From the NCBI GenBank assembly GCA_017427945.1, contig JAFRRT010000027.1:59357-123356 (forward strand): a stretch of 64,000 nucleotides of DNA. Direction: 5' to 3'. Each line of letters starts with the position of its first letter. The first letter of the stretch is position 1. The notes under the pieces are model-generated. The model saw nothing but the letters and a program-made list of their open reading frames with translations. It ran no database searches and was not told the origin of the DNA. Source of the stretch: Muribaculaceae bacterium (GTDB taxonomy: Bacteria; Bacteroidota; Bacteroidia; Bacteroidales; Muribaculaceae). The position numbers and the translations under genes are program-made. Below, piece after piece: positions 1 through 64,000 of the stretch.

Positions 1-1019
1 TTCAGGCTGTCGGGCTTGACGCCGTTCTTGTTCAAGGCAATCACTTCGAAGGCTTGTGCCGCGGTCAGCGTTACGGTGTTCACCGGGGAGTTGCGCTCGG
101 TGGAATAAGTGATTTCACGCTTGAGGGCGTCGGCCTTGAAATAGTAGTAGGTAGCATCCTTTGTCTCGAGATGCACATCCTTGGCGGGGAGCTGACGAAT
201 TGCCTCAACATAGGTATTCACCTCGAAGTTGATGCAGCACTTGAGTTTGGCACACTGTCCAGCCAAATTCTGCGGGTTGAGGGAAATGTCCTGGAATCGT
301 GCGGCACTGGTTGATACCGACACAAAACCCGACATCCAAGTGGCACAACACAGCGGGCGTCCGCAGGGGCCAATGCCGCCAATGCGTCCAGCCTCCTGTC
401 GTGCGCCAATCTGCTTCATCTCGACACGAATCTTGAAGACATCGGCAAGCACCTTGATGAGCTGCCTGAAGTCCACACGCTCGTCGGCAATGTAATAGAA
501 AATCGCCTTGTTGCCGTCGCCCTGATACTCGACGTCACCGATTTTCATCTTCAGTCCCAGGTCCACAGCAATCTTGCGTGAACGTATCATCGTGTCCTCC
601 TCACGGGCCTTGGCCTGCTCGTAGCGTTCCATGTCGGCGGGTTTTGCCCTCCTGAAGACACGCAGGAACTCGGTATCCTTGCGCAGATTCACACGCTTCA
701 TCTGGTTCTTTACCAGACGTCCCGTGAGTCCCACGCGCCCGATGTCATGTCCCGGATTAGCCTCTACAGCCACCCAATCGCCCTGCTTGAGAGGGATGCG
801 TGCGGTGTTCCTGTAGAACCCCCGTCGGGTGTTCTTGAACAGCACCTCAACAATCTCAAACTCATTGTCGGGGACATCGTCGAGCCAGTTGGTGCTCGTG
901 AGGTTGCAACGCCCCACGTCATTGCCGCAGGCGCAGGAACACGTTCCCGCGTCACACTTCACACAGGAATCAGCGCCCTCGACAACAGGGGCTTGTTGAA
1001 TGTTATTGTTCTCGTCCAT
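1..1019 (-). CDS. ricT: RicT/YaaT-like PSP1-domain protein (3' end beyond window)
   Basis: The frame is open from the ATG at 1019 through the window edge, giving about 339 residues without a stop. The protein has a Cys-rich N-terminus (CVKCDAGTCSCACG), a central GPCGRPLCCATW motif and a later LKCCINFE motif, all typical of the PSP1/RicT family. In Bacillus, RicT works in the RicA-RicF-RicT complex, which carries Fe-S clusters and directs RNase Y processing. Here the gene starts 18 nt after the rny stop, on the same strand, so cotranscription with RNase Y is likely. The functional link to RNase Y in this organism is inferred from that placement. The C-terminus is missing only because the window ends. 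Confidence 0.88.
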   Translation of the reverse strand, partial: MDENNNIQQAPVVEGADSCVKCDAGTCSCACGNDVGRCNLTSTNWLDDVPDNEFEIVEVLFKNTRRGFYRNTARIPLKQGDWVAVEANPGHDIGRVGLTGRLVKNQMKRVNLRKDTEFLRVFRRAKPADMERYEQAKAREEDTMIRSRKIAVDLGLKMKIGDVEYQGDGNKAIFYYIADERVDFRQLIKVLADVFKIRVEMKQIGARQEAGRIGGIGPCGRPLCCATWMSGFVSVSTSAARFQDISLNPQNLAGQCAKLKCCINFEVNTYVEAIRQLPAKDVHLETKDATYYYFKADALKREITYSTERNSPVNTVTLTAAQAFEVIALNKNGVKPDSL

Positions 1020-1037
1020 TGTGGTACGCTCGCCTGA

Positions 1038-2579
1038 TTATTTAGCGTAGCTCACGGCACGTGTCTCGCGGATGACGGTGATGCGCACCTGTCCAGGATA
1101 AGTCATCTCGTCCTGAATCTTCTGTGCGATTTCGTTCGACAGGGTCTCGGTCTCCTCGTCGCTGATCTTGTCGGCTCCGACGATTACCCTGAGTTCGCGA
1201 CCGGCCTGGATTGCATAAGTCTTCACTACGCCAGGATAGGACAAGGCGAGACGTTCCAGATCGTTCAGGCGCTTGATGTAGGCCTCGACAATCTCACGGC
1301 GTGCACCGGGACGGGCACCGCTGATGGCGTCGCAAACCTGAACGATGGGAGCATAGAGGCTCGTGGCTTCTTCCTCATCGTGGTGAGCACCGATGGCGTT
1401 GCAGATGTCAGGTTTCTCCTTGAACTTCTCGGCCAGTTTCATACCCAGCTGAGCATGTGGCAGTTCGGGCTCATCATCGGGTACCTTGCCGATGTCGTGC
1501 AACAGACCTGCGCGGCGTGCCTTCTTGGGGTTCAGGCCCAACTCGCTTGCCATGATGGCGCACAGGTTGGCGGTCTCACGCGAGTGCTGCAAAAGGTTCT
1601 GTCCGTAGCTGGAACGATATTTCATCTTACCGATAAGGCGAATCAGCTCGGGATGCAAGCCGTGGATACCCATATCGATGGCGGTGCGTTTACCGGTCTC
1701 GATAACCTCATCCTCGACCTGACGTTTCACCTTTGCCACAACCTCCTCGATGCGAGCAGGATGGATGCGTCCGTCGCTCACCAGCTGGTGCAACGCCAAT
1801 CGCGCGATTTCGCGCCTGACGGGATCAAATCCCGAGAGGACAATCGCCTCGGGCGTGTCGTCAACAACGATTTCAACACCCGTTGCTGCTTCGAGCGCAC
1901 GGATGTTGCGACCCTCGCGGCCAATGATGCGACCTTTGATTTCGTCATTGTCGATATGGAAAACGGTGACAGCGTTCTCAACAGCCGTCTCGGTAGCCAC
2001 TCGCTGAATGGTCTCAATGATGATGCGCTTTGCCTCCTTGTTGGCGGTCATCTTTGCATCGTCCATGATATCGTTGATATAGCTGGCTGCGTTGGTCTTT
2101 GCCTCGTCCTTGAGGGACTCAATGAGCTTCTCCTTGGCTTCCTCGGCCGAGAGACCACTCACGTGCTCCAGGGTGTCACGCACGCTCTTCTCCATCTTGT
2201 CGAGTTCGCTTTTGCGCTTATCGAGGACAATCATCTGATTATCAACGTTCACCTTGAGGTTATCTACCTCGTTGCGGCGGCGCTGGATTTCGCCCTGCTG
2301 CTGGTTGAGTTGCATCTCACGCTGTTTGAGTTTGGCCTCGCTGGTCTGCACTTTGCTCAAGCGTGCATTGGCCTCTTTCTCGGCCTCGCTCTTGATGGAC
2401 AAACCAACTTCTTTGCCCTTGAGCACTTCATTATTTTTAAGGACCTCAGCCTCAAGTTTTGCTTTCTCGATAATCTCATTTGCCTGCGATTTTGCATTCC
2501 TGCGCGACAGGAACAGGGCAAGTGCGATACCGATTGCCATCGAAAGGATGGCTAAAATAACAGTTACTATGATATTCAT
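1038..2579 (-). CDS. rny: Ribonuclease Y
   Basis: 513 residues, the normal length for RNase Y. An N-terminal transmembrane segment (about 3-24) is followed by a long charged coiled coil (about 30-150). Then comes a KH domain with [15 protein letters not shown], and an HD phosphohydrolase domain with the metal-binding pair in [10 protein letters not shown]. The enzyme is a membrane-anchored endoribonuclease that initiates mRNA decay. It lies downstream of zapA and upstream of ricT on the minus strand. The 211 nt between zapA and this ATG are rich in inverted repeats, so its leader may be structured. The 391-residue reading frame on the opposite strand is a codon-bias shadow. Confidence 0.96.
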
Positions 2580-2603
2580 TACAAATTATATAATATTAAA
2601 CAA

Positions 2604-2788
2604 ATAGCGCCACATTAGACGGCAGGCATCACGCTGATAATCAGCGTAATTTTGCACAAAGTCTAAAGTGGTGCAGGAACCTAATTTCTATAACAACACG
2701 TTCTTATCACGCCATCACCGCGATGCATTTGTCACATCAAAAACGAGACATCAGCGGCATCCTTTCACATGCCACAGTGATGGCACAA
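2604..2788 (-). ncRNA. Candidate structured RNA or structured rny leader (zapA-rny spacer)
   Basis: Two strong structures fill this spacer. Positions 2607-2620 pair with 2661-2674 (14 nt with a 2-nt internal loop and a single mismatch) around a 7-bp hairpin at 2631-2647. Positions 2711-2718 pair perfectly with 2777-2784 and enclose two smaller hairpins. On the minus strand the two ends could also close (GTGCCA with TGGCGC). In proteobacteria the 6S RNA gene lies beside zapA, so a 6S-like RNA is one possibility; a 5' leader of rny is another. A plus-strand -7 box (TAATTTTG, 2647-2654) leaves the strand open. No family was recognised by sequence. Confidence 0.28.
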
Positions 2789-2790
2789 TC

Positions 2791-3084
2791 TCACTCATCG
2801 CTGCCCAGGAGGGCATCAACTTGTTGATTCAAATCAGTCAGGAAATCATTGACCTCACGGTTTTCACCGTAAGCCTCCAAATAGAGACGAGCAAACTGGA
2901 AAGCAACCCTTGCCAGCACATCACTCGATGTGCTGTTAAAACGGTTCATCCACTTGGTCCACAACGTGTTCACAAGTTCTTCCGCTTTGCGATAGTTCTC
3001 CTCCTCGTCCGGATTTACACTCAGGGCGATTTGGTTAGTATCGGCAAGTTGAATCCATATTTTTCTTTTATTATTGTCGGCCAT
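2791..3084 (-). CDS. zapA: Cell division protein ZapA
   Basis: 97 residues. The N-terminal half has the ZapA pattern (WIQLADTNQIALSVNPDEEE, then YRKAEELVN), followed by a long amphipathic helix ending in DFLTDLNQQVDALL. ZapA binds FtsZ and stabilises the Z ring at mid-cell. It starts 18 nt after the small coiled-coil gene, the usual Bacteroidota arrangement, and is followed by the structured spacer and rny. The family call rests on length, helix pattern and context, since ZapA is weakly conserved. Confidence 0.85.
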   Translation of the reverse strand: MADNNKRKIWIQLADTNQIALSVNPDEEENYRKAEELVNTLWTKWMNRFNSTSSDVLARVAFQFARLYLEAYGENREVNDFLTDLNQQVDALLGSDE

Positions 3085-3102
3085 AACGTTGGTAGAGCCA
3101 TG

Positions 3103-3399
3103 TTAAGCGTTCAATTGTTTGATGCATCGGTCAATGTCCCGCACCATCTTGGCAACCTGTTTCTTGTATCGGGCGACGGCTACCGGATCGGCACTGATTG
3201 AACGTGCCACCCTGAGGAACTCATTGTCAACCTTCAATTGCTCCACTTCCTTTTGAAGTTTTGCTATCTCGAGTTCCTGCCGCTCAACGGTACGCTCCAG
3301 TTCCCTTTTATTGGTCTGGAGGCCAACATAACGCTTGCTCAAGGTATCGACCTTGTGCTTCAGGTTTTGTAGCTTCTCGTTTAACTCCGTTGAAGGCAT
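3103..3399 (-). CDS. Small coiled-coil protein upstream of zapA
   Basis: About 98 residues, starting at the ATG at 3399 (MPSTELNEKLQNLK). The longer frame to 3408 would use ATT and lie almost on the transcription start implied by the -7 box at 3416-3423. Residues about 5-65 form a heptad-rich coiled coil. The C-terminal part is basic and ends in RDIDRCIKQLNA. It has no recognised enzymatic motif. Its position ahead of zapA suggests a division-associated partner, comparable in build to ZapB-like coiled coils, but that role is inferred from position only. Confidence 0.75.
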   Translation of the reverse strand: MPSTELNEKLQNLKHKVDTLSKRYVGLQTNKRELERTVERQELEIAKLQKEVEQLKVDNEFLRVARSISADPVAVARYKKQVAKMVRDIDRCIKQLNA

Positions 3400-3415
3400 A
3401 GTTACCAATTTTTTG

Positions 3416-3423
3416 CAAAATTA
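3416..3423 (-). promoter_or_regulatory. -7 promoter box for the coiled-coil/zapA/rny/ricT operon
   Basis: Reads TAATTTTG on the minus strand, 17 nt upstream of the chosen ATG. It matches the Bacteroidota TAnnTTTG element. No TTTG box is seen at the ideal distance. Confidence 0.55.
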
Positions 3424-3559
3424 CAACAATTTTTGAATAACACGCATCACAACATGCAAATATTTCACATTTTTCCGCCCAGGAAGCGTTATTTAGCGGC
3501 TTTTTCACCGATATCGGCGTTATGTCGAGATGAATTTTCATAAAAATCCCGCCAAAAAA

Positions 3560-3590
3560 TTTGCCAGTTCAAAAAATGGCATTACCTTTG
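3560..3590 (+). promoter_or_regulatory. Promoter of tRNA-Ala
   Basis: TTTG at 3560-3563 and TACCTTTG at 3583-3590 with exactly 19 nt between them. This is a textbook Bacteroidota housekeeping promoter, ending 12 nt before the tRNA. Confidence 0.85.
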
Positions 3591-3602
3591 CATCCGCAAA
3601 TC

Positions 3603-3675
3603 GGGGCATTAGCTCATCTGGTAGAGCGCAACACTGGCAGTGTTGAGGTAAGCGGTTCGAGTCCGCTATGCTCCA
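3603..3675 (+). tRNA. tRNA-Ala (anticodon GGC)
   Basis: 73 nt cloverleaf. The acceptor strands are GGGGCAT and ATGCTCC with one G-T pair. The anticodon stem is CAACA/TGTTG with loop CTGGCAG, giving anticodon GGC. The T loop is TTCGAGT. CCA is not encoded. A strong terminator follows directly. The last 12 nt plus the terminator recur at 5199-5251. Confidence 0.95.
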
Positions 3676-3716
3676 CGTAACAAAAATAAGCGACTGATTT
3701 TCAGTCGCTTATTTTT
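3664..3716 (+). repeat. Direct repeat copy 1: tRNA-Ala 3' end plus terminator
   Basis: 53 nt that match 5199-5251 with five differences. The first 17 nt (CGCTATGCTCCACGTAA) are identical. Two of the differences compensate each other in the terminator stem (T-A here, C-G in the other copy). This is the pattern left at a tRNA attachment site by an integrated element, or by loss of a tandem tRNA copy. Confidence 0.7.
3682..3716 (+). terminator. Terminator after tRNA-Ala
   Basis: AAGCGACTGA and TCAGTCGCTT form a stem flanked by A and T runs, so it can work in both directions. Confidence 0.85.
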
Positions 3717-3882
3717 GTTCTCTACTGTTTCTTTACAATTATCCTCATGAATCGATAGCACAAGCCTGGTGGAAAGCCAAGTGATTATTATTTTGGGAAC
3801 GTTTTTCGGCAGTTAGCATCGGCGGGCTGAAGCACCGCCCGAGCTAAACCACTAAATTACGTTAAATTGACGAGGAATAAGA

Positions 3883-4668
3883 CTAGAGAGCGAGGCGTAA
3901 TCCAAGGCCGCGGTCCGTCCACGTTGGGTAGCTGCCGTCTCGATACGTCACGCGGCAGTAACTGATGAAGGTGCCAAAGCCGCCACCACGGTACACGCGG
4001 ATATAGCCCGTTGAAGGACCGACAGGGTTGGTCTGCGCATAGCTGCTGTAACTGTCAGAGTAGTCCTGGCACCATTCAAACACGTTGCCCGTCATGTCGT
4101 ACAGGCCCAACTCATTAGGAGCTTTAGTGGCAACCGGGTGAGTCGTTGATGTGTGGTTACCATAGTACCACGCCACATCATCAATGTTGTTGCTACCCGA
4201 GTATTTGTAACCATGGCTCTGGTTGCCGCCACGGGCTGCAAACTCCCATTCAGCCTCGGTAGGCAGGCGGAACGTCCTACCTGTCAATTGGTTCAACTTG
4301 GTGATAAACGTCTGGCAATCGTTCCATGAGACCCACTCTACAGGACGCTGAAGGTTAGTGTCGTAATTGTTACGATTACTAAAGTAGCTTGGGTTGCTAC
4401 CCATCACGGCCTGCCACAAGGCCTGCGTCACCTCGGTCTGGCCGATGCAGTAACTCGAGAGCGTCACCTCATGGGCGGGCAGTTCCCATTCAAAGTCATC
4501 ACTTCCCTGTTCGACAGTCGCGCCCATCGTGAAGGTGCCGCCCTCTATCGCCACCATCTTGAACGTCACGCCGTTCACGGTAAAGGTTCCGGTCTGCTTT
4601 TCGGGCTCATCCTGACAGGCCGTCAGTGCCAACAGGCACACAAGCGTTGAATATAGTATCTTTTTCAT
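3883..4668 (-). CDS. SUMF1/FGE-fold lipoprotein
   Basis: 261 residues. A lipoprotein signal peptide ends at LALTAC (Cys18). The rest is one formylglycine-generating-enzyme-type domain: GGTFTMGAT, IGQTEVTQALWQAVMGSNPS, FRLPTEAEWEFAARGG, LGLYDMTGNVFEW and a C-terminal GLGLRLAL. In true FGE the active site carries two Cys in the RGGS(x)nC region. Here the segment reads RGGGFGTFISYC, with only the second Cys kept, so sulfatase activation is unlikely. A surface structural or ligand-binding role is more probable. It is the only clear gene between the two tRNA-Ala 3'-end copies and has two relatives in the window (38531 and 50285). Confidence 0.88.
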   Translation of the reverse strand: MKKILYSTLVCLLALTACQDEPEKQTGTFTVNGVTFKMVAIEGGTFTMGATVEQGSDDFEWELPAHEVTLSSYCIGQTEVTQALWQAVMGSNPSYFSNRNNYDTNLQRPVEWVSWNDCQTFITKLNQLTGRTFRLPTEAEWEFAARGGNQSHGYKYSGSNNIDDVAWYYGNHTSTTHPVATKAPNELGLYDMTGNVFEWCQDYSDSYSSYAQTNPVGPSTGYIRVYRGGGFGTFISYCRVTYRDGSYPTWTDRGLGLRLAL

Positions 4669-4748
4669 TGCGTTATTAGTTTATTTTGTAAAAAATACCA
4701 TTAAAGTATACCCCCAAAAAATATTAGTATACCAGTCTGTAAGCACTG

Positions 4749-4756
4749 CAAAGATA
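4749..4756 (-). promoter_or_regulatory. -7 promoter box for the SUMF1-fold lipoprotein
   Basis: TATCTTTG on the minus strand, 80 nt upstream of the ATG at 4668. No TTTG at the ideal spacing is visible. Confidence 0.5.
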
Positions 4757-4890
4757 CACAAAGTTTCTTGTTCAATGTTCAATTTTTACCAAAACCCAGT
4801 GCCAGCGATATCCCCGAAGTCGCCTTATATATGTATTATGATTTAGACTAACTTTTTATTTATCAACTTTTTAACTACAACAATGACATT

Positions 4891-5024
4891 ATGAGACGAC
4901 TTTTTTGAAATATATCAACTGCGCGGCTCAGCTCATGGCACTGATCGACATCGGGAAGACCATTAAGCGCTGGGCCACCAAAAACGATGACACGAGCAAT
5001 GGCCAGACAGAAAACAAAACTTGA
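4891..5024 (+). pseudogene. Short decayed or frameshifted reading frame
   Basis: The ATG at 4891 reads MRRLF and then hits TGA right after a run of six T (4901-4906). One extra T would join it to the frame ...LKYINCAAQLMALIDIGKTI, which continues to a stop at 5022-5024, about 44 residues in total. An intact 29-residue piece could also start at the ATG at 4935. The product is not recognised. It sits inside the segment bounded by the tRNA-Ala repeats, which fits a remnant of a mobile element. The remainder of 4757-5198 shows no convincing gene; an overlapping 81-residue frame at 4987-5232 runs into the repeat and looks non-coding. Confidence 0.35.
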
Positions 5025-5198
5025 GAACTGGACGGACTCAAGATTACATCATTTTTTTTTGGGGAGTACAGTGATTCCCCCTTTTTACGGGATAACGGGG
5101 CTGTATCCGATACTGACCGAATTGATGGAATTGCTTAACTTGTTGGCAGCCTGTATATTATCGATTCTATGGGTATCAATTCTTCTCGCTCAAAAAAG

Positions 5199-5251
5199 CG
5201 CTATGCTCCACGTAATAAAAACAAGCGACTGAGATTCAGTCGCTTGTTTTT
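5199..5251 (+). repeat. Direct repeat copy 2: tRNA-Ala 3' end plus terminator, without a tRNA
   Basis: Second copy of the 53-nt block of 3664-3716. Upstream of it there is no tRNA body. The hairpin at 5217-5251 is intact, with a compensatory base-pair change, and may terminate transcripts arriving from the dcp side on the minus strand. Confidence 0.7.
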
Positions 5252-5300
5252 ATTTTCCCCAATTATAGTCTTTTAATAATAAGTATGTTACCTTACTTTG

Positions 5301-7346
5301 TCAGGAGGGGGTGATGCCGTCGCGGCGCATCATGGCCTCGATGCCGGGATCGGAGCCACGGAAGCGCTTGTAGAGCGTCATGGGCGCCTCGGTGCCGCCT
5401 CGAGAGAGGACGTTCTCGACCCATGAGCGGGCGGTATCGCGGTTGAAGATGCCTTCCTGCCTGAACTTTTCGAAGGCGTCACACTCAATCACCTCGGCCC
5501 ACTTGTAGCCGTAATAGCCGGCTGCATATCCGCCTGAGAAGATATGTGTGAACTGCGGCGACATGATGCAGCCCTCTACGGGTTCAAATACCCGCACGCT
5601 GCTCATGGCGTCATGCTCAAAGCTGAAGTCATCACCTTCATAGGGCTCGGTGATGCTGTGCCATGCCATATCGATGTAGCCAAAGCCCAACTGACGCACA
5701 CAAGCGTAAGCAGCGCCATATTGCGATGAGGCTATCAACTTGTCAATCAGGCTCTGCGGCACCGGTTCACCAGTCTGGTAATGGCGTGCGAAACTGTCAA
5801 GGAACTCCCGCTCATAGACATAGTTCTCATTGAACTGCGAGGGCACTTCCACAAAGTCACGATAGACGTTGGTACCTGACAGTGTCTGGTACTTGCAGCG
5901 CGACAGCAGCTCATGCAAGGCGTGTCCGAACTCGTGCATGAACGTCTCCACCTCACGCACGGTGAGCAACGAGGGCTTGGAGTCGGTGGGTCGGGTGAAA
6001 TTCATGGTCAAGGTCACAAGCGGACGCACGTCGTTGCCGTTTTCATCGATATACTGCTCACGGAAACTAGTCATCCATGCCCCACTCTGCTTGGTGGCTC
6101 GTGGGAAGAAATCGACGTAGAGCATACCTACCGGACGGCCATCTTCGTCGGTCACGTCATAGACTTCCACCTCGGGGTGGAAAACCTGGGCATCATGATT
6201 GGGAGTGAAACGCAAGCCATACATCCTGGAGGCAAAGCCAAAGACGCCCTTGGTCACCTGCCCCAACTCGAAATAAGGCCTGAGCAATTCATCATTGATC
6301 TCAAACATTGAGTCCTTCTCCTTGTTGCTGTAATAGGCATAGTCCCACGGCATGATGCTCACGGGGTGGCCTTCAATGTTGGAGGCGAAGTCCTCAAGGC
6401 GCTGCATCTCACGGCGTTCCACGGGCAGATAGGCTTCACGCAAACGGTTCAACATGTCATAGACATTGGCAGGCGTCTGAGCCATCGTGTGCTGCAACTT
6501 GTAATCGGCAAAGGTGTTACAGCCCATCAACTGCGCGATTTCCAATCTTGTGTTGGCAATCTCACGCAACACGTCCAGATTGCAGTAATCGCCACTGGTG
6601 CACTGCCTGTTATACATCTTATATAGCTTCTCTCTCAAGTCGCGGCGGGTGCTGTACTTCATGAACGGGATGTAACTGGGAGCATCAAGCGTCACGAGCC
6701 ACTCGTCGCCACGGTCCTTGTCCTTGGCCGCTTGCTTTGCTGCATCGAGCACGCTCTCGGGCAGGCCGTCGAGGTCATCGGCGGTAAGCCACAATTCATA
6801 TCGAGGCGTCTCCTTAAGGGCATTCTGGTCAAACTTCAAAGTCAACTCGGTCAGCCATTTGGTCAACTGGCGATAGCGGTCACGTTCCTCGCCTTGCAAG
6901 TTGGCGCCACTGCGCAAGAATCGGTCATAGGTCTCACGCATGAGCATCCTGTCCTCCACATCATGCTTGTCGCTATCGAAGCTGTCATGCACATGCTTGA
7001 CACGCTGCCACAAGCGCTCGTTGAGCGTGATGCTGTTGAAGTGCCCACTCAGCAATGGAGCCATTTTCTCACTGATGGCAAGCAGTTCATCGTCGGCATT
7101 ACACGAGAGCATGGGGTAAAAAACGCCCAGGACACGGTTCAACATCGAGCCGCAACGGTCCAGTGCCACGATGGTGTTTTCGAAGGTCGCCTCATCTTTA
7201 TTGTCGGCAATGGCGTTTACCTCGGCGTCCTGCTCTTTGATACCCTGCAAGATGGCCGGCTCATAGTCGGCCTTGGTGATACGGTCAAAGGGGACTGCCC
7301 CACCAGTGGTCTTGAAAGGCTTGAAAAAGATATTGTTTTCAATCAT
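5301..7346 (-). CDS. dcp: M3-family peptidyl-dipeptidase / oligopeptidase A type
   Basis: 681 residues, the usual size of the M3 family. The zinc motif HEFGH lies at about 468-472 in ETFMHEFGHALHELLSRC. The downstream glutamate helix and the conserved C-terminal IFSGGYAAGYYGYKW are present. There is no signal peptide, so it should act in the cytoplasm on short peptides. It starts 25 nt after the mutS2 stop on the same strand, so the two genes share the mutS2 promoter. Whether it is a dipeptidyl carboxypeptidase or an oligopeptidase A cannot be settled from motifs alone. Confidence 0.93.
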   Translation of the reverse strand: MIENNIFFKPFKTTGGAVPFDRITKADYEPAILQGIKEQDAEVNAIADNKDEATFENTIVALDRCGSMLNRVLGVFYPMLSCNADDELLAISEKMAPLLSGHFNSITLNERLWQRVKHVHDSFDSDKHDVEDRMLMRETYDRFLRSGANLQGEERDRYRQLTKWLTELTLKFDQNALKETPRYELWLTADDLDGLPESVLDAAKQAAKDKDRGDEWLVTLDAPSYIPFMKYSTRRDLREKLYKMYNRQCTSGDYCNLDVLREIANTRLEIAQLMGCNTFADYKLQHTMAQTPANVYDMLNRLREAYLPVERREMQRLEDFASNIEGHPVSIMPWDYAYYSNKEKDSMFEINDELLRPYFELGQVTKGVFGFASRMYGLRFTPNHDAQVFHPEVEVYDVTDEDGRPVGMLYVDFFPRATKQSGAWMTSFREQYIDENGNDVRPLVTLTMNFTRPTDSKPSLLTVREVETFMHEFGHALHELLSRCKYQTLSGTNVYRDFVEVPSQFNENYVYEREFLDSFARHYQTGEPVPQSLIDKLIASSQYGAAYACVRQLGFGYIDMAWHSITEPYEGDDFSFEHDAMSSVRVFEPVEGCIMSPQFTHIFSGGYAAGYYGYKWAEVIECDAFEKFRQEGIFNRDTARSWVENVLSRGGTEAPMTLYKRFRGSDPGIEAMMRRDGITPS

Positions 7347-7371
7347 ATATTAGTTCGTAGTTTGTTATTTA

Positions 7372-9825
7372 CTATTCCAGGTCGATGACGGTGATACCCG
7401 CCCCGCCAAACTGCACATGCTCGTCGTGGTAGCTTTTCACGCCGTTCACGCCATGCAGGTATTCACGGATGGCCACCTTCAAGGCTCCGGTGCCGGTGCC
7501 GTGCAGGATGCGTACCCGCTGGGCATTGAACTGGATGGCATCATCGATGAAATAAGTGATGGCCTGTATTGCCTCGTCGGCACGCATGCCGCGCACATCG
7601 ATGTCGGGCTTGAAGTTCAACTGACGGTTGCGAATCTCGTCGGTCGTGGTACGTCCCAGCGACTCGGCCTTGGGCAGTTTCTCCTTGCGCATGGTTCGCT
7701 CCACCTTGTCGGTTTCGATGCGTGTCTTGATGTTGCCGAATGCCACCAGGGCATATTTCTCGTCGATGCTGATGAGGGTGCCCACGGTTGTCGTGCCCTT
7801 CAGCACCACGTTGTCACCAGCCTGCAGGGGTCGATTCTTGGCTTCGGCTTTGGGAGCAGACTTCTTGGGTTGCTTGCGGCGCGGCTTGCTCTTGGGCGTG
7901 AGTTCCTTGAGACGTTCGGGTGCCTCGGGCTCCTCGGCCGTCAGGCGTTTCTTGAATTCATCGAGCTGGCGGCGCAGTTCCTTGGTGCGCTCCTTCTCGG
8001 CCTGCTCGTTGCGTATCTCCTTGATGGTGCGTTCAATCTGCGCATTGCTGTCGCGCAGGATTTCCTGTGCCTCGGAACGCGCATCATGAATGATCTGACG
8101 ATGTTCGGCGCGGATGTTGTCCAGACGCTCCTCATAGTCGGTAATCATCTTGTCCAGACGCTTTTCCTTTGCCCTCACGTCCTGCCGCTTGTTTTCCCAA
8201 TAGCGGCGGTCACGCACGATGTCGAGCAGGTATTTGTCCATATTGATGTAGTCGCTGCCCACGATTTCGGCGGCCTTGTCGATGACTTGTTGCGGCAGGC
8301 CTGTCTTGCGGGCAATCTCGATGGCAAACGAACTGCCGGGATAACCCATCGACAACTGGAACAAGGGCTGCATGCGCTGGCGGTCATAGAGCATCGCTCC
8401 ATTCACCACGCCGTCGGTCGCATCGGCAAAGTGCTTCAGGTTCTGATAATGGGTCGTCACCACGCCCATCACCTTGTGCTCGTTCAGCTGCTGGAGAATC
8501 GACTCGGCAATGGCTCCGCCAATCTGCGGCTCGGTGCCGCTACCCATCTCATCAATGAGGATGAGCGTTTCCTTGCCGCCACGTGACAGGAACAATTTCA
8601 TGTTCTGCAAGTGACTGCTATAGGTACTCAGGTCATTCTCGATACTCTGCTGGTCGCCGATGTCAATGAAGATGTCGTTGAACAAGCCGGCATGGGAATT
8701 GTCGCGCAAGGTGGGCAGGAGTCCACACTGTATCATATATTGCACAATGCCCACAGTCTTAAGACACACCGACTTACCGCCGGCATTGGGGCCTGAGATG
8801 ACGAGTATACGGTCCTTGTTATTGAGGGCAATGTTCAAGGGCACCACCTCCTTGTGCTGCTCACGCAAAGACAGGAGCAACGCGGGGTGAACGGCGTTGT
8901 ACCACTCCACGACCGGCTTGCGGTCGATGTGGCACATCTGGGCCCCGACGTCCTGGGCGAACAATGCCTTGGCACGGATAAAATCCAACTTTCCTAACGT
9001 GTCGAGCACGCCCGACAACTCATCGATGTGCGGCCTGATGTGGTCGGTCACCTCGATGAGGATGCGAATGATTTCGCGGGCAATCTCGGCTTCGGTCTCA
9101 CGGATGCGGTTATTGGCCTCGACAATAGCGTCAGGCTCGATGAACACCGTCTTGCCCGTTGCACTCTCGTCATGGACGATGCCATGCAGTTTGCGCTTGT
9201 TCATCGCGCTCACCGGCAGCACCAGGCGGCCGTCACGCAGCGAAGGCTGCACGTCGGCCTCAAGGATGCCATCCTGCTTGCCCTGGGCAATGATGCGGCG
9301 CAGCGTGCCGTTGATGCTGCTGGTCACATGGGCTATTGCAGCCCTCAGGTCACGCAAGCGCGGTGATGCAGTGTCCTTGATGTTGCCGGCCTTATCCAGC
9401 ACATGACCGATGGCGTTGCTCAAGTCGGGGAACGATTGCATGCCTGACGTGAGTTCACACAGCCTGGGATATGGCCTGATGCCGTCGCTGTCGGGCGCGA
9501 AGAAACGCACCACCTGCGTCACGGTCACCAACAAGCGCTGCAGGTCAAACAAGTGTTCGGCCGAGAAGTAAGTTCCCGGCGTCACGACCTCCTTGAGGAC
9601 GACTCGCAGGTCAAAGTAGTAACTCAACGGAAACTCTTTGCCTGTCTGCACAATGGAGAGGAACTCATTGGTCTCCTCGAGCCATCGCAACACTTCGTCA
9701 CGCCTTGTCGAGAAACGCAGCTGTGGCACATTGGCAGCGCCCAGCGCACTCACGCAATGGCGCTCCAGTTCACGCCTCACGGCATCAAAGCCTATCTTAG
9801 TCTCAAAGTTTGAGGGATAAATCAT
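7372..9825 (-). CDS. mutS2: MutS2 family ATPase/endonuclease with Smr domain
   Basis: 817 residues from the ATG at 9825 (MIYPSNFETKIGFDAVRREL), which is the usual MutS2 N-terminus. A further upstream ATG at 9843 would lie upstream of the -7 box, so it is rejected. The Walker A motif SGPNAGGKS is near residue 345, followed by STYSSHLQNMK and LIDEMGSGTEP. A long coiled-coil/basic linker leads to the C-terminal Smr nuclease domain (about 742-817, with IDVRGMRADEA and LHGTGTGALK). MutS2 acts on branched DNA and, in some bacteria, on collided ribosomes. The -7 box ends only 4 nt before the ATG, so the mRNA should be leaderless or nearly so. Confidence 0.95.
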   Translation of the reverse strand: MIYPSNFETKIGFDAVRRELERHCVSALGAANVPQLRFSTRRDEVLRWLEETNEFLSIVQTGKEFPLSYYFDLRVVLKEVVTPGTYFSAEHLFDLQRLLVTVTQVVRFFAPDSDGIRPYPRLCELTSGMQSFPDLSNAIGHVLDKAGNIKDTASPRLRDLRAAIAHVTSSINGTLRRIIAQGKQDGILEADVQPSLRDGRLVLPVSAMNKRKLHGIVHDESATGKTVFIEPDAIVEANNRIRETEAEIAREIIRILIEVTDHIRPHIDELSGVLDTLGKLDFIRAKALFAQDVGAQMCHIDRKPVVEWYNAVHPALLLSLREQHKEVVPLNIALNNKDRILVISGPNAGGKSVCLKTVGIVQYMIQCGLLPTLRDNSHAGLFNDIFIDIGDQQSIENDLSTYSSHLQNMKLFLSRGGKETLILIDEMGSGTEPQIGGAIAESILQQLNEHKVMGVVTTHYQNLKHFADATDGVVNGAMLYDRQRMQPLFQLSMGYPGSSFAIEIARKTGLPQQVIDKAAEIVGSDYINMDKYLLDIVRDRRYWENKRQDVRAKEKRLDKMITDYEERLDNIRAEHRQIIHDARSEAQEILRDSNAQIERTIKEIRNEQAEKERTKELRRQLDEFKKRLTAEEPEAPERLKELTPKSKPRRKQPKKSAPKAEAKNRPLQAGDNVVLKGTTTVGTLISIDEKYALVAFGNIKTRIETDKVERTMRKEKLPKAESLGRTTTDEIRNRQLNFKPDIDVRGMRADEAIQAITYFIDDAIQFNAQRVRILHGTGTGALKVAIREYLHGVNGVKSYHDEHVQFGGAGITVIDLE

Positions 9826-9829
9826 AGTA

Positions 9830-9861
9830 CAAAGATAGTGCAAGCCGAAGACATTGCCAAA
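9830..9861 (-). promoter_or_regulatory. Promoter of mutS2-dcp (GGCTTGCACTATCTTTG type)
   Basis: On the minus strand: TTTG (9858-9861), 20 nt, TATCTTTG (9830-9837). The 20 nt ending in the box, TTCGGCTTGCACTATCTTTG, are nearly identical to the promoters at 10042, 16837 and 44324. Confidence 0.85.
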
Positions 9862-9881
9862 TTTATTTTTGTAATGTTAAA

Positions 9882-9976
9882 GCGGCGCCTCGGGATAAAA
9901 AACAAAAAACTTCGTTTTTCGTTTTGTTCTCCGCCCACATTGCGCTATCGTTCCCTCGCTACGCTCGGGCAAGATA
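9882..9976 (+). repeat. Promoter-bearing repeat, copy A1 (decayed promoter)
   Basis: Positions 9882-9934 repeat as 9978-10030 with a single difference. The block begins GCGGCGCCTCGGGA and continues into an A-rich/T-rich hairpin (AAAACAAAAAAC with GTTTTTCGTTTT). Where copy A2 has TTGCACTATCTTTGC, this copy reads TTGCGCTATCGTTCC, so its -7 box is broken. Confidence 0.7.
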
Positions 9977-9977
9977 G

Positions 9978-10049
9978 GCGGCGCCTCGGGATAAAAAACA
10001 AAAAACTTTGTTTTTCGTTTTGTTCTCCGCTCGGCTTGCACTATCTTTG
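9978..10049 (+). repeat. Promoter-bearing repeat, copy A2 (intact promoter)
   Basis: Same 53-nt block as A1, then CTCGGCTTGCACTATCTTTG. The T-rich arm of the hairpin supplies the -33 TTTG. Outer ends resemble inverted repeats: AAGATAGGCGGCGCC at the left, and the reverse complement CAAAGATAGTGCAAGCC at the right. Confidence 0.75.
10019..10049 (+). promoter_or_regulatory. Promoter inside repeat A2
   Basis: TTTG (10019-10022), 19 nt, TATCTTTG (10042-10049). It points at the terminator at 10096-10137 and, beyond it, the aminopeptidase C gene. Confidence 0.75.
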
Positions 10050-10053
10050 CGGC

Positions 10054-10137
10054 ATCATCAATCAAATCTTATCTGTCTGATTCTGGAAAAACGATGCCCT
10101 CTTGTCGGTTCAGCAGACCGCACGAGGGCAATTTTTT
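10054..10137 (+). ncRNA. Candidate small RNA of about 85 nt
   Basis: The A2 promoter would start a transcript near 10054. A strong intrinsic terminator follows: GCCCTC (10096-10101) pairs with GAGGGC (10124-10129), with an inner CGGT/ACCG stem, then TTTTTT (10132-10137). There is no reading frame between them. A separate -7 box for the next gene lies beyond the terminator, which supports an independent small RNA. Alternatively it is an attenuated leader of the peptidase gene. Confidence 0.4.
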
Positions 10138-10191
10138 CATCATTCAACTGATTTATTGCGCCCAAAATCGAGATATTCCAAAAATAATGAT

Positions 10192-10199
10192 TACATTTG
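10192..10199 (+). promoter_or_regulatory. -7 box for aminopeptidase C
   Basis: TACATTTG, 57 nt before the ATG at 10257. No TTTG at the ideal spacing. Confidence 0.5.
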
Positions 10200-10256
10200 C
10201 GGGTTATATCATTTGAATTTCAATTAACCTAACATTAATAACAAACTCAAATTTTT

Positions 10257-11462
10257 ATGAAGAAATTTTTATTCTTATTGCTCGCTTCGGCTGTTGCATT
10301 TAACGTAATGGCCGATGACAAGGTTGTCATCCCTGACAGCACCGGATTCAAGTTCACTGACACAAAGATTATTAAGCACACCCCTGTGAAGGACCAGAAC
10401 AAGTCCGGAACGTGCTGGTGCTACTCGACCAACTCATTTTTTGAGAACGAGATTCTGCGCATCACCGGCAAGGAGGTTCACCTGAGCGAGGGTTTCGTGG
10501 TTAACCACTGCTACTATGACAAGGCCATCAAGTATATCCGCATGGATGGCACGATCAACTTTGCCGAGGGTGGCGCAGCCGAGGATGTTCCCTACGTTTG
10601 GCGCAAATACGGTATGGTGCCCAACGATGTGTACACCGGCATGACATACGGTGACAAGAAATTCGATACCCATGAGTTGACCTCATTGCTGAGCGGCTAT
10701 GTAGGCACCATCAACAAGAATAGCCGCGGCAAACTCACTCCCGCCTGGAAGGACGGTCTGCAGGCTATCCTGGACAGCTATATGGGCAAGATGCCCGAGA
10801 CTTTCGTCTATGAGGGCAAGACCTACACCCCGCAGACTTGGGCCGCCAGCCTGGGCCTGAACATGGACGACTATGTGCCCATCGCATCGTTTACCCACCA
10901 CCCCTACTATCAACCCTTTATCCTTGAGGTGGCCGACAACTGGCTGTGGTCAAGCTACCAGAATGTTCCCATCGATGAACTGTTGGAGATTGCCAACTAT
11001 GCCATCGACAACGGCTACACCATTGCTTGGGGTGCCGACGTAAGCGAAAAGGGATTCAAGTGGCGCAACGGTTATGCTATCCTGCCCGTCAAGAAGGAAG
11101 TTCCCGATGCTGCTGGTACCGATATGGCTCGTTGGGCACAGCTCAGCGACAAGGACCGCGAGGCCGAACTTTGGGACATCAAGGGCCCGGTTAAGGAGCA
11201 GTGGGTTACTGAGGAAGAGCGTCAGGAGATGTTCGACAACAAGGAGACCACCGACGACCACGGCATGGTTATCATGGGTAAGGCCGTTGACCAGGAAGGC
11301 AACCGCTACTTCAAGGTAGAGAATAGCTGGGACACCAACCAGCTTTATGAGGGCTACTTCTATTGCAGTGAGGCCTTCTTCCGCGCCAAGACCTTGAACA
11401 TCCTGGTGCACAAGGATGCCATCCCCGCTAAGATTGCCAAGAAAATGGGCATCAAGAAGTAA
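10257..11462 (+). CDS. pepC: Secreted C1-family aminopeptidase C (bleomycin-hydrolase type)
   Basis: 401 residues with a signal peptide (MKKFLFLLLASAVAFNVMA). The papain-fold active site is clear: Gln47 and Cys53 in VKDQNKSGTCWCYS, the His in DDHGMVIMG (about 334) and the Asn in VENSWD (about 355). C1B enzymes are usually cytosolic hexamers trimming peptides. The signal peptide places this one in the periplasm or outside, as is common in Bacteroidales. A hairpin at 11471-11500 separates it from ridA. Confidence 0.92.
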   Translation: MKKFLFLLLASAVAFNVMADDKVVIPDSTGFKFTDTKIIKHTPVKDQNKSGTCWCYSTNSFFENEILRITGKEVHLSEGFVVNHCYYDKAIKYIRMDGTINFAEGGAAEDVPYVWRKYGMVPNDVYTGMTYGDKKFDTHELTSLLSGYVGTINKNSRGKLTPAWKDGLQAILDSYMGKMPETFVYEGKTYTPQTWAASLGLNMDDYVPIASFTHHPYYQPFILEVADNWLWSSYQNVPIDELLEIANYAIDNGYTIAWGADVSEKGFKWRNGYAILPVKKEVPDAAGTDMARWAQLSDKDREAELWDIKGPVKEQWVTEEERQEMFDNKETTDDHGMVIMGKAVDQEGNRYFKVENSWDTNQLYEGYFYCSEAFFRAKTLNILVHKDAIPAKIAKKMGIKK

Positions 11463-11470
11463 AAATCATT

Positions 11471-11500
11471 CAAGTCCTGGGGATTGCCCCAGGACTTGAA
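11471..11500 (+). terminator. Hairpin after aminopeptidase C
   Basis: A perfect 13-bp stem, TCAAGTCCTGGGG with CCCCAGGACTTGA. It lacks a long T run, so it may be a weak terminator or an mRNA-stabilising stem. Confidence 0.6.
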
Positions 11501-11549
11501 GTTTAGAGTAAAAAGTTTATCGTTTAGAGAACATCAAAACTAAAGAACA

Positions 11550-11927
11550 ATGAAAGCATTAAACACCGATAAGGCACCTGCTGCCATTGGTCCTTACAGC
11601 CAAGCTATCCGCACCGGCAATCTCGTCTTTGTTTCGGGCCAGCTGCCCATCGACCCTGCAACTGGAGCATTTCCCGAGGGAGGCATCAAGGAGCAGACGC
11701 GTCAGAGCCTGTTGAACGCCCGCGCCATCCTGCAGAGCGAGGGCCTCGACCTCAAGGACGTTGTGAAGACCACCGTCTTCTTGAGTGAAATCGCCAACTT
11801 TGGTCCCATGAACGAGGTTTATGCCGAGTTCTTCACGGCACCCTACCCCGCACGCTGCGCCTTTGCCGTTAAGGATCTACCCAAGGCAGCTCTCGTAGAA
11901 ATCGAACTCATTGCCGAGGCCCGTTAA
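11550..11927 (+). CDS. ridA: RidA family reactive-imine deaminase
   Basis: 125 residues, full length. Typical RidA motifs are PAAIGPYSQAI, FVSGQLPIDP, DVVKTTVFL and the C-terminal PYPARCAFAV with the substrate-binding Arg, followed by LVEIELIAEA. It hydrolyses reactive enamine/imine intermediates made by PLP enzymes. It follows aminopeptidase C by 87 nt with a hairpin between, so it may be partly cotranscribed. A strong terminator follows. Confidence 0.95.
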   Translation: MKALNTDKAPAAIGPYSQAIRTGNLVFVSGQLPIDPATGAFPEGGIKEQTRQSLLNARAILQSEGLDLKDVVKTTVFLSEIANFGPMNEVYAEFFTAPYPARCAFAVKDLPKAALVEIELIAEAR

Positions 11928-11952
11928 TCAAGGCCATCAAGCAAACATAAAA

Positions 11953-11988
11953 CAACCGGGACATCTTGAATGCCCCGGTTGCTGTTTT
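11953..11988 (+). terminator. Terminator after ridA
   Basis: CAACCGGG pairs with CCCGGTTG, followed by TTTT. It lies between ridA and the convergent GtrA gene. Confidence 0.8.
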
Positions 11989-12007
11989 CTATAAACCATG
12001 ATGTGTG

Positions 12008-12496
12008 TTAGCAAAAAGTCGTTTGGGAGTCAGGCGTCTCGGTCTTGTCAGCGCGGAAGGTGACGAAGCGGTTGTAGGCGTAGTTTGCAAGCGTGTAGGC
12101 AACCATGGCAAGTACCATGACGATGTTCTGTCCTGCCTTTTGCATCGGGAAGAACGGGATGATGTCGTCAGGCAGGTTCTTCCAGCCAAGGCCCTCAAGC
12201 AGAATCCAGCTGACGCACAACTGCAGGGCGAGGCAGATGAGGAAGCCGCCCACAAACAGCACCAGTTCACGCCTGAAGTTCTTCTTGGTCTTGAATACCC
12301 AGTTGCGGTTCCACAAGAAACTGTTGATGACGCCGAGCACATAGCCCGCCACGTTTGAGACACCGTAAGAGAGACCTAACTTGGTGTTGAGCAGATAGAA
12401 AGTGACCAAGGTGATGAGCGTGTTCAACACGCCTATCACGCCATACTTGAGCAGTTGAATGCCTGTCTGTTTGGCCTCAGCCTTGTCTATCTTCAT
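12008..12496 (-). CDS. GtrA-family membrane protein
   Basis: 162 residues with four hydrophobic helices. The GtrA pattern is visible: LLKYGVIGVLNTLITLVTFY at the start, VAGYVLGVINSFLWNRNWVF in the middle, and NYAYNRFVTF near the end. GtrA proteins are thought to help move polyprenyl-linked sugars across the inner membrane or to organise cell-surface glycosylation. The gene stands alone with its own promoter and no glycosyltransferase beside it. Confidence 0.9.
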   Translation of the reverse strand: MKIDKAEAKQTGIQLLKYGVIGVLNTLITLVTFYLLNTKLGLSYGVSNVAGYVLGVINSFLWNRNWVFKTKKNFRRELVLFVGGFLICLALQLCVSWILLEGLGWKNLPDDIIPFFPMQKAGQNIVMVLAMVAYTLANYAYNRFVTFRADKTETPDSQTTFC

Positions 12497-12520
12497 AAAT
12501 TACGGTTTTCCTTAGCTTTG

Positions 12521-12551
12521 CAAAATTAGGTAATTTTAACTAATTGACAAA
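12521..12551 (-). promoter_or_regulatory. Promoter of the GtrA gene
   Basis: On the minus strand: TTTG (12548-12551), exactly 19 nt, TAATTTTG (12521-12528). It lies 25 nt before the ATG. Confidence 0.8.
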
Positions 12552-12649
12552 ATTTTGCAACAATTCTTTAAAAAAAATTGCAGATTTCCAGACAAAAGCC
12601 CGTGCCACGTCTCCTAAGGAGCAGCAAGAGTCTTAGGTGTGGGGTGAGA

Positions 12650-14116
12650 TTATGATACAGCTTCCTCGTTGCGAACCGGATCAGGGCGCTTGATTTTCCA
12701 GCCAATGGCAGCAATGAGGATCGTCATCAAGGGGCTGATGAGATTGAAGAAGCAGTAAGGCAAATAGGTGAGCGTGGAAACGCCCAGCACTGTGGCTTGA
12801 GTCATGCCGCAGGTATTCCAGGGCACCAGCACCGAGGTCACAGTTGCCGCGTCTTCGGTAGTGCGGCTCAGCAGACGGGGTTCATAGCCCTCTTTTTGGT
12901 AAACCTCACGGAACATATCGGCCGTCAGCACGATGCTGATAAACTGGTCGCCTGTCGTGAGATTGAGGAAGATGCCCGTCGTCACGGTAGAGCCCACGAG
13001 CGTGGTGCGTGTGCGCACAAACCTGATGATAACGCGTGTGATGCTCTCGATCATACCGCTTGCCACCATGGCGGCACCAAAACACATGGCACACAAGATG
13101 AGCCAGATGGTATTGAGCATGCCCGCCATACCTCCGGTCGATACCAGGTCATTGAGCGCCTCATGGCCCGTCTGAACCGCCGTGGATCCATAGTAAGACA
13201 CCGCCAAACCCTTGAAGAGCGCCATCGGCGTGCTCAACGACGCGTCACCGGCAATCTGGCAAAGGATGTGAGGCTGCAGGATGAGCGCCGTGATACCCGC
13301 CATGATTGATGACACGAAGAGCACTACCAGCGACGGCACCTTGCGGGCGATGAGCACACCCGTCAACAGCGGTACCAGCAGAGTCCACAACGAGATATTG
13401 AAGGTTGCCGCAAGGCCGTCGGTATATTGTTCGACATGCAAGGCTTCTCCTGACGAGCCGTGGCCAAGCCCAGCGACAAGGAAAATCACCAGTGTAATGA
13501 GAATTGACGGTGTGGTCGTCAACACCATGTAACGAATGTGGTCGAAGATGTCCACCCTGACCGATGAAGATGCCAGAATGGTAGTGTCGCTCAAGGGCGA
13601 CATCTTGTCGCCGAAATAGGCACCCGAGATAATGGCGCCGGCGGTCCAAGCCTCAGAGATGCCTAACGCCTGACCGATGCCGAGCAAGGCCACACCGATG
13701 GTGGCAATTGTCGTCCATGAACTGCCCGACAGCAGCGACACCAGCGCGCAAATGACGCAGGCGCTCACAAGAAAGAAGCGGGGCGAGAGAATCTGTACAC
13801 CATAATAGATGAGTGTAGGCACCACGCCGCTCACCATCCATGAGCCCGCCAACATGCCTACCGTCAACAGGATGAGCAACGTGACCGACACATTGCCGAG
13901 TGTAGTGGTCATCTGCTTCTCAAAGACATTCCACGGCACATGATAGAAAGTCATCGAGATGAGCACACACACCGCAAGCCCCATGAGCAGCGCAATCTGG
14001 CTACCGCCAGTGAGCGAGTCACTGCCAAACAAGGTGATGACTATCACCAGCAGGCCAATCAACACCACTACGGGTATCATGGCGACGAGAGGATGCGGTA
14101 GTTTACGGTCACTCAT
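12650..14116 (-). CDS. nhaC: NhaC-type Na+/H+ antiporter
   Basis: 488 residues with about 11-12 hydrophobic segments. Signature stretches of the NhaC family are ALVSLLSGSSWTTIATIGVA, SGAYFGDKMSPLSDTTILAS and the late VLVPWNTCGMTQATVLGV. It exchanges sodium (or another monovalent cation) for protons across the inner membrane. It is the last gene of the nadC, DAHP synthase, SDR, nhaC string, starting 47 nt after the SDR gene. Confidence 0.93.
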   Translation of the reverse strand: MSDRKLPHPLVAMIPVVVLIGLLVIVITLFGSDSLTGGSQIALLMGLAVCVLISMTFYHVPWNVFEKQMTTTLGNVSVTLLILLTVGMLAGSWMVSGVVPTLIYYGVQILSPRFFLVSACVICALVSLLSGSSWTTIATIGVALLGIGQALGISEAWTAGAIISGAYFGDKMSPLSDTTILASSSVRVDIFDHIRYMVLTTTPSILITLVIFLVAGLGHGSSGEALHVEQYTDGLAATFNISLWTLLVPLLTGVLIARKVPSLVVLFVSSIMAGITALILQPHILCQIAGDASLSTPMALFKGLAVSYYGSTAVQTGHEALNDLVSTGGMAGMLNTIWLILCAMCFGAAMVASGMIESITRVIIRFVRTRTTLVGSTVTTGIFLNLTTGDQFISIVLTADMFREVYQKEGYEPRLLSRTTEDAATVTSVLVPWNTCGMTQATVLGVSTLTYLPYCFFNLISPLMTILIAAIGWKIKRPDPVRNEEAVS

Positions 14117-14163
14117 ATCTTATTTTCAGTTAATTTCGAGATGTTTTTATTTAAACCTAATGC

Positions 14164-14898
14164 CTACAGCCTGAAATGGCGCCAGATTGGGCGCGGGATG
14201 CGACGCCACAGTGCGGTGAGGATGGCATATCGCCAGTCAATGACCTTGATGTGGCGCTTGCTGTTGATGGCACTGACAATGGAGCGCGCCACTTTCTCGG
14301 GCTTCAACATCATAGGGTATCGGAAGTCGCCCTTCAGCAGGTCGGTATCTACAAAGCCCGGACGGATGTCGGTAAAACGAATTTTTAAGTTTCGCGCGTT
14401 GGCCTGCTGTTCCAGGGCTTGCAGATAGACGTTTTGCAGTGCCTTAGTGGCGGAATAGGAAGGCGCAGGTCCCAAGCCCTTGGTGCCCGCAATGCTGGTG
14501 ATGGCGGCAATATGTCCCTCGCCGCGCTCGGCAAAATAGCGGTAGGCCTCGCCTATCATGCGGGTAAAACCCATTGCATTGGTGTTTACTGTATTCAGTT
14601 CGATGTCGGGCTCGAGGGTACGGTTCTGCTTGCCGATGCCCGAGGCATAAAAGAAAAGGTCCATGCCGCCCAGACGGTCGATGAGCGAGCGCAAGCGGTC
14701 AGCAGCATTCTCGGCAGTAACGTCGATTGTCGCCACCTCTACCCTATCGGGCGCCAGTTGCTTGAGGGACTGCAGACGGTCCTCGCGACGCGCTGCAACA
14801 CCCAGGCACCAGCCCTCATCAAGCAAAATTTTAGCCACTTCCATCCCCATTCCTGAGGAGGCGCCGATGATGATTGCTTTTTTTATAACACTTTCCAT
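14164..14898 (-). CDS. Short-chain dehydrogenase/reductase
   Basis: 244 residues from the ATG at 14898 (MESVIKKAIIIGASSG). This start leaves a 1-nt gap to the preceding stop; the longer frame would overlap it. The Rossmann motif GASSGMGMEV, the NNAG-region equivalent ASGIGKQN, the Ser in ITSIAG and the catalytic pair in YSATK are present. The C-terminus is basic and ends WRRIPRPIWRHF. It is an NAD(P)-dependent oxidoreductase of unknown substrate. Coupling to the DAHP synthase gene implies cotranscription, not necessarily shared chemistry. Confidence 0.9.
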   Translation of the reverse strand: MESVIKKAIIIGASSGMGMEVAKILLDEGWCLGVAARREDRLQSLKQLAPDRVEVATIDVTAENAADRLRSLIDRLGGMDLFFYASGIGKQNRTLEPDIELNTVNTNAMGFTRMIGEAYRYFAERGEGHIAAITSIAGTKGLGPAPSYSATKALQNVYLQALEQQANARNLKIRFTDIRPGFVDTDLLKGDFRYPMMLKPEKVARSIVSAINSKRHIKVIDWRYAILTALWRRIPRPIWRHFRL

Positions 14899-14899
14899 A

Positions 14900-15958
14900 T
14901 CAATCCAGTTGTTGCCGAACACTTTCCTCGTGGATGGCTTGGATGATGCGCTGTAAAAAGTCGGGATCCAGTGTAAGGTTCTTACCCTCGGCGAGCCTGT
15001 TATTCATCATATATTGATAACGCTCGGGCTGGACCACGCGCAGGTTGTGGGCCTTCTTGAATTTACCGATTTCGCGAGAAACCATCATGCGGCGCGCCAG
15101 CACAGCCAACAGTTCGTGGTCGCAGTCATCAATCTGCTGACGCAGTAATGCCAAATCATCCTCAACAGGGAGGCCTGAGCGGACGACCAAACCATCGATA
15201 ATGGTCTTGAGTTGTGAAGGCGTAATTTGCTGCGTGCTGTCGCTCAAGGCGTGATCGGGGTTGCAATGGCTCTCAATCATCAAGCCGTCAAAACCCATGT
15301 CGAGCGCCTGCTGTGACAAGGGTTCGACGAAACTGCGCTTGCCGCCGATGTGAGAGGGATCACACAAGATGGTCATTTTGGGGGCATGGCGGCGCAACTC
15401 GAAGGGGATGTGCCACTGCGGGTCATTGCGATAAAGGTGCTCACCAGCCGAACTGAAACCGCGATGCACAGCACCCACACGCGTGATGCCGGCATTGAGG
15501 ATGCGTTGCAAGGCACCCATCCACAGTTCTAGGTCGGGATTGACAGGGTTCTTCACCAGAACCGTCACGTCATCATGTCCATGCAAGACATCGGCAATGT
15601 CCTGCATGGCAAACGGATTGGCACTGGTGCGCGCGCCCATCCACAGGATATCGATGCCGGCATCAAGGGCGGCACGCACATGTTCGACCGTTGCCACCTC
15701 GGTAGCAACGGCCATGCCAGTCTCACTTTTGACCCGCTGGAGCCATGGCAAACCACGGTCACCAACGCCCTCAAAGCCACCAGGGACAGTGCGCGGTTTC
15801 CAGATGCCTGCCCTGAAGACATTGACGCCAATCTGCCTCAATGCCATTGCGGCATCAAGAGTCTGTTGCTCGGTCTCGGCACTGCAAGGTCCAGCGATGA
15901 TTAACGGTTCACCGGCGAAAGGCAACGGTTCTATGTCATGTAACAAGACCGAAGCCAT
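14900..15958 (-). CDS. Bifunctional DAHP synthase / chorismate mutase
   Basis: 352 residues from the ATG at 15958, which overlaps the nadC stop by one base (TGATG). A TTG at 15964 would be a less likely start. Residues 1-250 are a type I-beta DAHP/KDO8P-synthase barrel (IAGPCSAET, FRAGIWKPRT, LVKNPVNPDLELW, LCDPSHIGGKR, IESHCNP). Residues about 265-350 form an AroQ-type chorismate mutase (LLRQQIDDCDHELLAVLARR, VSREIGKFKKA). It performs the first step of the shikimate pathway and the first step towards Phe/Tyr. The fusion suggests feedback control through the mutase domain. Its location beside nadC is unusual for aromatic synthesis. Confidence 0.94.
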   Translation of the reverse strand: MASVLLHDIEPLPFAGEPLIIAGPCSAETEQQTLDAAMALRQIGVNVFRAGIWKPRTVPGGFEGVGDRGLPWLQRVKSETGMAVATEVATVEHVRAALDAGIDILWMGARTSANPFAMQDIADVLHGHDDVTVLVKNPVNPDLELWMGALQRILNAGITRVGAVHRGFSSAGEHLYRNDPQWHIPFELRRHAPKMTILCDPSHIGGKRSFVEPLSQQALDMGFDGLMIESHCNPDHALSDSTQQITPSQLKTIIDGLVVRSGLPVEDDLALLRQQIDDCDHELLAVLARRMMVSREIGKFKKAHNLRVVQPERYQYMMNNRLAEGKNLTLDPDFLQRIIQAIHEESVRQQLD

Positions 15959-16806
15959 CAGCAAGCCTTAAAGCTCATGTCAAGCGACTTGATGGAATGC
16001 GTGAGCGCACCCACCGAGATATAGTCCACACCACACTCACCATAGGCGCGCAGCGTGTCGATGGTAATGCCGCCACTCGACTCGGTCTCTACCCTGCCGT
16101 CGATGATTTCGACTGCCTTGCGGGTGTTCTCGACAGAGAAGTTGTCGAGCATTACACGGTCCACACCGCCGTGGTCGAGTACCTGTTGCAACTCGTCGAA
16201 GTTGCGCACTTCAATCTCAATCTTGAGGTTCTTGCCGTTGTCCTTGCACCACTGGTGGGCCTTTTCTATAGCGGGGACGATGCCTCCAGCAAAGTCCACA
16301 TGGTTGTCCTTGAGCAGAATCATGTCGAACAGACCTATGCGGTGGTTACAACCGCCACCAATCTTGACAGCCTCTTTCTCGAGCATGCGCATGCCGGGTG
16401 TGGTTTTGCGGGTGTCGAGGACGCGTGTCTTGAGTCCTTCGAGGCACTTGGCATAGCGGGCGGTGGTAGTTGCCACGCCGCTCATGCGCTGCATGATGTT
16501 GAGCATCAAGCGCTCGGTCTGCAACAGGGAGCGCACCTTGCCAGTCACGACAAATGCAACGTCACCGGGTTTGACATGGGCACCGTCGCCAATCATGACC
16601 TCCATCTTCAATTCGGGGTCAAATTTCTCGAACACGCGGCGTGCGATTTCCACACCTGCCAGAATACCCTCTTCCTTCACAATGAGGCGTTGACGGCCAA
16701 TTTCATTGTCGGGGATGCAGCACAAGGTCGTTGCGTCACCGTCACCAATGTCCTCGGCAAAGGCCAAGTCAATCAATTCGTCAATCAGTTCTTCTCTTGT
16801 TTTCAT
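15958..16806 (-). CDS. nadC: Nicotinate-nucleotide diphosphorylase (carboxylating)
   Basis: 282 residues, full length. Family motifs are AEDIGDGDATTLCC near the start, LNIMQRMSGVATTTARY, LDTRKTTPGMRMLEKEAVKIGG, HRIGLFDMILLKDNH and the C-terminal ESSGGITIDTLRAYGECGVDYISVG split across the end. It converts quinolinate and PRPP to nicotinate mononucleotide in NAD synthesis. It is the first gene of a four-gene operon driven by a repeat-type promoter at 16837-16868. nadA and nadB are not in the window. Confidence 0.96.
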   Translation of the reverse strand: MKTREELIDELIDLAFAEDIGDGDATTLCCIPDNEIGRQRLIVKEEGILAGVEIARRVFEKFDPELKMEVMIGDGAHVKPGDVAFVVTGKVRSLLQTERLMLNIMQRMSGVATTTARYAKCLEGLKTRVLDTRKTTPGMRMLEKEAVKIGGGCNHRIGLFDMILLKDNHVDFAGGIVPAIEKAHQWCKDNGKNLKIEIEVRNFDELQQVLDHGGVDRVMLDNFSVENTRKAVEIIDGRVETESSGGITIDTLRAYGECGVDYISVGALTHSIKSLDMSFKAC

Positions 16807-16836
16807 ATTTTTGGCTATTAGTTATATTCTCGACCA

Positions 16837-16868
16837 CAAAGATAGTGCAAGCCGAGCACAATACCAAA
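16837..16868 (-). promoter_or_regulatory. Promoter of the nadC operon (repeat type)
   Basis: On the minus strand: TTTG (16865-16868), 20 nt, TATCTTTG (16837-16844), within CTCGGCTTGCACTATCTTTG. It lies 31 nt before the nadC ATG. Confidence 0.85.
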
Positions 16869-16946
16869 TATTGAGCAAACCAAATGCAAAGGCGCTGGCA
16901 ATACTATTAAAAATCTATTTGAGTATTATCGAGGCGCAGCCCATCT
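16837..16946 (-). repeat. Promoter-bearing repeat, minus-strand copy
   Basis: Right end CTCGGCTTGCACTATCTTTG as in the other copies. The left end, about 75-95 nt upstream, reads CAAGATGGGCTGCGCCTCG, matching the left ends at 9971, 44258 and 54096. The middle differs and lacks the A-rich hairpin. Confidence 0.55.
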
Positions 16947-16996
16947 TGCACGAAAACAAATTTGAGGGAAACTTAGTGTATTTTCGGCAGTTTTAC

Positions 16997-17004
16997 TAAT
17001 TTTG
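16997..17004 (+). promoter_or_regulatory. -7 box for rlmH
   Basis: TAATTTTG ending 30 nt before the ATG at 17034. It overlaps the upstream in-frame start at 17004, which is therefore not the start codon. Confidence 0.6.
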
Positions 17005-17033
17005 TGGACGAATTTAATCAAAACGACCTGTTT

Positions 17034-17507
17034 ATGAAGATAACACTCGCCGTTGTGGGCAAAACCGAGGTAGGATTTGTCAGGCAAGGCATCGAGGAAT
17101 ACGTGAAACGGCTGCAACACTACGTTGCTTTCAACATCCAGTATGTGGGCGACGTGAAGGGTACCCGCAGCATGAGCGAGGCGCAGCAGAAGGTTGCCGA
17201 GGGCAAGTCGTTGCTTGCCACGCTCGACAACAGCGACTATGTGGTGCTGCTTGATGAGCACGGCACCGAGCGCACGTCAGTGGACTTCAGCCAGTGGCTG
17301 CAACGGCGCATGGCAAGCGGCAGCAAGCGGCTTGTGTTTGTCGTAGGCGGCCCCTACGGATTCTCGCAGGAGGTGTATGACCGAGCCAATGAGAAAATCT
17401 CGCTGAGCAAGATGACGTTCCCGCACGAGCTGGTGCGACTTGTCTTTGTCGAACAGCTGTACCGTGCATTCACGATATTGCGACATGAGCCGTATCATCA
17501 TGAGTAA
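17034..17507 (+). CDS. rlmH: 23S rRNA pseudouridine-1915 N3-methyltransferase
   Basis: 157 residues from MKITLAVVGKTEVGF. SPOUT-fold RlmH motifs are VVLLDEHGTERTSVDFS, the SAM-binding loop FVVGGPYGFSQEVYDRA, and the C-terminal LSKMTFPHELVRLVFVEQLYRAFTI split across the knot, ending EPYHHE. It modifies helix 69 of the large ribosomal subunit. The start is fixed by the promoter and by the usual RlmH N-terminus. The following secreted-protein gene begins 19 nt later. Confidence 0.96.
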   Translation: MKITLAVVGKTEVGFVRQGIEEYVKRLQHYVAFNIQYVGDVKGTRSMSEAQQKVAEGKSLLATLDNSDYVVLLDEHGTERTSVDFSQWLQRRMASGSKRLVFVVGGPYGFSQEVYDRANEKISLSKMTFPHELVRLVFVEQLYRAFTILRHEPYHHE

Positions 17508-17526
17508 GGTTTTAGGTAGAAGAGAG

Positions 17527-18663
17527 ATGAGAATGAGAAGATTACTAATCATCATTGTTGCCTTTATGATGGTTGCAGGTGGTTTTGACCTGCAAGGCAA
17601 GTCATATTATAACACGGTACACAACAACTTCGGGGGTCTTTTCCCGCATCCTGGCATGAGAATGGCAGGACGCTACAAAGCTATCGAAGATGACCGACTT
17701 ATCGAGGAGAATGCCACGATGGCGACCGCCATCACTACCGACACAATGAACATTACAAGCATCGCCTACCGTTACCAGCTGCGTTTTGCCAACCTGAGCA
17801 ACAAGCAGGGCAAGACCATGTCGATAAAGAATCCCATGACGGGCGGCAGAACCGAAGTGAGCAGCCCGCAATGGGGACTCGTGTTCAACTATGACGATGA
17901 CGGTTACTATTATGCCGTGGTGCTGAGCTGCGACAACAGCGCCCCCTACGACGATATCACTGACCAGCGTTCGATGCAGATCTGCCTTGTCCGCTGCGAG
18001 GAGGACGGCTTGATTGAGTTGGCTAAAGTCTCATTGGCCAAGGGGGTATCGCTCGAAGACGACTACAACAACCTGTGCGTTGATGTGGACGAGCGCCAAG
18101 TGCGGGTATCCATAGGCAAGGAAGAGCTGCAACAGATGCTGGAAGCCAACATCACCCGTCCGACAGGAAATGTGCGTGTGGGCTATCTCACCGGTCCCGG
18201 GTCACGTGTAGCCGTCGAGCGTGCTGTGTTGACCATTGAGAACGAGAATCAGGTGACCACGACCACATTGTGGAATCCTGATGCCCTTGACGAGTACCTA
18301 GCAGCAAGCCGCGACCCCATCGAAGGCTACTGGAAATATCTGGACCGCGACATGGAAGAAAAGTGGCTGCGAATAGGCGGACGTTACACACTTGCTGTTG
18401 TGCGCGCCGATGACGGTTATGACATCCTTTATATCGATGGTGCCCAGGTCAAGAAATCAATGTGGCTACCCTGCATGAAGAAAGGCCACATCACCGGGAC
18501 AGTGTTTAGCGGCAACTATGACCTCACATGGATTGACGCCACGATGGAACCAATCGGTGAAGATGCTTATGCGACCATTGAAAACGGTGTCATTCTCACC
18601 CTCAACTTCCCTGAATACAAGAGTCAGGTGCGCTTTGCCAAGATACTCAACTCAAGCGAATAA
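17527..18663 (+). CDS. Secreted protein of unknown function
   Basis: 378 residues from the ATG at 17527 (MRMRRLLIIIVAFMMVAGG), chosen because it places a signal peptide at the N-terminus. Upstream in-frame Met codons would overlap rlmH. The mature part looks like a beta-rich extracellular or periplasmic domain: SPQWGLVFNYDDDGYYYAVV and GNVRVGYLTGPGSRVAVERA resemble a concanavalin-like sandwich. A second part begins near RDPIEGYWKYLDRDMEEKWL with lipocalin-like character. No catalytic motif is recognised. It is probably cotranscribed with rlmH. Confidence 0.75.
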   Translation: MRMRRLLIIIVAFMMVAGGFDLQGKSYYNTVHNNFGGLFPHPGMRMAGRYKAIEDDRLIEENATMATAITTDTMNITSIAYRYQLRFANLSNKQGKTMSIKNPMTGGRTEVSSPQWGLVFNYDDDGYYYAVVLSCDNSAPYDDITDQRSMQICLVRCEEDGLIELAKVSLAKGVSLEDDYNNLCVDVDERQVRVSIGKEELQQMLEANITRPTGNVRVGYLTGPGSRVAVERAVLTIENENQVTTTTLWNPDALDEYLAASRDPIEGYWKYLDRDMEEKWLRIGGRYTLAVVRADDGYDILYIDGAQVKKSMWLPCMKKGHITGTVFSGNYDLTWIDATMEPIGEDAYATIENGVILTLNFPEYKSQVRFAKILNSSE

Positions 18664-18673
18664 AACCAAAAAG

Positions 18674-18705
18674 TTTGCACAGTTCAAATAATGTAGGTAA
18701 TTTTG
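18674..18705 (+). promoter_or_regulatory. Promoter of the first beta-barrel paralogue
   Basis: TTTG (18674-18677), 20 nt, TAATTTTG (18698-18705). The ATG follows at 18755. Confidence 0.75.
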
Positions 18706-18754
18706 CGGCCAATTTCAAGCAGATATCAATATTATTAACTTATTATTAATTAGT

Positions 18755-19510
18755 ATGAAAAGATTCTTTTTAGTGTTCGCCGCCATGCTCGCCATGGCAT
18801 CGATGAATGCATATGCTGATGAGGCTATCGCCAGCAGTGAGCAGCCCGCAGCCGTTTCGGCCGACGAGAATGAGAAGGACTGGGAGGTTACCCACCCATT
18901 CAAATCAGACAAAGACCGCAAGCACTGGCAACTGACATCAAGCGGCATCTACTTTGGCGCAGGCATCAAGCACTCATGGGACTTGATCAACAACAGCTTC
19001 GAGGTAGGTATGCTCAATCTCTTAAGCGTTGAGTACAATACGCTGCATGGTCAAACATTCTCGCTGGGTGCCGGTATTCACCACAGGTCTTACTCGATCA
19101 AGCGACCCAACATGCTCTTCTGTGGCAACACCAACCACATTGTCACCACTACTGACTATCCCGAGAATTATAACGATGATAACCGCAGTTCCAACCTAAA
19201 CCTGTGGGCCGCACAATTCCCGCTGATGTTCCGTCAGAAGATTTACAAGTCATTTGGCATCAAGATTGGCGGTATCATGAACTGGAACTTCAGGGCATTG
19301 GCCAGCAACCACTACGAGATACTCAATGCCGAATATGATCTCACCTACAAGGGCCTGAAGCAAAAAAAGATTACCTTTGACGCTATCGGAGGTCTGACAT
19401 TAGGCGGCTTCGGCGTATATTGCCGCTACAGCCCCAACCAGTTCTTTGAGGATGGCTACGGTCCCGAAATCAAAGACACTTGGACGCTGGGCGTTTGCTT
19501 CGGATTCTAA
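18755..19510 (+). CDS. Outer-membrane beta-barrel-like protein, paralogue of 21093
   Basis: 251 residues with a signal peptide ending at MASMNAYA. After an acidic linker, the body has alternating aromatic beta strands and ends in TWTLGVCFGF, a typical outer-membrane terminal strand with a final Phe. It shares long stretches with the protein at 21093: SWDLINNSFE, NPxxFEDGYGPEIK-type C-terminus, FPLMFRQKIYKS and GGIMNWN. The two copies flank an ECF sigma/anti-sigma gene pair. Its function is unknown; an envelope protein belonging to that regulon is a reasonable inference. Confidence 0.78.
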   Translation: MKRFFLVFAAMLAMASMNAYADEAIASSEQPAAVSADENEKDWEVTHPFKSDKDRKHWQLTSSGIYFGAGIKHSWDLINNSFEVGMLNLLSVEYNTLHGQTFSLGAGIHHRSYSIKRPNMLFCGNTNHIVTTTDYPENYNDDNRSSNLNLWAAQFPLMFRQKIYKSFGIKIGGIMNWNFRALASNHYEILNAEYDLTYKGLKQKKITFDAIGGLTLGGFGVYCRYSPNQFFEDGYGPEIKDTWTLGVCFGF

Positions 19511-19532
19511 ACACAATCACAAGACAAACCAT

Positions 19533-19573
19533 ACTGGAGATTCCTGAAAATTTTGGGTATCTCCAGTTTTTTT
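19533..19573 (+). terminator. Terminator after the first beta-barrel gene
   Basis: ACTGGAGAT pairs with ATCTCCAGT, followed by seven T. Confidence 0.85.
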
Positions 19574-19632
19574 ATTTATTTTGTTACAAAATGAGTAATG
19601 CTGCGTTTATAGAGTAGAAACGATTGTTGACA

Positions 19633-20139
19633 ATGAAGCAACCAGACCGCATCACTAATGCATTCACAAGCCTACGGGAGCAAATGCTCTCTATGGCCGA
19701 GCGCATCACGGGCAACCGTGACGATGCAGCCGATGCGGTGCAGGACGCCTTCGTCAAGTTATGGCAACAGCGGGAACGATACGAGAGTACGAGCCATGCC
19801 AGTGGCGCCGGAATGATGACAGTGCGAACCACAAGCATCGACATGGCAAGGCGCAACGCCCATCGTGCCAACGTGCCCGTCGAACAGGCAGCTGACGCCA
19901 TCGAAGAGAGCACCAACGAGGAGCGCACCCTGGTCTACCAGCAAGTGCGTCGCATCATTGACAACGAACTAACGCCCAAGCAGCGCACCATCATTGACCT
20001 GCGCGAACTGGAAGGGCTTGAATTTGACGACATTGCCAGCCGTCTTAACACCACCGCCGCCAATGTGCGGGTAGAACTGAGCCGTGCACGCAAACGGGTG
20101 CGCGAAATATACCGAAACCGAAAGGAGGACATCGCATGA
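19633..20139 (+). CDS. ECF-type RNA polymerase sigma factor
   Basis: 168 residues from the ATG at 19633 (MKQPDRITNAF). The sigma-2 region contains NRDDAADAVQDAFVKLWQQR. The sigma-4 helix-turn-helix contains LTPKQRTIIDLRELEGLEFDDIA and RLNTTAANVRVELSRARKRV, written here in two pieces. It would direct RNA polymerase to a specific set of promoters. Its stop overlaps the next ATG (ATGA), pairing it with a membrane protein that looks like its anti-sigma factor. Confidence 0.93.
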   Translation: MKQPDRITNAFTSLREQMLSMAERITGNRDDAADAVQDAFVKLWQQRERYESTSHASGAGMMTVRTTSIDMARRNAHRANVPVEQAADAIEESTNEERTLVYQQVRRIIDNELTPKQRTIIDLRELEGLEFDDIASRLNTTAANVRVELSRARKRVREIYRNRKEDIA

Positions 20140-20597
20140 AACAGTCACAGAAAATAAAGACCAAAGCCCAACTGGAAGAGCTCATCGACCGCTACTTCGA
20201 GGGCCAAACCAGCCAGCAAGAGGAGCAGCTGCTGAAGGAGAACCTCGCTGACTGCCCATGGGAGAGCGAGACCATCGACGAGGCGCGTTTCACACTGGGC
20301 TACTTCACCGCCCACAAGCAGCAGAGTCGCCAGCAGCGGACCACATTCTCCAACCGCTACCGTTACATGGCCATCGCTGCCTCGATTGCCGTGCTGCTAA
20401 CCATCGGCGTGGGCTTGCTGTGGCAAAGCAGGCAACCCGAAGACGTGTGCATCGCTTACGTCAACGGCCAGACCATCAGTGACAAAGACAAAGTCCTGAC
20501 GCTCATGCAAAGCGACCTGAACGACATGGGCAATGCCACGCAGGGCATTGCTGAACAGTTGTCAAGTCTGGGTGAGGTCATCGAGATTGATATTTAA
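20136..20597 (+). CDS. Single-span membrane protein, probable anti-sigma factor
   Basis: 153 residues. The cytoplasmic N-terminus has the pattern seen in Bacteroidota anti-sigma factors (LIDRYFEGQTSQQEEQLLKE). One transmembrane helix lies at about 77-96. A short periplasmic tail of about 55 residues follows. The ATG overlaps the sigma-factor stop by 4 nt, the classic sigma/anti-sigma coupling. The call rests on position and build; no zinc-binding anti-sigma motif is present. Confidence 0.75.
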   Translation: MKQSQKIKTKAQLEELIDRYFEGQTSQQEEQLLKENLADCPWESETIDEARFTLGYFTAHKQQSRQQRTTFSNRYRYMAIAASIAVLLTIGVGLLWQSRQPEDVCIAYVNGQTISDKDKVLTLMQSDLNDMGNATQGIAEQLSSLGEVIEIDI

Positions 20598-20615
20598 CGA
20601 CAAAACCATACTGTT

Positions 20616-21065
20616 ATGAAACGGATTTCAATCATCATTATCATCGGCATAATGGCAACGCTACCTGTGGTGGCCCAGAGTGGATTACACATCAATTCGC
20701 TCTTTGACGGGAGATTCAAGAAAGATCCCAACGCCACCGAGTTGATTGTAACGGGTTCAGGAGCCAAAGAAATCAACCTCAAGGTTTATCACAGCCTTAA
20801 GGTCACCCAGAAGTCTCATCAAAACCTCATTGAGAGCCTCGTGGTGAAAGATGGCGTCAAAGCCGTTGACAAGGAGGTAGAATACCGTAGCGGACAGCTC
20901 TACTACGGATTCTATACCCTGCCGCGCAGTCAAAAAGGGCATAACCGCTACATTTTTTACTTGAACCAGAACTTGGCGCACAACTCGCCTAAGAACGTGG
21001 TCACCCTCATCTATATGGAAGGCAAGGCGACCGCCGAACAAATCAAGAAACTCATCCGAAAATAA
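20616..21065 (+). CDS. Secreted protein, DUF6108-like (tentative)
   Basis: 149 residues with a signal peptide (MKRISIIIIIGIMATLPVVAQ). The mature part is basic and carries EIVTGSGAKEI-type and YHSLKVT segments, an RSGQLYYGFYTLP strand and a C-terminal helix ending EQIKKLIRK. The family name is a recollection from similar sigma-linked Bacteroidales genes and is unverified. It lies 18 nt after the anti-sigma gene and 27 nt before the second beta-barrel gene, so all four are probably one transcript. Confidence 0.65.
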   Translation: MKRISIIIIIGIMATLPVVAQSGLHINSLFDGRFKKDPNATELIVTGSGAKEINLKVYHSLKVTQKSHQNLIESLVVKDGVKAVDKEVEYRSGQLYYGFYTLPRSQKGHNRYIFYLNQNLAHNSPKNVVTLIYMEGKATAEQIKKLIRK

Positions 21066-21092
21066 TAACTGACAAATAATCAATATAAGACA

Positions 21093-21959
21093 ATGAAAAA
21101 GACGATTTTACTGATCGCAGCCATGTTTGCCATGGCACAAGTGAGCAATGCCACCAACGACACGGTGACTGTTATCGAACAGCCCAGCCAAGTCATCATC
21201 ACCGAAACGCCAAACGGTGTGAAAATCAACGTGCAGGGCACCAAAAACGATGACTCGGCAAATTACACCTACACCGTTGAGCATCAGGCCAACGACAAGG
21301 TGACCACCAGCCAAGAAAGGGATTGGGAAATACGTTTTCCTTTTTCCAAAAATGACTCAATTAAACGCTATCACTGGTCAGTCACCATGGACGGCTTCTA
21401 CATGGGTGGCGGCATCAGTCACTCCTGGGACTTGATCAACAATAGTTTTGAGATTGGTCTGCTCAACATTGCGGCCATCAACTATGACAGTCATCACGGT
21501 CAAAACATCTCATTGGGTATAGGTTTCCACCATAAGTCTTTCTCGCTCAAGCGACCCAATATGCTCGTGCGCGACGAGGTGACCGATGTTGTCAATCCGA
21601 TGTTTTATCCTGACGGCGTAGAGTTAAATGGCCGCTCGTCGAACCTGAACATGTGGGCATTTCAGTTCCCGCTGATGTTCCGCCAAAAGATTTACAAATC
21701 CTTAGCCTTCAAGGTGGGAGGCATCATGAACTGGAACTATAAGGCTCATGTGAACAACCACTACACAATCGGCAAGACCGAATATAACATCACACAGAGG
21801 GGTCTGAAACAGAACAAAATCACGTTTGACTTCATGGGTGGTTTGGCATTGGGACACATGGCCATCTATTGCCGTTACAGCCCCAACGAGGTATTCAAGA
21901 AAGGCTACGGCCCCGAAATCAAGAATACCTGGACCCTGGGCGGCTGCATTGCTTTTTGA
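21093..21959 (+). CDS. Outer-membrane beta-barrel-like protein, paralogue of 18755
   Basis: 288 residues with a signal peptide (MKKTILLIAAMFAMAQVSNA). The mature part starts with a longer linker than its paralogue, then shares SWDLINNSFEIGLLN, the HHKSFSLKRPNML strand pair, FPLMFRQKIYKS, GGIMNWN and the end GYGPEIKNTWTLGGCIAF, with a terminal Phe. It is likely an outer-membrane barrel. It closes the sigma-factor operon, so it is the best candidate for a direct target or sensor partner of that sigma factor. Confidence 0.78.
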   Translation: MKKTILLIAAMFAMAQVSNATNDTVTVIEQPSQVIITETPNGVKINVQGTKNDDSANYTYTVEHQANDKVTTSQERDWEIRFPFSKNDSIKRYHWSVTMDGFYMGGGISHSWDLINNSFEIGLLNIAAINYDSHHGQNISLGIGFHHKSFSLKRPNMLVRDEVTDVVNPMFYPDGVELNGRSSNLNMWAFQFPLMFRQKIYKSLAFKVGGIMNWNYKAHVNNHYTIGKTEYNITQRGLKQNKITFDFMGGLALGHMAIYCRYSPNEVFKKGYGPEIKNTWTLGGCIAF

Positions 21960-21984
21960 TTTAATTGAAACGAAGTGAATAAAA

Positions 21985-22022
21985 GGAGGTTCTGGACTCA
22001 TCCAGAACCTCCAGTTTTTTTT
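21985..22022 (+). terminator. Terminator between the sigma operon and the MBL hydrolase
   Basis: GGAGGTTCTGGA pairs with TCCAGAACCTCC, followed by eight T. The T run touches the stop codon of the convergent gene. Confidence 0.88.
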
Positions 22023-22659
22023 AGACGAAGGGGTTGAAACGTTTCTCGTCGGCGACGGTGGTGGTTGGGCCATGGCCCGAGGCAATAACCGTCTCGTCGG
22101 GCAAGGTGTAGATTTTCTCTCGAATGCTGTTCAAGAGCTGCGCCATGTCACCACCAAAGAGGTCGGTGCGACCCACACTGCCGTTGAAGATGGTGTCACC
22201 TGCGATAAGCAAGGCACTATCGGGCAGATAAAAGGCAAGACCGCCGGGGCTATGACCAGGCACGTGAAGCACTTGGATGGTCTCATCTCCCAGTTGAAGA
22301 GTATCACCGTTGGCCAGTTCACGGTCAAGTTTCAACGGCTCACTCTCAAACTTGAGGTGGAAATGTGCTACCTGCTGGGGCATGTCCAAGCCCAATGGGG
22401 CATCGAGGGCGCATCCACACACGTCGGCTCCCGTCTTGTCTGCAAGCCAGCGCGCCGCACAGGCATGGTCGAGATGCAGGTGGGTGAGCAGGACGTGTAG
22501 AACCTTCAAATGGTGCTCAGCAATAAAGTCGGTCACCATCTTGCATTCGTCTTCGCGCATCATACCCGGGTCTATGACCACCGCCTCGAGTGATGCCTCA
22601 TCCCACAAAAAATACATATTCTCGCCAAACGGGTTGACGGTCATCATTGTCGCATTCAT
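22021..22659 (-). CDS. MBL-fold metallo-hydrolase (glyoxalase II-like)
   Basis: 212 residues. Zinc ligands are visible in LTHLHLDHACAA, the His in VPGHSPGG, the Asp in GDTIFNGSVGRTDL and the late His in ASGHGPTT. The build matches small glyoxalase II-like thioesterases (YcbL type). It is cytosolic. Its ATG overlaps the rsmG stop by 4 nt, so the two are translationally coupled. Confidence 0.92.
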   Translation of the reverse strand: MNATMMTVNPFGENMYFLWDEASLEAVVIDPGMMREDECKMVTDFIAEHHLKVLHVLLTHLHLDHACAARWLADKTGADVCGCALDAPLGLDMPQQVAHFHLKFESEPLKLDRELANGDTLQLGDETIQVLHVPGHSPGGLAFYLPDSALLIAGDTIFNGSVGRTDLFGGDMAQLLNSIREKIYTLPDETVIASGHGPTTTVADEKRFNPFV

Positions 22660-23276
22660 AACGGGAGATAGAGTATCTTTTTGGTTTTGAAATAATCCTC
22701 CTTGAAATAGTTCGACAGGTCGTCGATGAGCACTTTGTTCCTGTACTGGGCAATCTCATGGTTCAGGTCGCCGCCCTTGAGGCAAAGCAGACCGTTGGGC
22801 ACGGCGTTGCGGTCCTCGCTGTCAATGAAGCGCTTGACAAGGGGCACCATGTCGCCCAAATCCATCACTGCACGGCTCACTACAAAATCGAACTTGCCCT
22901 TTACCTCCTTGACGTCGCCATGCTGGAAGGTGACATTGGTCAAACCTATTTGCTCGGCAATGTCCTGTGCCACCTTGAGTTTCTTGCCCACACGGTCCAC
23001 CAGATGGAAGGTCACTTCAGGGTAATAGATAGCCAGCGGGATGGCGGGCAGTCCCCCACCCGTTCCCAAGTCCATGACACGGGTACCCGGAGTGAACTTG
23101 ACGAACTTGACCAGGCCCAGCGAATGAAGCAGGTGGTTGATTTCCAGATTGTCGATATCTTTGCGGGAGATGACGTTGATTTTGGCGTTCCACTCGGGAT
23201 AGAGTTTCTCAAGTTGCGCGAACTGGTCACGCTGCACAGGAGAGAGCTCGGGGAAGTATTTCAGGATATGTTCCAT
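22656..23276 (-). CDS. rsmG: 16S rRNA (guanine-527-N7)-methyltransferase
   Basis: 206 residues, full length for RsmG/GidB. The SAM-binding motif VMDLGTGGGLPAIPLAIYYP is followed by LVDRVGKKLKVA, and FDFVVSRAV. It methylates G527 of 16S rRNA in the streptomycin-binding region. It lies 58 nt downstream of the ACP-like gene, with a GCGGGA/TCCCGC stem in between, and may be read through from the radical SAM operon. Confidence 0.96.
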   Translation of the reverse strand: MEHILKYFPELSPVQRDQFAQLEKLYPEWNAKINVISRKDIDNLEINHLLHSLGLVKFVKFTPGTRVMDLGTGGGLPAIPLAIYYPEVTFHLVDRVGKKLKVAQDIAEQIGLTNVTFQHGDVKEVKGKFDFVVSRAVMDLGDMVPLVKRFIDSEDRNAVPNGLLCLKGGDLNHEIAQYRNKVLIDDLSNYFKEDYFKTKKILYLPL

Positions 23277-23334
23277 TTAATTTTCAGTTGCCTGTAAGCG
23301 GGATTAATGTCGCAGGAAGAACCGTCCCGCTCAG

Positions 23335-23955
23335 TTAATCCCAAACGGTTTTTAACTTAACAATATATTGTGTAATGAGACGCAACGTGTTGAGCTGGCC
23401 TTTTAGATAGAATCGATTGTATGGCAATTCTATGTCATAGCGACGCTTCACTTCTGCCTGAAGTGCCTTCAATTCTTCGGAAGACATTCCTAAGTCACAA
23501 GTGAGGTCACTATCGGGTGAAATAAGGATGCCTTCTATATCAGCATCAATCAGTTGAGCGCAATACTCCATGAGGCGCAATTGAATTGTGTCAAAGGCAA
23601 TCTCAATATTTTTGATTTTTGTTTCTTGAGGTCTAGCAGGTACCGGACGCGGGCGTGGTACACCATAATATGTTGATTGTTGTCTGGGTGGACGAATTAT
23701 ACCATACCTAGTAGCGACTTGAGGCTCTACTCGCGTCACATCACCATCGCTGCGTCCATTGCCTGGTTTTTGCATGGCGTATAATTCGTCAAAGCCATAA
23801 GCATTGCCGTCGATAGCGACCACCTCGGCAGCAGTCATTCCCGCACAAGTGCCTTGAATAGGGGTGGCAGCGACGATACCTGGTGCGAGTCCTGCCGCAA
23901 CAACGGCACCCACCGTAGTGAGCATCTTTTTCCCTTTATTCTTCTTTTTCGCCAT
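23335..23955 (-). CDS. YG-motif protein with C-terminal ACP-like domain, partner of the radical SAM enzyme
   Basis: 206 residues, not recognised as a known family. A Lys-rich start (MAKKKNKGKK) leads to a hydrophobic segment (about 12-33) without a good lipobox. Residues 50-110 are low-complexity and carry three Tyr-Gly motifs (Tyr53, Tyr84, Tyr97), two of them in YGIIRPP and YGVPRPRP. Residues about 115-206 resemble an acyl carrier protein: DLTCDLGMSSEELKALQAEV, then RRYDIELP. The usual Asp-Ser-Leu around the pantetheine Ser is Ser158-Ser159-Glu160. YG-P motifs are typical of lipoproteins paired with this radical SAM family, so the central part may be its substrate. The gene follows the radical SAM gene by 41 nt and is AT-richer than its neighbours. 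Confidence 0.7.
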   Translation of the reverse strand: MAKKKNKGKKMLTTVGAVVAAGLAPGIVAATPIQGTCAGMTAAEVVAIDGNAYGFDELYAMQKPGNGRSDGDVTRVEPQVATRYGIIRPPRQQSTYYGVPRPRPVPARPQETKIKNIEIAFDTIQLRLMEYCAQLIDADIEGILISPDSDLTCDLGMSSEELKALQAEVKRRYDIELPYNRFYLKGQLNTLRLITQYIVKLKTVWD

Positions 23956-23996
23956 AATAATAGGTTTTCTTTATTATATTAGACCATATTATCAGG

Positions 23997-25070
23997 TTAG
24001 AGTTTAATATTCTTCAATCGATTGTAGTGGCATGTCATAAACAAGTCACCATTTTCATCGCGCATGTGAAAACCGTTGCCCTGGCAATAGCGGAAAACCT
24101 CGCAATCCTTGCAGGCGCCACGTTTCATCCACTCGCGGTTGCGGAAAAGCTCAAAACGGTTCTCCCAGACATCCCAAAAACTGTCCTTGTAGATGTTGCC
24201 CTGGCTATAATCGCTGCGGATGCTCAGGCAACCCGAAATGTCACCATTGGCACGCACGCTTGCAACCGAAAGTCCCGCTTGGCAAAAGAAGAAATGGTCG
24301 CGTACAAGCCCTTCATATGCGCCCAAATATCCGTCACAGGCATAATTGATGTTGATTTTTCCCTCGATGCGTGTGGTGACGATGAAATTCAGCAAATCGC
24401 GGAACTGTTCATCGGTAAGCAGCAGGTCATTGTTGTTAGCAGCGCGCCCCATCGGGTCGATGATGAAACAGCGCCAATGGGTGACGCCAGCCTCGATGAG
24501 CAGTTGTTTGAGTTCATTCAGTCGGGGCAGGTTACGGGCATTGACACAGGTAATCACGTCCCAAGTAAGGTTAGGGATGGTCTGCACAGCCTCTATAGCC
24601 CGCATAGTGGCATCAAAGCTGGCGGTGGAATTCCTCAGCCAGTTGTGCTCCTCGCGCATGCCGTCCACATCAAGGGACAAAGAGTTAATACCGGCTTGGG
24701 CCAACTCGCGGGCAACGGCACGGTCAAGAAGCAGGCCATTGGTAACAAAACCCCACATGAATCCCCGTTCACGTATGACTCTGCCACAGTCCATCAGGTC
24801 GGGTCTAACCAGCGGTTCACCGCCCACTGTATCTACAATCACTTGAGTGGGGTCACAATGGGCAGCCACCTCGTCCAGCACAGGCAGGAAATCGGTAAAG
24901 GGCATATCGGGCACCATTGACTCCTTAAGACAGTCACTGCCGCAGTGCCGACACGACATGTTACAGCGCAGGGTACACTCCCAAAACAGTTCCCGCAAAG
25001 GGTGCTCTTTCTTGAGGCGCTCAACGTAGTCGTGAGTAATCTCCAGTTGTTGCTGTTGACGCTCGTTCAT
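23997..25070 (-). CDS. Radical SAM/SPASM enzyme of the Bacteroidales rSAM/lipoprotein type
   Basis: 357 residues from the ATG at 25070 (MNERQQQQLEITHDYVE); the longer frame has a poor N-terminus. The radical SAM Cys triad is Cys36, Cys40 and Cys43 (CNMSCRHC). SAM-binding GGEPLVRPDL follows. The SPASM region carries further Cys for auxiliary clusters (SGCLSIRS, CKDCEVFRYCQGNGF, TCHYN). The sequence style fits the TIGR04133 family, whose members are found beside small lipoproteins. Such enzymes modify peptide substrates. Its direct downstream neighbour is the YG-motif/ACP-like protein rather than a standard lipoprotein. Confidence 0.87.
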   Translation of the reverse strand: MNERQQQQLEITHDYVERLKKEHPLRELFWECTLRCNMSCRHCGSDCLKESMVPDMPFTDFLPVLDEVAAHCDPTQVIVDTVGGEPLVRPDLMDCGRVIRERGFMWGFVTNGLLLDRAVARELAQAGINSLSLDVDGMREEHNWLRNSTASFDATMRAIEAVQTIPNLTWDVITCVNARNLPRLNELKQLLIEAGVTHWRCFIIDPMGRAANNNDLLLTDEQFRDLLNFIVTTRIEGKININYACDGYLGAYEGLVRDHFFFCQAGLSVASVRANGDISGCLSIRSDYSQGNIYKDSFWDVWENRFELFRNREWMKRGACKDCEVFRYCQGNGFHMRDENGDLFMTCHYNRLKNIKL

Positions 25071-25332
25071 GATGGATAGGTATTTGCTCGCAAAAATGTA
25101 ACCGCACTGGGAGTTAAAAGGTGCATTGAAAGATGCAAATTTCGCCAAAATCCTTGATTTATGCAAGATATTTTCATCAAATCATGAAAATATTCCCATT
25201 CGTTTCTCGTTAGATAAAATAGCGGCAAGTTTTATGTCTTTAGCGTTAACGAATTTCTGAGAATTTTGATAAATTTCTAATTTTCAGTTAATTAGATATC
25301 ATTTAAGTCTCATTTATTAAAAACACAGATTT

Positions 25333-26760
25333 ATGAATAGATTAATCAATTTCCTTCTGGCCTTATCGTTATTCGGTTTATTAACGAGTTGCTCAGATAA
25401 TACTTGGAACAGTTCGCCCATCGACGACATCGAGTCCAACGGGAATGTTGTCGACCTCTGCTCTCCAGACTTATGGTCGTTGGCTTCGGTTCCAGCCGAT
25501 CCTTCACTTTTCCCCGAGGCAGCTTTAAGCAATGATGTTGCCTCTGGCAAGAACCGCGCGTTGCTGTCCTGGTACTGTGTGGACCGCTTGTTCACTAAGC
25601 GCGACTCACCCTATGCTCCAGGATACATCAAGAGTGACTTGGATGGCTTGTCATATCCTTATGCTCGAGAGGTTCCCCTCTATGAAGTGTACCCCGGTCA
25701 TGCTCTCAACTATGGCGAGTCAAAGGTGGTCCAGACGCTGAATCTGTCGTTCTATCCAAGGGAACGCGGCCCCTACAACCTTGACGCCATCAATGTTGAT
25801 GAAGAGGGTTATCTGCGTTACCCCGAGGGGCGATGGGGCGGTATCATGTGCAAACTTGACAATACCAACTTAGAGCAAGCCGATATCGAGTATATCCAGT
25901 TCTGGCTGCTGGATCCGTTCATGGATCCTTATTTGGACAACGAGGATGGCGGCTATCTTTACTTCAACCTGGGTGATGTGAGTGAAGATATTCTGAAGGA
26001 CGGTCTATTGAGTTATGAGAACGGTTTGCCCATCAATGGTGACGCCTCGTATGTTACCAAAACAGTCTGGGGTCAAGTCTCCTCTCATGCCCCACTGACT
26101 TATGCCTTCGATAACGCCAATGGTGCAAGTAGCCTTCAGGATGTCGGCCTTGACGGTCTCCCCAATAACGATGAATTTGAATATTCCTCTTATGCCAACT
26201 ACCTGAATCAGTTACGCGCAGTTTTATCTGAGTCCACATTCGTCACCATGCTGAACGATCCGTTCTCACCCTTCAATGACCCTGCCGGTGACAACTATTC
26301 ATATTTTCTCAGCAATTACTACGACCTCAAGAGGTATTCGATCATCGAGCGTTACAAGCACTATAACGGAACTGACGGCAACTCGCTCCCACAGAACATT
26401 GCAAGCGACACACAGTACCAGACGGCTCGTTCAACGCCCGATGTCGAGGACATCAACCAGGATTTCACGCTTAACGAGTCGGAGCGTTATTTCCAGTACT
26501 GCGTCGCGATTCATCCCGATTCGCTCAAGGTGGGCACGAACTATATCACCGACATTAACGTATCCAATGTTCATACTCGCAATGGCCAGACACAGGTGGC
26601 AACGTGGTACCAGTTCACCATCCCTCTGAAAGATTATCAGAAGAAAGTAGGTTCCATCCAGGATTTCTCCAACATACGTTTCATTCGCATTTACTTGACG
26701 GGATTCAAGGCGACCACTCACTTGCGATTTGCTACGCTCGAGTTGACCGATGGCGAGTGA
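25333..26760 (+). CDS. Lipoprotein made of a single SprA-like module
   Basis: 475 residues. A lipoprotein signal ends at LLTSC (Cys20). Nearly the whole mature part follows an internal segment of SprA, the roughly 2,400-residue type IX secretion translocon and gliding protein. Matching stretches include GKNRALLSWYCVDRLFT, NLSFYPRERGPYNLD, GRWGGIMCKLDNTN, IEYIQFWLLDPF, YLYFNLGDVSEDILKDGLLS and FIRIYLTGFKATTHLRFATL. The protein ends just where SprA would continue (LELTDGE, stop), and a terminator follows, so this is a free module and not a window artefact. No other T9SS gene is present here. Its role is unknown; it may cap or bind a secretion channel or have been recruited to a new job. Confidence 0.85.
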   Translation: MNRLINFLLALSLFGLLTSCSDNTWNSSPIDDIESNGNVVDLCSPDLWSLASVPADPSLFPEAALSNDVASGKNRALLSWYCVDRLFTKRDSPYAPGYIKSDLDGLSYPYAREVPLYEVYPGHALNYGESKVVQTLNLSFYPRERGPYNLDAINVDEEGYLRYPEGRWGGIMCKLDNTNLEQADIEYIQFWLLDPFMDPYLDNEDGGYLYFNLGDVSEDILKDGLLSYENGLPINGDASYVTKTVWGQVSSHAPLTYAFDNANGASSLQDVGLDGLPNNDEFEYSSYANYLNQLRAVLSESTFVTMLNDPFSPFNDPAGDNYSYFLSNYYDLKRYSIIERYKHYNGTDGNSLPQNIASDTQYQTARSTPDVEDINQDFTLNESERYFQYCVAIHPDSLKVGTNYITDINVSNVHTRNGQTQVATWYQFTIPLKDYQKKVGSIQDFSNIRFIRIYLTGFKATTHLRFATLELTDGE

Positions 26761-26780
26761 CGCAACCACAGTAGAAACAA

Positions 26781-26818
26781 AATAATCGGGTGACTGGTTT
26801 TCAGTCACCCGATTATTT
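26781..26818. terminator. Bidirectional terminator between the SprA-like and DUF3298 genes
   Basis: AATAATCGGGTGACTG pairs with CAGTCACCCGATTATT around a 4-nt loop. It serves the two convergent genes. Confidence 0.88.
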
Positions 26819-26839
26819 TCATATTACTTGAGCTGAAAG

Positions 26840-27691
26840 TTATTTCAGACGGTCGATGAGGCTGTCATCACACTTGCAGGCGTCCAAGTCGCCATACTTG
26901 ATGAAGATGCGAGGCTCTCCCACCGCCTCGACCGCTAACTCATTGGGCAGGTAGCTCCAGGTCACGCCCTCATCGTCGAAATAGAAGTTGCGCGACACTG
27001 AGATGTTCTCCACATTGAAGTAACCCAAATCGTTCAACTGCTCATTGCCAGTGGCATTGTTCTGCGCCAACAGCTGTTGCTTGAGCAGCTGGCAAACGTC
27101 GGCCATCGCGTCATCACGGAACAGCCTGTTCAAGTCAATGAATGACTGTGTCTCGACGTCAAAGCTGTAGTAACGGTGAGTCACCGATGTTACCTTATCA
27201 TTCTTCTTCACCACGTCAACGCGCTCAAAGGTCACCACGCCATTTTTGTTATATATGGGGCTGATGCGCGTGCTGGTGGCATATTTGAGAGTAGCGGCCT
27301 CGGCTTCCTGGACTTCCATTTTCTCGTCCTCAGAGATGGGCTCGACCATGAAGTCATACTGGTGCATGCTGTTTGACACCACCTGCTTCATCGCCTCGCT
27401 AAGCGACAGGGAGTCGCCCGACTCCAGGACGTAGGCAGCAAACAAGCGCTGCAATGAGTCGATGGCCATATCCTTACCCGCCTTGACAGGATAGTCAATC
27501 GTGGCTTCGGCAACGATGGTGCAGCGATCGCCGTTGCTCATCGTGAATCCCGACTTATCGCTCAGGTGCTGAGACTGTACCGTAACAGCTGGAACGCTGC
27601 TTTTTCCTTTTCCCGACGAGTTCTTGCCGCAGGACAAGGTTAACAGCGTGATGCTCAGCAATATAAATAACGTAAAAGCCTTCGTTTTCAT
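26840..27691 (-). CDS. DUF4163/DUF3298 lipoprotein
   Basis: 283 residues with a lipobox at LLTLSC (Cys21). The mature protein begins with a Gly/Ser-rich linker. It then has the DUF4163 then DUF3298 pattern seen in RsiV/PdaC-like proteins: GDRCTIVAEATIDYP, VTSVTHRYYSFDVETQSFID, RLFRDDAMADVCQLLKQQ and a final YFDDEGVTWSYLPNEL. It should sit on the periplasmic or outer face. The function is unknown; related domains bind or process peptidoglycan or lysozyme in other bacteria. Confidence 0.85.
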   Translation of the reverse strand: MKTKAFTLFILLSITLLTLSCGKNSSGKGKSSVPAVTVQSQHLSDKSGFTMSNGDRCTIVAEATIDYPVKAGKDMAIDSLQRLFAAYVLESGDSLSLSEAMKQVVSNSMHQYDFMVEPISEDEKMEVQEAEAATLKYATSTRISPIYNKNGVVTFERVDVVKKNDKVTSVTHRYYSFDVETQSFIDLNRLFRDDAMADVCQLLKQQLLAQNNATGNEQLNDLGYFNVENISVSRNFYFDDEGVTWSYLPNELAVEAVGEPRIFIKYGDLDACKCDDSLIDRLK

Positions 27692-27794
27692 AGCGTTTCA
27701 GCTTTGTATTTCGTGAATAATTCGCTAAAGTACGAAAAATTATCGAAAACCAAGTTGAGAGGCGGATTTTTTTGCCGAAGTTTAATTAAACACT

Positions 27795-27865
27795 GCTGCG
27801 TCAAGACATAAAAAACAAAAAATGAATTTTTCGTTTTGTTCTGTCCTTGACTTGCACTAATGTTG
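27795..27865 (+). repeat. Promoter-bearing repeat, copy B1 (decayed promoter)
   Basis: 71 nt, repeated at 27876-27946 with one difference. It starts GCTGCGTCAAGACA, carries the hairpin AAAACAAAAAAT/ATTTTTCGTTTT, and ends TTGACTTGCACTAATGTTG. The -7 box is spoiled (TAATGTTG). GTCAAGACA can pair with TGTCCTTGAC, so the element is a long imperfect palindrome. Confidence 0.8.
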
Positions 27866-27875
27866 GATTAATTAG

Positions 27876-27946
27876 GCTGCGTCAAGACATAAAAAACAAA
27901 AAATGAATTTTTCGTTTTGTTCTGTCCTTGACTTGCACTAATTTTG
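27876..27946 (+). repeat. Promoter-bearing repeat, copy B2 (intact promoter)
   Basis: Same 71 nt as B1, but the -7 box is consensus (TAATTTTG). The two copies are separated by 10 nt. Same architecture as repeats A1/A2, with a different stem sequence. Confidence 0.82.
27916..27946 (+). promoter_or_regulatory. Promoter of cvfB inside repeat B2
   Basis: TTTG (27916-27919), 19 nt, TAATTTTG (27939-27946). The cvfB ATG follows at 27968. Confidence 0.82.
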
Positions 27947-27967
27947 CAAAAAAAGTAATCTGGAACT

Positions 27968-28798
27968 ATGAAGATTGGAGAATACAACGTGCTGCGGATT
28001 AACCGCATGGTGGATTTCGGGGCTTATCTCATCGACGACGACACGCACGAGGTGCTGCTGCCCAAGCGTTACCTCACGCCCGAGATGAAGGTAGGAGACG
28101 ACATCCGAGTGTTTGTCTATAACGACAGCGAGAACCGTCCCGTTGCCACCACCGAGGTGCCCCGTGCCGTGGTGGGTGATTTCGCGCTCATGCGTGTCAA
28201 GGCGGTTAACAAGGTAGGTGCTTTCCTAGACTGGGGCCTTAGCGCCAAGGACCTGCTGGTGCCCTTCAGCGAGCAACGTGTGGACATGCAGGCAGGGCGC
28301 AGCTATGTTGTGCGCGTCTATCTTGACGAGGCAAGCCAGCGTATTGTTGCCAGCGCCAAACTCGCCAAGTTCCTGAACCATACCGAGCCCCGCTACTACC
28401 ATCGCGAAAAGGTAGATGTGCTCGTTGTACAGCGCAGCGACCTGGGTTATCGCGTCATCGTCAACAACGCCCATTGGGGACAGATTTACCAGAACGAGAC
28501 CTATCAGGACGTGAACGTGGGCGACCGTCTGACCGCCTTTGTCAAGCAGGTGCGCAGTGACGGCAAGGTTGATGTCACCGTTGCCAAAATCGAGAAAATG
28601 CGCGTTGATGACCTTGCCGACCGCATCGAGGATTACCTCAAGAGCCATGGCGGCGAGATGACACTCACCGACAAGAGTTCGCCAGATGACATCAACAAGG
28701 CCTTTGAATGCAGCAAGAAAGACTTCAAGAAAGCCCTGGGCCTGCTCTACAAGCAGCAAAAAATCACCCTGGGCGACACTGTGAAATTAAATAAATAA
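27968..28798 (+). CDS. cvfB: CvfB-family S1 RNA-binding protein
   Basis: 276 residues with tandem S1-like OB folds. The N-terminal repeat has the CvfB pattern (VDFGAYLIDDDTHEVLLPKR). The second has KVGAFLDWGLSAKDLLVPFSEQ. The third has DLGYRVIVNNAHWGQIYQNE. A C-terminal winged helix ends at KKALGLLYKQQKITL. CvfB proteins bind RNA and affect global regulation in Firmicutes; the precise role here is unknown. The alpha-L-fucosidase gene starts 4 nt after the stop. Confidence 0.92.
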   Translation: MKIGEYNVLRINRMVDFGAYLIDDDTHEVLLPKRYLTPEMKVGDDIRVFVYNDSENRPVATTEVPRAVVGDFALMRVKAVNKVGAFLDWGLSAKDLLVPFSEQRVDMQAGRSYVVRVYLDEASQRIVASAKLAKFLNHTEPRYYHREKVDVLVVQRSDLGYRVIVNNAHWGQIYQNETYQDVNVGDRLTAFVKQVRSDGKVDVTVAKIEKMRVDDLADRIEDYLKSHGGEMTLTDKSSPDDINKAFECSKKDFKKALGLLYKQQKITLGDTVKLNK

Positions 28799-28802
28799 TC
28801 TC

Positions 28803-30260
28803 ATGCGTATCCATATGATTCGACACCTTATACTCTTGGCCGTACTGCTTGGCACGCTGAGCGCTATGGCCGATAACAGTTTGGCGCCGGAACCTTGTCT
28901 GCCGGTACCAACACCGCAGCAGGTAGCATGGCAACAGCTGGAGACTTATGCGTTCATCCACTTTGGGCCCAACACATTCAATGACAAGGAATGGGGCTAC
29001 GGCGATGCGCCCGCCTCATCGTTCAACCCTACCCGACTGGACTGCGAACAGTGGGTGCAAACGCTTGTCAAGGGCGGCATGAAAGGTGTTATCCTCACGT
29101 GCAAGCATCACGACGGCTTTTGCCTGTGGCACACGCAATACACCGACTACAATGTCGCCAACTCGCCTTTCAAGCGCGACGTGGTAAAAGAACTGTCTGA
29201 TGCCTGCAAGAAGTATGGCATTAAGTTCGGCGTGTACCTGTCGCCTTGGGACAGGCATCAGGCCAGCTACGGCACTCAGGAATATGTCACCTATTACTAC
29301 AACCAGCTCACTGAACTGATGACGCAGTATGGCGACGTGTTCGAGGTGTGGTTTGACGGCGCCAACGGTGGCGACGGCTGGTATGGCGGCGCGAGCGAGA
29401 AGCGCGAAATCGACCGCAGCACTTACTACAATTATCCCAAGGCATGGGGCATCGTGAACCGCTTGCAGCCCGATGCCGTCATCTTCTCGGACGGCGGTCC
29501 CGGCTGCCGCTGGGTGGGTAACGAGAAAGGCTATGCCAACGCTACCAACTGGGCACTGCTGCGCATCAAGGAGGTCTATCCCGGCTATCCGCAATATGAG
29601 GAACTGCAGTCGGGCCATGCTGACGGTGACGGCTGGTGCGCCGCAGAGTGCAACACGTCAATTCGCCCCGGCTGGTTCTACCACGAGAGTGAGGACGACA
29701 AGGTCAAGACCGTTGATGAGTTGACCGACCTGTATTACCGCAGCGTGGGCCACAATGGCACATTCCTTCTCAACTTTCCCGTGGACAAAGAAGGCCTGAT
29801 TCACCCCACCGACTCGGCAACCCTTGTCGCCTGGCGTGAGCGCATCGACCATGAAATGGGCAACAACCTGTTGAAAGGTGCCAAATTTACCGCCAGCGAC
29901 ACCCGCAACAAGCAATTCAGTTCCTCCATGATGGGCGATGACAACTGGGAGACCTATTGGGCAGCAAGCGACGGTGTAACAGCAGCCGATATCATCATAA
30001 AGACAAAGAAAGATGTGACTCTTGACCGCATCATGCTGCAGGAGTACATTCCGCTGGGGCAGCGCGTCAAGGCCTTCGTCATCGAGTACAAGACATGTTG
30101 CGGCAAATGGGTGCCCGTGATTGTCGATGAGGAGACAACGACCATCGGCTACAAGCGCATTGTGCGATTTAACGAGAAAACGGCAAGCGAGTGGCGCATC
30201 CGCATCCTTGATGCCCGCGCCTGCCCCTGCATCAACAACATCGAGGGGTATCACAGTTAA
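28803..30260 (+). CDS. GH29 alpha-L-fucosidase with C-terminal discoidin-like domain
   Basis: 485 residues with a signal peptide (MIRHLILLAVLLGTLSAMA, the second Met likely initiating or near it). The GH29 barrel has FIHFGPNTFNDKEWG, LTCKHHDGFCLW, GVYLSPWDRH and the nucleophile Asp near residue 185 in FEVWFDGANGG. The C-terminal 130 residues form an F5/8-type-C-like beta domain (NLLKGAKFTASD, WAASDGV). It would release alpha-linked L-fucose from host or plant glycans in the periplasm. Coupling to cvfB by 4 nt is odd and may be accidental read-through. Confidence 0.9.
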   Translation: MRIHMIRHLILLAVLLGTLSAMADNSLAPEPCLPVPTPQQVAWQQLETYAFIHFGPNTFNDKEWGYGDAPASSFNPTRLDCEQWVQTLVKGGMKGVILTCKHHDGFCLWHTQYTDYNVANSPFKRDVVKELSDACKKYGIKFGVYLSPWDRHQASYGTQEYVTYYYNQLTELMTQYGDVFEVWFDGANGGDGWYGGASEKREIDRSTYYNYPKAWGIVNRLQPDAVIFSDGGPGCRWVGNEKGYANATNWALLRIKEVYPGYPQYEELQSGHADGDGWCAAECNTSIRPGWFYHESEDDKVKTVDELTDLYYRSVGHNGTFLLNFPVDKEGLIHPTDSATLVAWRERIDHEMGNNLLKGAKFTASDTRNKQFSSSMMGDDNWETYWAASDGVTAADIIIKTKKDVTLDRIMLQEYIPLGQRVKAFVIEYKTCCGKWVPVIVDEETTTIGYKRIVRFNEKTASEWRIRILDARACPCINNIEGYHS

Positions 30261-30280
30261 TAGTTAGGAGTTTTTACGAT

Positions 30281-31117
30281 ATGGGAGAAGCGAGTGAAAG
30301 AGCAATCAGGATTGCCGAAGAGATTAATAAACGGACGAGTTGTGAGCATTACAGGCTGGTGCTGAACGAGGAACGTCAGCCCAAAATAACCGACAGCAAG
30401 ATTGGGGGGCTCCCTTATTGGCCAGAGGGAAAGGATCTCCCCGTGGACGACAAGGGCAACAAGATGCTGATGGTCTTGCAGGTGAACTGCGCCGAGGCTG
30501 GACTGAAAGCGCCTCTGCCCGAGCAGGGAATGCTGCAGTGGTTCATCAGCACCAATGCCGAGCGCATGTTTGGCTGCAAGGGAAACTATGACGAGGACGG
30601 CAGCGGCTTTGCAGTAGTCTATCACGAAACCGTGAACGGCAGCTGCGCTCCGGCCGACGTTCCCACCCATGAGACGGTCGACGAGATGTTAACGCCCGTC
30701 AAGCGCGAAACGGCTATCGACGTCGTGAAAGAAGGAACCGCTATGGGGGTTACCGATGGAGGCTTTAACAGCCTATTCTTTGGCATCGTCAAGGAAATCA
30801 CCGGTGTGGAGCATCAAGGGAAGATGTGGTATCAATACATGGACAATGACGACTGCCTGCACTTTGAGAAAAACATGGGAATGAAACGGCCCCGTCACCA
30901 GATGCTGGGCTATCCCGTATTCACTCAAGATGATGCGCGCCGCGACATCAGGCTGCACGACACGTTGTTGTTCCAACTCGATTCCCAGTTTTCAACCGCC
31001 GACAGCAAGGAGTTGGTGATGTGGGGTGACATGGGCAGCGGCTTTATCTTCATCAACCGTGACGATCTCGCCGCCCGCAACTTCTCCCGCGCCTACTACT
31101 GCTGGGACTGCGGTTGA
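30281..31117 (+). CDS. DUF1963 (YwqG-like) protein
   Basis: 278 residues without a signal peptide. The DUF1963/YwqG pattern is visible: SKIGGLPYWPEG near the start, MLMVLQVNCAEAGL, GMLQWFIST, the central MLGYPVFTQDD and the end MWGDMGSGFIFINRDDLAAR. The family is cytosolic with unknown function, sometimes found in immunity-like clusters. It lies 20 nt after the fucosidase and ends before a strong terminator, so it is probably the last gene of the cvfB transcript. Confidence 0.88.
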   Translation: MGEASERAIRIAEEINKRTSCEHYRLVLNEERQPKITDSKIGGLPYWPEGKDLPVDDKGNKMLMVLQVNCAEAGLKAPLPEQGMLQWFISTNAERMFGCKGNYDEDGSGFAVVYHETVNGSCAPADVPTHETVDEMLTPVKRETAIDVVKEGTAMGVTDGGFNSLFFGIVKEITGVEHQGKMWYQYMDNDDCLHFEKNMGMKRPRHQMLGYPVFTQDDARRDIRLHDTLLFQLDSQFSTADSKELVMWGDMGSGFIFINRDDLAARNFSRAYYCWDCG

Positions 31118-31145
31118 CGTTGACTGCCACATTTATTACAATCAC

Positions 31146-31184
31146 AAAAAAGGTGTGTCCCGCGATGACAGGACACACCTTTTT
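31146..31184. terminator. Bidirectional terminator between DUF1963 and nrdJ
   Basis: AAAAAGGTGTGTCC pairs with GGACACACCTTTTT. It lies between convergent genes. Confidence 0.9.
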
Positions 31185-31219
31185 CAACGTCTTTGCCAGA
31201 CTCGATACTTGTTATTCAA

Positions 31220-33793
31220 TTAGCCACAACGTGAGGTTCCGCAGTTGGTGCAGATGAGGCAGCCTTCCTGGTAAACCAGTGTATTCTGGCCACAGTTCGG
31301 GCACTTCTCGGCTGCAGCTTCGCCGTTGTTGATGTAGCGCTTGAGTGCACGCTCAACACCCATCTTCCATGTGTTGATGGACTGGCTGTCCAACTCCAGG
31401 CTGCTCACCAGCTTGAGGACTTGCGGGATGGGCATACCATAGCGCAGCACACCTGAAATGAGCTTCGCATAGTTCCAGAACTCGGGGTTGAACTTCTCGC
31501 TCAGGCCCTCGATGGTGGTCTTGAAGCCGCGCTTGTTGATGAACTGGAAGTCATAGCGCTTCACGCCATTCTCACCCACGGCCTTGATGATCTTGCCCTT
31601 GGTTACCGACTTGGGGCAGAAAATGCCCTCATCATCGTCGGCAATACCAGTGAAGATTTCATAGGGACGTCCGTCAATCAAGCCGATAAAGGCAATCCAT
31701 TTCTCCTTCTTGTTCTGGAAACGAACAACATCGGCCTCAAGTTCAACGGGGCGTTTAAGGATGTTCTCGACCTCGGCGATATAGTGGCCGCCTTGTTCAT
31801 CGCTCTTTCCTTGTTCTTTCTCTTTCTCCTTCTTCTTGTCGTTGTCACTCAAGGCCACCAGGACGCCGGTGCGGGAGCCGTCACGATAGACGGTACAGCC
31901 CTTGCAACCGCTGCGCCATGCCTCGACATAAAGACGGCCCACCATTTCCTCGCTAATGTCATTGGGTAGGTTGATGGTCACGCTGATGCTGTGGTCCACC
32001 CACTTTTGCACCTCGCCCTGCATCCTTACCTTGTTGACCCAGTCAACATCGTTGGCCGTGGCCTTATAGTAAGGCGACTTCTCGACGATGGCGTTGAGTT
32101 CCTCCTGGGTATAATCGCGACGCACTGGGATGTCGTTGGCCTGCATCCAGGTCACCAGCTTGTGGTGATAGACGATGAATTCCTCGAACGAATCGCCGTT
32201 CTCGTCAACGAGGTCAACATGGACATCCTTGTCGCTGGGATTCACCTTACGGCGACGCTTGTACACAGGCATGAAGACAGGCTCGATGCCCGAGGTGGTC
32301 TGCGTCAGCAGGCTGGTGGTACCAGTGGGAGCGATGGTCAGGCAAGCAATGTTGCGACGACCATGCTTCTTCATTTCATCATAGAGTTTCGGATCGGCTT
32401 CGCGAATGCGGTTAATGTAGGGATTGTTCTCCTCGCGCATGGCATCATAGATTTCAAAGGCGCCACGCTCCTTTGCCATCTGTACCGACGAGCCATAAGC
32501 AGCCAGTGCCAGAGCCTTGTGTACGCTTACCGAGAACTCGGTAGCCTCGGGGGTGCCGTAACGCAGGCCCATAGCAGCAATCATGTCGCCCTCGCCCGTG
32601 GTGCCGACACCTGTGCGACGGCCCTTGAGCGTCTTGGTGCGGATCTTGTTCCACAGGTTGGTCTCGGTGGTCTTGACCTCACTTGTCTCGGGGTCAGATT
32701 TGATCTTCTCGAGAATCTTATCGATTTTCTCCATCTCCAGGTCGATGATGTCATCCATCATGCGCTGTGCGCAAGCCACGTGCTCGGCAAACAGGTCATA
32801 GTCAAAGCTAGCCTCGGGCGTGAACGGATTCTTAACATAACTGTAGAGGTTGATGGCGATGAGGCGGCAGCTGTCATAGGGGCACAAAGGGATTTCGCCG
32901 CAGGGGTTCGTCGAGATGGTCTTGAAGCCCAGGTCGGCATAGCAGTCGGGCACCGACTCGCGGGTGATGGTATCCCAGAAGAGGATTCCCGGCTCGGCAC
33001 TGCGCCATGCGTTGTGGACAATCTTGGCCCATAATCTGGCGGCGTCAGTCTCTTTTTCATAGACGGGCTTGTCACTGTCTACAGGATACTGCTGGTGGTA
33101 GGGCTTACCCTCGACAGCAGCCTTCATGAAGTCATCGTCGATGCGCACCGACACGTTGGCGCCGGTAACCTTACCCTCCTCCATCTTGGCGTCGATAAAC
33201 GACTCGGCATCGGGGTGCTTGATGCTCACGGTGAGCATGAGGGCGCCACGGCGTCCGTCCTGAGCAACCTCACGCGTGCTGTTGCTGTAGCGCACCATGA
33301 AGGGCACCAAGCCGGTCGAAGTCAGGGCACTGTTCTTCACAGGCGAGCCTTTGGGACGGATGTGTGACAGGTCATGACCCACGCCACCACGGCGTTTCAT
33401 GAGCTGCACCTGCTCCTCGTCAATTTTGAGGATGCCGCCATAACTGTCGGGTTCGCCATCGAGGCCAACGACAAAGCAATTGCTTAATGAGCCCACCTGG
33501 AAATTGTTGCCGATACCTGCCATGGGGCTGCCTTGAGGCACGATGTAGCGGAAGTGGCTCATGAGTTCAAACAAACGGTCTTCGCTCAGGGGGTTGGGAT
33601 ACTTGTTCTCAATGCGCGCAATCTCGCGGGCGATGCGGCGGTGCATGTCATCGGGTGTCAATTCAAAAAGATTGCCGTAAGAGTCTTTCAAGGCATACTT
33701 CGTCGCCCATACCCTGGCGGCAAGTTCATCGCCGTCAAAGTACTTCAGCGAGGCCTCGTATGCCTGCTGGTAATTGTAGGTTTTTCCTTCCAT
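31220..33793 (-). CDS. nrdJ: Adenosylcobalamin-dependent (class II) ribonucleotide reductase
   Basis: 857 residues, full length. Class II motifs include SPMAGIGNNFQVGSLSNCFV, MKRRGGVGHDLSHIRPKGS, the finger-loop region NPCGEIPLCPYDSCRLIAIN and IAPTGTTSLLTQTTSGIEPV. The C-terminus is a zinc ribbon (KCPNCGQNT, CLICTNCG). It makes deoxyribonucleotides using coenzyme B12, in any oxygen condition. It stands alone with a consensus promoter and without a recognisable cobalamin riboswitch. Confidence 0.96.
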   Translation of the reverse strand: MEGKTYNYQQAYEASLKYFDGDELAARVWATKYALKDSYGNLFELTPDDMHRRIAREIARIENKYPNPLSEDRLFELMSHFRYIVPQGSPMAGIGNNFQVGSLSNCFVVGLDGEPDSYGGILKIDEEQVQLMKRRGGVGHDLSHIRPKGSPVKNSALTSTGLVPFMVRYSNSTREVAQDGRRGALMLTVSIKHPDAESFIDAKMEEGKVTGANVSVRIDDDFMKAAVEGKPYHQQYPVDSDKPVYEKETDAARLWAKIVHNAWRSAEPGILFWDTITRESVPDCYADLGFKTISTNPCGEIPLCPYDSCRLIAINLYSYVKNPFTPEASFDYDLFAEHVACAQRMMDDIIDLEMEKIDKILEKIKSDPETSEVKTTETNLWNKIRTKTLKGRRTGVGTTGEGDMIAAMGLRYGTPEATEFSVSVHKALALAAYGSSVQMAKERGAFEIYDAMREENNPYINRIREADPKLYDEMKKHGRRNIACLTIAPTGTTSLLTQTTSGIEPVFMPVYKRRRKVNPSDKDVHVDLVDENGDSFEEFIVYHHKLVTWMQANDIPVRRDYTQEELNAIVEKSPYYKATANDVDWVNKVRMQGEVQKWVDHSISVTINLPNDISEEMVGRLYVEAWRSGCKGCTVYRDGSRTGVLVALSDNDKKKEKEKEQGKSDEQGGHYIAEVENILKRPVELEADVVRFQNKKEKWIAFIGLIDGRPYEIFTGIADDDEGIFCPKSVTKGKIIKAVGENGVKRYDFQFINKRGFKTTIEGLSEKFNPEFWNYAKLISGVLRYGMPIPQVLKLVSSLELDSQSINTWKMGVERALKRYINNGEAAAEKCPNCGQNTLVYQEGCLICTNCGTSRCG

Positions 33794-33866
33794 TGCTATC
33801 TGTTATTTATTGTTGGTTTTTATGGATTAACATAGCGAAGATTTTGACTATAGAGCAAAATCCTCG

Positions 33867-33897
33867 CAAAGGTAATAAGATTATTTTGAATAACAAA
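33867..33897 (-). promoter_or_regulatory. Promoter of nrdJ
   Basis: On the minus strand: TTTG (33894-33897), exactly 19 nt, TACCTTTG (33867-33874). The 5' leader is about 70 nt. Confidence 0.85.
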
Positions 33898-34042
33898 ATT
33901 TATCAAGAAAAATCTAAAGTTTTTCGAAAAATTTTTTAATTACTTGATTTTCAGGTATTTAATTTTCCAATACAATAAAAAAGTTTTCCAAAACGACAAC
34001 CAACAAAATACCGAATGTGTTATAAACAAACAACTTGCACAC

Positions 34043-34076
34043 AAAAAAAGGCACTCCCAAACGGGAATGCCTTTTT
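34043..34076 (-). terminator. Terminator after the OmpA lipoprotein gene
   Basis: AAAAAGGCACTCCC pairs with GGGAATGCCTTTTT, with one mismatch. Confidence 0.85.
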
Positions 34077-34100
34077 GTTAAATCTTACCGAAAACGGTGA

Positions 34101-34790
34101 TTACTCGAGCGTGCCGTTCTGAGCAGCCTTGATCATCTCCTCGTTGGCGGTGATGTAAATCTCCACGCGACGGTTCTGAGCACGACCGGCATCAGTGTCA
34201 TTGCTGGCAACGGGATAGTCATAGGCCAGACCCTGGCTCGTCATGCGGGCAACGGGAACACCGGCATTGGTCAGGTAATTCTTCACCTCGTTGGCACGAG
34301 CGGTCGAAACCCTCTCGTTAACCTCGTGGGTACCCTTGTTGTCGGTGTGACCATAAATCTGCACATCGGTCTGCGGGTTGTTCAACAGCGAGGTAGCGAA
34401 CTTGTCGAGCGAAGCCTTAGCATCGGCGCTCAGCTGTGAGCTGTTGAAGCCGAAGAGGATACCATTGTCGAAGGTCACCTTGATGCCCTCCAGGCCGTTC
34501 ACGTCGGTGCAGGTATCAACCTGAGCACCAGCGATCTGGGCGAGCTCGCGAGCCTGCTTGTCCATCTTCTTGCCAATGAGCGTACCGGCAACACCGCCAG
34601 CTACAGCACCGATGGCACCACCGATGGCAGCACCCTTGCCCTTACCAATGAGGGCACCGATGCCAGCACCGATTGCTGCACCGCCGCCACCGCCGAGCAG
34701 ACCGCCCTTAGTGGCATTGTTCATCGAACCACAGCCCGAGATACCGAGCATCAACATAGCACTCAATAATACACATAAAGCTTTCTTCAT
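34101..34790 (-). CDS. OmpA-family lipoprotein with glycine zipper
   Basis: 229 residues. The lipobox is GISGC (Cys20). Residues about 28-75 are a glycine-zipper membrane segment (GGGGGAAIGAGIGALIG, GGAIGAVAGGVAGTLIG). The C-terminal half is an OmpA-like peptidoglycan-binding domain (FGFNSSQLSADAK, IYGHTDNKGTHEVNERVSTA, GRAQNRRVEIYI). It should tether the outer membrane to the cell wall. The gene is monocistronic with its own -7 box and terminator. Confidence 0.94.
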   Translation of the reverse strand: MKKALCVLLSAMLMLGISGCGSMNNATKGGLLGGGGGAAIGAGIGALIGKGKGAAIGGAIGAVAGGVAGTLIGKKMDKQARELAQIAGAQVDTCTDVNGLEGIKVTFDNGILFGFNSSQLSADAKASLDKFATSLLNNPQTDVQIYGHTDNKGTHEVNERVSTARANEVKNYLTNAGVPVARMTSQGLAYDYPVASNDTDAGRAQNRRVEIYITANEEMIKAAQNGTLE

Positions 34791-34842
34791 AATCTTATTA
34801 AAGTATTAAGTAAATAATGTGAATTTCTATCTCTTCAACCTG

Positions 34843-34850
34843 CAAATATA
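34843..34850 (-). promoter_or_regulatory. -7 box for the OmpA lipoprotein
   Basis: TATATTTG on the minus strand, 52 nt before the ATG. Confidence 0.6.
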
Positions 34851-34991
34851 GTAAAATTTCAAAAATCCCACATTTTTTGAAAGAAAAATTAAGAAAAATG
34901 CCATAAAAAACACATAATAATATATATGATAAACAAATTTAAACTTTAATAAATACTGTCTTCGAGTCAATATCCTTTTGAAATGAATTAT

Positions 34992-34999
34992 TACCTTTG
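34992..34999 (+). promoter_or_regulatory. -7 box for 5-formyl-THF cyclo-ligase
   Basis: TACCTTTG, 26 nt before the ATG at 35026. No TTTG at the ideal spacing. Confidence 0.6.
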
Positions 35000-35025
35000 C
35001 AGGCAAAGTAATACAAAGTACAGTC

Positions 35026-35598
35026 ATGACAAAGAAGGAATTAAGAAAACAGATGAAGCAGTTGAAGGAAGCAATGCTCCCCGACGTCAAGGAAGTGGAA
35101 GCCGACATCGTGTTCTACACCATCGCCAGGATGCCCGTGTGGAAACAGGCACAGCACATCCTGTGCTACTGGTCGCTGCCCGACGAATTACCCACTCACG
35201 ATATGGTGAACCGGTGGCTGAAAGCCGGCAAAAGCATTTATCTGCCGCGCGTCAAAGGCGACAACCTGGAGATTGTCCCCTATCATGGTGCCGAAAGCCT
35301 TGATGACAACAACAAGTTCCATATCGGGGAACCTGTGGGCGATGCCGTGGACCCGTCATGCCTGGAGCTCATCATCGTGCCCGCCGTTGCACTCGACGCG
35401 CAACGCAACCGTTTGGGGCGCGGCAAGGGCTTTTATGACCGTCTGCTGAGCACTACCCATTGCCCGACCATCGGCGTGTCGTGTGACTTCCAACTGGTGA
35501 ACGAGGTTCCCGTCGAGGAACATGACCGTCCCCTTGACTGCGTGGTGACCAGTGATGCGGTCATTGCAGACGACGAGAAAAAAGCGCTGTTTACCTGA
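35026..35598 (+). CDS. fau: 5-formyltetrahydrofolate cyclo-ligase
   Basis: 190 residues. Family features are the N-terminal KKELRKQMKQLKEAM helix, ILCYWSLPDELPTHDMVN, YLPRV, IIVPAVALDAQRNRLGRGKGFYDRLL (in pieces: PAVALDAQ, RLGRGKGFYDRLL) and a final DCVVTSDAVI. It converts 5-formyl-THF to 5,10-methenyl-THF with ATP. In proteobacteria this gene sits beside zapA and 6S RNA; here it is 32 kb from zapA. Confidence 0.95.
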   Translation: MTKKELRKQMKQLKEAMLPDVKEVEADIVFYTIARMPVWKQAQHILCYWSLPDELPTHDMVNRWLKAGKSIYLPRVKGDNLEIVPYHGAESLDDNNKFHIGEPVGDAVDPSCLELIIVPAVALDAQRNRLGRGKGFYDRLLSTTHCPTIGVSCDFQLVNEVPVEEHDRPLDCVVTSDAVIADDEKKALFT

Positions 35599-35604
35599 TG
35601 CAAA

Positions 35605-35703
35605 GTTCCCCTCTAAGGGGGGCTTGATGTTTTAAGGTGCGTTGTCAATAGTATATCATACTCCTCCGCCCTAACGGGCACCTCCCCTATCTTAGGGGAG
35701 GAG
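35605..35703. repeat. Palindromic CCCCT/AGGGG intergenic repeat
   Basis: Between the cyclo-ligase and the M16 protease. CCTCCCCTA (35681-35689) pairs with TAGGGGAGG (35693-35701), and GCCC/GGGC forms a small stem at 35668-35679. A shorter CCCCTCTAAGGGG stem lies near 35613. It resembles the dispersed palindromes common between genes in Bacteroidales genomes. Confidence 0.6.
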
Positions 35704-35738
35704 TTGGGTATCCGCAATTCACGATATTTTTAACCCAC

Positions 35739-38534
35739 ATGCTGATGAAAAGAATAATTCTGTTAACTGCCATAGCAGTGCTGTCATTGACGGCAATGGC
35801 GAAGGAAAAGGAGTTGCCGGTGGACCCCGAGTTGCGCATCGGGGTGCTTGACAATGGCATGACTTATTACATCCGCCACAACGAGCAGCCCAAAGGCCGC
35901 GCCGACATGTGGCTGGTGCAGGGCACCGGCTCGCTGGTCGAGGAAGATGACGAACGCGGCATGGCACACTTCATCGAGCACATCGCCTTTCAGGGTACCC
36001 GCAACTTCCCCCGCATCAACATGGTGGACATCCTGCAGAAAAACGGCGTTTCCTATGGCCGCGATATCAACGCCTCGACAAGTTTTGATGACACACGTTT
36101 CCAGATTTCCAACGTTCCCACCGAGCGTATCGACTTGCTTGATACCGTACTACTGATGCTGCGCGACCTGTCTTGCGAACTCAATTTCGACGCCCGCGCC
36201 ATCGAAGAAGAGCGCGGTGTCATCCAGGAGGAATGGCGCATGCATGCCGATCAATTGCAGCGCATGTATGAGAGCACCTTGCCCATACTGCTGTCAGGTA
36301 GCCGCTATGCCTACCGCATTCCCATCGGCGACATGACGGTGGTGCGGAACCTCAAGCGCGAACAACTGATGTCGTTCTATCACCGCTGGTATTGCCCGCA
36401 ACGTCAGGCCGTGGTCATCGTGGGAGACTTTGACGCCGATCGAATGGAGTGCATGGTCAAGCAGGTGATGGGCACCATTCCCAAGCGCGACAACCCGGCC
36501 CCTAACGCCTCATTGGGTGCCGTGCCTGACCACAACGGCGTGACATATGCCCTGCATACCGACCCTGAAGCAGATGCGACGATGACCTATCTGATGTTTG
36601 AACACCAGCCCATCCCCGCCAATCAACGCAACACCGCCGTATATCTCAAGCACAATATCATCTCAGCCCTTGTTCAGCAAATGCTTAACGGACGCCTTGA
36701 CGAGATGACACGCACTGCCAACCCACCCATAGACTACGCATCGGTGTATGACCGCAATTTCCTTGTGACCCACACGCGTGACGCCCTCTGCCTGGCTGTG
36801 TTGACCAAGGAGGGGCGTTCACTCGAGGCACTCGACTCGCTTATCACCCAAGCGGCGCGCGCCTCGCAACACGGTTTCACCGCAGGCGAGATGGAACGCG
36901 CCCGCCGTAATTTGTTGGCCGAATTCAACGACTATCTCGCCGAAGTCGCCAGCCACGAGAACAGTGAATATGTCAAAGAATACATCGATCACTACATGAA
37001 CGGAGGCTACATCCCCGGCGTGGTGGCCGAATCCAAAATGCTTATTGAAGGATTAAACGAGATTACCCTTGACGAAGTCAACGACTACCTGCGGCAGATT
37101 ATCGGCAAGGACAATGTGAGCGTGCTGATTTCAGGACCACAATCGATGGGAGGCGTCAGTCGCTACCCCACCTCACGCGATGTGATTGCCCACTTCATCC
37201 GCATCATCAACACCCCTCAGTCACCCTACGTTGACCTGATGGCAGACGACAAATTGTTGTCTCATGAGCCAAAGCCCGGGAGCATCATTAATGAGACCTA
37301 TGAGCCCGAGACAGGCATCACCACGATGACGCTGCACAACGGAGCTACCGTAAGGCTGAAACCCACAAAGTTCAAGAACAACGAAGTGCTGTTCAACGCC
37401 TTCAGCCTGGGCGGAGAATGGGCTTTCGGGGACACCGCCGACGTGAACGTCCGCCTTATGGACCAAGTTGTCGAGGAGTGCGCCTTTGGCGGCCACACCC
37501 ATAACCAGCTTTATCGCGTGCTGAACGGGCGGCAACTGGGGCTCGTGTTCACACTCAATGACGCCAATGAGCAATTGAGCGGTGGTTGCCAAAGTGCCGA
37601 TTTAGAGACGTTGCTGCAGTTGTGTTACCTCTATTTCACCGACGTGAGCCTTGACCAAGAGGCTTTCCAGGCACTGAAGACGCGCATCCGTTCGCAGCTG
37701 TCCCAGTCCGCCTATAACCCCAAGACGATTTACAGCGACTCCATCGGCAGTACCATCTTTTGCGGCAACCCCATGTACCGCAGCATCAAGCCCGAGGAGG
37801 TTGACCTGTTGGACGGCGAGCGTGTGCTTCAGCTCTATCGCCAACGCATCGCCAATGCCGGCGACTACAATTTCTCGATTGTCGGCGCTTTTGATATTGA
37901 CGAAGTGAGACCGCTCATCTGCCGTTACCTGGCCTCGCTGTCCGACAACGGAGTGCGCGAGGGCCTGGCAGGTTACCGCCCCGCGATGGCTACCGGTCTG
38001 AAAGACAACTTCTTTGAGGTCCCCATGCACAATCCCAAGACCTCGGTTTTTGTCAGCATCATGGGCGACAAGCGCTACAGCTATGATGACGAGTTCATGA
38101 TGGATCTGGTAGGCGAATCGGTAGGCACCGCTCTGCTCACCTACCTGAGGCACGAGAAACACGGTACCTATGACGTGGCGACCGACGGCACTCACTCCAT
38201 TTATAACGACCGCTGGATGATTAACTATGAGTTCGAAACCAGCACAGCCGACCGCGACAGCATGCTGATGCATGCCGAGTATGCCGTCAACGCCATCTTC
38301 TACAGCGGCGTCAGCGAGGACCTGTTCTCCAAGATGAAAGAGCGAGTGGCCCGCCAGCACGAAAGTGCCATGCAGACCAACTCTTACTGGCTGCGCGCCT
38401 TACAGCAGCGAGCCCTTGGTATCGATATCATCGCAGGCTTTGAGCGCATCTACCCTACCTTGACGCAGGATGTCCTCAACAACTACATCGAGGCTTTGAT
38501 GCCGCACACGCGCCTGCGCATCGTCATGAATTAG
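35739..38534 (+). CDS. M16-family zinc protease (PqqL-like)
   Basis: 931 residues with a signal peptide (MLMKRIILLTAIAVLSLTAMA). The inverted zinc motif HFIEH is at about residues 76-80, followed by the distal Glu in AIEEERGVIQEEW. There are four M16 domains in two halves, the second non-catalytic. It is a periplasmic or surface clamshell protease for peptides. Its stop overlaps the stop of the convergent SUMF1-fold gene by a few bases (38531-38534), leaving no room for a terminator between them. Confidence 0.93.
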   Translation: MLMKRIILLTAIAVLSLTAMAKEKELPVDPELRIGVLDNGMTYYIRHNEQPKGRADMWLVQGTGSLVEEDDERGMAHFIEHIAFQGTRNFPRINMVDILQKNGVSYGRDINASTSFDDTRFQISNVPTERIDLLDTVLLMLRDLSCELNFDARAIEEERGVIQEEWRMHADQLQRMYESTLPILLSGSRYAYRIPIGDMTVVRNLKREQLMSFYHRWYCPQRQAVVIVGDFDADRMECMVKQVMGTIPKRDNPAPNASLGAVPDHNGVTYALHTDPEADATMTYLMFEHQPIPANQRNTAVYLKHNIISALVQQMLNGRLDEMTRTANPPIDYASVYDRNFLVTHTRDALCLAVLTKEGRSLEALDSLITQAARASQHGFTAGEMERARRNLLAEFNDYLAEVASHENSEYVKEYIDHYMNGGYIPGVVAESKMLIEGLNEITLDEVNDYLRQIIGKDNVSVLISGPQSMGGVSRYPTSRDVIAHFIRIINTPQSPYVDLMADDKLLSHEPKPGSIINETYEPETGITTMTLHNGATVRLKPTKFKNNEVLFNAFSLGGEWAFGDTADVNVRLMDQVVEECAFGGHTHNQLYRVLNGRQLGLVFTLNDANEQLSGGCQSADLETLLQLCYLYFTDVSLDQEAFQALKTRIRSQLSQSAYNPKTIYSDSIGSTIFCGNPMYRSIKPEEVDLLDGERVLQLYRQRIANAGDYNFSIVGAFDIDEVRPLICRYLASLSDNGVREGLAGYRPAMATGLKDNFFEVPMHNPKTSVFVSIMGDKRYSYDDEFMMDLVGESVGTALLTYLRHEKHGTYDVATDGTHSIYNDRWMINYEFETSTADRDSMLMHAEYAVNAIFYSGVSEDLFSKMKERVARQHESAMQTNSYWLRALQQRALGIDIIAGFERIYPTLTQDVLNNYIEALMPHTRLRIVMN

Positions 38535-39442
38535 ATAGTGAGAGCGAGACGCAAACCCAAGATGAGGTTGCCGGCATCGGGCATGCTGACGCCGCGATAG
38601 CTCACGCGGGAATACTTGGGAGTGCCACCTACTGAGCCGCCGCGTGTCACGCGATAAGGAATTGAGCCCTCGGTGCACATGGGATCAGTCTGTGCTTCTT
38701 CAGGATATGGTCCATACCAATCCTCAACCCACTCATACACGTTACCACTCATGTCATACAAGCCCAACTCGTTGGGAGCTTTAGTTGCTACCGATTGGGG
38801 TATCGAGCTGGAGTTGGAATTATACCAAGCCACTTCATCAAGATTATTGCTGCCGGCATATTTGTAACCCTGGCTCATGACACCGCCACGAGCTGCAAAT
38901 TCCCACTCGGCCTCGGTAGGCAAGCGGAAAGTCTTTCCCGTCAATTCGTTTAGACGGCTGATGAATGCCTGGCAATCGATCCAGCTTACCTGCTCAACAG
39001 GACGCTGATAATTGACACCATAACCGCTCGTCGGGCCATAGTAACTGGGATTGCTGCCCATGACTGCCACCCATAATGCCTGTGTGACCTCGGTCTCACC
39101 GATGCAGAAGTTTTTGGTCAATGTCACTTGGTGCACCGGTAACTCCGAACTGCCCACATCAGCGCCCTGCTCTTCGGTGCCACCCATCATGAATGTGCCA
39201 CACTTCACACCCACCATTTTGAATGTTACACCATTCACAGTAAAAGTCTGGTCAACGGGGTCTTCAGGAACGACGGGCTCATCGGGCCATTCTCCTGAAA
39301 GCAGGTAATCAATCAGGGCAGTCACGTCTCCAATGCTTACATTGCCGTCCTGATTCACATCGCCGCGCTGATACTGCGCACCCGCGCTGAATGAAATCAT
39401 CGTCATCAAGATGAAAAACAAAAGTAAGGATAACTTTCTCAT
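38531..39442 (-). CDS. SUMF1/FGE-fold secreted protein with dockerin-like repeat
   Basis: 303 residues. A signal peptide (ending SFSAGA) is followed by a dockerin type I half-repeat (GDVNQDGNVSIGDVTALIDY). A proline/acidic linker then leads to an FGE-type domain: GTFMMGGTEEQG, IGETEVTQALWVAVMGSNPS, FRLPTEAEWEFAARGG and LGLYDMSGNVYEWVEDW. The catalytic region reads RGGSVGGTPKYSR, with both FGE Cys missing, so enzymatic FGE activity is excluded. Likely a secreted or surface-attached structural or binding protein. Convergent overlap with the M16 protease gene. Confidence 0.88.
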   Translation of the reverse strand: MRKLSLLLFFILMTMISFSAGAQYQRGDVNQDGNVSIGDVTALIDYLLSGEWPDEPVVPEDPVDQTFTVNGVTFKMVGVKCGTFMMGGTEEQGADVGSSELPVHQVTLTKNFCIGETEVTQALWVAVMGSNPSYYGPTSGYGVNYQRPVEQVSWIDCQAFISRLNELTGKTFRLPTEAEWEFAARGGVMSQGYKYAGSNNLDEVAWYNSNSSSIPQSVATKAPNELGLYDMSGNVYEWVEDWYGPYPEEAQTDPMCTEGSIPYRVTRGGSVGGTPKYSRVSYRGVSMPDAGNLILGLRLALTI

Positions 39443-39485
39443 AATTCTTTAGTGTTAGGTGGTTAATAAATTGGGTTAAGTTACG

Positions 39486-39493
39486 CAAATATA
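39486..39493 (-). promoter_or_regulatory. -7 box for the SUMF1/dockerin protein
   Basis: TATATTTG on the minus strand, 43 nt before the ATG. The rest of 39443-39695 shows no gene. Confidence 0.6.
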
Positions 39494-39695
39494 GCAATTT
39501 TATGACACCATCATGCATTGATGTCACAAAAAAGCATCATAGGCGCTAAAAAAACTATTAAGAACGATAGAAAGGGCCTGATTGATGATCAGCGTCAAAA
39601 TGGATGAAAAGCAACTGGCAGCAAGGAATCAAAAGGACTTGCGGTGCCTTTTATTGTTAGCAGAATAAAACGGATTGATACTTTCGGCAATAACG

Positions 39696-41609
39696 TCAAT
39701 CAGAAGTATTCACTCCTATGATGTGATTGAACTGCCCCCAATTCTCCGAGGCTTTATATGAAGCGACAGATTCTTCAGGCACATATAAATTGGCGTCGTT
39801 ATAAACACTGTTGTCAAAAGTGGTCTTATTAGAACATGATGGAGGAGTTGGATTCAACAACATCACTTTCGAGATATTTGGGCTGCCTAAAAATGCAGAC
39901 CAACCGATGTCGACAATAGAGTCAGGGAGTTTCACGTTCTTCAGGCCACTGCAGTCAGAGAACGCACAGTTACCGATGGAGGTAACCGAGTTGGGGATGG
40001 ACACGCTCGTCAGACCACTGCAGCCATCGAACGCATAGTTACCGATGGAGGTGACAGCGTTGCCGATGTTCACGCTCGTCAGGCCACTGCAGCCATAGAA
40101 CGCACGGCTGCCAATGGAGGTAACAGAGTTGGGGATGGACACAGTCATCAAGCCACTGCAGCTATCGAACGCAGAGTTGCTAATTGAAGTGACTGAATTG
40201 GGGATGGTTACGGAAGTGATTCTTGAGCCATTCACAAAATATAAGGGTAGCACTTCTACTTCATTGCCAATTGTGACCCGCTCTATATTGGAGGTCATCA
40301 TATCTCCGTTAGTAGAACAATTCCGGGCGTTCCAAATCAGGTCAGTCAATCCACTGCAGCCAGAGAATGCTTTGTTTCTGATGGTAGTAACCGAGTTGCC
40401 AATGGTCACATTCGTCAGGCCACTGCAGCCTTCAAATGCCTTGAAACCGATGGCAGTTACAGAGTTGGGGATGGACAGGCTCGTCAGGCCACTGCAACCA
40501 GAGAATGTAGAGGTCTCAATGGAGGTAACAGAGTCAGGAATGGTTATGCTCGACAATGAACTGCAGCCTTTGAACGCAAGGTAGCCGATGGAGGTAACTG
40601 AGTTCGGGATGGACACATGTTCCAGGCCTCGGCAGTCATTGAACGCACCATTTGCTATTCCTTTTGTTCCTTCTCTTATAGTAATACTCGTGCCTTCGGG
40701 CATGGTTCCTTTATATTTATAAGCGACCAGGCCAGCATATACAAGTCCATCAGGCTGATTATCGAACCATGGGGTACCAGAGAACTCATCGCAGCCGATA
40801 GAAACAACCGAGTTGGGTATAGTCAGGTCCGTCAGGTTGTTGCAGTCATAGAACGCCCCGCTGATGGAGGTAACCGAGTTGCCTATAGTCACGCTCGTCA
40901 GTCCATGGCAGCCTAAGAACGTCCATTCGCCAATGGAGGTAACCGAGTTGGGGATGGTCACACTCGTCAAGGCACGGCAGCCACTGAAGGCCCCATCGCC
41001 GATGGAAACAACCGAGTTCGGGATAGTCACGTTCGTCAGGCCTCGGCAACCAGAGAACGCACTTTCTGCTATACCCAGTGTTCCTTCTTTTATAGTAATA
41101 CTCGTGCCTTCGGGCATCGATCCTTTATATTTATAAGCGACCAGGCCAGCATAAACAAGTCCATCAGGCTGAGTATTGTACCAATGGGTGTCAGAGAACG
41201 CATCGACGCCAATAGAGGTGACCGAGTTTGGGATGCTCACGTTCGTCAGGTTGTCGCTGCTCATGAACGCTTCCCCACCGATGGAGGTAACGGAGTTGGG
41301 GATGGTCACACTCGTCAGGCTATCGCAGTCATAGAACGCATAAATGTCAATGGAGGTGACTTGGTATGTCGTGTCATTATAGGTTACAGTTGAAGGAATG
41401 ACCACGTTGCCACGATAATCACTCCTTATAGTGAACATACCATATTTATTAACACTCAAATATTTGCAGGTTACAGTTGCTTCGTTGCCGATGATGTCAT
41501 AGTAGATACCATCAACGTAGAAGTCATAGGTATCGTGGGCGACAGCGGTGGCGGTGGCTTGCAGCAGGAGGGCCAACAGCAAGAGGAAGAAACTAAGATG
41601 ATTGTTCAT
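39696..41609 (-). CDS. BspA-type leucine-rich repeat surface protein
   Basis: 637 residues with a signal peptide (ending TATAVA). It has about twenty LRR_5 repeats of roughly 23 residues, each built like VTSIGxxAFxGCSGLTSVTIPNS. The N-terminal 60 residues (YDFYVDGIYYDIIGNEATVT) are the usual BspA cap. The C-terminal part (LYVPEESVASYKASENWGQF) is the common cap of this family. Two repeat regions share a near-identical insert (QPDGLVYAGLVAYKYKG), showing internal duplication. BspA-type proteins bind host or bacterial surfaces. The repeats are AT-richer than the surroundings. Confidence 0.93.
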   Translation of the reverse strand: MNNHLSFFLLLLALLLQATATAVAHDTYDFYVDGIYYDIIGNEATVTCKYLSVNKYGMFTIRSDYRGNVVIPSTVTYNDTTYQVTSIDIYAFYDCDSLTSVTIPNSVTSIGGEAFMSSDNLTNVSIPNSVTSIGVDAFSDTHWYNTQPDGLVYAGLVAYKYKGSMPEGTSITIKEGTLGIAESAFSGCRGLTNVTIPNSVVSIGDGAFSGCRALTSVTIPNSVTSIGEWTFLGCHGLTSVTIGNSVTSISGAFYDCNNLTDLTIPNSVVSIGCDEFSGTPWFDNQPDGLVYAGLVAYKYKGTMPEGTSITIREGTKGIANGAFNDCRGLEHVSIPNSVTSIGYLAFKGCSSLSSITIPDSVTSIETSTFSGCSGLTSLSIPNSVTAIGFKAFEGCSGLTNVTIGNSVTTIRNKAFSGCSGLTDLIWNARNCSTNGDMMTSNIERVTIGNEVEVLPLYFVNGSRITSVTIPNSVTSISNSAFDSCSGLMTVSIPNSVTSIGSRAFYGCSGLTSVNIGNAVTSIGNYAFDGCSGLTSVSIPNSVTSIGNCAFSDCSGLKNVKLPDSIVDIGWSAFLGSPNISKVMLLNPTPPSCSNKTTFDNSVYNDANLYVPEESVASYKASENWGQFNHIIGVNTSD

Positions 41610-41692
41610 TGTTTGTTTAGATTTTAAAATGTTAATATTGTGTTGAATTAATTAGAGCAAATCCGGTAATCATTTTATTAGATGCAAGTCTA

Positions 41693-42631
41693 TTAAAATG
41701 GCTTGCGGTACTTATTGTTGGGATCCTCGTCAAGGATGCTCAAGTAACTCGAGAAACGCGAGGGAGCAATTTCGCCCCGCTCCACGGCAGACAGCACGGC
41801 GCAGCCCGGCTCGTGGGTGTGCGTGCAGTTGTTGAAACGGCAATCGTCCGATATCCTGAAAATTTCGGGGAAATAGTGGGCGACCTGGGCCCGCTCAAAG
41901 TCGATGGTGCCAAAAGCTTTCACGCCCGGCGTGTCGATGATGGCACCGCCATTGGGCAGGTCCAGCAGTTCGCTAAAGGTGGTCGTATGCATACCCTTGT
42001 GGTGCGTCTGGCTCACGTCACCCACCCGCACATGGGCATCGGGGACGAGCAGGTTGATGATGGACGACTTGCCCACGCCACTGTTGCCCGACAAGAGCGA
42101 CATCTTGCCTGTCAGCTGCCGCAGCAGGTCATCGGTGCCCTCGCCCGTCTGCGCGGACATCACCACAACAGGATAGCCGATTTTTTCATACATGGTTTTC
42201 CACTCGTCGAGTTGACGGCGGCTCTCCCCGGTCGTCAAGAGGTCCACCTTATTGAAGGCCAGCATGGCGGGCACCTGATAGGCCTCGGCCGTGGCCAGGA
42301 AACGGTCGATGAACGTAGTGCTTGTGACAGGATTAATCAAGGTTGCGACAAGGACCGCCTGGTCAAGGTTGGCGGCAATGATCTGGAATTCCTTGGAAAG
42401 GTTGCTGGAACGGCGGATGATGTAATTGCGCCGCGGTTCGACAGATGCCACGACAGGCGTATCATCGGCCCGCTGCTCTACCTGTACAATGTCGCCCACG
42501 GCAACGGGGTTGGTGCAGCGCAGGCCCTTGAGTCGCAGCACGCCACGCATCTTGCAATTGAGGATGCCGCTGCCGTCCTCCAGTCGGACGGTAACCCAGC
42601 TACCGGTATTTTTGATTACTAATCCTTTCAT
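41693..42631 (-). CDS. rsgA: Ribosome small-subunit-dependent GTPase RsgA
   Basis: 312 residues. It shows the circularly permuted GTPase order: G4 (AFNKVDLL, about residue 125) comes before G1 (LSGNSGVGKSS, about 180) and G3 (DTPGVKAFG). An OB fold is at the N-terminus. The C-terminal zinc site is CRFNNCTHTHEPGC. It checks maturation of the 30S subunit. The stretch just upstream carries short TTAGCTATTAG repeats. Confidence 0.96.
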   Translation of the reverse strand: MKGLVIKNTGSWVTVRLEDGSGILNCKMRGVLRLKGLRCTNPVAVGDIVQVEQRADDTPVVASVEPRRNYIIRRSSNLSKEFQIIAANLDQAVLVATLINPVTSTTFIDRFLATAEAYQVPAMLAFNKVDLLTTGESRRQLDEWKTMYEKIGYPVVVMSAQTGEGTDDLLRQLTGKMSLLSGNSGVGKSSIINLLVPDAHVRVGDVSQTHHKGMHTTTFSELLDLPNGGAIIDTPGVKAFGTIDFERAQVAHYFPEIFRISDDCRFNNCTHTHEPGCAVLSAVERGEIAPSRFSSYLSILDEDPNNKYRKPF

Positions 42632-42639
42632 TATTTTAG

Positions 42640-42716
42640 CTTTTAGTTATTAGCTTTTAGCTATTAGCCATTTTGCGGATGCCCACTAAAAAGCTAAATG
42701 CTAATAGCTAAGTACT
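42640..42716. repeat. Low-complexity TTAGCTATTAG repeats
   Basis: Short repeats of the type TTTTAGTTATTAGCTTTTAGC with a partial inverted copy (AAGCTAAATGCTAATAGCTAA). This fills the rsgA/AGCS gap. A comparable stretch is at 58180-58245. Confidence 0.6.
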
Positions 42717-42722
42717 TATTCT

Positions 42723-44138
42723 TTATTCCCAGGCATCCAGGTCATCAGCGACTTCGGGGAGGTCGCTGCGGTGGAACTCGGGATTCTTGATGCCGCGACG
42801 TTTCTGGTCGCGATAGTTGTCAAGCAGTTTGAACACATATTTGCAGAGGAAAGCCAAGGCGATAAGGTTGCACAACGTCAACAACGCCATGAACAGGTCA
42901 CCCAGGTTCCAAACAAATTCAAAGCTGGCGACCGCACCAAAAAAGACGAACGCGCCGCCCGAGAGGATGCGGAACACCTGCAGCACCCATTTCTTGTCAG
43001 TCAGGTAACGGATGTTGGCCTCGCCATAGTAATAATTGCCGATGATGCTGCTGAAAGCGAACAGGATAATCGCTATGGCCACAAAGATGGTGCCCCAGCT
43101 GCCCACCTGGCTCTCCATCGAGGCCTGCGTGAGCTGGATGCCCTGAATACCTTCGGTGTTGTACAGCCCGCTGATAAGCACCAGAAAAGCCGTGCAGCTG
43201 CATACGAGCAAGGTATCGGTAAATACTCCTAACGCCTGGATGAGACCTTGCTTGACAGGATGAGAGACATGGGCTGTTGCAGCCACGTTGGGGGCACTTC
43301 CCTCGCCCGCTTCATTGCTGAACAGTCCGCGCCTGATGCCAATCATGATGGTCATGCCCAAACCGCCGCCGGCAACCTGCTCAAATCCGAAAGCATTCAC
43401 AAATATGAGTTTTATCACATGGGGCACAAGGTCATAGTTCATGATGACAACCACCAGAGCAAGGATGAAGTAGCCAATGGCCATAACAGGCACGAGAATA
43501 CTGCTTACATGGGCAATGCGTTGGATGCCACCGAAGGCAATGAACAGCGCCAATGCCGAGAGGATGATGCCGACAATCGTCTGGTTAAACCCGAAGGCCT
43601 GATTCAGCGCCCCACAGATGGTGTTGCTCTGAATGGAGTTGTAGGACAAACCGAAGGTGAGCGTGAGGAGCACGGCAAACAAGGCTGCCATCCAATTATT
43701 GTGCATTCCACGGCTGATGTAATAGGCGGGACCACCGATGAAGGACTCACTGTCAGGTCGCTTATAAAGCTGCGCCAAGGTTGCCTCGACAAAGGCTGTC
43801 GCAGAGCCGATTAAGGCGATAATCCACATCCAGAAGACTGCACCCGGACCGCCCACGGCAATAGCCGTTGCCACACCCGCGAGGTTGCCCGTGCCTACAC
43901 GCGTGGCCACCGAAACAGCAAACGCCTGGAACGATGAGATGTGCTTCTTCCCACCACTGGCTGGCGAGGCATCAACAAGTTGGCGGAACATATCACCAAT
44001 CATCGTGAACTGCACGAAGCGGGTACGAATCGTGAAGTAAAGACCACAGATGATGAGTGCCCCTATCAGCAAATAGGTCCATAGGGCATCGTTGACCGAG
44101 GTAATGGCCGTATTGAGGGCGTCAAGATTTAACGTCAT
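42723..44138 (-). CDS. Alanine/sodium symporter (AGCS family)
   Basis: 471 residues with about ten hydrophobic helices. AGCS motifs are AFAVSVATRVGTGNLAGVATA, GGPGAVFWMWIIALIGSATAF (in part), FIGGPAYYISRGM, GIRRGLFSNEAGEGSAPNVA (in part) and YGEANIRYL. It takes up small amino acids such as alanine or glycine with sodium across the inner membrane. A single gene, with no obvious consensus promoter in the short upstream region shared with the repeat element at 44252. Confidence 0.93.
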   Translation of the reverse strand: MTLNLDALNTAITSVNDALWTYLLIGALIICGLYFTIRTRFVQFTMIGDMFRQLVDASPASGGKKHISSFQAFAVSVATRVGTGNLAGVATAIAVGGPGAVFWMWIIALIGSATAFVEATLAQLYKRPDSESFIGGPAYYISRGMHNNWMAALFAVLLTLTFGLSYNSIQSNTICGALNQAFGFNQTIVGIILSALALFIAFGGIQRIAHVSSILVPVMAIGYFILALVVVIMNYDLVPHVIKLIFVNAFGFEQVAGGGLGMTIMIGIRRGLFSNEAGEGSAPNVAATAHVSHPVKQGLIQALGVFTDTLLVCSCTAFLVLISGLYNTEGIQGIQLTQASMESQVGSWGTIFVAIAIILFAFSSIIGNYYYGEANIRYLTDKKWVLQVFRILSGGAFVFFGAVASFEFVWNLGDLFMALLTLCNLIALAFLCKYVFKLLDNYRDQKRRGIKNPEFHRSDLPEVADDLDAWE

Positions 44139-44251
44139 TGGTAATCATTTGGAAATTTGCCCCTAAAGGTACTGCTTTTTCTTGAAACTGCGGGCAAATA
44201 GTTTGAAATTTGCCCTTTCTTGAGTATATTTCCCTGCGGTGCGGTCGCTCC

Positions 44252-44331
44252 TCGGGCAAGATAGGCCGCGCCTCAACAAGGGCAAAATAAATGATTTTTT
44301 TTGCCATTGTATTCGGCTTGCACTATCTTTG
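44252..44331 (+). repeat. Promoter-bearing repeat upstream of the GH2 gene
   Basis: Left end CTCGGGCAAGATAGGCCGCGCCTC, shared with 9965-9987 apart from one base. The middle is a hairpin (GGCAAAAT with ATTTTTTTTGCC). The right end is TTCGGCTTGCACTATCTTTG. Same layout as the repeats near mutS2 and cvfB with a different stem. Confidence 0.7.
44300..44331 (+). promoter_or_regulatory. Promoter of the GH2-GH3 operon
   Basis: TTTG (44300-44303), 20 nt, TATCTTTG (44324-44331). It is 20 nt before the ATG at 44352. Confidence 0.82.
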
Positions 44332-44351
44332 CAACTTAATTGCATGAAACT

Positions 44352-47300
44352 ATGAAACAGAATCGTCTCATCTTTATATTAGTGGCAGTACTGGCACTAG
44401 GTGCCACGGCACAGGTGATGAACCGTCCTATCGGGCAATATCCGGGCAACCCAGATGAGTATTATGGGCCTAAACTGGTACAAGATAATAGCTATCGAAA
44501 TTTTGCTTTGTATCGCACAGTCTATCAGTCATCATCATGGGATTTCAACCTGACATCACAATTGTTGACCGATGGCATCATCGATGAGGAATTGCCCGCT
44601 TGGCTCAATGTCACCACACCCGAGGGCCCATTGCCTCCTCACAAGCGCGAAGCCTGCATCGACGGCAACGAGTGGACGTGTAATATTCTGATGGGTGGTG
44701 ACACCTGGATACAATATGACTGGGAAGGCATGGAAGTCGACATCGATGAGGTGGAACTTGTGTGCAACGTGGCCTACCGCGAAAACGAAGCAGAGGGTTA
44801 CACCATCAGGCTGCTGACATCCAATGACGGGAAACATTGGAAACTCGGTACCAGTTGGTCTAACACCAACCTTCCCGGCACCGCATCAAGTCACCGCGCA
44901 CATAGCGACCCCAACAAGAACAGCGGTGACGACTTGCTGCCCACACGCAACATTAACTACAAACTTGCCAACAGACATGGAGCGTTCAAGCACATGCGAA
45001 TAGAGTTGGTCATGCCTGCCGCTGCTCACTGGACAATTACAGAGTTAAAGATGAGGAAAAATGGCAAACTAGCAAAGGGCGTACTGCCGTCGGAGCATTT
45101 TGTGAGCGCATGGCGCAGCTTCGGCACAGAGAACGAATGGGTTACAGTTGACTTAGGGGAAAAGGCAGATATTAGCCGCATTCATTTGCATTGGATCAAT
45201 AGACCATCAAATGGCAATATTCAGGTCAGTGATGACAATATCCACTGGCGAACTATTCAGGAATTCAATAATAAATCATTGCCATTTAATAAGAACATTC
45301 AGGTTATCTCGTTAAATGCAGAAACTCAAGGGCGATATGTTCGTATCAATATGATTGAGCCCAATAAAAACGGGAAACCATTCTGCTTGAGAGAAATAAT
45401 GATTGATGGCGTTACTGGAGGTTTGATTGCTACTCCCCATGGCGAGGGTGGCTGGCAAGACGGCAAGTGGTTGCTAAATGGCGGTAACTGGAGTCTGGCT
45501 CGGGCATCACATGAAGTCCAGCCACAACGCACCGTGCCGCCCATAGTCGCCACAGTTCCCGCAACGGTGTTGTCCAGTTATGTCAATGCAGGGGCTCTGC
45601 CTGATATGAATTATGACGATAACCTGATGCTGGCATCGGAATCGTTCTTCAACGGGGACTTTATTTATAAGCGTTCGTTTGACTTGCCTCAAGAGATGAA
45701 AGGCAAGCGCGTGTTTCTCAATTTTGACGGCATCAACTGGAAAGCTGACGTAACGCTGAACGGCACCAATTTGGGACGTATTGAGGGCGCCTTCAAGCGG
45801 GGAGTTTTTGACGTCACACCCTATTTGTACGACTTCAAAAATGAATTAAAGGTGCTCATCCATGCCAACGACAATCCTGGGGGAGTTAAAGTCAAAACCG
45901 AGAAAAACACCGACTTTAACGGCGGTATTCTGGGGGCAGATAACCCCACTTTCCATGCTACCATCGGCTGGGACTGGATTTCAACTATCCGCGGGCGTGA
46001 CATCGGCATTTGGGACGATGTGTATCTCACCACATCGGGTGACGTGACCGTCAGTGATCCTGTGGTGACGACTAGACTCGGTGAGAACGATACGCTTGCC
46101 ACGATGACACCTGCTGTGATGCTGACTAACCACAGCGACAAGGCCGTGACGGGAACCCTTCATGGGCACATCGGCGAAATCTGTTTCGAGAAACAAGTCA
46201 CCCTCGCTGGTGGGCAAAACATTGAGGCATCCTTCAATCCTGAGCAGTTCCCGCAACTCAAGAATCAGCAAATGCGCCTGTGGTGGCCCAACGGCTATGG
46301 TGAGCCTTATCTGTATGACGCAGGCTTTGAGTTCATCATCAACGGGGAGCAGAGTGATGCCGTCAACTACAAGGCGGGCATCCGTGAGGTGAAGACGACC
46401 GAGAAAGACACGTGGCTGAGGATTTACATCAACCACCGCCGTCTGGTGCCCAAGGGCGGCAACTGGGCCTTCAGCGAGAACAACCTGAACTACCGCGGGC
46501 GGGAATTTGACGCCGCCGTGCGCCACCACCGCGAGATGAACTACAACATGATTCGCAACTGGGTGGGCATGACAGGCGACAAGGAATTCTTTGAGGCGTG
46601 CGACCGCTACGGCCTTATGGTGTGGCAGGACTTTTGGCTGGCTAATCCTGCCGATGGTCCCGACCCCGATAACGAGGCGATGTTCATGGACAACGCCCGC
46701 GATTTTGTGCTGAAAATCCGCAATCACCCCTGCATCGGCATCTACTGCGGCCGCAACGAGGGCTACCCGCCCAAAACGCTTGACGAGGGTCTGCGCAACA
46801 CTGTAGCTGCGCTGCATCCCGGGTTGGACTATATCTCCAGTTCGGCTGATGACGGTGTGAGCGGCCATGGACCCTATTGGGCGCTGAGTCCCAAGGAATA
46901 CTTCGAGCGCCAGACGGGCAAACTGCACACCGAGCGCGGTATGCCCAACGTGATGACCTATGAGGGGCTGAGCCGCACGCTCGATGCCGAGCACCTGTGG
47001 CCGCAGAACATCTATTGGGGCCGCCACGATTACACAATGGAGGGTGCCCAACGTGGTGCCTCGTTCAACCAACTGATTGCTGAGGACTTCGGCGAGCCCA
47101 CCTCGGCCGAGGAGTTCTGCGAGTGGGCTCAGTGGATCAACTACGAGGGTTACCGCGCCATGTACGAGGGTGGCAACAAGAGCGCGATGGGCCTGCTCAT
47201 CTGGATGAGTCATCCCTGCTGGCCGTCGATGGTTTGGCAGACCTATGACTACTACCTAGAGCCTACTGCAGCCTACTTCGGTGTGAAACATGCCTGCGAA

Positions 47301-47891
47301 CCGTTGCATGTGCAGTGGAACCCCATCAGCAACCAGGTCGAAGTCATCAACCACAGTGCCGGCCATCAGGCGGGTACCGTTACAGCAACCGTCTATGACA
47401 TCAACGGCAACCTGATGTGGAGCCGCGAAATGCCCTACGACCTGCAGGAAGACAAATATTTTGACGCGATGACCGTCGAGGTGCCGCACCACTTCGAGGG
47501 CGTGTATTTCCTGCGCCTGACGCTTACCGACAGCGAGGGCAAGCAAGTGTCGCAGAACGACTATGTGCAGCGCACCGAAGGCAGCGACCGCACCGCCTTG
47601 CACGACCTGCGCAGAGCACAAGTGACCACCCGCGCTACTTCCGAAGGCACCCAGGCTCGAATCACCTTGACCAACGAGGGCACCGTGCCTGCCGTGATGC
47701 TGCGCCTGAACCTCAAGGGCGATGACGGCGAACAGATTCTGCCTGTCATCTACAGCGACAACTACCTGCACCTGATGCCGGGCGAGAGCCGCACGATTGA
47801 CGTCGAGTGGAAAGTCGAGGATGCCCGCGGTTGCCAACCCATGATTGAGATAACCGGCACAAATGTGTCGAAATCCACTGTTGCATTATGA
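44352..47891 (+). CDS. GH2 glycosidase (beta-mannosidase / exo-beta-glucosaminidase type) with discoidin domains
   Basis: 1179 residues from MKQNRLIFILVAVLALGATAQ, a signal peptide. Two discoidin-like (F5/8 type C) domains occupy about 40-230 and 230-360. The GH2 sugar-binding domain (about 390-590) and an Ig-like domain follow. The TIM barrel contains NMIRNWVGMTGDKEFFEACD, the acid/base Glu near 802 in YCGRNEGYP, and a probable nucleophile in NVMTYEGLSR. A C-terminal beta domain completes it. DNA for residues about 230-360 is clearly AT-richer than its flanks. The substrate class is inferred; beta-mannoside or beta-glucosaminide is most likely. Its stop overlaps the GH3 start (ATGA). Confidence 0.88.
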   Translation: MKQNRLIFILVAVLALGATAQVMNRPIGQYPGNPDEYYGPKLVQDNSYRNFALYRTVYQSSSWDFNLTSQLLTDGIIDEELPAWLNVTTPEGPLPPHKREACIDGNEWTCNILMGGDTWIQYDWEGMEVDIDEVELVCNVAYRENEAEGYTIRLLTSNDGKHWKLGTSWSNTNLPGTASSHRAHSDPNKNSGDDLLPTRNINYKLANRHGAFKHMRIELVMPAAAHWTITELKMRKNGKLAKGVLPSEHFVSAWRSFGTENEWVTVDLGEKADISRIHLHWINRPSNGNIQVSDDNIHWRTIQEFNNKSLPFNKNIQVISLNAETQGRYVRINMIEPNKNGKPFCLREIMIDGVTGGLIATPHGEGGWQDGKWLLNGGNWSLARASHEVQPQRTVPPIVATVPATVLSSYVNAGALPDMNYDDNLMLASESFFNGDFIYKRSFDLPQEMKGKRVFLNFDGINWKADVTLNGTNLGRIEGAFKRGVFDVTPYLYDFKNELKVLIHANDNPGGVKVKTEKNTDFNGGILGADNPTFHATIGWDWISTIRGRDIGIWDDVYLTTSGDVTVSDPVVTTRLGENDTLATMTPAVMLTNHSDKAVTGTLHGHIGEICFEKQVTLAGGQNIEASFNPEQFPQLKNQQMRLWWPNGYGEPYLYDAGFEFIINGEQSDAVNYKAGIREVKTTEKDTWLRIYINHRRLVPKGGNWAFSENNLNYRGREFDAAVRHHREMNYNMIRNWVGMTGDKEFFEACDRYGLMVWQDFWLANPADGPDPDNEAMFMDNARDFVLKIRNHPCIGIYCGRNEGYPPKTLDEGLRNTVAALHPGLDYISSSADDGVSGHGPYWALSPKEYFERQTGKLHTERGMPNVMTYEGLSRTLDAEHLWPQNIYWGRHDYTMEGAQRGASFNQLIAEDFGEPTSAEEFCEWAQWINYEGYRAMYEGGNKSAMGLLIWMSHPCWPSMVWQTYDYYLEPTAAYFGVKHACEPLHVQWNPISNQVEVINHSAGHQAGTVTATVYDINGNLMWSREMPYDLQEDKYFDAMTVEVPHHFEGVYFLRLTLTDSEGKQVSQNDYVQRTEGSDRTALHDLRRAQVTTRATSEGTQARITLTNEGTVPAVMLRLNLKGDDGEQILPVIYSDNYLHLMPGESRTIDVEWKVEDARGCQPMIEITGTNVSKSTVAL

Positions 47892-50209
47892 AAAAATTCC
47901 TCATCACCATAGTCCTTGCTTTGCTTGCCATTAGCGGCAATGCGGGGCCAAAGTATCCTTATCAGGATGCGACCAAACCTGTGGAGCAACGTGTTGAAGA
48001 CCTGCTCTCACGCATGACCATTGAGGAAAAAGTGGGGCAACTCGTGTGTCTCATGGGTTGGGATTCCTACCAGATTAACGGCAAAAAAGTGGGTGTCAGC
48101 GAGAAGTTCAAGCACGAGGTGGACAGTCTGCATGTAGGCATGTATTGGGCGGTGTTCCGTGCTGACCCGTGGACAAAAAAGACCATTAACAACGGACTCA
48201 ATCCCGCTCTGGCAGCCGAGGCAGCAAATGCCATGCAGCGCTATGCCATCGAGCACACGCGATTAGGCATTCCCATCTTCCTCGCCGAAGAAGCGCCCCA
48301 CGGCCACATGGCCATCGGGGCAACCGTTTTCCCGACGGGATTGGGCATGGCGGCCACATGGGATTCTCAATTGATGGGACAAGTAGGTGCGGTCATCGGT
48401 AAGGAAATCAGGTTGCAAGGTGGCCACATCAGTTACGGACCTGTGCTCGACCTGGCACGAGAACCCCGCTGGTCACGCGTCGAGGAGACGATGGGCGAAG
48501 ATCCATATTTGAGCGGCGAAATGGGAGCCGCGATGGTCAAGGGACTTGGCGGTGGCGACCTTACTCTGCCCTACTCGACCCTCGCCACGCTCAAGCACTT
48601 TATCGCATATGGCGTCAGCGAAGGTGGCCAGAACGGTGCTCGCAGCATTGTGGGTCCGAGGGAGTTGAAACAGGTGTTCTTGCAACCGTTCAAACGCGTG
48701 ATTGATGCAGGAGCCTTGTCGGTGATGACGTCTTATAACTCGTTGGACGGAGTGCCCTGCACTTCCAACCGCCAACTGCTAACTGATATGCTTCGTGATG
48801 AATGGCGATTCCGCGGTTTTGTGGTGAGCGACCTTTTCAGCATCGACGGACTGAAGGGGACACACCGCACTGCGGCATCATTACAAGATGCTGCCATTCA
48901 AGCGTTGCTGGCAGGCGTTGATGTTGACCTTGGTGGCAATTGTTACTCAAGACTCATCGATGGCGCAAGAATGGGCATCATAAACATAGATCATCAGGCA
49001 CTTGACCAGGCCGTGCGTCGTGTGCTTAGGCTGAAATTTGAAATGGGCCTGTTTGAGCACCCCTTCATTGATGCCAAAACGACTGGTAAGGAAGTACATA
49101 GCGAGGCAGCAGTGGCAACGGCACGTCAGGTGGCACGGGAGTCCATCACCCTGCTCAAGAATGACGGCATACTGCCATTGAGCAAGGACATCAAGGTGGC
49201 CGTGGTAGGCCCTAATGCCGATAACATCTATAATATGTTAGGCGACTATACAGCTCCGCAGCCCGATGGCAAAGTGGTGACCGTATATAACGGCATCAAG
49301 GCCATGCTGGGCGAGGCCAATTGCATCTACGCCAAGGGATGCGCCGTGCGCGACACCAACGACTGCAACATTCCCGCTGCCATCGAAGCCGCCCGTCAAG
49401 CCGATGTGGTAATTGCCGTTGTGGGTGGCTCGTCGGCAAGGGACTTTAAGACGTCCTACGAGGACACGGGGGCTGCCAGCAGCGAACAGCAGTTTGTCAG
49501 CGACATGGAGTGCGGCGAAGGCTTTGACCGCGCCACGCTTGACCTGCTCGGACGCCAGATGGAATTGCTTGAAGCCTTAAAACAGACAGGCAAACCCCTC
49601 GTCGTGGTCTATATCGAGGGACGGCCGCTTAACAAGAATTGGGCTGATGAGAATGCCAACGCCCTGCTCACCGCCTACTATCCCGGCGAACAAGGCGGTA
49701 ACGCCATTGCCGATGTGCTTTTCGGGGATTACAACCCTGCCGGAAGGCTCCCCGTCAGCGTTCCGTGCCATGTGGGCCAACTGCCCGTCTATTATAACAA
49801 GCCCGCCCCAGCCACACACGACTATGTGGACATGAGCGCTCAGCCGCTCTACCCCTTCGGCTACGGCCTGAGTTACACCACATTTGAATATAGTGATTTG
49901 AAGATCACCGACAATGAGATTTCCTTCATCATAACCAACACCGGAACCAGAACAGGTGATGAAGTCGTGCAAGTGTATGTGAGAAATACCAGGACATCAG
50001 TCGTGCAACCCGAACGCCAGTTAAAAGCGTTCAAGCGCATCACCCTTGAGCCTAGCGAGACGCGCATGGTGACCTTCCTTTTCGAGGACATCGACCTGAG
50101 CATTGTCAATGACAAGATGCAATGGGCTACCGAGGGCCTGCATGAGTTCCTTATTGGCTCATCCAGTCAAGACATCCGTCTAAAGGGAGAAGTTACTATC
50201 CCCGATTAA
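47888..50209 (+). CDS. GH3 beta-glucosidase/beta-xylosidase
   Basis: 773 residues with a signal peptide (MKKFLITIVLALLAISGNAG). The GH3 barrel has VEDLLSRMTIEEKVGQL, GPVLDLAREPRWSRVEET, LKHFIAYG and the nucleophile Asp at about 314 in GFVVSDLFSI. The alpha/beta sandwich domain (ITLLKNDGILPL, VAVVGPNAD) and a C-terminal fibronectin-like domain (TNTGTRTGDEVVQVYV) follow. It trims beta-linked glucose or xylose from oligosaccharides in the periplasm. Its ATG overlaps the GH2 stop by 4 nt, so the two enzymes are coupled and probably act on one glycan. Confidence 0.93.
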   Translation: MKKFLITIVLALLAISGNAGPKYPYQDATKPVEQRVEDLLSRMTIEEKVGQLVCLMGWDSYQINGKKVGVSEKFKHEVDSLHVGMYWAVFRADPWTKKTINNGLNPALAAEAANAMQRYAIEHTRLGIPIFLAEEAPHGHMAIGATVFPTGLGMAATWDSQLMGQVGAVIGKEIRLQGGHISYGPVLDLAREPRWSRVEETMGEDPYLSGEMGAAMVKGLGGGDLTLPYSTLATLKHFIAYGVSEGGQNGARSIVGPRELKQVFLQPFKRVIDAGALSVMTSYNSLDGVPCTSNRQLLTDMLRDEWRFRGFVVSDLFSIDGLKGTHRTAASLQDAAIQALLAGVDVDLGGNCYSRLIDGARMGIINIDHQALDQAVRRVLRLKFEMGLFEHPFIDAKTTGKEVHSEAAVATARQVARESITLLKNDGILPLSKDIKVAVVGPNADNIYNMLGDYTAPQPDGKVVTVYNGIKAMLGEANCIYAKGCAVRDTNDCNIPAAIEAARQADVVIAVVGGSSARDFKTSYEDTGAASSEQQFVSDMECGEGFDRATLDLLGRQMELLEALKQTGKPLVVVYIEGRPLNKNWADENANALLTAYYPGEQGGNAIADVLFGDYNPAGRLPVSVPCHVGQLPVYYNKPAPATHDYVDMSAQPLYPFGYGLSYTTFEYSDLKITDNEISFIITNTGTRTGDEVVQVYVRNTRTSVVQPERQLKAFKRITLEPSETRMVTFLFEDIDLSIVNDKMQWATEGLHEFLIGSSSQDIRLKGEVTIPD

Positions 50210-50225
50210 TGATAGCAACATATAT

Positions 50226-50261
50226 CAAGAGCGCTGAGACGTGATGTCTCAGCGCTCTTTG
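50226..50261. terminator. Terminator hairpin, copy 1 (between GH3 and the SUMF1/FISUMP gene)
   Basis: AAGAGCGCTGAGAC pairs with GTCTCAGCGCTCTT. It lies between convergent genes. A nearly identical copy is at 54008-54043. Confidence 0.88.
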
Positions 50262-50284
50262 ATGTGCTAAAGGAGTACAAGTCT

Positions 50285-52816
50285 CTAATCATTCGAGGCC
50301 CGAACGGCACGGATTGTTGACCCAAAGCTACGGGGGTTTCCAGCCTGGCCCACTTTCCATGAATAGAAGTTCAGGTCTAACGCTCTGTAAGACTGATTGG
50401 GAAAACATGTGCGTGACCAATAGTTACCGCCCACGTCACCCCAAAGCGAACCGCCAGCCATGAAGTCTGCTGCAGGGAAAAACAACGTGTTGCCGTTGGG
50501 ACCAGTAACCAGATACCCCATAACGTCGTTGCTGGTTGTCCACTGCCAAGTGCAATTTCCCCTCAGCTCATCAAACTGCTCTCTTGACGGCATGCGCCAC
50601 ACTGGACTCCAGTTGACGTAGGCGGCATCATCAGCAGGCTCCAACTCGATTCTGTTGTCAACAGTGCCATATGCGTTTTCGGTGCAATACTTCGTCAGCG
50701 TGTTATTAGTACCGTTGCACCATTTATAAGTGCTCCAATCATAGTTCTCCTTAGGTTCGGTCTCACCCCATGCGAAGTAGTCCCCTGATTCCTCAGGAGC
50801 ATTGGCTCCAACGTTCATCGTTGCCCACAGTGTGCCGCTAGGCAGTCCCAGGTCAACCCACTCGTGATTGTCTTCGATATAAGCATGAGCATGGACTGGA
50901 ATGATGCTCTGACCGCCTTCGAGTCCTGGACTCTGGAAAGTCACGTTGCCGGTAAATTCACCTGGAGTGGTCGCCGTGAACATCACCGTCACCGTGTCAC
51001 GGGTGTTGCTTGGCATTACGATGGAAATGCTGGAAACACAACTCTCTTCCTGCTCGATTGAGAAAGGCGCATCGACGGTGACCGCCAAGGTCATAGCCTC
51101 GGCAGTGTTATTGACGATGGTCAGTTCGCCCGTGCGTAAATCACCGATGGAAACATCACCCAAGTCGAGGCCGCGCTGCTCGATGTAGAGGTTTGGACCT
51201 TCGGCGGGAGACACACGCACAGCACGGACAACCTGTCCGATACTGCGTTGGGTGCCGAACATCTGAATATGTCCACTATAGAAGTCCAGGTAGAAAGCTT
51301 GGTCTGAATAATCTGATATGAGCGTGCGTGACCAATATTGACCTCTCACATCCACGTAATTGAGCGAGCCGTCCCAGCGATAACCCGAGGCGGGCAGGAA
51401 CAATGAATTACCATTGGGTCCCGTAACCAACCTGCCGTACACGCCGTTGATGGATGTCCATGAACTGATACAGTTATTAAGCAACTCCGCTTGCTGTTCC
51501 GCTGACGGCATATGCCACTTCGGGCCCCAATTCACGTAGGCAGCATCGTCTTCAAGGTCCAGTTCGGTTTTGCCATCAACCGTGCCGTAATAACTGTCGG
51601 TACAATACTTCGTCATCTTTCTAGCGCTGCCGTTGCTGCACCACTTGTATGTTCCCCAGTTATAAAAACCCTCTTTGGGCTGGGTTTCACCCCAGGCGAA
51701 GTAGTCGCCGTAGTCCTCTGGCTTCGTTGCTCCGATGTTGCAGGTGGCCCACAGCGTGCCGCTGGGAAGACCCAGGTCAACCCACTCGTGGTCATCATCT
51801 ACAACCACATTAGAGTTTATGACAAGACGCAGGCCGAGAGGCTGGTCCGAATTTGTCTGCGGCATGCCACGCCGAATCGACACACGACAGTACCTGGCAA
51901 TGTTGCCCCAGCAACCGCCACGGTACAAACGGGTAACTCCCGAGGTAGGTCCTATCGGATTAGTCTGCGCATCATTGCTATAATCACCCCACCAATCATG
52001 GCACCACTCACCAACATTGCCCGACATGTCATACAATCCCAACTCGTTGGGAGATTTAGTCGCTACGGCATGAGTTCCATAGTCGGGGCTGCTACTGCCT
52101 ACACTAAAAGCATTATCCCTATACCAAGCTACATTGCCTAGAGTGTTGCTTCCTGCATATGTGTAACCTTGGCTCTTGTTTCCGCCTCTTGCGGCATATT
52201 CCCATTCGGCTTCTGTAGGCAGACGGAAGGTTTTGCCAGTCATCTGATTTAATTTGGTGATAAACTCTTGACAGTCATCCCAAGAGACCATCTCCACTGG
52301 GCGGTTCAAATCATCGGTAAAGCCGTTGACACTAGTAAAGTAACTCGGGTTGCTGCCCATTACTGCCAGCCACAATGCTTGAGTCACCTCGGTCTGGCCT
52401 ATGCTGTAAGATGACAGTGTCACCTGATGAGCGGGCTTATCACTATCAAAGGCTTCGGTATCATCGTCAGCAGCGCCCATGGTGAATGTTCCACCCTCGA
52501 CCGTGACCATGTTGAACGACACGCCATTCACGGTAATGGTCTCGATTCCCGATGGCGTTGGGGCGGAACCGCCCAAGATGATGTCAATAATGGCATTGAT
52601 ATCGGCGATGTTGATTTCTCCATCACCATTCACATCAGCTGCTGCATTGCTGCCACCGCCCAGAATCACATCGATTACCGCATTGACGTCGGCGATATTG
52701 ACTTCACCATCATTGTTGGCGTCACCAGTCGTGTTTGCTGCAAAGGCATCCAGCGGCATGAGCCACGCCAACAGCAGCAGTGTCATAAATGTCATCAGTT
52801 TCTTAGTCATGTTCAT
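50285..52816 (-). CDS. Multidomain surface protein: dockerin, SUMF1/FGE fold, two FISUMP domains
   Basis: 843 residues. Signal peptide 1-26. Two dockerin-type repeats (about 30-83) carry GDANNDGEVNIADVNAVIDV and DVNGDGEINIADINAIIDI. An FGE-type domain follows (about 95-335: IGQTEVTQALWLAVMGSNPS, LPTEAEWEYAARGG, LGLYDMSGNVGEWCHDWWG), with active-site region RGGCWGNIARYCR lacking the first FGE Cys. A FISUMP domain (about 345-545: EWVDLGLPSGTLWATCNIGA, YFAWGE) is next, then an HYDIN-like beta domain (about 555-655) and a second FISUMP (about 660-843). It lies 35 nt after the outer-membrane protein gene, so the two are probably one operon. Likely surface-exposed; no enzymatic role is evident. Confidence 0.9.
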   Translation of the reverse strand: MNMTKKLMTFMTLLLLAWLMPLDAFAANTTGDANNDGEVNIADVNAVIDVILGGGSNAAADVNGDGEINIADINAIIDIILGGSAPTPSGIETITVNGVSFNMVTVEGGTFTMGAADDDTEAFDSDKPAHQVTLSSYSIGQTEVTQALWLAVMGSNPSYFTSVNGFTDDLNRPVEMVSWDDCQEFITKLNQMTGKTFRLPTEAEWEYAARGGNKSQGYTYAGSNTLGNVAWYRDNAFSVGSSSPDYGTHAVATKSPNELGLYDMSGNVGEWCHDWWGDYSNDAQTNPIGPTSGVTRLYRGGCWGNIARYCRVSIRRGMPQTNSDQPLGLRLVINSNVVVDDDHEWVDLGLPSGTLWATCNIGATKPEDYGDYFAWGETQPKEGFYNWGTYKWCSNGSARKMTKYCTDSYYGTVDGKTELDLEDDAAYVNWGPKWHMPSAEQQAELLNNCISSWTSINGVYGRLVTGPNGNSLFLPASGYRWDGSLNYVDVRGQYWSRTLISDYSDQAFYLDFYSGHIQMFGTQRSIGQVVRAVRVSPAEGPNLYIEQRGLDLGDVSIGDLRTGELTIVNNTAEAMTLAVTVDAPFSIEQEESCVSSISIVMPSNTRDTVTVMFTATTPGEFTGNVTFQSPGLEGGQSIIPVHAHAYIEDNHEWVDLGLPSGTLWATMNVGANAPEESGDYFAWGETEPKENYDWSTYKWCNGTNNTLTKYCTENAYGTVDNRIELEPADDAAYVNWSPVWRMPSREQFDELRGNCTWQWTTSNDVMGYLVTGPNGNTLFFPAADFMAGGSLWGDVGGNYWSRTCFPNQSYRALDLNFYSWKVGQAGNPRSFGSTIRAVRASND

Positions 52817-52851
52817 ATAGTTTTAGGTATTTATTGTTGAATGATCAGTTT

Positions 52852-53664
52852 TTAGAACTCGATGCCCAGTTTGAAAGACAAGCAGTGGTAGGGATCGTTC
52901 TCCATGTAAATGTAGCCTGCATTGTTATTATCCAAATGCTTGATAACCGTGTCGCCGTAGTCAAGGGCAATGAGGTCGGTGCTCTGAAAACTGTATCCTA
53001 ACGAGGCATTAATGGCCAATTTGTTAGTCAATCCAATACGACAGCCCAACGACGGATTAACCATCAACCCGAAGGCTTTATTGCCCAAGGTGTAACCTAC
53101 ACGGCAGTCTAGAAAAGGAGTAAACTTGCTTTTCAGCAAATCAAGCCTAATGTCAGCGAACACGGGAAACATATAAATATCTTCCTTAGGTGTTCTCAAA
53201 TCCGTGCGGTGTTTCTTGTGGCTGATTTTCATACCAGCACCTGCACCGACGAACAGCCACGGCTTCAATTGAAAACCATGAGACGTACTGAACCCATAAT
53301 GGTTCTCAGATACCTCATCGTTGGAGTAGTAGTATTCCACATCAACAAAACCGCGATAGCCCTTTTGAGGGCCCTTGCCTGGTGTGAAACTGCTGCCCAT
53401 CGTCTGCTGAGGTTTCCATTTCTCCTTAGTAATTTGCTTGATTTTGTCCCAGTAGATGGTCTGCAACGTGCCGTCATCCTCCTGGATGACCAACGAGTCC
53501 AGCGGAGCGTAGGTTACAATCTTGCCCCTAACCTGGTGGCCGTTTTTCAACTTCACAACTTCTTGCTTCTCCTGCTTGTCCTGCGCTTGAGCAGCAATGC
53601 CACCACCCATCAGGAGCATCGCCAGCAGCAGCGTCATCAGTTTCTTTGTCGTGTTCATAATCAT
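52852..53664 (-). CDS. Outer-membrane beta-barrel protein with SH3-like N-terminal segment
   Basis: 270 residues. A signal peptide (ending GIAAQA) is followed by a charged segment and a small beta domain (VVKLKNGHQVRGKIVTYAPL, LQTIYWDKIKQIT) of a type often seen before Bacteroidota barrels. The remaining 170 residues are alternating aromatic strands ending in CLSFKLGIEF with a terminal Phe. It is the first gene of the pair with the SUMF1/FISUMP protein and could anchor or export it (inference). The leader is about 270 nt long and contains a 130-nt hairpin. Confidence 0.82.
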   Translation of the reverse strand: MIMNTTKKLMTLLLAMLLMGGGIAAQAQDKQEKQEVVKLKNGHQVRGKIVTYAPLDSLVIQEDDGTLQTIYWDKIKQITKEKWKPQQTMGSSFTPGKGPQKGYRGFVDVEYYYSNDEVSENHYGFSTSHGFQLKPWLFVGAGAGMKISHKKHRTDLRTPKEDIYMFPVFADIRLDLLKSKFTPFLDCRVGYTLGNKAFGLMVNPSLGCRIGLTNKLAINASLGYSFQSTDLIALDYGDTVIKHLDNNNAGYIYMENDPYHCLSFKLGIEF

Positions 53665-53751
53665 TGATTTGTAGGTTAATTGATGTTTTGCTTAATTACG
53701 ACACAATAACAGTAACCTAAAGAAGCGCGGACTGCTTTTTATGCCACATTC

Positions 53752-53881
53752 GTGATCTGACGGTCCTGAGAAAACCGATAGTACAAAAAGGGGATAAAGT
53801 GAGACAGTCCACGCCGTAGCGCAGAAGCCGTCGTGCTTTTCTCTTGTACTACTATGAAAATTTCTCAGGTTCTCAGATCAC
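53752..53881. repeat. 130-nt imperfect palindrome in the outer-membrane protein leader
   Basis: The arms run for about 45 nt on each side. GTGATCTGA (53752-53760) pairs with TCAGATCAC (53873-53881), CCTGAGAAA with TTTCTCAGG, and TAGTACAA with TTGTACTA. An inner CACG/CGTG stem is near the tip. No target-site duplication is obvious. It could be a MITE-like insertion or an RNA hairpin, because it lies between the promoter (53942-53972) and the ATG (53664) on the minus strand. Confidence 0.75.
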
Positions 53882-53941
53882 AAGAATAAGCATAACGCTT
53901 CTTGATTCCAAAATGTCGTGAATTGGGTTACAATCCAATTG

Positions 53942-53972
53942 CAAAGATAGATAAGGACTTTGAAATGGCAAA
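53942..53972 (-). promoter_or_regulatory. Promoter of the outer-membrane/FISUMP operon
   Basis: On the minus strand: TTTG (53969-53972), exactly 19 nt, TATCTTTG (53942-53949). It lies about 280 nt before the ATG, so the leader includes the palindrome at 53752-53881. Confidence 0.82.
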
Positions 53973-54007
53973 ATTATTTGAGATTCTTTTACAAGAGCAA
54001 CGAATAT

Positions 54008-54043
54008 AAAGAGCGCTGAGACGTGGTGTCTCAGCGCTCTTTG
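54008..54043 (-). terminator. Terminator hairpin, copy 2 (after mutB)
   Basis: AAAGAGCGCTGAGAC pairs with GTCTCAGCGCTCTTT. It differs from copy 1 (50226-50261) by one loop base and one base at the stem foot. It lies about 117 nt downstream of mutB. Confidence 0.85.
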
Positions 54044-54085
54044 ATGTTATAGATAATGTGTCGTTATCGGCAGAGGATTATTGCC

Positions 54086-54159
54086 TTTCGGCGATAATAG
54101 GCTGCGCCTCGGGAATGCTAACAAAAGCAAGTTATTTGCACTCCACAAGGCTTGCACTA

Positions 54160-54167
<8 letters not shown>
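54086..54167 (+). repeat. Repeat-family copy without promoter function
   Basis: Left end GATAATAGGCTGCGCCTCGGG and right end AAGGCTTGCACTATTATTCC, with about 50 nt between. The right end runs into the 3' end of mutB. The -7 box is absent (TATTATTC). The inverted ends share ATAATAG. Confidence 0.55.
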
Positions 54168-56298
<2,131 letters not shown>

Positions 56299-56308
56299 AG
56301 TCGTGTCG

Positions 56309-58147
56309 TCATTTTAAAAGTTTAGCGTTGAAGGCTTTTAACGTAGCAAGCACGTTGGTACGCACATTGATGAAGTTGGTCATACCCATGGCCTTGAATT
56401 CGTCGGTCTCGGGACCTGCGAGCACGAGTTCGGCACGGCCGTCGAGTTCCTTCACAGCCTCGGGGATGAGTTCGGGATACTCGTCATCGCTGGAGCAAAG
56501 CACAACCACGTCGGCTTTCTTCTCCATAGCGGCATCCATACCCTCCTTGATGGTCTTGAAACCATTGTTGTCGATGAGCTCATAGCCAGCGCAAGCAAAG
56601 AAGTTGTCGCTGAACTGGGCGCGGGCAAGGCGCATGGCCAGGTTGCCGATGGTGAGCATGAAGACCTTGGGCGTGTTGGCGGCATGCTCGGTCTGGAGAC
56701 GGATCTCCTCGAACTGCTCGGCCAGACGCTTGTTGTTGAGCTTCACGGCACCCTCAGGCTCGTCACCCTTGCAGCAGCAACAGCACTTGGGACTGGCATC
56801 AGCCTTGTCGGCAGCCTTCTCGGTGAAGTTGGGGAACTGGTTGGTACCCAGCAACTGCTCACGGCGCTTGGCCACCTTGTCGAAGCGCTCATTGGCGCTC
56901 TTGTTAACGGCTTCGATGATGTCACCGCTCTCGAGCGCAGCCTTGAAGCCACCCTTGTCCTCGACGTCGAGGAAGAGCTTCCAACCTGTCTCGGCAAGGT
57001 TCTTGGTCAGCATCTCCACATAGTAGGAACCACCGGCGGGGTCAACGACCTTGTCGAGGTGGCTCTCTTCCTTAAGCAGGATCTGCTGGTTGCGGGCGAT
57101 GCGCTCGCTGAAGTCGTCGCTCTTCTGGTAGGGAGCGTCGAACGGAGTAACAACGATCGAGTCAACACATGCGAGTGCAGCACTCATGGCCTCGGTCTGT
57201 GTGCGTAGCAGGTTCACATAGCTGTCATAGACCGTCATGTTGAAACGGGTGGTCTCGGCATTGACGTTCATCATGCACGAGTAGTCGTTGGCGGGATTGA
57301 ACTGCTTCACGATGAGGGCCCACAGCTCGCGTGCGGCACGGAACTTGGCAATCTCCATGAAGTAAACCGTCGAAACACCCATGTTGAACTTGATGCGGTT
57401 TGCCACCTCGTCGGCGGTGAAACCGGCCTCGGTCAGCATAGCCATCCACTCACATCCCCAAGCCAGGGCATAACCCAGTTCCTGGTAGATGTAGGCGCCG
57501 GCGTTGCTGAGCATCAGCGAGTCAACACTGAGCACAAGCAGGTGAGCAACGGGCTTGGCGATGTTCATCAGCTCGGTAGCCATGGCAACGATGTCGCCGG
57601 GGAACGGCTCACCGTGCTTAAGCATGCGCTTGAACGGGTCGAAGGCGATGCTGCCCACGAAGGTATCCAAGCAACCAGCCTCCTTGCAGATGTCGACAAG
57701 CTCCTGAGCATACTTAGCTGCGCACTTGGGGCAGCAATGGATGTTGATTTCGCAAGCGGGCAGGTAGATGCCGGCGAGCAAAGCCTTGAGGTCAACATCC
57801 TTGTTGTGAAGGTGGAAGCCAATCGAGTTAATGCCCTTTTCGAGCACCTCGAGCGCTTTGGCATTGGCAGCCTTCACATCGTCAACGTCGATGTTCTGGC
57901 GCACCTTCCAATCGTTGTCATAGCGGGTACCGCGAACATAAGGGAACTCGCCGGGTAGTGATTTGGTTTGTTTGAGGTCGGCAATGTCCACGCTGCGATA
58001 CAGCGGCTGGGCACTGAAGCCCTCGTTTGTCCGCCAAACCATCTTCTTTTCAAAGTCGGCCCCTTTCAGGTCAACTTCGGCCTTGGCACGCCACTCCTCG
58101 GGAGTGACAGGCGCGAATTGGTCGAACAATTTCTTTGTTTCTGCCAT
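56309..58147 (-). CDS. mutA: Methylmalonyl-CoA mutase, small subunit
   Basis: 612 residues. It has the barrel of the non-catalytic subunit ([52 protein letters not shown]) and a degenerate cobalamin-type domain without DxHxxG, as expected. The linker holds five consecutive Cys (about residues 456-460, in [14 protein letters not shown]), and a CCPKC motif is near residue 140; both are unusual. It forms a heterodimer with MutB. The leader is about 140 nt and full of short repeats. Confidence 0.95.
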
Positions 58148-58179
58148 AAATAGTAAAATTATATAGTAACCTTAAAATA

Positions 58180-58285
58180 GTTTTTTAGTTGTCAGTCGTT
58201 AGTCCTTAGTCCTTAGTTGTCAGTCCTTGGTCTTTAGTTGACAGCATACAGCCAAAGGCTAAAGCCTGGAACCTATGGTTCCAAT
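58180..58285. repeat. Short TTAGTTGTCAGTC repeats and small hairpin in the mutA leader
   Basis: Repeated TTAGTCCTTAG and GTTGTCAGTC units at 58180-58245, then a GGAACC/GGTTCC hairpin at 58268-58282. No cobalamin riboswitch motif is present. Confidence 0.6.
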
Positions 58286-58288
58286 CTG

Positions 58289-58296
58289 CAAAGGTA
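58289..58296 (-). promoter_or_regulatory. -7 box for mutA-mutB
   Basis: TACCTTTG on the minus strand, 142 nt before the ATG. No TTTG at the ideal spacing. Confidence 0.5.
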
Positions 58297-58382
58297 CTAC
58301 TATTTCCCGAACAATCGCTCATTTTTTGCAATATTCATTATAAAAAAAGATAAAGGGAGAAAAAAGGGTCGGAAAAGGGCAC

Positions 58383-58410
58383 AAAAAAAGCCCTCACTCA
58401 TCGTGAAGGC
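58383..58410 (-). terminator. Terminator after tRNA-Glu
   Basis: On the minus strand GCCTTCAC pairs with GTGAGGGC, followed by seven T. Confidence 0.85.
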
Positions 58411-58418
58411 ATTGCTGG

Positions 58419-58491
58419 TAGAGAAACAGGGACTCGAACCCTGGTTTCCGCCGTGAGAGGGCGGCGTCCTAGACCACTAGACGATATCTCC
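58419..58491 (-). tRNA. tRNA-Glu (anticodon CTC)
   Basis: 73 nt on the minus strand. The anticodon stem is CCGCC/GGCGG with loop CTCTCAC, giving anticodon CTC. The T arm is CAGGG/CCCTG with loop TTCGAGT. The acceptor strands GGAGATA and TTTCTCT include one G-T pair and one T-T mismatch. CCA is not encoded. Confidence 0.92.
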
Positions 58492-58504
58492 GTGAATTGC
58501 GGTG

Positions 58505-58535
58505 CAAAGTTACTGCCATTTTTGATACTGGCAAA
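58505..58535 (-). promoter_or_regulatory. Promoter of tRNA-Glu
   Basis: On the minus strand: TTTG (58532-58535), exactly 19 nt, TAACTTTG (58505-58512). Confidence 0.85.
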
Positions 58536-58687
58536 TTTTTTTGCGGTTTTTTTTGCCTAAAAATGTCATAAATCGATTTTTTTAGTGTTTTTCATCATTT
58601 TTTAGTCCCAAAAGAGGCAGCGAATAAGATAAATTTTGTACTTTAGCGCATTAATCACATTTATCATTATTTACATCAAGTTTTATC

Positions 58688-59020
58688 ATGGCAAGTAAAA
58701 GACAGATCAAAAAAGCGATTCAGAATGCCTGTGGTGACATCGCCAGCGAGTGCATCTTTGCCGAATCAGCATTCGGTGAGAACAAAATTGATGAGTGGGA
58801 CAGCATCATCATCGATACCGCCCTGCTGCAGCAGGAGACCGTTAAGCGCATGAACATGCGCTTTGACAAGAAGGTGAAAGACTTTGCCAACCGCAAGGAG
58901 TACAACAAGGCCCGCCGCGCTTTTACCAGGCAGTGCGTGAAAGAGCTGAGCGACTCCTTCCGCAGCGAGGTGGAGAACATCACCAAGCGCATGAACGCCC
59001 TCTTGCCCTCCAAGAAGTAA
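58688..59020 (+). CDS. Small conserved-looking protein of unknown function
   Basis: 110 residues, highly charged (many Lys, Arg, Glu), predicted all-helical. Parts read ASKRQIKKAIQNACGDIA and RKEYNKARRAFTRQCVKELS. There is no signal peptide, membrane segment or recognised motif. Codon use matches the flanking genes and the ATG is well placed, which supports a real gene. The acyltransferase gene starts 50 nt after it. A DNA- or RNA-binding or ribosome-associated role is possible but not shown. Confidence 0.75.
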   Translation: MASKRQIKKAIQNACGDIASECIFAESAFGENKIDEWDSIIIDTALLQQETVKRMNMRFDKKVKDFANRKEYNKARRAFTRQCVKELSDSFRSEVENITKRMNALLPSKK

Positions 59021-59070
59021 GTGTTTTCTGCCATTGGGCAGGTGAATGAGTGTATAATGTGTAGAGCGCT

Positions 59071-59622
59071 ATGAACCTCTCTGGTTGGATATTGAAGAAG
59101 GCCGGTTGGACATTCAAGGTCAACCTGACAATGCCCGACAAGTGCGTCATCATGATTGCCCCTCACACCAGCAACTGGGATTTCATCCTGGGTGAGCTGG
59201 CGATACACTCGGTGGGTTTGAAAGCCGGTTTCCTCATGAAGGACACCTGGTTCTTCTTCCCGATGGGATACCTGCTGAAAGGATTAGGAGGCATCCCCGT
59301 CAACCGCCGCAAGCACGGCAACCTTACCCAATCGATTGTCGAGGCCTATAACAACACGCCCAAGCTCGCCATTGGTGTTACACCCGAAGGCACTCGCAGC
59401 CCCAACCCCAACTGGCACAAGGGTGCCATCTTCATGGCGCGCGACGCCGGTGTGCCGCTGGTGCTCGCCTACTTTGACTACAAGGACAAGGTGGTATGCA
59501 TCGACAAGGAGTTTGAACTCAGCGACGATGCCGATGCCGACATGCTGCGCATCAAGCAGTACTTCCAGCCCTTCCACGGCCGCTTCCCCGAGAAGTTCGT
59601 CACAGGACTGGAGGGTGAGTGA
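59071..59622 (+). CDS. PlsC-like lysophospholipid/1-acylglycerol-3-phosphate acyltransferase
   Basis: 183 residues, shorter than typical PlsC (about 240). The HX4D motif is His32-Asp37 in APHTSNWDF, the GGIPVNRRKHG block follows, and PEGTRS matches the third acyltransferase motif. No full transmembrane helix is clear; it may bind the inner membrane peripherally. It would acylate a lysolipid or a related acceptor; the exact acceptor is unknown. Confidence 0.88.
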   Translation: MNLSGWILKKAGWTFKVNLTMPDKCVIMIAPHTSNWDFILGELAIHSVGLKAGFLMKDTWFFFPMGYLLKGLGGIPVNRRKHGNLTQSIVEAYNNTPKLAIGVTPEGTRSPNPNWHKGAIFMARDAGVPLVLAYFDYKDKVVCIDKEFELSDDADADMLRIKQYFQPFHGRFPEKFVTGLEGE

Positions 59623-59668
59623 GTGAGAAGTGACCTTCGTTCACTATTAACTATTAAATAAAGAAAAA

Positions 59669-60469
59669 GTGATTTCACGCAACCTGCGCGTCACGCTCAT
59701 CGAGGACGACATCGTCTGGGGTGACCGTGAAGCCAACATCAAGCAACTGGAGCGCAACTTGCGCAATATGCCCGATGACACCGACCTGGTCATCTTGCCA
59801 GAATTGTTCACCACGGGTTTCATGACCGGCGACCGTGAGCAGGCAGCCGCTGTCGCCGAATGGAACAGTGGAGAGACGTTGCGCATCCTGCGCCGCCTTG
59901 CCGACGAGTTCCACACGGGCATCATCGGCAGTTTCCTTGCCAACACCGCGGCACAGCTCTATAACCGCGCCTTTTTCATCGAGCCCAACGGCGACGAGAC
60001 CTATTATGACAAACGCCACCTGTTCTCCTTTGGTGGCGAGGACAAGGTCTTCAACCACGGCTTGACCAAGTCGCCCATCGTGCGCTTTCGCGGTTTCAAC
60101 ATCAAACTGGTGGTGTGCTACGATCTGCGCTTCCCTGTCTTTTGCCGCAACGTGAACAACAATTACGACCTGCTGGTGGTCATCGCCAACTGGCCTAAGT
60201 CGCGCGAAAAAGTGTGGCGCACACTGTTGGCCGCCCGCGCTATTGAGAACGAGTGCTATGTGTGCGGCGTGAACCGCTGCGGCACCGATCCTGCCGGCGT
60301 GGAATATCCCGAGGGCTCGTCGTTGGTTATCGACTTCAAGGGAAAGGTCATCGCCCAGCGCATGACCAGCCCCGTCATCAGCGCCGACCTGTCGCCTGGC
60401 CAGCTGGCACAGTTCAGGGAGAAATTCCCAGCCTGGCGCGACGCCGACAAGTTCACCCTCGACATTTGA
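59669..60469 (+). CDS. Nitrilase-superfamily amidase (omega-amidase / YafV type)
   Basis: 266 residues, starting at GTG (59669). No ATG lies upstream in frame near this point, and the protein begins normally for the family (RVTLIEDDIVWGDREANI). The catalytic triad is Glu45 (ILPELFTTGF), Lys115 (YYDKRHLFSFGG) and Cys150 (LVVCYDLRFPVFCRN). The family hydrolyses omega-amides such as alpha-ketoglutaramate. It is cytosolic and ends 33 nt before the U32 gene, so the two may be cotranscribed. Confidence 0.92.
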   Translation: MISRNLRVTLIEDDIVWGDREANIKQLERNLRNMPDDTDLVILPELFTTGFMTGDREQAAAVAEWNSGETLRILRRLADEFHTGIIGSFLANTAAQLYNRAFFIEPNGDETYYDKRHLFSFGGEDKVFNHGLTKSPIVRFRGFNIKLVVCYDLRFPVFCRNVNNNYDLLVVIANWPKSREKVWRTLLAARAIENECYVCGVNRCGTDPAGVEYPEGSSLVIDFKGKVIAQRMTSPVISADLSPGQLAQFREKFPAWRDADKFTLDI

Positions 60470-60502
60470 GCCTCTACAAACTGCGACCAAACCGCAGTCC
60501 AC

Positions 60503-62359
60503 ATGACAATGTCCAAGCCTGTTGACATAGAGTTACTGGCGCCCGCACGTGACGCCGAAATCGCTATCGCCGCCATTGACCATGGCGCCGATGCGGTTTA
60601 TATGGGGGCCTCTCACCACGGAGCCCGCGCCGACGCTACCAACAGCATCGATGATGTGCGCCGTGCCTGCGACCACGCCCATCGGTTTGGTGCCAAAATC
60701 TATGCTACTGTCAACACGCTGGTCTATGACGATGAGTTGGCCGAGGTGGAACACCTCATTCACGAGCTCTACCGCAGCGGCGTGGACGCGATTATTGTGC
60801 AGGACCTGGGACTGCTCAGGCTCGACCTGCCGCCCATCACCCTTCACGCCAGCACCCAGTGCGACCTGCGTACCCCCGAGAAGGCCCGTTTCCTGGAAGC
60901 CCTGGGATTCTCGCAACTGGTCATGGCACGCGAACTTACTATCAACGAGATTGCAGCCATCCGCAAGGTGACCTCCGTGCCGCTCGAGGCATTTGTGCAT
61001 GGTGCCTTGTGCGTGAGCTACAGCGGTCGTTGCGCCATCAGCCAGGTGTTGAAAGGCCGCAGCGCCAACCGTGGGGAGTGTGCGCAGCTGTGCCGCCTGC
61101 CTTATGACCTCGTGGACGGTCAGGGCCACGTCCTCGTTGAGGGCAAGCACCTGCTGTCGCTGCGCGACATGGCCCAGCACGACCGCCTGGAGCAGATGAT
61201 GGCGGCTGGCGTCTCCTCGTTCAAAATCGAGGGCCGGCTCAAGGACATGGCATACGTGAAGAACGTGGTCGCCTACTACCGCCGCGCCATCGACAAGGTC
61301 ATTGGGCGACATCCCGACCACTACCGTCGCGCCTCAAGCGGCACTGTGGAACTGGCCTTCAGTCCTGACATCAAGAAGAGTTTCAACCGGGGCTTTACCC
61401 ACTATTTCCTTGACGAGCGCCGCCCCACCGACGGCTCCGCCATGGCCTCGATTGATACCCCCAAATCACAGGGCGAATACCTGGGACGTGCCCTGCGTTG
61501 CAGCGGCAACCGCCTCACCATCGAAACCCGCGCGGTGCTTGCCAACGGCGACGGCCTGAGCTATACCGACAGCCAAGGGCAATTCTCGGGAGCCAGGGTA
61601 AATAGAGCACTCGACCACGGCACCGTGCTGTTGCGCGAGCGTGCCGACATTCCGCGCGGCACCCGCATTTACCGCACTGCCGACAAGGCCTTCAATGACC
61701 TGCTTGCCAAGTCGTCGGCAACCCGCACCATAGCTGTGGATGCCGAGCTGCGTTATACTGGCGACATGCTCATTCTCACGCTGGATGATGAGCGGGGCAA
61801 CCGCGTGACGCATTCGGTGGATTGCGAACTGCAAGCTGCCGCAAAGCCTCAAAGCGAGCGCCAGTTGGCCGAACTGGGGAAACTGGGAGGCACCATCTAT
61901 CGCCTGCGCGAAGCCCAAGTGCCCGGCGACATTTTCATTCCCGCCTCGCTGCTGGCACGCCTGCGCCGCGAGACCGTCGAACTGCTCGACCGCACCCATG
62001 CCATCACCCGCCCTGTGGAAAAACGCCGTCCTGAGGACAAGTCCGTCCCCAGCCCCACCGCCGAACTCACGCCTGCCGACAATGTAGCCAACCGCTGCGC
62101 CGAGCAGCTCTACCGCGACCACGGCGTCAAGGAGATTGCGCCCGCCCTCGAAGTCGGCGCGCCCGTCACCTCCTCTACCCCGCTGATGCACACACGTTAT
62201 TGCCTGCGCCGCCAACTCGGCGCCTGTCTCAAGGGCAAAAACGCTGACCGCCTGCCGCGCGACCTCTACCTGAAGACCGGGACCACCCTGCTCAAGGTCA
62301 CCTGTAACTGCAAGACCTGTGAGATGACCCTTACCATGCCTAAATGTCTAAAAGACTAA
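60503..62359 (+). CDS. U32-family peptidase/tRNA- or rRNA-hydroxylation-type protein
   Basis: 618 residues, the long U32 type. Motifs include ELLAPARDAEIAIAAIDHGA, the family signature EAFVHGALCVSYSGRCAISQ and NRGECAQLCRLPY, with conserved Cys, and FKIEGRLKDMAYVKNVV. The C-terminal extension is Cys-rich (YCLRRQLGACLKG, VTCNCKTCEM). Members of this group (RlhA, TrhP) use prephenate to hydroxylate rRNA or tRNA rather than acting as collagenases. The substrate here is not determined. The gene has very high GC at third positions. Confidence 0.92.
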   Translation: MTMSKPVDIELLAPARDAEIAIAAIDHGADAVYMGASHHGARADATNSIDDVRRACDHAHRFGAKIYATVNTLVYDDELAEVEHLIHELYRSGVDAIIVQDLGLLRLDLPPITLHASTQCDLRTPEKARFLEALGFSQLVMARELTINEIAAIRKVTSVPLEAFVHGALCVSYSGRCAISQVLKGRSANRGECAQLCRLPYDLVDGQGHVLVEGKHLLSLRDMAQHDRLEQMMAAGVSSFKIEGRLKDMAYVKNVVAYYRRAIDKVIGRHPDHYRRASSGTVELAFSPDIKKSFNRGFTHYFLDERRPTDGSAMASIDTPKSQGEYLGRALRCSGNRLTIETRAVLANGDGLSYTDSQGQFSGARVNRALDHGTVLLRERADIPRGTRIYRTADKAFNDLLAKSSATRTIAVDAELRYTGDMLILTLDDERGNRVTHSVDCELQAAAKPQSERQLAELGKLGGTIYRLREAQVPGDIFIPASLLARLRRETVELLDRTHAITRPVEKRRPEDKSVPSPTAELTPADNVANRCAEQLYRDHGVKEIAPALEVGAPVTSSTPLMHTRYCLRRQLGACLKGKNADRLPRDLYLKTGTTLLKVTCNCKTCEMTLTMPKCLKD

Positions 62360-62398
62360 AAACTGCCGCTTGAAAGACGCTGAGTAGAAAGATTTTCT

Positions 62399-62406
62399 TA
62401 ACTTTG
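62399..62406 (+). promoter_or_regulatory. -7 box for the DedA gene
   Basis: TAACTTTG ending 9 nt before the ATG at 62416, so the leader is only a few nucleotides. Confidence 0.65.
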
Positions 62407-62415
62407 TAGGCGAAA

Positions 62416-63147
62416 ATGAAGAAAGATACTTTACAACTGGTAATTATTCTTGTCGTGCTGGCTGCTGTGGTGGTTGCCATCCTGAAGTTTATGCCGCACG
62501 ACATCGTGACGATATACAACTGGTACAAGGAGCACTTGACCTACGGCACCATCTTATTGCTGATGGCGATTGAGAGTTCCTTCATCCCCTTCCCGAGCGA
62601 GGTGGTGATTCCGCCTGCCGCCTACTTTGCCGCGCGCAACGGTGACATGAATCTGGTGATGATTGTCGTCATCGCCACGCTGGGCGCGCTCATCGGAGCC
62701 GTAATCAACTATGTGCTGTCGCTGATTATCGGGCGGCCAGTGGTCTATGCCTTTGCCAACAGCCGCATTGGCCACATGTGCCTCATCGATGCCGAGAAAG
62801 TGGAAAAAGCCGAAGTTTATTTTGACCGCCACGGCGCCATCTCGACCTTCCTGGGCAGACTGATTCCGGCCATCCGCCAACTCATCTCCATCCCCGCCGG
62901 TCTGTCGCGCATGAACTTCGGCACCTTCGCCCTGTTCACCGCGCTGGGTGCAGGATTGTGGAACATCGTGCTGGCAGGGCTTGGCTACTGGCTGAGTCTG
63001 CATTTCCCCGAGGAGGAACTGCTGGCACAACTCGAGCACTACAACCGCTACCTGTCGTGGGCAGGCTACGCCCTCGCCATCTTCATCGTGCTGTTCCTCG
63101 CCTACCAGGCCATCAAGAAAAAGCCGACGAAACAGCCCTCACGTTAA
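62416..63147 (+). CDS. DedA-family membrane protein
   Basis: 243 residues with several hydrophobic helices. DedA motifs are ESSFIPFPSEVVIPPAAYFA, the re-entrant FLGRLIPAIRQLISIPAGLS and FALFTALGAGLWNIVLAGLG (each seen in full or part). Such proteins support membrane homeostasis and undecaprenyl-phosphate or lipid flipping. It is the first gene before rpe, but a separate 43-nt gap without an obvious promoter leaves cotranscription open. Confidence 0.93.
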   Translation: MKKDTLQLVIILVVLAAVVVAILKFMPHDIVTIYNWYKEHLTYGTILLLMAIESSFIPFPSEVVIPPAAYFAARNGDMNLVMIVVIATLGALIGAVINYVLSLIIGRPVVYAFANSRIGHMCLIDAEKVEKAEVYFDRHGAISTFLGRLIPAIRQLISIPAGLSRMNFGTFALFTALGAGLWNIVLAGLGYWLSLHFPEEELLAQLEHYNRYLSWAGYALAIFIVLFLAYQAIKKKPTKQPSR

Positions 63148-63190
63148 GACGTCGAGCATTTACTTATAGACAAACAAAACAACAATTCAT

Positions 63191-63835
63191 ATGAAAGTTT
63201 CTCCCTCCTTACTGTCAGCCGATTTTGGCAACCTGGCCAAAGACATCGATATGATTAACCGCAGCAATGCCGACTTGCTGCACCTCGACGTGATGGACGG
63301 CGTGTTCGTGCCCAACATCTCGTTTGGCTTTCCCGTCATCAAGCACGTGCAGAGCCTGTGCCAGAAGCCCCTTGACGTTCACCTGATGATTGTCGAGCCG
63401 CAGAAGTTCATCAGCGAGGTACGCGACTGCGGTGCCGCCATCATGACCGTGCACCAGGAGGCTTGCATCCACCTCAACCGCGTGGTGCAGCAAATCCATG
63501 ACGCTGGCATGCTGGCCGGAGTGTCTCTCAATCCCGCGACCCCAGTCAATACGTTGCGCGACATCATCTGTGACGTGGACCTCGTGTTGCTGATGTCGGT
63601 CAACCCGGGCTTTGGCGGGCAGAAGTTCATCGTGCAAACCCTAAACAAGGTGCGCGAGCTGCGCCAGCTCATCACACTCACCGGTTCTAACGCCCAGATT
63701 GAGATTGACGGCGGCGTGAACGACGTGACGGGTGCCCAACTTGCCGAGGCAGGTGCCGACATCCTCGTTGCCGGCAGTTATGTCTTTGGCGCCGATGACC
63801 CCATCAAGACCATTGACGGATTAAAAAATCTCTAA
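63191..63835 (+). CDS. rpe: Ribulose-phosphate 3-epimerase
   Basis: 214 residues, full length. It has SPSLLSADFGNLAKDIDMIN, LHLDVMDGVFVPNISFG, the metal and substrate residues in DVHLMI, MSVNPGFGGQKFI and IEIDGGVND, and ADILVAGSYVFGA. It interconverts ribulose 5-phosphate and xylulose 5-phosphate in the pentose phosphate pathway. It is followed by the tRNA-Ser promoter. Confidence 0.97.
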   Translation: MKVSPSLLSADFGNLAKDIDMINRSNADLLHLDVMDGVFVPNISFGFPVIKHVQSLCQKPLDVHLMIVEPQKFISEVRDCGAAIMTVHQEACIHLNRVVQQIHDAGMLAGVSLNPATPVNTLRDIICDVDLVLLMSVNPGFGGQKFIVQTLNKVRELRQLITLTGSNAQIEIDGGVNDVTGAQLAEAGADILVAGSYVFGADDPIKTIDGLKNL

Positions 63836-63840
63836 ATAAT

Positions 63841-63871
63841 TTTGTCAGGTGGAAAATTTGCCCTAATTTTG
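63841..63871 (+). promoter_or_regulatory. Promoter of tRNA-Ser
   Basis: TTTG (63841-63844), exactly 19 nt, TAATTTTG (63864-63871). Confidence 0.85.
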
Positions 63872-63908
63872 CACCCGCTTTTGGGGGATAAATCCTGAGG
63901 GCAAGACT

Positions 63909-63994
63909 GGAAAGGTGCCGGAGTGGTCGATCGGGGCGGTCTCGAAAACCGTTGTACGCTTTGCGTACCGTGGGTTCGAATCCCTCCCTTTCCG
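63909..63994 (+). tRNA. tRNA-Ser (anticodon CGA)
   Basis: 86 nt, class II with a long variable arm (GTACG/CGTAC). The acceptor strands GGAAAGG and CCTTTCC are perfectly paired, with discriminator G. The anticodon stem is GCGGT/ACCGT with loop CTCGAAA, giving CGA. The T loop is TTCGAAT. CCA is not encoded. Confidence 0.95.
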
Positions 63995-64000
63995 CAGAAA

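Follow-up and report, generated by a model that had tools for sequence, protein, structure and literature searches.

How a radical SAM enzyme comes to be paired with a Tyr-Gly (YG) protein that ends in a domain resembling acyl carrier protein (ACP), and what that domain does there, is the question raised by two genes in a 64,000-nucleotide stretch of DNA from a Muribaculaceae bacterium (GCA_017427945.1, contig JAFRRT010000027.1), hereafter the window. An earlier note on this DNA proposed that the likely substrate of the enzyme is fused to, or presented by, a carrier-like domain with an altered DSL motif. The reading favoured here, to which we attach an even chance, is that of a dedicated modification unit: the enzyme would modify the YG linker of its partner, the partner would be exported with a swappable C-terminal passenger, and the tail of the window protein would serve for docking.

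The enzyme and its partner in the window

Both genes called in the earlier note were recovered on the minus strand, with the partner gene 41 nt downstream of the enzyme gene (Table 1). The assignment of the enzyme to the radical SAM/SPASM proteins, made from a CNMSCRHC motif and SPASM cysteines, holds: over its full length it scored 500.7 bits against the TIGR04133 profile (curated cut-off, 425), it passed Pfam Radical_SAM, and it reached 34.6 bits against SPASM PF13186 (cut-off, 21.5). An alternative TTG start at 25166 is possible. Twelve cysteines (C36, C40, C43, C47, C175, C245, C263, C281, C320, C323, C329 and C347) were found in all 59 aligned enzymes, while the position four residues after C329, which is presumably a cysteine in canonical SPASM domains, is a glycine in the window enzyme. 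The nearest solved structures by profile comparison include cytosylglucuronate decarboxylase, 5wgg, PqqE, SkfB and an anaerobic sulfatase-maturating enzyme, and none of the nearest structures gives the reaction of the window enzyme.

Table 1. Features of the gene pair, with positions in the window
Feature	Position	Strand	Basis
Radical SAM/SPASM enzyme, TIGR04133, 357 aa (ATG at 25070)	23997..25070	minus	Profile score
CxxxCxxC radical SAM cluster motif, C36/C40/C43	24942..24965	minus	Cys in 59/59 aligned sequences
SPASM region, C263 to C347 (C263, C281, C320, C323, C329, C347)	24030..24284	minus	PF13186 and alignment
Partner protein, 206 aa, probable substrate	23335..23955	minus	Open reading frame, homologue alignment, gene pairing
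Partner leader, aa 1-39, basic and hydrophobic segment	23839..23955	minus	Homologue alignment, regular expression
MTAAEVVAIDGNAYGFDELYAMQ region, aa 40-66, conserved motif	23758..23838	minus	Alignment of partners
Tyr84-Gly85, YGIIRP	23701..23706	minus	Invariant in 50/50 ACP-type homologues
Tyr97-Gly98, YGVPRP	23662..23667	minus	Tyr97 in at least 90% of 50 homologues
ACP-derived C-terminal domain, aa 117-206	23338..23607	minus	PF00550 and profile comparisons
Ser159, aligned exactly with the phosphopantetheine serine of ACP	23479..23481	minus	Alignment
GQLNTLRL motif, aa 186-193	23377..23400	minus	Conserved in window subgroup

Conservation and spread of the pairing

The genus of the window contains 80 TIGR04133 genes in 64 of 101 genomes (E <= 1e-60), and 79 of these, the window included, were examined, a partial gene of genome G074 being left out; 40 of the loci had first been picked for having a partner, and the census was later completed to 79. 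According to their score against the window enzyme, the genus enzymes split into 47 (>= 508 bits, clade A) and 32 (<= 473 bits), and all 47 fell into one clade, with a support of 95, in a tree of 215 sequences (FastTree, midpoint rooting). An ACP-tailed partner was present in 45 of the 47 clade-A loci, so that the pairing with a YG protein was borne out by the neighbourhood survey. Elsewhere in clade A, L055 has TonB-tailed partners only, and L274, assigned to this group from its enzyme score before the tree was tested, has a partner (L274:1494-1949) with EITAADEVQID and one YGPP, but with neither a tail nor a hydrophobic segment; as it lacks this segment, the L274 partner does not suit export. 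The gap between enzyme and partner genes was -36 to 67 nt in 42 of 46 loci, where small negative values may be artefacts, as each gene was assumed to begin at its earliest possible start codon.

No ACP or TonB tail was found at the 32 other TIGR04133 loci of the genus, 29 of which have a YG lipoprotein-like neighbour upstream of the enzyme. Thus, the type of partner follows the enzyme tree. Outside the genus, 136 loci were examined (76 named, 40 from the order and 20 from the family, with 134 distinct enzymes, so that the sets overlap slightly); the named loci were the best 80 of 371 confirmed candidates, less four that were already genus loci. A leader-YG-ACP or leader-YG-TonB partner was found at none of the 136. 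By the partner rules, the YG lipoprotein-like neighbour is of the longer kind at 98 of the outside loci and short at 16; no partner was found by these rules in 25 of the 215 loci, 21 of them outside the genus, where rare fusions may therefore have been missed.

The sister lineage of the window clade (parent node support, 96) consists of L108 and L109 from Bacteroides and L254, L255, L259 and L266 from other genera of the family. Five of these six loci encode a tail-less downstream partner that combines a Gly/Ala-rich segment with YGGP and a linker that is either rich in Pro or acidic; no partner was seen at L266. The partners of L108 and L109 carry an ITT/ITA-D..I motif resembling the TAAD motif described below. 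As the sister partners are tail-less and no tailed partner occurs among the 136 outside loci, the ACP and TonB tails were probably gained within the genus of the window, and the tailed arrangement appears, so far, in this one bacterial genus only. Genes resembling Ser/Thr protein kinases were observed beside the TIGR04133 genes of L108, L109, L266 and L254. The one at L108 (L108:871-2886) is fused to a TonB C-terminal domain; this kinase-like protein lies 2.1 kb away and was rejected as a TonB-type partner.

Within 5 kb of the enzyme gene, the partner was the sole widely shared neighbour in the window subclade (BLAST clustering placed it at 25 of 26 loci and the next most frequent neighbour at 6 of 26). 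No conserved transporter or protease gene emerged, as no other neighbour recurred in more than six of the 26 loci (open reading frames of at least 90 aa, 5 kb), and a conserved operon beyond the pair was rejected for this subclade. The 21 loci of subclade 2 (L061-L073, L082, L085, L087 and L088) share a neighbourhood that looks like a fixed chromosomal site, with a secreted-looking protein of approximately 450 aa in 18 of the 21 and further genes that, from reading, resemble lytic transglycosylase, UvrA and DnaJ. In the window itself, a 475-aa secreted-looking protein (25333-26757; PF14349 SprA_N, E 8.5e-54) is encoded divergently from the pair.

Leader and Tyr-Gly sites of the partner

The ACP-type partners were compared in a 50-row alignment, which includes those of L040 and L048, loci without a whole enzyme gene, and leaves out those of L271 and L272. 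They share a common order of a basic/hydrophobic leader, a TAAD..IDG..FDEL motif, a Pro-rich or charged linker and the C-terminal domain, and five residues (M1, A42, A43, Y84 and G85) are invariant in all 50. One member, at L060 (L060:7738-8622), has a very long Lys/Glu-rich linker and 295 aa in all. The leader of the window partner resembles a signal peptide or membrane anchor; with a Kyte-Doolittle 17-mer maximum of 1.91, its hydrophobic segment is not a strong one, which counts against the proposed export. By regular expression, no lipobox was detected in the window partner, and one was present in 10 of the 50 homologues; the 40 that lack it likewise count against the proposal. The motif that follows the leader is more widely kept, with TAA[DEQ] in 49 of 50 ACP-type and [TV]AA[DEQ] in 16 of 18 TonB-type partners. 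As the TAAD motif is retained in the L274 partner, which is without an ACP domain, the leader is probably what the enzyme reads, and residues 40-66 of the window partner are a probable recognition element.

The earlier note counted three Tyr-Gly motifs. YG is indeed present at positions 53, 84 and 97 of the window partner, but the first of these is not a conserved YG: position 53 is Tyr in all 19 members of the window subgroup, and the next residue is Ser in 16 of them. Thus, two sites count rather than three, and a three-site pattern was rejected. The expected conservation of gene pairing and Tyr-Gly motifs in related genomes was found for both, with Y84-G85 in 50 of 50 partners. Tyr97-Gly98 is the weaker site (frequencies of 0.79 for Tyr and 0.68 for Gly in the 19-row subgroup), and this counts against the favoured reading. 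At both Y84 and Y97 the YG has a following Pro, a combination that we take to be the motif of TIGR04134 lipoproteins and that was seen too in partners outside the genus. The linkers of ACP-type partners hold 98 YG pairs, compared with 9.0 expected by shuffling, which, together with the invariance of Y84-G85, indicates that these sites are more than chance. A further point against the proposal is that, of the 25 YG pairs counted in TonB-type partners, 12 lie more than six residues from any Pro.

These patterns bear on whether the partner is a substrate at all. It might instead be a membrane anchor or accessory protein of the enzyme, with YG-Pro serving in structure or binding. Such a role would suit the conservation of the leader, which exceeds that of the linker (0.77-0.80 and 0.48, respectively), and the lack of any conserved, dedicated protease or transporter in the window subclade. 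However, the YG sites persist across partner classes with different tails, the excess of YG pairs is maintained while the remaining linker drifts, and some loci have two to four partners for one enzyme, as expected of substrates. We thus consider an anchor or accessory role unlikely, while allowing it a real share of the probability, and treat the partner as the probable substrate in what follows.

ACP ancestry of the C-terminal domain and loss of the carrier site

The C-terminal stretch of the window partner, which reads DLGMSSEELKAL..RRYDIELP, had been noted as ACP-like with an altered DSL motif. The first part of this description stands, as the domain is homologous to ACP by profiles, although its active-site motif is degenerate. 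Against PF00550 (cut-off, 20.8), the C-terminal 92 aa alone scored 21.5 bits and the whole protein 19.1 bits; at E <= 0.01, PF00550 matched 27 and TIGR00517 matched 23 of the 50 ACP-type partners. A partner at L066, with the same leader and YG core, exceeded the TIGR00517 cut-off (71.9 versus 70.45). The profile of the ACP-type partner family matched ACPs in the PDB at E 3.9e-15, whereas that of the 19-sequence window subgroup, which is more distant, had an ACP as its best PDB match at only E 0.011, with ACPs in 17 of 20 rows. When compared by hhalign, the window subgroup matched the ten relatives with a DS[LI] site at 95.2% (E 2.6e-8) but gave 2.4% with one single AcpP sequence; this value and the E of 0.011 count against the proposal. 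The homology is settled by those relatives in which the same leader and YG core precede a canonical DSL ACP, and a chance resemblance was accordingly rejected. Across the taxonomic family, 280 of 297 genomes contain a match to the family profile; among the matches listed, those outside the genus cover the ACP part only, except L206, which matches from profile position 55. This 406-aa protein (genome G302, another genus) ends in a canonical DSL ACP and was rejected as a family member, being without leader or YG-Pro core; its N-terminal part is unrelated to the partner family.

Whether the window domain still works as a carrier is a separate question. In that case, a phosphopantetheinyl transferase would load Ser159, and the YG peptide or the enzyme would act on the group held there. 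Such a carrier is suggested by the exact alignment of Ser159 with the ACP serine, by the DSL of nine relatives and the DSI of one (10 of 50 partners, with Ser at the site in 14 of 50), and by the MDSTEL that the best PDB match of the subgroup profile reads at the site. Any genome with an ACP would need at least one ACPS, and the window genome has two ACPS-family matches above cut-off. In addition, a holo-ACP fusion has been shown to be exported through the Sec system in E. coli (PMC3418276). However, the window reads SSE where ACP has DSL, the site is Glu in 12, Asp in five, Leu in one and Ser in one of the 19 subgroup members, the single Ser being that of the window itself, and the loci of the window subclade share no neighbouring gene for an enzyme that would use a carrier. 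The presentation by a working carrier that the earlier note suggested for the window protein is thus disfavoured, and we regard it as distinctly unlikely.

Moreover, the conservation of the domain lies elsewhere. Residues 181-196, which include GQLNTLRL, have a mean conservation of 0.90 in the window subgroup versus 0.67 for the site loop, and GQLNTLRL was not seen in the ten DS[LI] relatives. With Glu or Asp at the carrier site in 17 of 19 members and a conserved GQLNTLRL, a docking module is more likely than a carrier; a lost carrier site beside a conserved 181-196 segment is what a fold reused for binding may be expected to look like. Thus, this ACP-derived domain of the window protein probably serves for docking, and the DSL relatives are the likelier place for a working carrier. 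A mutual exclusion of lipobox and DSL was rejected, as the lipobox occurs in none of ten DS[LI] partners versus 10 of 40 others (Fisher p 0.18). In four loci with tandem ACP-type partners (L067, L069, L073 and L088), the first has DSL without a lipobox and the second a lipobox without DSL.

TonB-tailed paralogues and exchange of tails

Paralogues in which a TonB C-terminal domain follows the leader and YG core shared with the ACP-type partners were found in 12 of the 47 clade-A loci, although two of the 12 (L038 and L039) hold broken copies only; broken TonB-tailed partners, as fragments without leader or tail, were observed at L038, L039 and L040. PF03544 matched all 18 aligned TonB-type partners. 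Over the main aligned stretch, the TonB tails of relatives are 52-78% identical (top, 77.8%) to the C-terminal domain of the TonB encoded in the window genome in an ExbB-ExbD-ExbD-TonB operon (named from reading of the genes), and a second TonB copy in one relative's protein is 46% identical. From the former values, the partner tails look derived from TonB. No TonB-tailed partner lies beside the window enzyme in the window genome. The ACP-tailed gene is the last in all 11 mixed loci with both kinds of tail, and five loci have two ACP-tailed genes each. At L048 (genome G046), a TonB-tailed and an ACP-tailed partner form a pair for which no TIGR04133 gene was found in the 18 kb read or in the G046 assembly at E <= 1e-60, and this counts against the favoured proposal.

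The likeness of these tails to housekeeping domains raises the possibility of mimicry, with anchored TonB and ACP copies acting as decoys or competitors that YG modification would anchor or activate. The close identity of the TonB tails to the TonB of the window genome would fit such a role, as would the derivation of the ACP tails from ACP and the one leader shared by both kinds; the ACP tails, however, are strongly diverged from AcpP (27% identity over 37 aa for the window) and are thus unsuited to mimic it. We consider mimicry very doubtful.

Proposed mechanism and its implications

In the dedicated modification unit that we favour, the cytoplasmic TIGR04133 enzyme would recognise the partner leader (the basic/hydrophobic segment with TAAD..IDG..FDEL) and make a radical C-H modification at the linker Tyr-Gly sites Y84 and Y97. 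The modified partner would then be inserted into the membrane or exported via its hydrophobic N-terminus, taking its swappable C-terminal passenger outward. TonB C-terminal domains act in the periplasm; this, along with the hydrophobic N-terminus, the 10 of 50 homologues that have a lipobox and the lipoprotein partners of other clades, suggests a membrane-bound partner whose tail lies outside. The passengers in the genus would stem from housekeeping domains, either the TonB C-terminal domain or ACP, and that of the window, having lost the carrier motif and gained the GQLNTLRL surface, would most likely be a protein-protein docking module. The gene pairing, the conserved leader and YG sites, the swapping of passengers, the ACP ancestry and the loss of the active-site motif can be read from the sequences; the role of the partner as substrate, the identity of the modified residue, export and docking are inferred from these. 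For the DSL relatives, and possibly the window via Ser159, there is a rather improbable variant in which a holo-ACP, its YG linker modified by the radical SAM enzyme, would be exposed in the periplasm or at the periplasmic side of the inner membrane, where it would present or transfer an acyl group.

The TonB-tailed paralogues, the genus restriction and the relatives with canonical DSL go beyond the earlier note. The genus amounts to a natural experiment, in which one leader and YG core is combined with ACP with DSL, ACP without it, a TonB C-terminal domain or no tail, and the differing tails allow the part recognised by the enzyme to be told from the part that it delivers. DSL partners, if exported, would place acyl carriers outside the cytoplasm, while the TonB-tailed copies point to a testable envelope role.

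Comparison with known systems

Among 344 genomes sampled from the order, 79 have TIGR04133 at E <= 1e-90 and 73 above its cut-off. Although the family is thus widespread, we found no paper among open-licence PMC papers that names it or TIGR04134. In the retrieved text of such papers, no ACP- or TonB-tailed radical SAM partner was found described, in line with the earlier note, which knew of no system with this arrangement; the main text of a survey of Bacteroidales RiPP clusters (PMC10352776) contains neither 'lipoprotein' nor 'acyl carrier'. The nearest printed case found comes from Roseburia, where one cluster encodes a radical SAM protein and, separately, an acyl carrier-related protein (PMC4573289). 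It exemplifies the TIGR04068/TIGR04066/TIGR04069 clusters, in which a radical SAM enzyme lies beside an ACP-related protein, but there the peptide-maturation acyl carrier-related protein is a separate gene, and the window domain reached 14.3 bits against TIGR04069 (cut-off, 70).

TIGR04133 enzymes usually adjoin YG-motif lipoproteins, and the closest relatives of the window pair are the TIGR04133/TIGR04134 pairs of NCBIfam, which have the same enzyme family and an adjacent gene with a hydrophobic N-terminus, YG motifs and a C-terminal domain. The TIGR04134 profile matched all four longer outside partners tested (L110, L122, L173 and L220) and matched neither the YGGP protein of L108 nor the short one of L076. 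The window partner was rejected as a TIGR04134 lipoprotein, having no match to the profile; none of the 101 genus genomes has one above cut-off, and the window genome is not among the 43 with a match at E <= 0.01, a search of that genome alone being likewise without a match, as was its control. The window partner thus differs from these pairs in lacking both the TIGR04134 match and the lipobox, with an ACP tail (TonB in relatives) in place of the TIGR04134 domain. Its gene is placed downstream of the enzyme gene; at loci outside the genus with a YG neighbour, by contrast, the nearest such gene lies upstream in 100 of 115 cases. The short YGPP lipoproteins of the other TIGR04133 clade of the genus share the enzyme family, the YG-Pro sites and the hydrophobic N-terminus, but are shorter, mostly have a lipobox, lie upstream and have no folded tail that we could see, and their enzymes fall outside the window clade.

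The tails themselves connect the partners to two further families. The C-terminal domain of the window partner is homologous to ACP (PF00550/TIGR00517), but has lost DSL and is fused behind a leader and YG linker; the partners of relatives share the C-terminal domain of the TonB energy transducer, with the leader and YG core replacing the TonB N-terminus. We conclude that the pair represents a genuine, conserved variation on the TIGR04133/YG-lipoprotein system; its probable substrate bears either an ACP-derived domain, degenerate in the window, or a TonB-derived one.
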